From positions 1 through 23,399 of IMG/VR virus record IMGVR_UViG_3300044624_000031: a stretch of DNA of 23,399 bases; one strand, 5' to 3'. Under the pieces are notes generated by a model. The model was not told the DNA's origin, did not search any database, and saw nothing but the letters and a program-made list of their open reading frames with translations. Positions 1 through 23,399 of the stretch are shown here, in pieces (the stretch's first letter is position 1; the number at the start of each line of letters is the position of its first letter). Origin of the DNA: a virus. A program made the position numbers and the translations under genes.

Positions 1-47
1 GAAGAATACCAGAGTTGCAAAAAATCAACACAACAATAAAAAAATAA

Positions 48-75
48 TTTACATCTGTTAAAAATTTGATACAGT
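48..75 (+). promoter_or_regulatory. Possible sigma70-type promoter for the early cassette
   Basis: A TTTACA hexamer (48-53, five of six to TTGACA) is followed after 16 bp by TACAGT (70-75, four of six to TATAAT). It sits in AT-rich DNA about 30 bp upstream of the first gene with a good Shine-Dalgarno site. It is the only plausible promoter seen ahead of the + strand genes. AT-rich sequence produces such matches by chance, so this is tentative. Confidence 0.3.
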
Positions 76-106
76 GTCAGTTCTTTAACCACAGGAGATT
101 GTCCTT

Positions 107-265
107 ATGCAAACACAAGAACTGCGCCGCAAAGCGCGTTGCCTTTACAACAACAGCTTAGTTCCACAAGCTGTTAATCAATACAACCAACGCAAGTGGG
201 TACGCTCTGTACTTCAGCTTGGCGACAAATGGTTGCTTGCAAAACAAGTTAAGCGGATTGCGTAA
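107..265 (+). CDS. Small basic phage protein, 52 aa, unknown function
   Basis: This 52-residue ORF starts at ATG 107, with an AGGAG Shine-Dalgarno site at 93-97 at good spacing. It encodes an Arg/Lys-rich protein (opening MQTQELRRKARCLYNN, with a central RKWVRSVLQLGDKWLLA segment) and has no membrane segment. The stop TAA shares its last base with the ATG of the next small gene (TAATG), which supports both ORFs being translated. It is the first gene of the + strand cassette. The charge and Trp content would suit a nucleic-acid or protein-binding role, but I recognise no named family and assign no function. Confidence 0.6.
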   Translation: MQTQELRRKARCLYNNSLVPQAVNQYNQRKWVRSVLQLGDKWLLAKQVKRIA

Positions 266-414
266 TGCCACAGTTGATTGGCTTATTATGCTTTGCCGCA
301 TGGCTCACACACATATTCACATGCTTCGCCGAAGGTCTATGGGGCTTTCTGATTGCCGGAGCATTGCTATTCCCTATCGGGATACTTCACGGTTTTTACA
401 TTTGGTTTAGATGA
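265..414 (+). CDS. Small membrane protein, 49 aa, two hydrophobic segments
   Basis: The ORF starts at ATG 265, overlapping the previous stop by one base (TAATG), and ends at TGA 412-414. The 49-residue product is almost entirely hydrophobic: about residues 4-20 (LIGLLCFAAWLTHIFTC) and about 26-48 (WGFLIAGALLFPIGILHGFY) could each span a membrane. Short two-helix proteins of this kind are common near the early region of siphophages and are usually left uncharacterised. Possible roles include superinfection exclusion or interaction with a host membrane protein, but nothing in the sequence decides this. A terminator-like hairpin follows 7 nt after the stop. Confidence 0.6.
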   Translation: MPQLIGLLCFAAWLTHIFTCFAEGLWGFLIAGALLFPIGILHGFYIWFR

Positions 415-420
415 GGCGTT

Positions 421-448
421 CAGCAAGCCTTTTAATTGCTGTTTTTTT
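421..448 (+). terminator. Candidate intrinsic terminator or attenuator
   Basis: CAGCAA (421-426) pairs with TTGCTG (436-441) around a 9-nt loop and is followed at once by seven T residues (442-448). This is the arrangement of a Rho-independent terminator, although the 6-bp stem is only half GC. It lies between the two tiny leader genes and the SSB-like gene, so it could reduce expression of the downstream genes or act as an antitermination point. Confidence 0.4.
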
Positions 449-462
449 AACTGGAGAATGAA

Positions 463-1089
463 ATGGGATTTATTGCAAAAGATAGCGGTGGCGATGGTAA
501 CTTCAAAAAAGTTCCACCGGGCGTTTATGTGGCTAGATGCTACTCACTCATTGACATGGGTACGCAAGTATCTGATGGTCAATATGGCGCTAAAGAACAA
601 CACAAGATTCGTATTGGATTTGAAATCTTTGGCGAGGATGACAATGGGCAACCACTGACCATCGACATGGACGGCAAAGAAATGCCTTTGACTATCAGCA
701 AGACATACACACTGTCATTGCATGAGAAGGCTGGCCTTCGTAAAGACCTAGCTGCATGGCGTGGTCGTGACTTCACAGAAGAAGAAGCTAAAGCATTTGA
801 TGTGTCTAAGCTTGTTAACGCTTACTGCATGGTCAATGTCACAACTAGCGAAAACAATGGCAAGACATACACAAACATTGCTGGCATTACACCTCTTCCA
901 CAAGCGTTAAAAAATGCTAAACCAGCGCCTGTGCATGAGCCTGTCATGTTTGACTTGGACCAGCCTAACTGGGAAGTCTTTCAAAACTTCCATGAGAAGC
1001 TTCAAGAGTACATCAAGAAGTCTCCAGAATTTGCAGAAGCAATCAGCATGGCTGGAAGCAACGCACCTATGGAAGACGCGCCCTTCTAA
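463..1089 (+). CDS. Phage single-stranded DNA-binding-like protein
   Basis: The 208-residue protein starts at ATG 463 behind a GGAGA site (453-457). Its opening MGFIAKDSGGDGNFKKVPPG and the later stretch ending NVTTSENNGKTYTNIAGITP match what I recall of phage proteins annotated as SSB-like or replication-associated. The extreme C-terminus, MEDAPF, looks like the acidic, Phe-ending tip by which bacterial SSBs recruit partner proteins. The region before it is Glu/Asp-rich and could be flexible. The probable role is coating ssDNA during phage replication or recombination. The stop TAA overlaps the start of the Gp157-family gene by one base, so the two are coupled. Family assignment is from memory; the acidic tip is directly visible. 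Confidence 0.65.
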   Translation: MGFIAKDSGGDGNFKKVPPGVYVARCYSLIDMGTQVSDGQYGAKEQHKIRIGFEIFGEDDNGQPLTIDMDGKEMPLTISKTYTLSLHEKAGLRKDLAAWRGRDFTEEEAKAFDVSKLVNAYCMVNVTTSENNGKTYTNIAGITPLPQALKNAKPAPVHEPVMFDLDQPNWEVFQNFHEKLQEYIKKSPEFAEAISMAGSNAPMEDAPF

Positions 1090-1577
1090 TGACAAGCCTC
1101 TACCAACTCTCACACGATTTTCGCAACCAGCTTGACGAACTCTTTGACGAGAATGGGGAGGCAACTCCCGCCTTTGAGGAGTTCCGTGTCCAGCTTGGCA
1201 ACAAGATTAATCAAGTCGCTGCTTATGTACTTAACTGCGAATCTGATGCTGACCAATGCAAGCAAGCAATTGAACGCATACAGGCCCGTAGAAAAGCGTA
1301 TGAGCGTAAAGTTGAAAGACTGAAGGGCTACCTAGCCGAGAACATGAAAGTGGCTGGAATCAGTGAAATTAAAGCTGTGGACAGTTCTTTTGTTGTCAAG
1401 CTTTATCCTGACCGTGATGAGTCTGTACAGATTGATGACGGTATTGCTTTTCCTATTGAGCTTTGCAATGTAAAGCCACCGGAGCCAAGCAAGCTCAAAA
1501 TCAAAGCTGCCATCCTTGCCGGAGAGCCAATAATCGGCGCAAGGATAATCACAAAAGATAGGCTAGTTATAAAATAA
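1089..1577 (+). CDS. Gp157-family siphovirus protein
   Basis: The 162-residue protein begins at ATG 1089 inside the TAATG junction with the SSB-like gene. It has the hallmark layout of the siphovirus Gp157 family. A long helical/coiled-coil N-terminal half (about residues 30-95) contains the ERIQARRKAYERKVERLKGY-type stretch. It is followed by MKVAGISEIKAVDSSFVVKL, and then a C-terminal IPIEL/KPPEPSKLKIKAAILAGE..IGARI block ending in a beta strand. The family was first linked to phage resistance in Streptococcus thermophilus; its molecular role is unclear, and it usually sits beside SSB and recombination genes, as here. Length is normal for the family and no residues look disrupted. Confidence 0.85.
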   Translation: MTSLYQLSHDFRNQLDELFDENGEATPAFEEFRVQLGNKINQVAAYVLNCESDADQCKQAIERIQARRKAYERKVERLKGYLAENMKVAGISEIKAVDSSFVVKLYPDRDESVQIDDGIAFPIELCNVKPPEPSKLKIKAAILAGEPIIGARIITKDRLVIK

Positions 1578-1644
1578 TTTTTGGGGGGAAAGCTGGCTAA
1601 ACTTTCTAAGCTTGCGGACAAACGGTGAGTACCCCCACCTACAT

Positions 1645-2013
1645 ATGCAAAACACAATGCGTAATCCATATGCAGCACATGTGGACTTTAGAGATTTTGT
1701 AGGGCTTATCCCAGACAACCCATTATTTCTACCTAGCAATGTAGACATGATGGCTGAACGACATGGTCACTTTTTCATTGGAGAATGGAAAAAACCTAAT
1801 GAAGGTGTCAGCAAAGGTCAGCAATTACTTTTACAGGCATTGGCTAGAACACCTAAATTTACAGTCTTACTGATTAACGGAACAACCGATGGACCACAAA
1901 CATGGGTCGGAGATTCGTTTAAGTTAGATGAGAATCTTGAGGGAACAAAGGTCGGCAGAAACTTACAGGAACTGCAAGCCTATTATCAAAACTGGTACAA
2001 AAACATACGATAG
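1645..2013 (+). CDS. PD-(D/E)XK-like putative nuclease
   Basis: This 122-residue protein, counted from ATG 1645, carries a nuclease-like core: D34 in PSNVDMMAERHG, then E47-W-K49 in FFIGEWKKPNE, then Q59-Q60 in SKGQQLLLQAL. The order D, ExK, Q within alternating beta and alpha segments is the usual PD-(D/E)XK arrangement seen in phage Holliday-junction resolvases and VRR-NUC-like enzymes. A role in recombination or DNA processing would fit its position beside SSB-like and Gp157 genes. The start is uncertain: the frame is open back to a TTG at 1612, and ATGs at 1645 and 1657 are possible. None has a well-placed Shine-Dalgarno site; GGTGAG at 1625-1630 is about 14 nt from ATG 1645. Catalysis is inferred from motif order only. 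Confidence 0.55.
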   Translation: MQNTMRNPYAAHVDFRDFVGLIPDNPLFLPSNVDMMAERHGHFFIGEWKKPNEGVSKGQQLLLQALARTPKFTVLLINGTTDGPQTWVGDSFKLDENLEGTKVGRNLQELQAYYQNWYKNIR

Positions 2014-2020
2014 GAAACAT

Positions 2021-2323
2021 ATGTCATACGCTGATGTAGAAATGAAAATTATCCAATGGTCCGAAGCCAGACGGATTATCCCCAATAGCACTCCAGAGAC
2101 TCAATTGCTCAAAGCAATGTCTGAGCTTGGTGAACTGGCTGATGCCACCATTAAGCATGACCTAGGACACATTGTTGATGGCGTAGGTGATGTAATGGTC
2201 TGCCTGATTAACTATTGCGCTTTACAGGACATCAACCTAGTAAGCTGCATGGAATACGCATACAGCACCATTAAGGACCGCAAAGGCACACTGCTGCCTA
2301 ATGGTGTGTTCGTCAAGGAGTAA
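2021..2323 (+). CDS. MazG-like nucleotide pyrophosphohydrolase
   Basis: The 100-residue protein starts at ATG 2021, preceded by AGGAAA (2012-2017) that overlaps the upstream stop; an open frame extends further upstream but lacks support. It is an all-alpha MazG-like domain with metal-binding acidic motifs visible as SELGELAD (E35, E38, D41) and DGVGD (D53, D57), followed by a helix carrying AYSTIKDRKG. The family hydrolyses nucleoside triphosphates to monophosphate and pyrophosphate. Phage copies are proposed to adjust dNTP pools or (p)ppGpp during infection. It is the last gene of the + strand unit, and its 3' end overlaps the convergent endolysin gene by 11 bp. Confidence 0.8.
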   Translation: MSYADVEMKIIQWSEARRIIPNSTPETQLLKAMSELGELADATIKHDLGHIVDGVGDVMVCLINYCALQDINLVSCMEYAYSTIKDRKGTLLPNGVFVKE

Positions 2324-2819
2324 GGAACAAAGCTACTTCAGCTTTTCTCCGTTTAACGAGGCCCGGCAGTTCCTTGCCGCCTCCCTTTGTCCATTGCATA
2401 AAAGCTTCAGCAGCAGCTTCCCATTCTTGCCGGTTAATTTTCATCCGAATAGTAGACCGCTGAAAATTGCCCAGTCCGGCATTGTAGGCAAATGAGACAC
2501 ACGCATCGAAAGCCCCTTGACGATTAAGTAAAGTGGGAGCAAGTCTAAGAACACCCCGTTCAAAACTCGCGACATCATCAGCGAATAGTTTTTCGATTTC
2601 TTCTTTTGTCCAGACACGCTTGTCCTCCTGTCTTAATGGGTACTCACTTCGGAGCATCCCGGTATAACCTTCTTTTCTGACCACGGGTAATCTAATCTGG
2701 TCCTGATACAAAACATGTCCGTAACCAATTGTCCAGATGTGAGCAGGGCATAAGTACGGCAAAGTCTTATAGCCCTCATACCGGTGCATCAAATCAGCGC
2801 CAGCTTTGCTCAATTTCAT
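2313..2819 (-). CDS. Endolysin, GH24 phage lysozyme family
   Basis: The 168-residue protein has the T4/P22-type lysozyme (glycoside hydrolase 24) signature. The catalytic Glu is E15 in HRYEG, followed by PYLCPAHIWTIGYGH with T30, and the C-terminal half has SFAYNAGLGNFQRST and LPGLVKRRKAE blocks typical of these muramidases. It would cleave peptidoglycan glycan strands at lysis. The position of the T4 Asp20 is occupied by Cys24, as in some other phage GH24 enzymes. No signal peptide or SAR segment is visible, so it should need the holin to reach the periplasm. Its ATG overlaps the holin stop (ATGA), and its 3' end overlaps the convergent MazG-like gene. Confidence 0.9.
   Translation of the reverse strand: MKLSKAGADLMHRYEGYKTLPYLCPAHIWTIGYGHVLYQDQIRLPVVRKEGYTGMLRSEYPLRQEDKRVWTKEEIEKLFADDVASFERGVLRLAPTLLNRQGAFDACVSFAYNAGLGNFQRSTIRMKINRQEWEAAAEAFMQWTKGGGKELPGLVKRRKAEVALFLTP
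2329..2346 (+). terminator. Weak hairpin at the convergent gene ends
   Basis: AAAGCT (2329-2334) and AGCTTT (2340-2345) form a 6-bp stem with a 5-nt loop, just after the MazG-like stop codon. A short T-rich stretch follows on the + strand. It lies inside the endolysin coding end, the stem is AT-rich and the T run is short, so termination of the + strand unit here is only a possibility. Confidence 0.2.
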
Positions 2820-3319
2820 TTCTTAGCCCATCCGCGAGAGCCGAACCAGTAGCCAACAATAGCGCCCAGCATAGCCATTTCATCGCTAGAGAAAATGATG
2901 TCAGCAACACGAATCAAATCATCAACATTATTAATTAAGCCCGGCTGCGTATAAGCAAACCAAGCAATTGATGCATTGATAGCGCACAACTCAATGATAA
3001 AGATGTAAGTGACTGTAGGTCTTACAGTGCCGACATAACTAGACACCCAGCCAGCAGCTTTAGCCAACACAGCTTTGTCGTGGTCATACGCTGCCACGGT
3101 CATTTCTGCATCGGTCTGCATGGAAATCTGGTCTGTACGCAACTCTTCAATCTTTTGCTGGGCAGCAAAGCCCTGTGCAATCATCTGAAGTTCTTTTTCA
3201 GTCTGTACACGGGCAAGAGCTAACTCATGCGCTTGGTCAGATTTATTCTGAAAGTATTCCAGCAGCTTTGGCAAGCCAGAGATGAGCAAGCCACCTAGTG
3301 TTGAAAATAGTGAAAGCAT
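2816..3319 (-). CDS. Holin, 3TM (GTA-holin-like) family
   Basis: The 167-residue protein has an N-terminal hydrophobic stretch (LSLFSTLGGLLISGLPKLLEY) and then a charged helical region (about residues 25-90). Two further hydrophobic segments follow: one after VRPTVTYIFIIELCAINASI (about 99-125) and one in MLGAIVGYWFGSRGW near the end. The RPxxxY... and GYWFGSR motifs match the 3TM holins associated with gene-transfer-agent and phage release. It would form the membrane lesion that releases the endolysin, whose gene overlaps its 3' end by 4 nt. It starts within a TAATG junction with the 49-residue membrane ORF upstream. Confidence 0.7.
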   Translation of the reverse strand: MLSLFSTLGGLLISGLPKLLEYFQNKSDQAHELALARVQTEKELQMIAQGFAAQQKIEELRTDQISMQTDAEMTVAAYDHDKAVLAKAAGWVSSYVGTVRPTVTYIFIIELCAINASIAWFAYTQPGLINNVDDLIRVADIIFSSDEMAMLGAIVGYWFGSRGWAKK

Positions 3320-3468
3320 TACAGTCCAATCATTCCTAGTAGTTTATTGACAATCTTGTCTGACAAACTGTCTGGCAAGAACTTCAGTAGCCCCAAGACA
3401 TACCACGCAATGCACATGCGGATAAATATCTTGAGGAAAAAATCAAATTGCTTTTGGTACTCATTCAT
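3319..3468 (-). CDS. Small single-span membrane protein of the lysis cassette, 49 aa
   Basis: This 49-residue ORF begins at ATG 3468 and ends in TAA sharing one base with the holin ATG. The product starts MNEYQKQFDFFLKIF and has a hydrophobic, Trp- and Cys-containing stretch at about residues 10-30 (ending YVLGLLKFLP). An amphipathic tail follows (DSLSDKIVNKLLGMIGL). The 5' end lies inside the preceding 29-residue ORF, and the Shine-Dalgarno site is weak, so translation probably depends on coupling. A second in-frame start is not available, because the ATG at 3464 is in another frame. Position suggests a lysis regulator or second holin-like peptide. I recognise no family. Confidence 0.55.
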   Translation of the reverse strand: MNEYQKQFDFFLKIFIRMCIAWYVLGLLKFLPDSLSDKIVNKLLGMIGL

Positions 3469-3550
3469 TACTCAAACATGAATGAACAACTATCCAAAAA
3501 AAATAGTTCAAAGGAACCGCAGACCAAAGCAATACATCAAAGTATGTCAT
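3461..3550 (-). CDS. Micro-ORF, 29 aa hydrophobic peptide
   Basis: ATG 3550 overlaps the stop of the upstream 166-residue gene (ATGA) and is preceded by a strong AAGGAAGG-type Shine-Dalgarno sequence located in that gene's last codons. The 29-residue product (start MTYFDVLLWSAVPLNYFFWI) is a single hydrophobic helix with a short polar tail ending SNE. Its own end overlaps the start of the next membrane ORF by 8 nt. A run of eight T residues encodes the Phe-Phe part. It may be a real lysis-associated peptide, or a relay that carries ribosomes to the 49-residue ORF. The SD and double overlap are the whole of the evidence. Confidence 0.4.
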   Translation of the reverse strand: MTYFDVLLWSAVPLNYFFWIVVHSCLSNE

Positions 3551-4047
3551 CGACCACACCTTCCTTTAACGCACAACTCACCTATTTCGGCAATACCCCA
3601 GCCTACTGCACCTAAGAACATCACAAGAATCACAATGCCAAAAGCCCATGCCAACTGTTCGGCTTCGTCTTCTTTTTTCTTTTTTTCAGCAGCTTTTAAA
3701 TCTGCCATCTCTTTGGCATCATCTCTATCCATTTCAGCTTGACGAGCCTTTGCTGCATTCCAGACATCAATCCGTCCGGTCTGCATAAAGAGCATCTTTA
3801 ACTGCTCCTCAAACCGCTTGGCCTCATCAAGCGCCATCTCAATCTGTAATGCTGCACCAAGGTTAGATTTACCCCCAGTACGCTTTGCCTGAAGCATTGC
3901 CTTAGTAGCAGTGCTTTGAGCATCAAACATCCGGGAGATTGAAGGAGCCAATCCAGCTAGGTCAGTTGCAACCTTGCTTGCTTTCTTAACAACACTGATT
4001 GCTGTTTGCAATCCTTCTAGTGCCGTGATTGGGTCTATTGGAATCAT
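3547..4047 (-). CDS. Phage protein with coiled coil and C-terminal membrane anchor, 166 aa
   Basis: The start is taken as ATG 4047, which overlaps the stop of the 47-residue secreted protein (ATGA) and has GGTAGAG upstream; an in-frame ATG at 4068 lacks a Shine-Dalgarno site. The protein opens MIPIDPITALEGLQTAISVV, continues with helical sequence, then a strongly charged Lys/Glu coiled-coil stretch (AEKKKKEDEAEQ, about residues 120-133). It ends with one transmembrane segment (WAFGIVILVMFLGAVGWGI) and a short tail. I recall proteins of the same order (xDPI N-terminus, helical body, basic coil, one TM) in other aquatic phages, all uncharacterised. Its location between export-type ORFs and the holin suggests a lysis or membrane role, possibly spanin-like, but no lipobox or Rz homology is seen. 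Confidence 0.65.
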   Translation of the reverse strand: MIPIDPITALEGLQTAISVVKKASKVATDLAGLAPSISRMFDAQSTATKAMLQAKRTGGKSNLGAALQIEMALDEAKRFEEQLKMLFMQTGRIDVWNAAKARQAEMDRDDAKEMADLKAAEKKKKEDEAEQLAWAFGIVILVMFLGAVGWGIAEIGELCVKGRCGR

Positions 4048-4187
4048 TTCCGCTCTACCTTTTTCCATTCAAGACATATAACTTTTCTGTTATATACATC
4101 ACCCGTCCATGTCCAACGGATGCAACGATATTCTGTCTTGTCAGAAGCTAGTGTTGCAGAAAAAAATAAAAGTAAAAGCCACCGCAT
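4044..4187 (-). CDS. Small exported protein with two cysteines, 47 aa
   Basis: ATG 4187 opens a 47-residue ORF whose TGA overlaps the next gene's ATG (ATGA). The first residues, MRWLLLLFFSATLAS, form a textbook short Sec signal peptide with a likely cut after about A14. The mature part is about 33 residues, rich in Trp and positive charge, with C22 and C38 and a core RWTWTGDVYNRKVICLEW. The two cysteines could form a disulfide in the periplasm. There is no lipobox, so this is not an Rz1-type lipoprotein. I recognise a similar WTWTGDV-N-V-CLEW pattern from other phages but no function. The upstream SD is weak. Confidence 0.55.
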   Translation of the reverse strand: MRWLLLLFFSATLASDKTEYRCIRWTWTGDVYNRKVICLEWKKVERK

Positions 4188-4200
4188 GATGGCTTCATAT

Positions 4201-4362
4201 TTATTTGATATGCACTACAGAGGAATAAATTACGCCAGCCATACCGATAAGCATGGCCCCGCAAGCTTTAATAATAATACCTTCTAGGCGCTTAATTCTT
4301 GCACATAGCATCTCATAACGCAGTGTGCAGATTTCTTCATGGGCTTCCAGTGCTGTTGGCAT
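4201..4362 (-). CDS. Small coiled-coil plus transmembrane protein, 53 aa
   Basis: The preferred start is ATG 4362, with AAGG about 7 nt upstream. The frame extends to an ATG at 4407, but that would lengthen the overlap with the glycosyltransferase gene from about 26 to about 70 nt. The 53-residue product has a charged helical N-terminus (EAHEEICTLRYEMLCARIKRLEG) followed by a hydrophobic span (GAMLIGMAGVIYSSV). This layout resembles XhlA-like phage lysis accessory proteins, although the sequence match is not strong enough to name it so. It opens the lysis-type cassette downstream of the glycosyltransferase. Confidence 0.5.
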   Translation of the reverse strand: MPTALEAHEEICTLRYEMLCARIKRLEGIIIKACGAMLIGMAGVIYSSVVHIK

Positions 4363-5449
4363 TTTCGACCTTATCAAAGGTTTTAAAGTCTCCAGACATC
4401 CATGCACGATTGTTTATAAGACGCTGGTCATTAGGTGCTAATTCTATAGCTTTCTCAAGCAATTCGCCAGCCTCTTTTGTCAGTCCCATATGCCAAGCAG
4501 CTATGGAAGCTAGGTCATAAGGCTTCTCGCCCCAGACGCTTGGGTCCATTGTGTACACCAGTGCTTTGTCTTTAATTTGCAGGGCAGATTTAGCTGCTGA
4601 ATAGCATTCAACCCAGTTAGATTGCATGTAGGCAAACATAGCCAATTCAACCCAAGGTTCTCTAGTGCCGGGCGCTTCAGCCACAGCCAACCTGTACCAC
4701 TTATGAGCCTCCCAATGCTGGCCTAAATGCTCATGTGCTTTGCCCAATAACCGCATGGCATAGCACCTTTCGTTTTGCCAGTTAGCTTCAGGCATAGCAA
4801 GGTACTTTGTTAGGGCAACAATAGCGTCCTGCCAACGATAGTAGAAAGTTAATTCACGGGCATGATAGAAAGCATTACGGGGGCATCTAGGGTCTTCTGC
4901 CACAGCCAACTCTAGCAATGGCATGTACTGACCACGGGACTTAGTGCTGTCTGGCAAATGCTGAACAAGCAGCATGTCCGTGTGAGCATAAATTTCATTG
5001 GTCCTGTTGTCTGGCCTTGGGTACTCATGGACTGGGTGATGCCAGTGGTAACCAGTACGGTGGTGAATCTTTTCGTAGAAGAAACTAATGCCACAACCCC
5101 AATCAAACTTGTAGCGCAGCCGTGTAGTGTTCTCTTGCCAGACACGCTCAATTTCTTCACGCCAGCCCGGCATCAATACTTCATCAAGGTCAAGTGAGAT
5201 GCAGACATCAAAGTCGCCGGGAATGAGATTTAAAGCTGTATCACGGGCTTTGTCAAACCGCCAAGGCTTAACAGCAATGTTGTAAACAACTACGCCATTT
5301 TGTAGCGCAAGCTCTACAGTCTTATCCGTAGAGCCTGTATCAGCAATCAAGATTAGGTCGGCATCTTTTGCCGAATCGCAGAATCTATTTACAAATTGTT
5401 CTTCGTTTTTGCTAATTGCATAAACCGCTATCTTTAATTTTTTTGTCAT
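4337..5449 (-). CDS. Family 2 glycosyltransferase with C-terminal TPR-like repeats
   Basis: The 370-residue protein starts at ATG 5449 behind AAGGACAAG. The N-terminal GT-A domain shows KNEE (14-17), the nucleotide-binding ADTGSTDKT (D37 to T44) and a DLDE metal-binding motif (87-90) after ISL. An HH-rich stretch (TGYHWHHPVHEY) follows. From about residue 185 to the end there are helical repeats (ELTFYYRWQDAI, CYAMRLLGKAHEHL, PWVELAMFAYMQSN, ELAPNDQRLINN) resembling TPRs. It would transfer a sugar from an activated donor to an unknown acceptor. Being between the adhesins and the lysis genes, it may decorate virion fibres, or alternatively modify a host surface glycan; the sequence does not decide. 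Confidence 0.8.
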   Translation of the reverse strand: MTKKLKIAVYAISKNEEQFVNRFCDSAKDADLILIADTGSTDKTVELALQNGVVVYNIAVKPWRFDKARDTALNLIPGDFDVCISLDLDEVLMPGWREEIERVWQENTTRLRYKFDWGCGISFFYEKIHHRTGYHWHHPVHEYPRPDNRTNEIYAHTDMLLVQHLPDSTKSRGQYMPLLELAVAEDPRCPRNAFYHARELTFYYRWQDAIVALTKYLAMPEANWQNERCYAMRLLGKAHEHLGQHWEAHKWYRLAVAEAPGTREPWVELAMFAYMQSNWVECYSAAKSALQIKDKALVYTMDPSVWGEKPYDLASIAAWHMGLTKEAGELLEKAIELAPNDQRLINNRAWMSGDFKTFDKVENANSTGSP

Positions 5450-5480
5450 ATCTTGTCCTTGTTAAATATTTGTATTGTAT

Positions 5481-7604
5481 TTAGTATGCAGGGAATTGGC
5501 TAGTTGGTGGAGTGAAATTAGCTGTATATCGAGCTACACCTTTAGTGATGCGTAAGTCATCTATGTAGCCGTTTAAATTGTTTGCAGGGTCAGGAGTTCC
5601 AGAAATCCAATAAGTACCAATACCAAGAGGTGCGCTTGTACCATAATTGTTTGAATCTGCATAAGTTGACCCGGATTGGTTGCCGTTAACAAACAATCTT
5701 GTTGAACCCGATGCCCGGCACAAAGCAATGTGATACCAAATCCCTGTGCTTAATGTTGCACCAACAATTCTGTCAGCGTTTGCCGTGTAATATCTTAATG
5801 TTGTACTAAGATAAAGATGCGGATTTGTACTGCTTGCAGATGTTAAATTACTAAAAATAGATTGCAGTGCTGTGCTATTTAAATACAGCCAAAATTCAAT
5901 AGTAAAGTCGCCAGTGCCATAACCATAACTAACATTGGTTGGTTGAACAACATAATCACCCGTCCCATCACAATATATTGAGCTAGTACCATATTTAAAT
6001 ACGCTTGTACTAATCTGAGCGTTACCTACGGTTTGCAAGTTGTTCATCATGGCACTATCAAAAATGCCTGAATTAGTGAAATTTGCTAAGAACGATGTCG
6101 TTGCAATTGCAGTTGGAGGTGTTGTTGGCGGTATAAATGCAGATGTGTAAACAGCGGTTTTAGCAATACGAAGACCGGCAATATAGCCATTGAGCTTTTG
6201 AATGCCACGCTCACCCATGCCGTCCCATGCGCCAATAAACAAATCATGGCTTCCGTAAGCTGTTGCACTTGGAACGGTTGCCGTACCAATCAATGCACCA
6301 TTAATAAAAGCGTATGCGGTGGTTCCTGATTTGACCATTGCAATATGCTGCCACATGCCTTTAGTTAATCCGTTAGCTTTTTCAATTGTTACGGTATTTG
6401 TGTATGTACCCTGTGGCGCATAAGGCTTAAAAACAATGTATCCAGAACCATCTGCTGGATTTTCAATACCGAAACCACCGGAATAATAGTTTGCGTATGA
6501 ATAATTGTATTTAGTAACTATACCGTTTGACCAGCTTTGTGTTGCAAAAGAAATTGGATAATACCAAAACTCAAGCGTATAGTTGCCAGAGCCAAAATCA
6601 AACGCTGCTGTGGATGTTGGAACGCTTAAATAAGTAGAGCCGTCAAAATAACTTGAGCCACCGATTGCTGCCGCATCATATGCAGTGGTAGGACTAAACG
6701 GACTAAATCTTTGTACTGTTGGCGAGCCATTTAAGGAGCAAGTAAACGCATTTGCACTGCTGTCAATAAACCTGTTGGCTTGGCAAGTCAACAAAGATGT
6801 GTTTGTAATTGCTGTTAGCGGTGTTGTGCTTGGCGTGAAATTGCTTGTGTAAAGTGCTGTGCCTTTTACAACACGAACATTTGATACATATCCAGCAATA
6901 TAATTTACATTAAAAATTTGACCAACCGATAAAGCGGCAGAGGAATTGGCAATGTTTCCTGTATATGTATTGCCTTCTTGAACACCATTAACATATAGTT
7001 TCATTGATGTACCAGCAGTACCACTTGCAGCAACATGATACCAAACACCGGGAACAATTGTTGTTGTGCCAAGAAGCCCAAGCGTATCACCAGCAGTATA
7101 TAAACGAATTACCCCGCCAGTTAATTGAAGTGTCCATCCTGTAGAACCACTTCCGTATGTTCCCATAATGCATCTATCGCCAGATACAGTGTCAAAATTT
7201 ACCCACGCTTCAATTGTAAATGCCGAGCTTGCCAAACTAAAAGCCGCATTGTTTGCAAAACTTAAAGATTGAGCGCCATTAAAGTAATTGCTCCAGTTTG
7301 CGCCATAAGGCGACCAAGTGCCTTGAGTGACTGCGCCATTTCGGTTGATGGTTGAGTTGTTTGTTGACGAATCTAAAAATGTATTGTTTTGCGCCCCATT
7401 AACTCCATTGCCATTAAGCAGCGCAGTAACATATTTAAAGTATTGGTCTGTTGGAAGAATTCCTGCTGTAGGCCACAAATTTTGTTTTGCCCAATATGCT
7501 TGTTCTGCAAGTGTCCAAACACCAGACGCAGAACTAGTTTGCGTGTTGCCAGCGGGTATTACTGGATTTTTTGTGATTAGACCACCGGGATATTGTTTAG
7601 ACAT
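5481..7604 (-). CDS. Tail adhesin with three LamG/concanavalin-like domains
   Basis: The 707-residue protein starts at ATG 7604 in a TAATG junction, with GGAG upstream. A short N-terminal module (MSKQYPGGLIT, then GVWTLAEQAYWAKQNLWP at 28-45) is followed by three laminin-G-like jelly-roll repeats, at roughly residues 105-265, 315-500 and 540-700. Each contains an F-T-[IL]-E-[AF]-W strand (IEAWVNF near 131; later LEFWYYP and IEFWLYL) and a WYH-[VI]-A or W-QHIA strand. Each closes with a YI-G-[YL]-[VID]-x-[ND]-[VL]R[VI]-KG or IAK-AVYTS-F-PPT block. LamG folds bind glycans or glycoproteins, so this is probably a receptor-binding or capsid-decorating fibre. The next gene downstream is the glycosyltransferase. 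Confidence 0.85.
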   Translation of the reverse strand: MSKQYPGGLITKNPVIPAGNTQTSSASGVWTLAEQAYWAKQNLWPTAGILPTDQYFKYVTALLNGNGVNGAQNNTFLDSSTNNSTINRNGAVTQGTWSPYGANWSNYFNGAQSLSFANNAAFSLASSAFTIEAWVNFDTVSGDRCIMGTYGSGSTGWTLQLTGGVIRLYTAGDTLGLLGTTTIVPGVWYHVAASGTAGTSMKLYVNGVQEGNTYTGNIANSSAALSVGQIFNVNYIAGYVSNVRVVKGTALYTSNFTPSTTPLTAITNTSLLTCQANRFIDSSANAFTCSLNGSPTVQRFSPFSPTTAYDAAAIGGSSYFDGSTYLSVPTSTAAFDFGSGNYTLEFWYYPISFATQSWSNGIVTKYNYSYANYYSGGFGIENPADGSGYIVFKPYAPQGTYTNTVTIEKANGLTKGMWQHIAMVKSGTTAYAFINGALIGTATVPSATAYGSHDLFIGAWDGMGERGIQKLNGYIAGLRIAKTAVYTSAFIPPTTPPTAIATTSFLANFTNSGIFDSAMMNNLQTVGNAQISTSVFKYGTSSIYCDGTGDYVVQPTNVSYGYGTGDFTIEFWLYLNSTALQSIFSNLTSASSTNPHLYLSTTLRYYTANADRIVGATLSTGIWYHIALCRASGSTRLFVNGNQSGSTYADSNNYGTSAPLGIGTYWISGTPDPANNLNGYIDDLRITKGVARYTANFTPPTSQFPAY

Positions 7605-7975
7605 TACATAGCTCCATTAATTGAGTCAGCACCAACAATGATACTTCCAGAATCATTAGAACTTATTTCAATTGTTATTGGATTAAAGTTTACTGTTGTT
7701 CCGCTGCCATCAGTAACCCACAAACAAGTTTCTTCATTTAAAGTCCAAGAGTCATCTAACTTAGGTGGAATAAAAGCATCACGCTCTGCATCATAAATAA
7801 AGCCAATACCAGCATAATTTTTACGCAGTGGTCTGCCTTCTGGATGCTGCCCACCACGGGTGTTGTAAGAAGTCTGAATCCATCCTGTACCAAATAAACC
7901 AGAATCAATTACATCTTGTTCTGCAACAATAATTTGCGTAACAATGCCATTTTCTATTTTTGCGTAATGACTCAT
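7604..7975 (-). CDS. Small conserved phage tail protein, 123 aa
   Basis: The start is ATG 7975, with GAGG 7 nt upstream; the frame opens four codons earlier with TTG, but the SD sits inside that extension. The 123-residue protein begins MSHYAKIENGIVTQIIVAEQ. It then has a GWIQTSYNTRGGQH stretch and an LRKNYAGIGFIYDAERDAFI block, followed by a W-containing tail (DDSWTLNEETCLWV). I recall this block order from many phage tail regions, where it lies next to fibres without an assigned role; a small fibre or fibre-assembly component is plausible. It lies between the glycine-rich adhesin and the LamG adhesin, sharing one base with the latter's start. Confidence 0.7.
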   Translation of the reverse strand: MSHYAKIENGIVTQIIVAEQDVIDSGLFGTGWIQTSYNTRGGQHPEGRPLRKNYAGIGFIYDAERDAFIPPKLDDSWTLNEETCLWVTDGSGTTVNFNPITIEISSNDSGSIIVGADSINGAM

Positions 7976-7983
7976 GTCTAACC

Positions 7984-8880
7984 TCAAAATGTAATTGAGC
8001 CAGAAGATGTGAATGTATAAATTGTTCTACCGTCTGATGTTGTAATTGTTGGAGAACCCGTTGTAGAGGAAGCAGCTTGTGACGCTGAAATAATAACTAC
8101 ACCAGAACCACCATTGCCACCGGCTATTGTGCCACTACCTTCAACAAACGAAATAGCGCCGCCACCACCACCACCAGTATTTGCTGTACCTGTATTACCC
8201 GCATTTCTTGTGCCATTTGCACCTGCGCCGCCACCACCAGTCGCGGTTCCTCCAGTTGTAAAACCGCCACCGCCGCCACCACCAGCCCTAGTTACTGATG
8301 TGCCTGTAATAGATGAAGCAGTACCAGCGCCGCCAGCACCACCATTATTTGTACCTGAATTGGCATTGCCACCAACTGCACTTGAACCACCACCACCCGC
8401 GCCATTTGATGCAACGCCAGTGCCACCATTATTACCTTGTGACGGTGTTGTTGCCGGTGTATTACCAGCCGCACCCGCTAAAGTTGTTGGATATGATGTA
8501 CCGCCACCACCAGAACCTCCCGTAGCAGGGCCATAAAAAGTTCCACCACTATTTCTGCCGCCACCATAACCGCCGCCAGTAGCTGTAAAAGTAGAAAATA
8601 CAGAATTAGAACCTGATGTGCTGCCACCTACCGCTCCGCTACCGCCAGCGCCAATTGTTATCGTGTAGCTTGTTCCAATAGTTACAACAAAGTTAGCCCC
8701 TGATATGTAACCCCCAGCACCGCCACCGCCGCCAGCAACACCATTTCCATTTGCAGGACCACCTCCACCACCACCAGCAACAACAATGTAATCAATATTT
8801 ACTGGTGCATTAGGCCAAGTGTTTGCCGCTTTAGCTTGCATCTGCTGACGAGTAGTCCATATTCCAGTGTAATTAGGCAT
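7984..8880 (-). CDS. Glycine-rich tail adhesin, 298 aa
   Basis: ATG 8880 lies in a TAATG junction, with AGGTGA upstream. The N-terminus, NYTGIWTTRQQMQAKAANTWP, matches the spacing of the GVWT...WP motif in the LamG protein. After a short IDYIVVAGGG strand, the protein is a long array of Gly-rich segments separated by small polar residues (about 40-265), typical of polyglycine-II-type sandwich domains in phage adhesins such as T4-like gp38. It ends with a VVIISAS strand and a TSDGRTIYTFTSSGSITF tail. Such proteins sit at fibre tips, and their Gly-rich loops determine host range. That role is inferred from composition and position. Confidence 0.75.
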   Translation of the reverse strand: MPNYTGIWTTRQQMQAKAANTWPNAPVNIDYIVVAGGGGGGPANGNGVAGGGGGAGGYISGANFVVTIGTSYTITIGAGGSGAVGGSTSGSNSVFSTFTATGGGYGGGRNSGGTFYGPATGGSGGGGTSYPTTLAGAAGNTPATTPSQGNNGGTGVASNGAGGGGSSAVGGNANSGTNNGGAGGAGTASSITGTSVTRAGGGGGGGFTTGGTATGGGGAGANGTRNAGNTGTANTGGGGGGAISFVEGSGTIAGGNGGSGVVIISASQAASSTTGSPTITTSDGRTIYTFTSSGSITF

Positions 8881-9980
8881 TACAAGTCACCTGTATTTGT
8901 TGATGGAAATGCTCTGGTTGTTCCGGGCCAAATAATACGAACGGCTCCTCCACCGCCAGCACCACTGGCTGCTTGAGAACCACCGCCACCACCTCCACCG
9001 CCATAAGCGCCACCATAAGCGCCGGGTGAAGAACCATCATTTCTACCGCCACCAGTGCCGCCACTAGTACCACCAACAATAGCTGCGCCACCGCCACCAG
9101 CGCCGCAGTAGCCATTACCGCCAGAGTAACCCGCTAGGCCGCCAGCACCGCCACTTCCAATAGAGTTGCCAGCGCCACCGCCACCACCGCCTGAGTATTG
9201 GTCTGCACCGCCATAACCGCCACCTTGACCCGGCGAAGTACCACTTCCGGGAGAGCCTCCAAAACCATCATAGTAACCATTACCACCTCTACCACCGCTA
9301 AGAATGGTAGCTCCAACACCATAAGTTGCACCCGGGCCACCTTCATTACCACCCGCCGCAAAGCCACCACCAGCTATAACAATTGTGCCAAATGATGAAT
9401 TGCCACCATTTCCTGCTGTGCCGCCTCGGTTTGCTCTAGCGCCTCCAGCACCCACAGTAATTGTGTAAGAAGAACCCGGAGTTACGGAAATATTGTTTGT
9501 ATAGACTTGAGCGCCACCGCCACCAGCATTAGCTCCAGCATTTACTTGGCCCAAACCACCACCACCGCCACCAACGCAAACAACAGAAACGCTTGTTACA
9601 TTTTCAGGAACAGTCCATGTATAAGTACCAGCAGTTGTGTATGCAACTTGACCAATTGCAGCCGGAGTAACACTATTGCTTGATGAACTTGGATAACTAT
9701 TGCCATAGGAATTATTTGCATACACAACAAATGTATATGCAGTCCCATTTGCTAATCCACTTACCGTTACAGGCGAAGAACTTCCTGTCCCAACAAAACC
9801 GCCCGGTGAAGAAACAACTGTATAACTTGTAATAGCTGACCCACCAATGTTAGATGGTGCAGTAAAAGTTACAGAAGCACTTGCATTAGCGCCAGTTGCC
9901 GTACCAATAGTTGGCGCATCAGGAGCCAATAAACCATTATAGGAAGCGGTAATAAAACCGCCTTCATAGCGGCTTGACAT
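8880..9980 (-). CDS. Adhesin with FN3 domain and glycine-rich domain, 366 aa
   Basis: ATG 9980 lies in a TAATG junction with GAGG upstream. Residues 1-12 (MSSRYEGGFITA) match the start of the LamG adhesin in the pattern MSxxYxGGxIT. Residues about 18-108 form a fibronectin type III domain (PDAPTIGTATG, ITSYTVVSSPGG, GLANGTAYTFVVYANN, then SVTP). From about 120 a VPENVTSVSVVCVGGGGG strand leads into an extended Gly-rich region. It closes with GGGGAVRIIWPGTTRAFPST. The probable structural role is a fibre or tip adhesin presenting a variable polyglycine surface, paralogous in its Gly-rich part to the downstream 298-residue protein. Confidence 0.8.
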   Translation of the reverse strand: MSSRYEGGFITASYNGLLAPDAPTIGTATGANASASVTFTAPSNIGGSAITSYTVVSSPGGFVGTGSSSPVTVSGLANGTAYTFVVYANNSYGNSYPSSSSNSVTPAAIGQVAYTTAGTYTWTVPENVTSVSVVCVGGGGGGLGQVNAGANAGGGGAQVYTNNISVTPGSSYTITVGAGGARANRGGTAGNGGNSSFGTIVIAGGGFAAGGNEGGPGATYGVGATILSGGRGGNGYYDGFGGSPGSGTSPGQGGGYGGADQYSGGGGGGAGNSIGSGGAGGLAGYSGGNGYCGAGGGGAAIVGGTSGGTGGGRNDGSSPGAYGGAYGGGGGGGGSQAASGAGGGGAVRIIWPGTTRAFPSTNTGDL

Positions 9981-10375
9981 TAGCTCATATCCTCATAAGA
10001 AATGCTATAAGTAATGCCGCTGGCTGTGCCTGAAGTCACAGTAATTGATGTTCCTTCTTGCAGATATATTGCAGTCGTTTTATCAACAACAATTAAAGAC
10101 GCTGAAATAGGAACAGACACAGTAGATATGATTGGGAACGCTGTACCGCCTGATGGTGCAGAGCCTTGAGCCACAGCGCCGTTGGTGTAGATTGAAACTG
10201 TTGCATTGACTGCCGCAGAGCCATTGACATTAGCAGCCACAATCTGATTAATTTTAAAAACCTTACCGGAGGAAGCGCCATTAGCCAGCAATACCACGGC
10301 AGTTGTACCTGATGGTGTCAAGTATGTAGTTGTGCCGTATGCAGCAGTTGCGTTTAATAAATTCGGATTTGCCAT
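9980..10375 (-). CDS. Small virion structural protein (decoration or tail), 131 aa
   Basis: The ORF starts at ATG 10375 behind AAGGAAA and ends in a TAATG junction with the FN3 adhesin. The product begins MANPNLLNATAAYGTTTYLTP and is predicted to be all beta. It contains SGKVFKINQIVAANV, ISTVSVPISASLIVVDKTTAIYLQEG and a final SYSISYEDMS. I recall this pattern from small virion proteins of many tailed phages, where it is annotated as structural. It is probably a small beta-sandwich that decorates the tail or fibre base. Location between the collagen-like fibre and the glycine-rich adhesins supports a tail role; a head decoration role cannot be excluded. Confidence 0.65.
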   Translation of the reverse strand: MANPNLLNATAAYGTTTYLTPSGTTAVVLLANGASSGKVFKINQIVAANVNGSAAVNATVSIYTNGAVAQGSAPSGGTAFPIISTVSVPISASLIVVDKTTAIYLQEGTSITVTSGTASGITYSISYEDMS

Positions 10376-10384
10376 TTCGTTTCC

Positions 10385-12631
10385 TTACAGGCCAAATATT
10401 AATGAGATTACTGTAGCTTTTTTCTGGGTTACGCCAGAAGGGTCAATAGGGCCTGTTGGTCCAGTTGGTCCATTACTACCAGTAGGTCCAGCAACTGTAC
10501 TAGCCGCGCCAGTTGGGCCGGTAGGTCCGACATTACCTTGAACACCTTGAATACCCTGAACGCCTTGTGGTCCAGTAGGACCAACATCACCCTGAATACC
10601 CTGTGAACCAGTAGGTCCTGTTGGGCCGACAGCACCAGTTGCACCTGTGCTGCCTGTCGGTCCTGTTGGGCCAACATCACCTTGAACACCCTGTGCGCCA
10701 GTTGGGCCTGTAGGACCTTGTGCGCCTGTTGTTCCAGTAGGACCTGTGGGACCTGTATCTCCAACATTTCCTTGTGGACCTGTAGGGCCAGTTTCGCCTT
10801 GGATACCTTGAACGCCTTGAATGCCCTGTGCGCCTGTAGGACCGGTGGGGCCTACATTCCCTTGGATACCTTGTGCGCCAGTTGGTCCGGTGGGGCCAGT
10901 AGAGCCGACATCACCAGTAGAACCTGTTGGTCCAGTAGGTCCAGCAACGCCTTGAATGCCTTGGGGTCCTGTAGGTCCGACAGCGCCTGTAGAACCGGTA
11001 GGTCCTGTGGGTCCGACATCACCTTGAATGCCTTGCGTACCTTGTGGTCCTGTTGGACCTACTTCGCCCTGAATACCTTGAATGCCTTGGATACCCTGAA
11101 TGCCCTGTGGACCTGTTGGGCCAACATCACCTTGAATACCTGTTGGGCCTGTTGCACCTTGTGGGCCTGTAGGTCCTGCAACCGTAGAATCAGCACCAGT
11201 AGGACCTGTAGGGCCTGTAACACCAGTTGGTCCAACTAAACCAATTGACTGAATCACCACAATCAAATTGTGATTGTTTGCAAAACCAGTTGTACCTGTA
11301 CCGCTAGATGTATTTAAAGTAACGGGACAAGTTATGGATGTGTTTGGTACTACTGTTGAATCAGCAGACAAAACCCATTTTTGGTAATTGTTTGAATTGC
11401 TTGCATCTTGCAATACAACACTGTCACCAGTTTTCAAAATGCCTAAGAACAAATCAACATCAATGTTGTTGCTTGTTAAGTGACTAAAAACAAGTTCTGT
11501 TGCTGAAGTTTGTGTAGCGTTATTCCAATACACATGACCCGCTGTCGGTGTACCCGATGTTTGCGTTGTATCTGCATCATATTGATAGAACGATGAAGAT
11601 TGACCATCCGCGCCCTGTGCGCCGGTTGGGCCTGTTGGACCAGCAACAGTTGAATCAGCGCCCGTTGGACCTGTCGGGCCAGTAGCGCCAGTATTTCCTG
11701 TTGCGCCTGTAGGTCCTGTAGGACCAGTTGCACCAGTATCTCCTTGAACACCTTGAGAGCCAGTAGGTCCGACATCGCCTTGTGCGCCTTGAATACCTTG
11801 CAAGCCTTGTGCGCCAGTAGGTCCAGTTGGTCCTGCAACAGTAGAGTCTGCGCCTGTGGGGCCAGTAGGTCCAGTATTGCCAATCCCACCGGTAGAACCT
11901 GTAGGTCCTGTTGGGCCAGCAGCGCCAGTATCACCTGTTGCACCTGTTGGGCCAGTAGCGCCATTTGCACCGGCTATGCCTGTAGGACCCGTAGGACCGG
12001 CAGCACCTGTATTACCTGTATCGCCTTGAATGCCTTGTGGGCCGGTAGGGCCAATATTTCCTTGGCTTCCTTGAGCGCCTGTTGGACCAGCATTGCCTTG
12101 AATACCTTGTGCGCCAGTTGGTCCGGTGGGTCCAACTACAGTTGAGTCAGCACCTGTCGGGCCTGTCGGGCCAGCGTTACCTTGATTTCCTTGTGCGCCA
12201 GTAGGACCAGTAACACCAGTATTACCTTGACTACCTTGAGGTCCAGTAGGTCCAGTTTCACCTTGAATGCCTTGGACACCTTGTATGCCTTGAACGCCTT
12301 GAGGTCCAGTTGGGCCTAAATTACCTTGGTCACCTTGATTGCCAGTAGGTCCCGTTGGACCAGTAGGGCCAGCAACAGTTGAATCTGCACCTGTTGGACC
12401 TGTGGCTCCAGTGGGGCCGGTAGGACCAGTTGGGCCAGCAACAGTAGAAGCTGCGCCTGTAGCGCCTGTGGCTCCTGTAGGGCCTGTAGGACCGTTTGCT
12501 GGGCCAGTTGGACCCGTAGGTCCGGCAACGCCAGAAACGCCCCTATCAATTGTTAAATCAATTCTTGGCTGCGGTACAACCTGAAGGTTTACATTGTTGC
12601 CATCAATAACATTGACTTTGATGTTGCTCAT
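10385..12631 (-). CDS. Collagen-like phage fibre with central globular domain, 748 aa
   Basis: ATG 12631 overlaps the upstream stop (ATGA). After an N-terminal beta head ([20 protein letters not shown], about 1-33), residues about 34-342 and 465-728 are Gly-X-Y repeats dominated by GPTGPTG and GIQGxxGPTGPQG. They should form two collagen triple-helix arms. They are separated at about 343-464 by a globular domain containing [39 protein letters not shown] and NYQKWVLS. The C-terminus is short and hydrophobic ([12 protein letters not shown]). The arms carry several recurring breaks of the form GA(A/D)STV(A/V)GPTG. It is almost certainly a trimeric tail fibre or appendage. The two repeat-coding DNA blocks flank the globular-domain segment at about 11238-11604. 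Confidence 0.9.
10430..12545 (-). repeat. Collagen-coding short tandem repeats in two blocks
   Basis: Two DNA blocks (about 10430-11237 and 11605-12545) are built from variants of 9-bp units encoding Gly-Pro-Thr and Gly-Ile-Gln triplets, for example repeated ggtcctgt, ccagtaggtcc and cttgaatacctt motifs. The units are degenerate in third positions but nearly constant otherwise. Replication slippage or recombination between units could change fibre length in 9-bp steps without shifting frame. Confidence 0.75.
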
Positions 12632-13116
12632 ACCACCACCACGCCATCAGAACGAACCAAGAACAACAGGAAAATTACACTGTCATCAGCGGGTGTTGAA
12701 CCTGAAGCGGGGAAGCTAACCATAATGCGACCAGAAAAACCAACTGGGTCTGTGGCATTAATTTCAAGCTCTGGGTCACTGTTAATCAAATCCCAAGCAT
12801 CAGAATCAATTACTAATGTGCATGTTCCGGCTGCGCCATTTACATTGGTCACAGTCAAGGGGATTGGAGTGGGTGTAGGTGTGTAGTCTGAAATATCAAA
12901 AGTCAGACCATTACGGGTATCCACAATGTTGGAAAGCTGTCTACGAACGATGGTTGCATCAATCGTTGCGCCTGTCAAATTAACAGGAGTTGTAGTGCCG
13001 CCAATAGTGAAAGTCAGATTCCAGTAAGTCTTCTGGTTCCAGACTAATTCACCCGCAAGAATTGGGTTGTCGAATCCGCTGACTTGTGCAAGCGTATTCT
13101 TATTAAAGATTGCCAT
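12628..13116 (-). CDS. Phage tail-region protein, 162 aa, unknown
   Basis: ATG 13116 has AGGGAA upstream. The 162-residue product is mostly beta: [21 protein letters not shown], a long variable middle ([16 protein letters not shown]), [28 protein letters not shown], and a final [15 protein letters not shown] similar opening ([16 protein letters not shown]) occurs, as I recall, in proteins preceding fibre genes of other phages. It could be a fibre-base or baseplate accessory component, since its stop overlaps the collagen-like fibre start (ATGA). No named family is recognised. Confidence 0.65.
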
Positions 13117-13187
13117 GACAGTTCCCTGTACTCAGCTAGAACATCCGTGATTCCCACGGGCCAATGGTGTATTGTCGTGTAAAGATT

Positions 13188-13484
13188 CTAGCCTCTGGCC
13201 CGAATTGCGTCAATGGCTGTCCACAAACTATCTGTCGTAATTGCACCGCTTGTGGAAGCAATCAAATCAGTATAGTCTGTAATTGCCGGGCTTAAGACAA
13301 TATTTGTCATTGATTGAATATTGGCAGGAGCATCAGCAATGATGTAAGTTTGAAATTGCTGTGGAAAAGTAAAAACAAAAGTCCCATCAACCATGTTTCC
13401 TGTGCCAACTAAAACACGGACATAGTAGCCAATGTTGTGGTCGTAGGATTGGATTTCTTCATTTTGTCCGTTAACTGTTCTCAT
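13188..13484 (-). CDS. Hypothetical phage protein, 98 aa
   Basis: The ORF starts at ATG 13484, preceded by AAGGAAAAATT, a good Shine-Dalgarno at proper spacing 10 nt after the tail-tip gene ends. The 98-residue product has an Asp/Asn/Gln-rich N-terminus (MRTVNGQNEEIQSYDHNIGY), a beta-type middle (YYVRVLVGTGNMVDGTFVFTF, then YIIADAPANIQSM) and an Ala/Thr-rich helical end (LWTAIDAIRARG). It lies in the late operon directly behind the J-like tail tip gene. I recognise no domain, so only a probable tail or fibre association is inferred from location. Confidence 0.6.
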   Translation of the reverse strand: MRTVNGQNEEIQSYDHNIGYYVRVLVGTGNMVDGTFVFTFPQQFQTYIIADAPANIQSMTNIVLSPAITDYTDLIASTSGAITTDSLWTAIDAIRARG

Positions 13485-13493
13485 AATTTTTCC

Positions 13494-16400
13494 TTATACA
13501 TAGCCGGGCAAGTAAACTGTGCCACCATCATTTGTTGAAATCAAAATCCAAGCCGCACGATTTACAGGGTCAGTTGGAGCGCCTGTGTTATTGACATAGT
13601 AAATATATTTGCCGTTTGTTGTGCCACTTGCAATTTGAACAAAAGCACTAGATTCTTTACCATTCAAATACTGAACATTCAGATTGTTAACCAATGAAGT
13701 ATTAGCATTGTAAATTGTGCCACCACTGACTTCAAGAGCGACAGTAGCGCCACCGGAGGCCAAAGCAAGTACACCGGCCCTTGCGCCACTTGCAGTTGCA
13801 GAACCAGCCACACCAGCACCACCAGTTCCACCAGAAACACCACCAACACCGCGACCTAATGCGCCATCGCCATACGCATAAACACCAAAGTTTGCTGCGC
13901 TTCCTGTGTTTACTTTTAACGCTGTTGTAACCACTCCAACAGCATTTGTTCCCGTAAATTCTGCTGCACCATTGCCATAGAAGTTACCAGTCACAGTTAA
14001 AGCAGAACCATTCCATTGCAATGATTGAGTACTAGAACCAATGCTGAACTTATAGGTGGTGCTGTCATAACCTAAGAAAAAGCCAGTCCCTGTAGCATAG
14101 GCAGTTTGACCGCCCATGATTTTTCCAGCAGAACCAATTGTCAATGTACCATCAACACTTAATGAGCCAGTGTTAACTGCAACAGCAGATAGTTGACCAA
14201 CTTTCAGACTGCTGATGTAAGGCGTTCCCCATGAAGTTTGATTTGTTGCTGGGTTGTAAATACCATCTGACTGATATAAAGAATTGGTACTAGATGGGTC
14301 TGGGTCAGAAGCTCCCCATGTTGCAGAAAATCCCCAAGTAGATAGTGATTGTCCGCTTGATGGATAAGATGCGCTTCCGCTAGTTGTAATAGTTCCGCTT
14401 ACTGGAGAAGGATTATTAGGAACTCGCGCAAAACACAAACGAGAAGAAAGCCCATCGCCACCAGCATATCCCGCTGAAAGAATGCTTGCTGTTGTCCAGT
14501 TAATCGTTGATGTAGAAACTGTGGCTGAATCAACTAAATTAACTCTAGCTGCCCACAATGTATAACCGGGTGTTGATGAGCTTGGTGATGTAGACCAACC
14601 TGATGGTACTGGCGTAAATGAACCAGAAGACCATGTGTAAGTAGATGTTCCACTGATTGTTGGAATGGTTGCAGCCCATTGATAAACAACAGGAGTGGCT
14701 GTTTGAACGCCAGAACTACCTGTTGGACCAGTTGCACCATTTTGCGAAAAAGCTGAAACTGTATAACCAGATGTCCATGAAACAATAGTTGTTGTTGCAG
14801 AGGCAACATCAGTAACTTGAATAGATGCAAACCAAAGCTGAAGGCCCGGTGTTCCGGGATTGGACGGTAATGTTGTTGACCATCCATTACCACCTGTATA
14901 AGATGAGCTTGCGCCAGTTGCCCAAGTATAGACAGAGTTGCCAGATGGGTTGCCCGGAATAGAAGGTGACCATTGATATAAATAAGCTGTTGCGTATTTG
15001 TTTGCAGCAGTGCCGGTTGAACCAGTCGCCCCAGTTGGACCAGATGCACCAGATGTACCAGTTGGACCAGTTGGACCAGTTGTAGAAGAGCCTGTAGGAC
15101 CAGTAGGTCCAGCATTTGCCGTAGGCGACCAAGTAAATGATGCGCTAGTTGCACTCTTTGTTGAACGAGCTAAATTATTACCAACAATATATGAAAAGTA
15201 ATAAGTAGCAGTAGTGCTTGCACCCGTAGGCAAAACTTGATTTTGGAATGTGTAGTAACTGCTAGGTGTTACAGGCTCACCATCAATCCGACCCGCTACA
15301 GCAAACAGCGTCCAATCAGTGGAGCTAGGTGTTGCTGAAGTTGTGTAATAAAGCTCACTATAAGTTACTCGACCAACAGCAGGAATAGAAATCTGCACAT
15401 TGAAGTTAGGAATAGCACTAGAAGGATTGCTAGATGTAATCGTAGGAGCCGACAGTGGACTAAAGTAACTTACGCTTGGAAGATTGCTATTGGCAACAGG
15501 AGCAAACTGAAAAATATCTCCATTGTCATAAATCTGAGCGTTGTATTCACTAAGCTCTAACTTAGCACCAAGAGTTCCATCTGGTAATGAAGCTTCGTTA
15601 ACCTTCATCACACGGAATAATTTATTTGTCCATCCGTAATCAGCATTGGTTACTGAAACAACAGCGCCAGCGTCAACTTGAATGCCGTAATATGTTGTGC
15701 TGAAAGAAACAATTAAATCTTCACGGGATTGCTCAAGCAAACGATTAGCAAGGTATTGCGCTTGAACGGAATCGTTAACCAAGTCATAAGTAATTGAATA
15801 CTTGTTGACAGGCTCATTTGGATATAACAACCCAGTAGGTGTTTCAATATTAATAAAGTTTGCTTGGTCACGATTCTCTTTAAATGGGAATCTTGCCTCA
15901 ACTTGATTAATTGAAGATGTAAGGTCTGTAGCACTTACTCGAATGTCTCCAATGATGTTGTCATCATCAAAAGCATATGCAGTTGTTTCAGCTTTATTAA
16001 TAACAACAGACCATTTGCCAAGTGCTGCGTTATATGTCATCCATGAATCGCATGCAGACATGATGCGGTCAATGTTAGACAGCACTGATTGACCAGCATC
16101 TAATACGCCATTAATGCGGTATCGTGGTTGACTTGAAGCAACACCACTACTATTGGTAAATGGAACAGTCGCATCGCTGTACGCATTCAATGTTGAAACA
16201 ACTGAGCTATCAACAAAATCAGCATCAACAGCACCACCATAAAGTGGGTTAGTAATGTAGTCGTACCAAACATCACCGGGCTTTGCCGCACCAGTGCTAT
16301 TTAAATAATGGCTTACATGGAATGTGATTGGAGACAAACCAGTTGTACCAGCATCTTGGTTGTAAGCAATACGCACAATACAGAAGGCAGTTCCGTTCAT

Positions 16401-17261
16401 ACGGCGACTAGGATTCACGCCATTGTATGCACCAGAAATCCATTGCAGTTCTGTAGGAATTCCTGATGGCTCACTTGGCCCCATAACCTCCCAAGGATAG
16501 CTCGCAGTATTAAAACGAGTAACAGTACCAGCTTGGTTTGATGTGTACAAGTGAAGTTGAAGTCTTGCTCTGTCAGCAATCTTTGTATCAATATTGCCTG
16601 AATCATCTGTCAACGCAATAACAGTAGGGCCGTAATCAGAGAATCGCAAAATAAAAGTAGCGCCTGTACCAGAGCCGCCAGACACAGTAGCGCAGTTTAA
16701 TGGATTATTGCCATATGTATACGAGCCAGCAGTAGAAACAGAAACACCTGTGATAACACCACCAGAAACGCTTGTAACAGTTAATTGCGTGGCAGTCGTA
16801 GGTAAGCCGCCAAGTACAGTTAAAACATTGCCTACAGCGTATCCTGTGCCACCGTTAAATACTACTGCGCTAATGACACTACCGCTTGCTGCAAAAGTAA
16901 TCAGGCGGTCGCCATAATACATTTGCGAACAGTCATAAGAAAATTGACCATTAGGGCTAATGCTTGAGACTGCCAAAACATCAAACATTGTTTGCTGGTC
17001 ATCGCTCAAAACAGCATCAACAAAAGTACCGCCCATAAAAGCATCGCCATAAGCAATTGGCAAAGCATTTACGCCACTAGGTGGAATCTGCTGACGAACA
17101 CCCATGTCCTGTTGGTTTTCAGGATTGTCGGCAAATGTACGAGAAATAATCTGAGAAACCGCAAAGTTAACAGCAAAGGCCGCAGCAGTTAATGCATAAG
17201 AAGCTGCAACACCAGCCGCTGTAGTGCCAGCAGCCGCAGCCACAATCATCGTTCCGACCAT
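13494..17261 (-). CDS. J-like tail tip / host-specificity protein, 1255 aa
   Basis: ATG 17261 follows AAGGAA. The first 50 residues are hydrophobic and Ala-rich. Then comes QDMGVRQQIPPSGVNALPIAYGDAFMGGTFVDAVLS, the hub region typical of phage tail-tip proteins, and large beta domains including PGDVWYDYITNPLYGG. Residues about 715-755 are a short collagen-like GPTG segment. Two similar domains of about 90 residues follow (YQWSPSIPG...YTWATG...GWSTTLP...LWFASIQV; YQWAATIP...YTWSSG...GWSTSP...LWAARVNL), separated by another GPTG piece. The C-terminal region (ISSLKVGQLSAVAVNTGSLS) resembles the distal part of tail-tip proteins that carry receptor specificity. It is by position the lambda gpJ counterpart, connecting tube to fibres. 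Confidence 0.85.
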   Translation of the reverse strand: MVGTMIVAAAAGTTAAGVAASYALTAAAFAVNFAVSQIISRTFADNPENQQDMGVRQQIPPSGVNALPIAYGDAFMGGTFVDAVLSDDQQTMFDVLAVSSISPNGQFSYDCSQMYYGDRLITFAASGSVISAVVFNGGTGYAVGNVLTVLGGLPTTATQLTVTSVSGGVITGVSVSTAGSYTYGNNPLNCATVSGGSGTGATFILRFSDYGPTVIALTDDSGNIDTKIADRARLQLHLYTSNQAGTVTRFNTASYPWEVMGPSEPSGIPTELQWISGAYNGVNPSRRMNGTAFCIVRIAYNQDAGTTGLSPITFHVSHYLNSTGAAKPGDVWYDYITNPLYGGAVDADFVDSSVVSTLNAYSDATVPFTNSSGVASSQPRYRINGVLDAGQSVLSNIDRIMSACDSWMTYNAALGKWSVVINKAETTAYAFDDDNIIGDIRVSATDLTSSINQVEARFPFKENRDQANFINIETPTGLLYPNEPVNKYSITYDLVNDSVQAQYLANRLLEQSREDLIVSFSTTYYGIQVDAGAVVSVTNADYGWTNKLFRVMKVNEASLPDGTLGAKLELSEYNAQIYDNGDIFQFAPVANSNLPSVSYFSPLSAPTITSSNPSSAIPNFNVQISIPAVGRVTYSELYYTTSATPSSTDWTLFAVAGRIDGEPVTPSSYYTFQNQVLPTGASTTATYYFSYIVGNNLARSTKSATSASFTWSPTANAGPTGPTGSSTTGPTGPTGTSGASGPTGATGSTGTAANKYATAYLYQWSPSIPGNPSGNSVYTWATGASSSYTGGNGWSTTLPSNPGTPGLQLWFASIQVTDVASATTTIVSWTSGYTVSAFSQNGATGPTGSSGVQTATPVVYQWAATIPTISGTSTYTWSSGSFTPVPSGWSTSPSSSTPGYTLWAARVNLVDSATVSTSTINWTTASILSAGYAGGDGLSSRLCFARVPNNPSPVSGTITTSGSASYPSSGQSLSTWGFSATWGASDPDPSSTNSLYQSDGIYNPATNQTSWGTPYISSLKVGQLSAVAVNTGSLSVDGTLTIGSAGKIMGGQTAYATGTGFFLGYDSTTYKFSIGSSTQSLQWNGSALTVTGNFYGNGAAEFTGTNAVGVVTTALKVNTGSAANFGVYAYGDGALGRGVGGVSGGTGGAGVAGSATASGARAGVLALASGGATVALEVSGGTIYNANTSLVNNLNVQYLNGKESSAFVQIASGTTNGKYIYYVNNTGAPTDPVNRAAWILISTNDGGTVYLPGYV

Positions 17262-17263
17262 TT

Positions 17264-17710
17264 TTATTCCTTCACAAAACTTGCAGTTACTGCTTCGTAA
17301 TTTCTTTTAGTGTAATCAATCCAAGGACCTTTGGAAGATATTGAAGTCACTATCAGATTCACATCACCACGCTCTAACATTTCCGTTCCTGTACGGTCAA
17401 ATGCTTTCCACAATCTACCACCTAATGTGCCATCGCGGTATTCAGGTTCAACCCACCACAATAGCTCATGTAATTCTTTAACTTTAGGACACCATACATT
17501 GTTTTGTTTAACAGCAATGATGGCTCCTCTTAAATCTTTATCAATGTAGATAAACCCTTTTCCCTGCATGATGCTGAACAATAGCTGCTCAACATGCGCT
17601 GGATTATGGTTTTCTTGTTTGCCAAGTATTTTGATTGGATTCTCATAAGCATAAGCTTCAACAATCTCAAGCAATCTTGGAATGTCATATCTTGTCGCTA
17701 GTCTTATCAT
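17264..17710 (-). CDS. GNAT-family acetyltransferase in the tail module
   Basis: The likely start is ATG 17710, just 1 nt after the upstream stop; a GTG at 17737 in frame lacks an SD. The 148-residue protein has GNAT layout: MIRLATRYDIPRLLEIVEAY (beta1-alpha1), KGFIYIDKDLRGAIIAV, and an acetyl-CoA loop region at WWVEPEYRDGTLGGRLWKAF with the R-x-G-T-x-G-G element. A NLIVTSIS strand and an NYEAVTASFVKE tail follow. GNATs transfer acetyl groups from acetyl-CoA to amines; the acceptor here is unknown. It sits between the minor tail protein and the J-like gene, where lambda-type operons carry the gpK/gpI assembly functions. The acceptor could be a tail or host protein. Confidence 0.7.
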   Translation of the reverse strand: MIRLATRYDIPRLLEIVEAYAYENPIKILGKQENHNPAHVEQLLFSIMQGKGFIYIDKDLRGAIIAVKQNNVWCPKVKELHELLWWVEPEYRDGTLGGRLWKAFDRTGTEMLERGDVNLIVTSISSKGPWIDYTKRNYEAVTASFVKE

Positions 17711-17711
17711 T

Positions 17712-18362
17712 TTAAAAATTAGTTTCTGTTGATACACCTGTTGTTGTTATAGTTGTTTCACTTGCTTGGGTTTGCTTTTGTGGAGGCTTACCAAAGTCAA
17801 AGTATTGATTTGATATTTCAGAAACACGATTCATTGATGTGTCAGCAGGGTAAGTAAATTGCCAATTACTTTTATTTGTCTTCATGCCAGACAATCTATT
17901 CTCTAAGATTCGGCGCATAGAAGAGCAAGCAATATTACAAGTTGCTACCCTTGTTCTAAGCTGAGTATTGAAGTCTTCAGAAATAGAAACGCCACTGATA
18001 ATACCTTGATAGCGTTTAAAGAATTGAGTTGTTGGGCTTGTCAGGATTTGATTGTTTGAGTCTAAGAAGCCACGCCAAACTTCTACCAAAGAGCCTTTAA
18101 TTTCATTACCAAGAATGATGCCAATATTAACTGGGTCAATACCTGTCAAAGAAATTGTCATGTCATCTGAAGTAGCCTTGATGTCACGCTGGACATCACC
18201 AACATTGAGCAAAGCACCAAGATTAGAAAAAGTAATCCCATCAACAGTGACAGGTGCGCCAGCATTGCAAAATGTATAAACATCTTCAGCAGTGCCAACA
18301 GTGAGCCTGACAAATTCTGCATGGATAATTTGTGGGCCGTTAACCGCATAAATAGTTGTCAT
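17712..18362 (-). CDS. Minor tail protein, gpL/DUF2163-like, 216 aa
   Basis: ATG 18362 overlaps the previous stop (ATGA). The 216-residue protein has HAEFVRLTVGTAEDVYTFCNAG, ISLTGIDPVNIGIILGNEIKG, VEVWRGFLDSNNQI, FKRYQGIISGVSISEDFN, and near its end GMKTNKSNWQFTYPADTSMN plus FDFGKPPQ. A beta-rich body with a ...RGFLDS...F-G-IS... pattern resembles minor tail / hub proteins lying between the tape measure and J in siphophages (DUF2163 or lambda gpL-like); this is family analogy, not a confident match. C122-type and C150-type cysteines are present in the middle (RVATCNIACSSM). It probably forms part of the distal tail ring that receives the tip complex. Confidence 0.6.
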   Translation of the reverse strand: MTTIYAVNGPQIIHAEFVRLTVGTAEDVYTFCNAGAPVTVDGITFSNLGALLNVGDVQRDIKATSDDMTISLTGIDPVNIGIILGNEIKGSLVEVWRGFLDSNNQILTSPTTQFFKRYQGIISGVSISEDFNTQLRTRVATCNIACSSMRRILENRLSGMKTNKSNWQFTYPADTSMNRVSEISNQYFDFGKPPQKQTQASETTITTTGVSTETNF

Positions 18363-18955
18363 GTTATGTATTCCCTAAAAACAAATGGCGCATCCCATTG
18401 AACATACGCCCCATCAGTCATGGGGTTAAGTGTATATGTTGGGCAGGATTCTGCAACAACAGTAAACGAACAAGAATTGCCCATATAGACAATTAAACCA
18501 GATGCTGGCGTACCAATCAAAGGTCTGTGAATAGTAACTACAGAACCAGCAGAGTCTGCGGTTATCTTATAGGTATACCCGGCAATCATAATAAAGTCAC
18601 CAGCTTTAAATGTTCCATTGGAATTTAAATTTAAAGTTTGTGTATTAGGTGTCGGTGTGCCGTTCAAAGTAGCTGCCGTTGCAGTTCCTTGCATTTTAGT
18701 AAACCAAGAAAGATTAGCACTATTAAAAATAATAGTCTCTGGCAACTGCCTATCTTTGTTGTCAATACTTTGAATGACATCACGGACTTGTGGGTAATAC
18801 AAATATTCATGCGGCTGAACAGTAAATACCCAAGGCACAGCCGTCAGATATTGAGCCACAGTGATGTAACCAGACCTAGCTACCTGTTGACCAATAGTAC
18901 GGCGGTTGTTAACCGTCATGGATTGCTGAATTTCAAAGATGGTTTGGAAGCTCAT
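18359..18955 (-). CDS. Minor tail protein, 198 aa
   Basis: ATG 18955 overlaps the tape measure stop (ATGA), the usual place of the lambda gpM-like protein. The 198-residue product starts MSFQTIFEIQQSMTVNNRRT, continues with VAQYLTAVPWVFTVQPHEYL, and has a beta-barrel-like half (TLNLNSNGTFKAGDFIMIAG, VVTIHRPLIGTPASG). It ends with a strand-rich YVQWDAPFVFREYIT. It probably caps the tail below the tape measure protein. Function is deduced from gene order; sequence similarity is too weak for me to name the family. Confidence 0.6.
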   Translation of the reverse strand: MSFQTIFEIQQSMTVNNRRTIGQQVARSGYITVAQYLTAVPWVFTVQPHEYLYYPQVRDVIQSIDNKDRQLPETIIFNSANLSWFTKMQGTATAATLNGTPTPNTQTLNLNSNGTFKAGDFIMIAGYTYKITADSAGSVVTIHRPLIGTPASGLIVYMGNSCSFTVVAESCPTYTLNPMTDGAYVQWDAPFVFREYIT

Positions 18956-21348
18956 GCTCGGCCCCTGTTAACTGCTAATGATTTACCAGCATATTGATTT
19001 GCAGCCCAAATTGCATTAGAACTGCCAAGTAGACGGTCCTCAAATGATTTGGTATCAATTGCGTTGATGTAATTGTTGGTGACATTTGTAGTGCTGCCCA
19101 TATTTGACAAAGCGTGATTTGGGATAATAGTTCCTGCTGTTTTTGGAATAAACAATTCTGGACCACGCTCACCAACTACGCTTACTTTGCCAACTGGAGG
19201 TTCACCACCATCCGCATAACCTCCACCGGGTTGCATTGGTATGGTTGTATTAGCATTACTAGGAACACCAAGATTCATAAACATACGAAGGAAAGACAAT
19301 GCTGCGGCCTTCATTTGAATGGCAATCAAATCTTGAATAACGCTACGGGCAAAATCTTTCATTGAAAGCTTACCTGTCTTGACAAATCTATCAATAGCGG
19401 AACCCATATTCCCCCATACGCTATCAAAAACCTGTGCAGTCTTTTTCATTGAATCTTGTATTTCAACATTAAATTCTTCTAATTTTTGTTGTTGCCTCAG
19501 ATTGTCAAGAATAACTTCATTGCCGCCAGCTTTATCTTTTTCTCTTTTATATTTCAAAGCAATTTCTGCAAGTTGTATTTCTTTTTCTGAAGCATACAAC
19601 ATTCTGTTTCTTAGTTCTAAAGATTCTTTATCTTGCTCTAAAGCATTTGTTTTTTCTTTCGCATTAAATTCAGCAGTCGCTTTCATTTGAGCAAACTGAT
19701 TTTCCATGTCTTTCAGTCTTTGCTCTTCAGCATTTTGTTCAGCAATTTCAGCGGCTCTAGCTTTAGATTTAATAGCGGTAATTTTTGCAGCGCCTTCTTG
19801 TGCAATTGCAATAATTTTTTGCTCATAAATTTGTTGGTTCTGTACGGCAAATTTCCCAAACTCTTGTTGATTTTTTTCTTTCATTTCAGCATAAGCTTCA
19901 TCGGCTTTCTTACTGATTTCAAGATTAGCTTTTTCAATTTCGTTAGCGCTTCTCACTGAAATTGCATATTCAGCAGCAGCTTTGGCTTTTGCTAATTCAC
20001 TAGCCTTTTGAATACGAGTTCCATTGTTTTCAGCGTAATCTTCAATCTTTGCTTTACTATCACCAACATCACGAGCAGCAGCAGAACGAGCCTTCAAACG
20101 CTCAGTCTCAAGTAAAGCTTCTCTTTGGTCTTTTAAAGATTGAAGCTGTTTCTTTTGCTCTTGCTCAAATTTGCTTCCACCTGTATTTTTTCCAAGAGCG
20201 TCTTGAACAGTTTTAATTTGCCTATCAAGTTGGGCGATAACTTGGTCAGTGGTTTCTGGCTTGCCAATGTCTTTCAACATATTCCAGAAGCCACTTAAGC
20301 TGTTAGTCAAACTTTCCCAAGCTTTTTCCAATGTACCAAGCTCACGGCGTTGTGCAGCCAATTGAGTGTTTAATGCAATAGAAGCAACCTTTGCTGCCTC
20401 TTGTTTTTTACCAGCTTTCTCAAACGCTTCAATTTGTTTGTATTGCTCAAGAGTCAGAAAGTTCATTTCCTTATTCAAGGAACGAGCGCCTGAAGCAGTT
20501 CCATCCAAGCCTGTCATAAGCTTGTCAGCAGCGGTTTTAGCGTCTACGCCAGCAATCTGAGCATAGGTAATGATTGATTGCGTTACGGCACTAATAGAAG
20601 TTTCTGTGAATTTACCGGAAGCCACCACCGCATTCAATGCGTCTTTAGTCATGCCAAGTGAGGCATGTGTCCTATTGCTTAATTCATCAGATAACTTATA
20701 AAACTTTTCTGTTGTAATACCAGCAAAGTTGCCAGTCAAAGTTAATGTGTCTTTTAACTTATCAAACTCATCTCGACCAGAATAAGCAGCATAAGCAACA
20801 GCGCCAAGAGCGCCAGCAAAACCACCAGCAATAACTCTTGTTAAAGTAAACAAAGAGCCAATAGCTTTTAGAGCATTACCAACACCACCCATCACATCCT
20901 TCAATTGACCACCCTGTTGAATAACAGCAATCAATGGGTTTTGGCCTGAAGCAAGCTGAGTAAACAAGTCAGTGGTTTGATAGGTCAACTGAATTTTCTG
21001 TTGCTCATTCATCTTAAATTGAGCAGCAGTAGCATTCTTTGTAGCGGCTGCAACCTTGTCATAAGCAGCGGCCCTTTCAAGCAATTGCTGCTTCATTTCC
21101 TTAGTCGCATTCATAAAGCGACCGGAACTTATTTCACGCTCAATTAACTGAACCTTTGTAAGGGTTTTCCCGTAGTCTTCAGCAGCAAGCTTTAGCGCGG
21201 CAGATTCTTTTAAAGCGGCCTGTGAATCTCTCTTAATTGCGTCTTTTAGCTTTCTATTTTCGGAAATAGCTTTGTCAACTTGAGCGGTAAATTCAGCCGT
21301 GTCAAGTCCAAGAACAACGCCTAATCGGGCAATATTTTGTGAAGCCAT
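18952..21348 (-). CDS. Tape measure protein, lambda gpH family, 798 aa
   Basis: ATG 21348 lies in a TAATG junction, with AGAGGAAA upstream. Residues 123-152 (YQTTDLFTQLASGQNPLIAV, then IQQGGQLKD) are the conserved lambda gpH/TMP signature. They are followed by a hydrophobic, Gly/Ala-rich stretch (about 155-195) that may insert in the membrane at infection. The middle is long Lys/Glu/Gln-rich coiled coil (about 330-620). The C-terminal part has VWGNMGSAIDRFVKTGKLSM and FARSVIQDLIAIQMKAAA, the lambda-type C-terminal tail motif, and GERGPELFIPKTAG near the end. It sets tail length; at 0.15 nm per helical residue, 798 residues would suggest a tail of about 120 nm. Confidence 0.92.
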   Translation of the reverse strand: MASQNIARLGVVLGLDTAEFTAQVDKAISENRKLKDAIKRDSQAALKESAALKLAAEDYGKTLTKVQLIEREISSGRFMNATKEMKQQLLERAAAYDKVAAATKNATAAQFKMNEQQKIQLTYQTTDLFTQLASGQNPLIAVIQQGGQLKDVMGGVGNALKAIGSLFTLTRVIAGGFAGALGAVAYAAYSGRDEFDKLKDTLTLTGNFAGITTEKFYKLSDELSNRTHASLGMTKDALNAVVASGKFTETSISAVTQSIITYAQIAGVDAKTAADKLMTGLDGTASGARSLNKEMNFLTLEQYKQIEAFEKAGKKQEAAKVASIALNTQLAAQRRELGTLEKAWESLTNSLSGFWNMLKDIGKPETTDQVIAQLDRQIKTVQDALGKNTGGSKFEQEQKKQLQSLKDQREALLETERLKARSAAARDVGDSKAKIEDYAENNGTRIQKASELAKAKAAAEYAISVRSANEIEKANLEISKKADEAYAEMKEKNQQEFGKFAVQNQQIYEQKIIAIAQEGAAKITAIKSKARAAEIAEQNAEEQRLKDMENQFAQMKATAEFNAKEKTNALEQDKESLELRNRMLYASEKEIQLAEIALKYKREKDKAGGNEVILDNLRQQQKLEEFNVEIQDSMKKTAQVFDSVWGNMGSAIDRFVKTGKLSMKDFARSVIQDLIAIQMKAAALSFLRMFMNLGVPSNANTTIPMQPGGGYADGGEPPVGKVSVVGERGPELFIPKTAGTIIPNHALSNMGSTTNVTNNYINAIDTKSFEDRLLGSSNAIWAANQYAGKSLAVNRGRA

Positions 21349-21839
21349 TATTTCCTCTTTCTAGCCAGCTTTGCAGCGTAATCAGGGATGCGAGAAGCCA
21401 ATTGAGATTTTAGAACATTGAGTACTGCTCCGGCGTTTTCTTGTAATGCTGGACGCAAAAAAGGATGCGCTGAAATTTTAGATGTACCAAATTCTTGAGC
21501 TAAAGAAACAGCACTTTTCTTTACAGAAACAACAGCAATGGCTGCATCTGTTTCATTGACATATTCGCTTCGTCTATCTTTTTCACTAGGAATACGAGCA
21601 TCCAACCTAATGGTATCTCGCATGTGAAAAGGATTGTTTGCATCTCTAGGCTTGTCGCCTACAGGCGCTCTGGTTTGAGCAGTATTAAAAACAGATTCCA
21701 TAGCTATTTTGGCTGATGGAACCAGTGTGTTTCTAGCTACTAAATCACCCCGAAAGCCTTCAGCAATTGCTTTTAACTGCTGTTCAAACTCATCAAACCC
21801 TTCCAGTTCAAAGGTCAGCTTTTCAGGGGTATAGGCCAT
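21348..21839 (-). CDS. HK97 gp10-like tail completion protein, 163 aa
   Basis: ATG 21839 begins 1 nt after the stop of the T reading frame, consistent with coupling. The protein shows the usual gp10 order: LEGFDEFEQQLKAI, then KIAMESVFNTAQTRAPVGD, and the C-terminal motif FGTSKISAHPFLRPALQENA. HK97 gp10-like proteins act in completing or capping the tail terminus at the neck. In most siphophages this gene precedes the major tail protein; here it sits between the tail assembly chaperone and tape measure genes, an unusual position. Confidence 0.8.
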   Translation of the reverse strand: MAYTPEKLTFELEGFDEFEQQLKAIAEGFRGDLVARNTLVPSAKIAMESVFNTAQTRAPVGDKPRDANNPFHMRDTIRLDARIPSEKDRRSEYVNETDAAIAVVSVKKSAVSLAQEFGTSKISAHPFLRPALQENAGAVLNVLKSQLASRIPDYAAKLARKRK

Positions 21840-21840
21840 T

Positions 21841-22185
21841 TCACACTTTCAAGAATGCCTCCGAACCCGGCATCATGCTAATAAAGGCTGAAAGCTTGTT
21901 GTTCACTTCTGCTTTCATCTCTTCCTCAGTAGGAGGCGGGACAATATATTCATGCGTAGAAGGCAAGACATCTTTCATTTCAAATGGCTTTGCCGTCTTC
22001 ACTATTTTCGAGTTTAAATTGCCGGTGGTCAAGGAGCTTAAAGCCAACAAAACAGCTTTATTGCCTATCATCCCATCGGACAACATAATCTCTATGTTGA
22101 CCATATCATCCAGCGGTACATTATCAGGACACCCCCCGTGGGCATAGATATATGCCCGGGCTTGAAGGTGGATGTCCTTAATTAG
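21841..22185 (-). CDS. T-domain extension of the tail assembly chaperone (reached by -1 frameshift)
   Basis: A frame open from CTA at 22185 to the TGA at 21841-21843 encodes 114 residues. It joins the G protein if ribosomes slip back one base on the A AAA AAC heptamer at 22185-22191. The part upstream of the internal ATG at 22104 (LIKDIHLQARAYIYAHGG, then CPDNVPLDD) has no stop and reads like protein, so translation from the slip is more natural than an 87-residue ORF starting at 22104. The C-terminal part has PPPTEEEMKAEVNNK and FISMMPGSEAFLKV. By analogy with lambda GT, it should bind the tube subunit while the G part binds the tape measure protein. The total fusion would be 268 residues. 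Confidence 0.65.
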   Translation of the reverse strand, partial: LIKDIHLQARAYIYAHGGCPDNVPLDDMVNIEIMLSDGMIGNKAVLLALSSLTTGNLNSKIVKTAKPFEMKDVLPSTHEYIVPPPTEEEMKAEVNNKLSAFISMMPGSEAFLKV

Positions 22186-22191
22186 TTTTTT
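22140..22191 (-). promoter_or_regulatory. Programmed -1 frameshift site of G/GT with downstream hairpin
   Basis: Reading the - strand, A AAA AAC (22191-22185) lies in the correct zero-frame phase (AGA AAA AAC) directly before the G stop codon. Downstream, GGGCATA (22157-22151) and TATGCCC (22146-22140) make a perfect 7-bp stem with a 4-nt loop. Flanking CACC (22170-22167) and a G-rich strand at about 22137-22130 could extend this into a larger structure. The hairpin starts about 27 nt after the slippery site, farther than typical stimulators. Confidence 0.65.
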
Positions 22192-22646
22192 CTGGAATCC
22201 TTATATCCGGGCTGAATGGCTTCCGTAATCTTGTTCAGAATTTCTAACTGAACTTGGAAAGGCCATTCTTCATCAATTTCTTTATATGTAATGTCATCAA
22301 GTGAGCCAGTCTCAGGAATCAACAACCGAATGTATTCAGTAGTTCTGTTTTCCATTTGAATCATTGACTCCACCAGTTCCCGTGTGGACCGGCCTTCAAT
22401 AATCACATCATCTTCAGTAACAACAACGCCTTCAATAGCAGTGCTGTCTTTGAATGTGGTTGTCATTTTGTCAAACCGATTTTGTACATCAGTTTGGTCA
22501 ACAACTTTAATTCGCTCTTGAATCTCATCCATCTCTTTTGTCAGAGGGATGCGAACCTTAAATATGTGTCCACCAAGCTCAAAAGTTTTTGTTCTAAGAG
22601 CTTCTGTGTTGTATTTGTTGCCAAAGGCAGAACCTAGTCTTGTCAT
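22182..22646 (-). CDS. Tail assembly chaperone (gpG-like), 154 aa
   Basis: ATG 22646 has AAGGAAAC upstream. The protein shows the short strand and helix start usual for tail assembly chaperones (KTFELGGHIFKVRIPLTKEM), a long charged middle, and YIRLLIPETGSLDDITYKEI followed by a WPFQVQLEILNKITEAIQ helix. It lies between the tail-tube-like gene and the tape measure gene, the conserved lambda G position. Its last codons AGA AAA AAC TAA contain an in-frame slippery heptamer that gives the G-T fusion. The chaperone keeps the tape measure protein soluble during tail assembly. Confidence 0.75.
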   Translation of the reverse strand: MTRLGSAFGNKYNTEALRTKTFELGGHIFKVRIPLTKEMDEIQERIKVVDQTDVQNRFDKMTTTFKDSTAIEGVVVTEDDVIIEGRSTRELVESMIQMENRTTEYIRLLIPETGSLDDITYKEIDEEWPFQVQLEILNKITEAIQPGYKDSRKN

Positions 22647-22655
22647 GTTGTTTCC

Positions 22656-22877
22656 TTATTTTTTGATTATCTTGTGATAGATGGCTTCATTCAACTCAAT
22701 GGCGTATTCCACCGCCTGAGAAGGAGTGAGCTTATCGGCATGATGCCGAGCAATGTCATGCGCTAACGCAATAGCAGTAATGCGTTGTTGAGTGAACCCA
22801 AACCAATTCTTAGACGAATCGGATTGGGCTACTAGGAAACTCAACAGGTCTGTGTTGTCTTTTACTATAGTAGTCAT
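22656..22877 (-). CDS. Small hypothetical protein between tail tube and G, 73 aa
   Basis: ATG 22877 lies 2 nt after the stop of the tail-tube-like gene, so it is probably translated by coupling; no clear SD precedes it. The 73-residue product is helical and mixed in charge (DNTDLLSFLVAQSDSSKNWF, then QRITAIALAHDIARHHADKL, then AVEYAIELNEAIYHKIIKK). No signal peptide or membrane segment is seen. It lies just upstream of the G chaperone, a place where small tail assembly factors are often found, but I recognise no family. Confidence 0.55.
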   Translation of the reverse strand: MTTIVKDNTDLLSFLVAQSDSSKNWFGFTQQRITAIALAHDIARHHADKLTPSQAVEYAIELNEAIYHKIIKK

Positions 22878-22879
22878 GT

Positions 22880-23399
22880 TTAAGAGTTGTTAGACCAGCC
22901 GTAGCTATTGCCACCTGTTGGGTGGATTGTGAAGATGAACTTGCCTTCAGCAGAAGGAGACATATCCCACTGCAAGCCACCAACGCGACCGTTGAAAGCG
23001 TAAGCAACAGTGTTAGTGCCGTCATACACAGCAATAACATAAGTGCGAATGATTGTGCCGTTGTAGCCGTCATCGCGAATCAACAACTGAGCGGTGTCAG
23101 CAGGATTCCATGCAGAAGTAATGGTCAGCGAAGTCACTTGGTTTTGTGTAGTGATTTTCGCGCCTGTACGAGCGCCAGCCACTGAGTAAGCAGCAAAAGC
23201 GTCATCAGCACCGAAAGCTGGAACAGCTTCCACGGGGACCAAAATACCATCAGTACCAGTACCGCCAGCAGAAGTACCAATAATGTCAGCAACTTGACCA
23301 GTCCATGTTTCCAATTGAGTGTCAGTCAATGCTGTTGGGTTAGCACCAGTTTGACACCAGAGGGTGGCAACATAACCGGGAAGAATTTTGTTAATTAAA
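22880..23399 (-). CDS. Tail tube (major tail)-like protein, 5' end beyond the window
   Basis: The frame is open from the right edge of the window to the TAA at 22880-22882. No ATG exists in the visible part, and a TTG at 23329 is not a convincing start because the frame reads on upstream (INKILPGYVATLWCQTGANP). About 172 residues are seen: a lead-in with TQLETWTGQVADIIGTSAGG, then a beta-rich body (AKITTQNQVTSLTITSAWNP, GTIIRTYVIAVYDGTNTVAY, GRVGGLQWDMSPSAEGKFIF) and a tail ending GNSYGWSNNS. Size, beta composition and position before the G/GT and tape measure genes indicate the major tail tube subunit. The identification rests mainly on gene order. Confidence 0.65.
   Translation of the reverse strand, partial: LINKILPGYVATLWCQTGANPTALTDTQLETWTGQVADIIGTSAGGTGTDGILVPVEAVPAFGADDAFAAYSVAGARTGAKITTQNQVTSLTITSAWNPADTAQLLIRDDGYNGTIIRTYVIAVYDGTNTVAYAFNGRVGGLQWDMSPSAEGKFIFTIHPTGGNSYGWSNNS

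Follow-up and report, generated by a model that had tools for sequence, protein, structure and literature searches.

We propose that two reading frames on the minus strand of the window, by which we mean the whole 23,399-nt stretch of viral DNA analysed here, belong to a tail operon of siphophage type and are joined by a programmed −1 ribosomal frameshift that would fuse a G-like chaperone to a T extension, and we regard this reading as very probable (roughly 93%). An initial annotation, made from the sequence alone, had likewise claimed a −1 frameshift joining a tail assembly chaperone to its T extension, and the claim is supported by the relatives of the site, by covariation in a downstream RNA stem and by selection on the −1 frame. 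Frameshifted tail chaperones are already known and widespread; the novelty lies in the member family, a conserved stimulatory stem, a stop codon fixed flush against the slip site, and a series of switches in the slip motif.

Predicted slip site and reading frames at the G/T junction

The anatomy of the junction can be read directly from the minus strand. The G-like coding sequence (154 aa) runs from an ATG at 22646, which is preceded by AAGGA, to 22182, and its 3′ end reads ...GAT TCC AGA AAA AAC TAA. The heptamer A AAA AAC occupies 22191–22185, and it begins on the third base of a codon, which places it in the nnX XXY YYZ phase relative to the G start; the zero-frame stop TAA (22184–22182) follows flush after it. 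Read from 22185, the −1 frame continues through 114 open codons to a stop at 21843–21841 (T extension with its stop, 21841–22185, minus strand), the next gene starts at 21839, and the predicted G-T fusion would comprise 154 + 114 = 268 aa. Within the extension lies an isolated 87-aa ORF, which begins with an ATG at 22104–22102 and is preceded by 27 codons without a stop. On all of these points, namely the AGA AAA AAC TAA end of G, the phase of the heptamer, the 114 open codons up to the next gene, the isolated ORF with the stop-free codons before it and the 268-residue product, the initial annotation was accurate. An in-phase slippery heptamer by itself is unremarkable and is common by chance in the window, because 25 occur in 24 window genes. 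A long −1 frame after such a heptamer was found at the G site only (114 codons), the runner-up among all window genes having 33 codons. As a separate observation, an in-phase A AAA AAG of the E. coli dnaX type is present at 3685 (minus strand) in a Lys-rich stretch of the ORF 3547–4068 (173 aa); it has an open −1 frame of 33 codons behind it and is probably a chance occurrence.

Relatives were collected by viral-contig searches with G and T and were reduced to 153 distinct site sequences, a set that takes in phage P19250A and two MAG contigs (L164 and L165) which may be mis-binned phage. One further hit (L166) was discarded, being a chance match over 12 residues in Streptomyces, and no cultured relative besides P19250A was found in the phage collection searched. 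The −1 frame was open at all 153 sites and in full in all complete relatives, the short ones L118 and L178 being cut off where the fetched DNA ends. The slip codon was followed flush by a zero-frame stop at every site (TAA at 110, TGA at 25 and TAG at 18), and each site has a long helix that starts about 6 nt past the slip codon. X_XXY_YYZ heptamers were present at 109 of the 153 sites (AAAAAAC 74, GGGAAAC 24, GGGAAAA 4, GGGAAAG 3, TTTAAAA 2 and TTTAAAG 2), and at the same place in the other 44 we found A_AAG (GTCAAAG 17, CTCAAAG 13, GGAAAAG 11, TTCAAAG 2 and CGAAAAG 1). Thus, of the features whose conservation the initial annotation had proposed to follow through related phages, the −1 frame and a slip motif in the same position stood throughout, while the AAAAAAC sequence itself was kept at about half of the sites. 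No relative was found to lack both the heptamer and the continuous −1 frame, or to have a clear Shine–Dalgarno (SD) sequence and start for a free T protein.

In a tree of G proteins, the window falls within a fully supported AAAAAAC clade that holds two GGGAAAC lineages (L012 and L135), and the other side of the tree carries GGGAAAC, together with a distant group with GGGAAAA or GGGAAAG. Within this GGGAAAC side lies a supported superclade that includes P19250A, in which most members have A_AAG and canonical motifs are nested (L201/L206 and L213). This distribution on the tree indicates repeated switching of the slip motif, with the rest of the cassette unchanged. These switches also bear on whether the fusion could be produced by RNA polymerase slipping on the six consecutive A residues, and not by the ribosome. 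The run is present in the window and at the 74 AAAAAAC sites, but six A residues are short for transcriptional slippage, and the relatives with GGGAAAC, GGGAAAG or TTTAAAG have kept the heptamer pattern and the stem without any long homopolymer. Hence, because the motif switches drop the A run yet keep the re-pairing pattern, ribosomal slippage is preferred over transcriptional slippage, and a stem that is conserved by compensation 6 nt past the slip site fits a ribosome model as well; we consider polymerase slippage exceedingly improbable.

Predicted translation of the −1 frame and the start of T

In the 24 codons located 5′ of the ATG at 22104 (T codons 4–27), divergence among 59 sequences was 0.086, 0.095 and 0.406 at codon positions 1, 2 and 3, respectively, and in the same stretch the +1 frame of these 59 sequences contained 139 stops and the −1 frame contained none. 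As judged from this codon-position divergence, the −1 frame before the ATG is under purifying, protein-level selection, which bears out the earlier argument that an isolated 87-residue ORF would leave protein-like codons unexplained. T could alternatively be a separate 87-aa protein that starts at the ATG at 22104, by ordinary initiation or by termination-reinitiation, with the 27 preceding codons untranslated; this ATG is present in the window and in 54 of the 77 relatives in its clade, and in the public annotation of P19250A T is a separate ORF that starts from an internal ATG. However, the ATG at 22104 is missing in the remaining 23 of the 77 window-clade sequences, and an SD-like core accompanies it in 0 of the 54 that keep it, while in the sister clade the P19250A-type T start is missing in 21 of 70 sequences and has an SD-like core in 5 of 50. 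Moreover, where the ATG of the T start has been lost, the remaining starts are deep inside the conserved domain, and no convincing free-T start was found across the relatives. Thus, because the ATG is often missing, the SD-like core is rare and the −1 frame diverges as a protein, a free T protein is unlikely as a general mode of expression; we reject 22104 as a free T start, and hold a separate 87-aa protein with untranslated codons before it to be very improbable. Fusion of T to G by −1 frameshifting remains the preferred reading.

Synonymous variation among the 59 distinct G-T sequences was zero at both heptamer codons and at the Lys codon six before the end of G, and also at T codons 3, 4 and 19, which make up the core of the outer stem described below. 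Zero synonymous variation alone is not proof of a constraint at these codons, because synonymous variation is also low at T codons 58–61. A wider stretch of very low synonymous variation was noted at T codons 51–61 (about 22035–22003, minus strand; TCC TTG ACC ... AAC TCG AAA), with L096 and a few other sequences as the sole exceptions. The low variation nearby had suggested T TTA AAC at T codons 56–58 as another programmed site, which we rejected because many relatives carry C TTA, TTG or CTG instead. Upstream of the heptamer, an internal AAGGA is located at 22202–22198 (minus strand), and its Lys codon is AAG in 59 of the 59 closest sequences; AAA is found in the window-clade relatives L102, L103, L108, L111 and L164, and is common in the P19250A clade. 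This candidate internal SD sequence might conceivably act as a second stimulator.

The downstream RNA stem

The initial annotation had described a perfect 7-bp hairpin downstream of the slip site and had regarded its distance, about 27 nt, as unusual. The hairpin GGGCATA-TATC-TATGCCC is indeed present at 22157–22140 on the minus strand (arms 22157–22151 and 22146–22140), 27 nt 3′ of the heptamer, and shows compensatory changes at two pairs. In the minimum-energy fold, however, it is nested inside a 9-bp outer stem that pairs AGGACAUCC (22178–22170, minus strand) with GGGUGUCCU (22134–22126, minus strand), and this outer stem starts 6 nt 3′ of the heptamer, within the usual spacing of 5–8 nt between slip site and stimulatory structure (PMC4066793). 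Folding of the region thus retains the hairpin and rules it out as a lone stimulator 27 nt away, since the stem that encloses it begins at 6 nt. The fold has a minimum free energy of −27.1 kcal/mol, with a z of −2.5 against dinucleotide shuffles and of −2.98 against synonymous-codon shuffles, in which the protein of the −1 frame and the codons it uses are left unchanged; with these synonymous-codon shuffles, z was below −2 in 27 of 34 family representatives, and 7 of the 34 fell short of −2. The outer stem has 12 bp in most relatives compared with 9 bp in the window, whose stem carries one mismatch (A-G, columns 46/80).

Covariation was evaluated in two clades. In the window clade (50 distinct sequences, aligned without gaps), 97.3% of the cells were paired and 34 were double-change cells, whereas slid controls gave at most 50% pairing, and RNAalifold on the same clade returned nearly the same structure. 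In the sister clade (68 sequences), whose stem differs in sequence, 97.5% of the cells were paired and 74 were double-change cells; at one example pair, G-C occurred 37 times and A-U 31 times with zero mismatches. In each clade 0 of 500 shuffles were as high, although these counts are not probabilities, because the sequences are related, and the weight rests on the slid controls and on the independent second clade. Moreover, in L165, which lay outside the first alignment, an otherwise invariant C-G is changed to U-A. These substitutions indicate that the stem is conserved by compensatory change in two clades.

Stable hairpins have many uses, and with 25 in-phase heptamers in the genes of the window, the hairpin might have some other function, for example to protect the mRNA or to hide a start site, and the heptamer might be incidental to it. 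Nevertheless, the offset of about 6 nt between slip codon and helix is constant across clades with unrelated stem sequences, and the heptamer codons are free of synonymous variation. In addition, no U-run was found 3′ of the hairpin in the window sequence, and an Rfam search of the window gave zero matches at the gathering score. An unrelated purpose of the hairpin thus has next to no chance of being right, and we retain the stem as a probable stimulator of frameshifting.

Tail operon context and proposed mechanism

The two predicted frameshift-joined ORFs sit between the genes of a putative major tail protein (22880–23398, minus strand; located upstream of G, assigned by position and with no HMM match) and of the tape measure protein (798 aa, 18952–21348, minus strand; Pfam TMP_2 6.5e-45, Tape_meas_lam_C 1.6e-13, phrog_24 1.1e-78). 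An HK97-gp10-like tail completion protein is encoded between T and the tape measure gene (21348–21839, minus strand; TIGR01725 at 37 bits, above the cut-off, and phrog_5 1.2e-09). G and T gave no match to a named family in Pfam, PHROGs and NCBIfam and no sequence match in the PDB; the frameshift ORFs of phage tail chaperones are known for low sequence similarity (PMC5009743). The AlphaFold model of G, of fair quality (pLDDT 81.5, pTM 0.72), resembles the HK97 tail assembly chaperone 2ob9, which was the top Foldseek match among 350,542 PDB chains (probability 0.85, E 0.27), and the VIA comparison of the two gave a Z of 6.1 and an rmsd of 3.9 over 101/107 residues at 11–12% identity, unrelated rows scoring at most 2.8. 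A Vibrio PICI-like protein of unknown function (5ir0) scores like 2ob9 against G. The fold match is moderate, and homology of G to the HK97 chaperone is likely. The model of T is too poor for a fold search (pLDDT 58), and the role of T is suggested by analogy only. The names G and T would accordingly reflect position, frameshift architecture and the fold match to the HK97 chaperone, and not sequence similarity.

From the anatomy of the site, we infer that slippage takes place in cells in the following manner. Most ribosomes would terminate at the UAA codon and release the 154-aa G, while a minority would pause at the 9–12 bp stem located 6 nt downstream; tRNA-Lys and tRNA-Asn would then re-pair one base back, from AAA AAC to AAA AAA, and translation would resume in the −1 frame and give the 268-aa G-T fusion. 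In the P19250A superclade the last codon alone could re-pair (AAG to AAA), which would belong to the Z_ZZN tetramer class, and among tetramers A_AAG performs best in E. coli (PMC4066793). In phage lambda, G binds the tape measure protein and T binds the major tail protein (PMC5009743); by analogy, G here would coat the tape measure protein, and the few G-T molecules would use their T part to recruit the major tail protein. The slip site had been called strong in the initial annotation, an assessment that does not hold up, because A_AAA_AAC is an inefficient shift motif in E. coli (PMC5009743, PMC4066793), and a flush stop should compete with slippage, given that −1 shifting at the HIV site fell when a stop codon was placed behind it (PMC4373837). 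Hence, since the motif is inefficient in E. coli and the flush stop favours termination, the efficiency of frameshifting at the window site may be low, and a low yield of G-T would fit the ratio of G to G-T in lambda, which is approximately 30:1 (PMC5009743). It is possible, but to us rather doubtful, that the mechanism itself makes use of the flush stop, with slippage taking place while the stop is in the A site and in competition with release factor; a single Lys tRNA in the P19250A superclade would then slip on A_AAG beside the stop, and the conserved stem would offset the weak shift site. If this were true, the ratio of G to G-T would depend on the supply of release factor.

In the proposed cassette, as in gpG/gpGT of phage lambda, −1 slippage joins two ORFs upstream of the tape measure gene, the slip site falls at the end of the G gene, the −1 extension has persisted despite sequence divergence, and the model of G resembles a chaperone; unlike in lambda, a gp10-like gene separates T from the tape measure gene, and G and T are without sequence similarity to named chaperone families. 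The HK97 chaperone 2ob9 is the best solved-structure match of the G model by Foldseek, but stands apart from it in its low identity (11–12%) and E value of 0.27. Sites of the IS911/IS3 type and A_AAG sites such as that of IS1222 also combine a heptamer or an A_AAG tetramer with a structure 5–8 nt downstream, but in these insertion sequences the product is a transposase, whereas the present sites are predicted to yield a tail chaperone and have the stop directly behind the slip codon. In annotated SEA-PHAGES cases, the zero-frame stop is on average 26 nt away (PMC10885494), whereas it is flush at every site of the present family. Moreover, certain tailed phages have been described as shifting frame with no apparent stimulatory signals (PMC5009743), and the compensated stem of 9–12 bp in this family would mean that some tail-chaperone sites do carry a conserved RNA stimulator.

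The closest comparison in culture is the Methylophilaceae phage P19250A, whose genes 0013/0014 (KX815270) are annotated as two separate hypothetical proteins. They are homologous to G (43% identity) and T, the −1 frame is continuous 5′ of the annotated T start, and a stem lies 6 nt past the slip codon; unlike in the window, however, the slip site is G UCA AAG stop, with A_AAG only and no X_XXY_YYZ heptamer. The cassette is absent from the family libraries searched, and the phage group that carries it is large and almost uncultured, P19250A being the only cultured member found. The family provides a natural experiment in which the −1 frame, the flush stop, the spacer and the stem are fixed and the motif alternates between a two-tRNA heptamer and a single-tRNA tetramer, and this series of motif switches allows one to ask what sets the ratio of G to G-T.

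Several minor features of the tail region were also noted. A 73-aa ORF (22656–22877, minus strand) between the putative major tail protein gene and G is closely related to an ORF of P19250A (L019:5210–5437) and has no family match. A GNAT-type acetyltransferase-like ORF, judged from its translation, lies within the tail module (17264–17737, minus strand), and a collagen-like protein of 748 aa with GPTGPTG repeats is encoded at 10385–12631 (minus strand), adjoined by ORFs that probably encode tail fibres, glycine-rich ones among them. In P19250A the gp10-like gene is located before G (L019:5437–5991), and in the window it follows T (21348–21839), which amounts to a swap of gene order around the conserved frameshift cassette.
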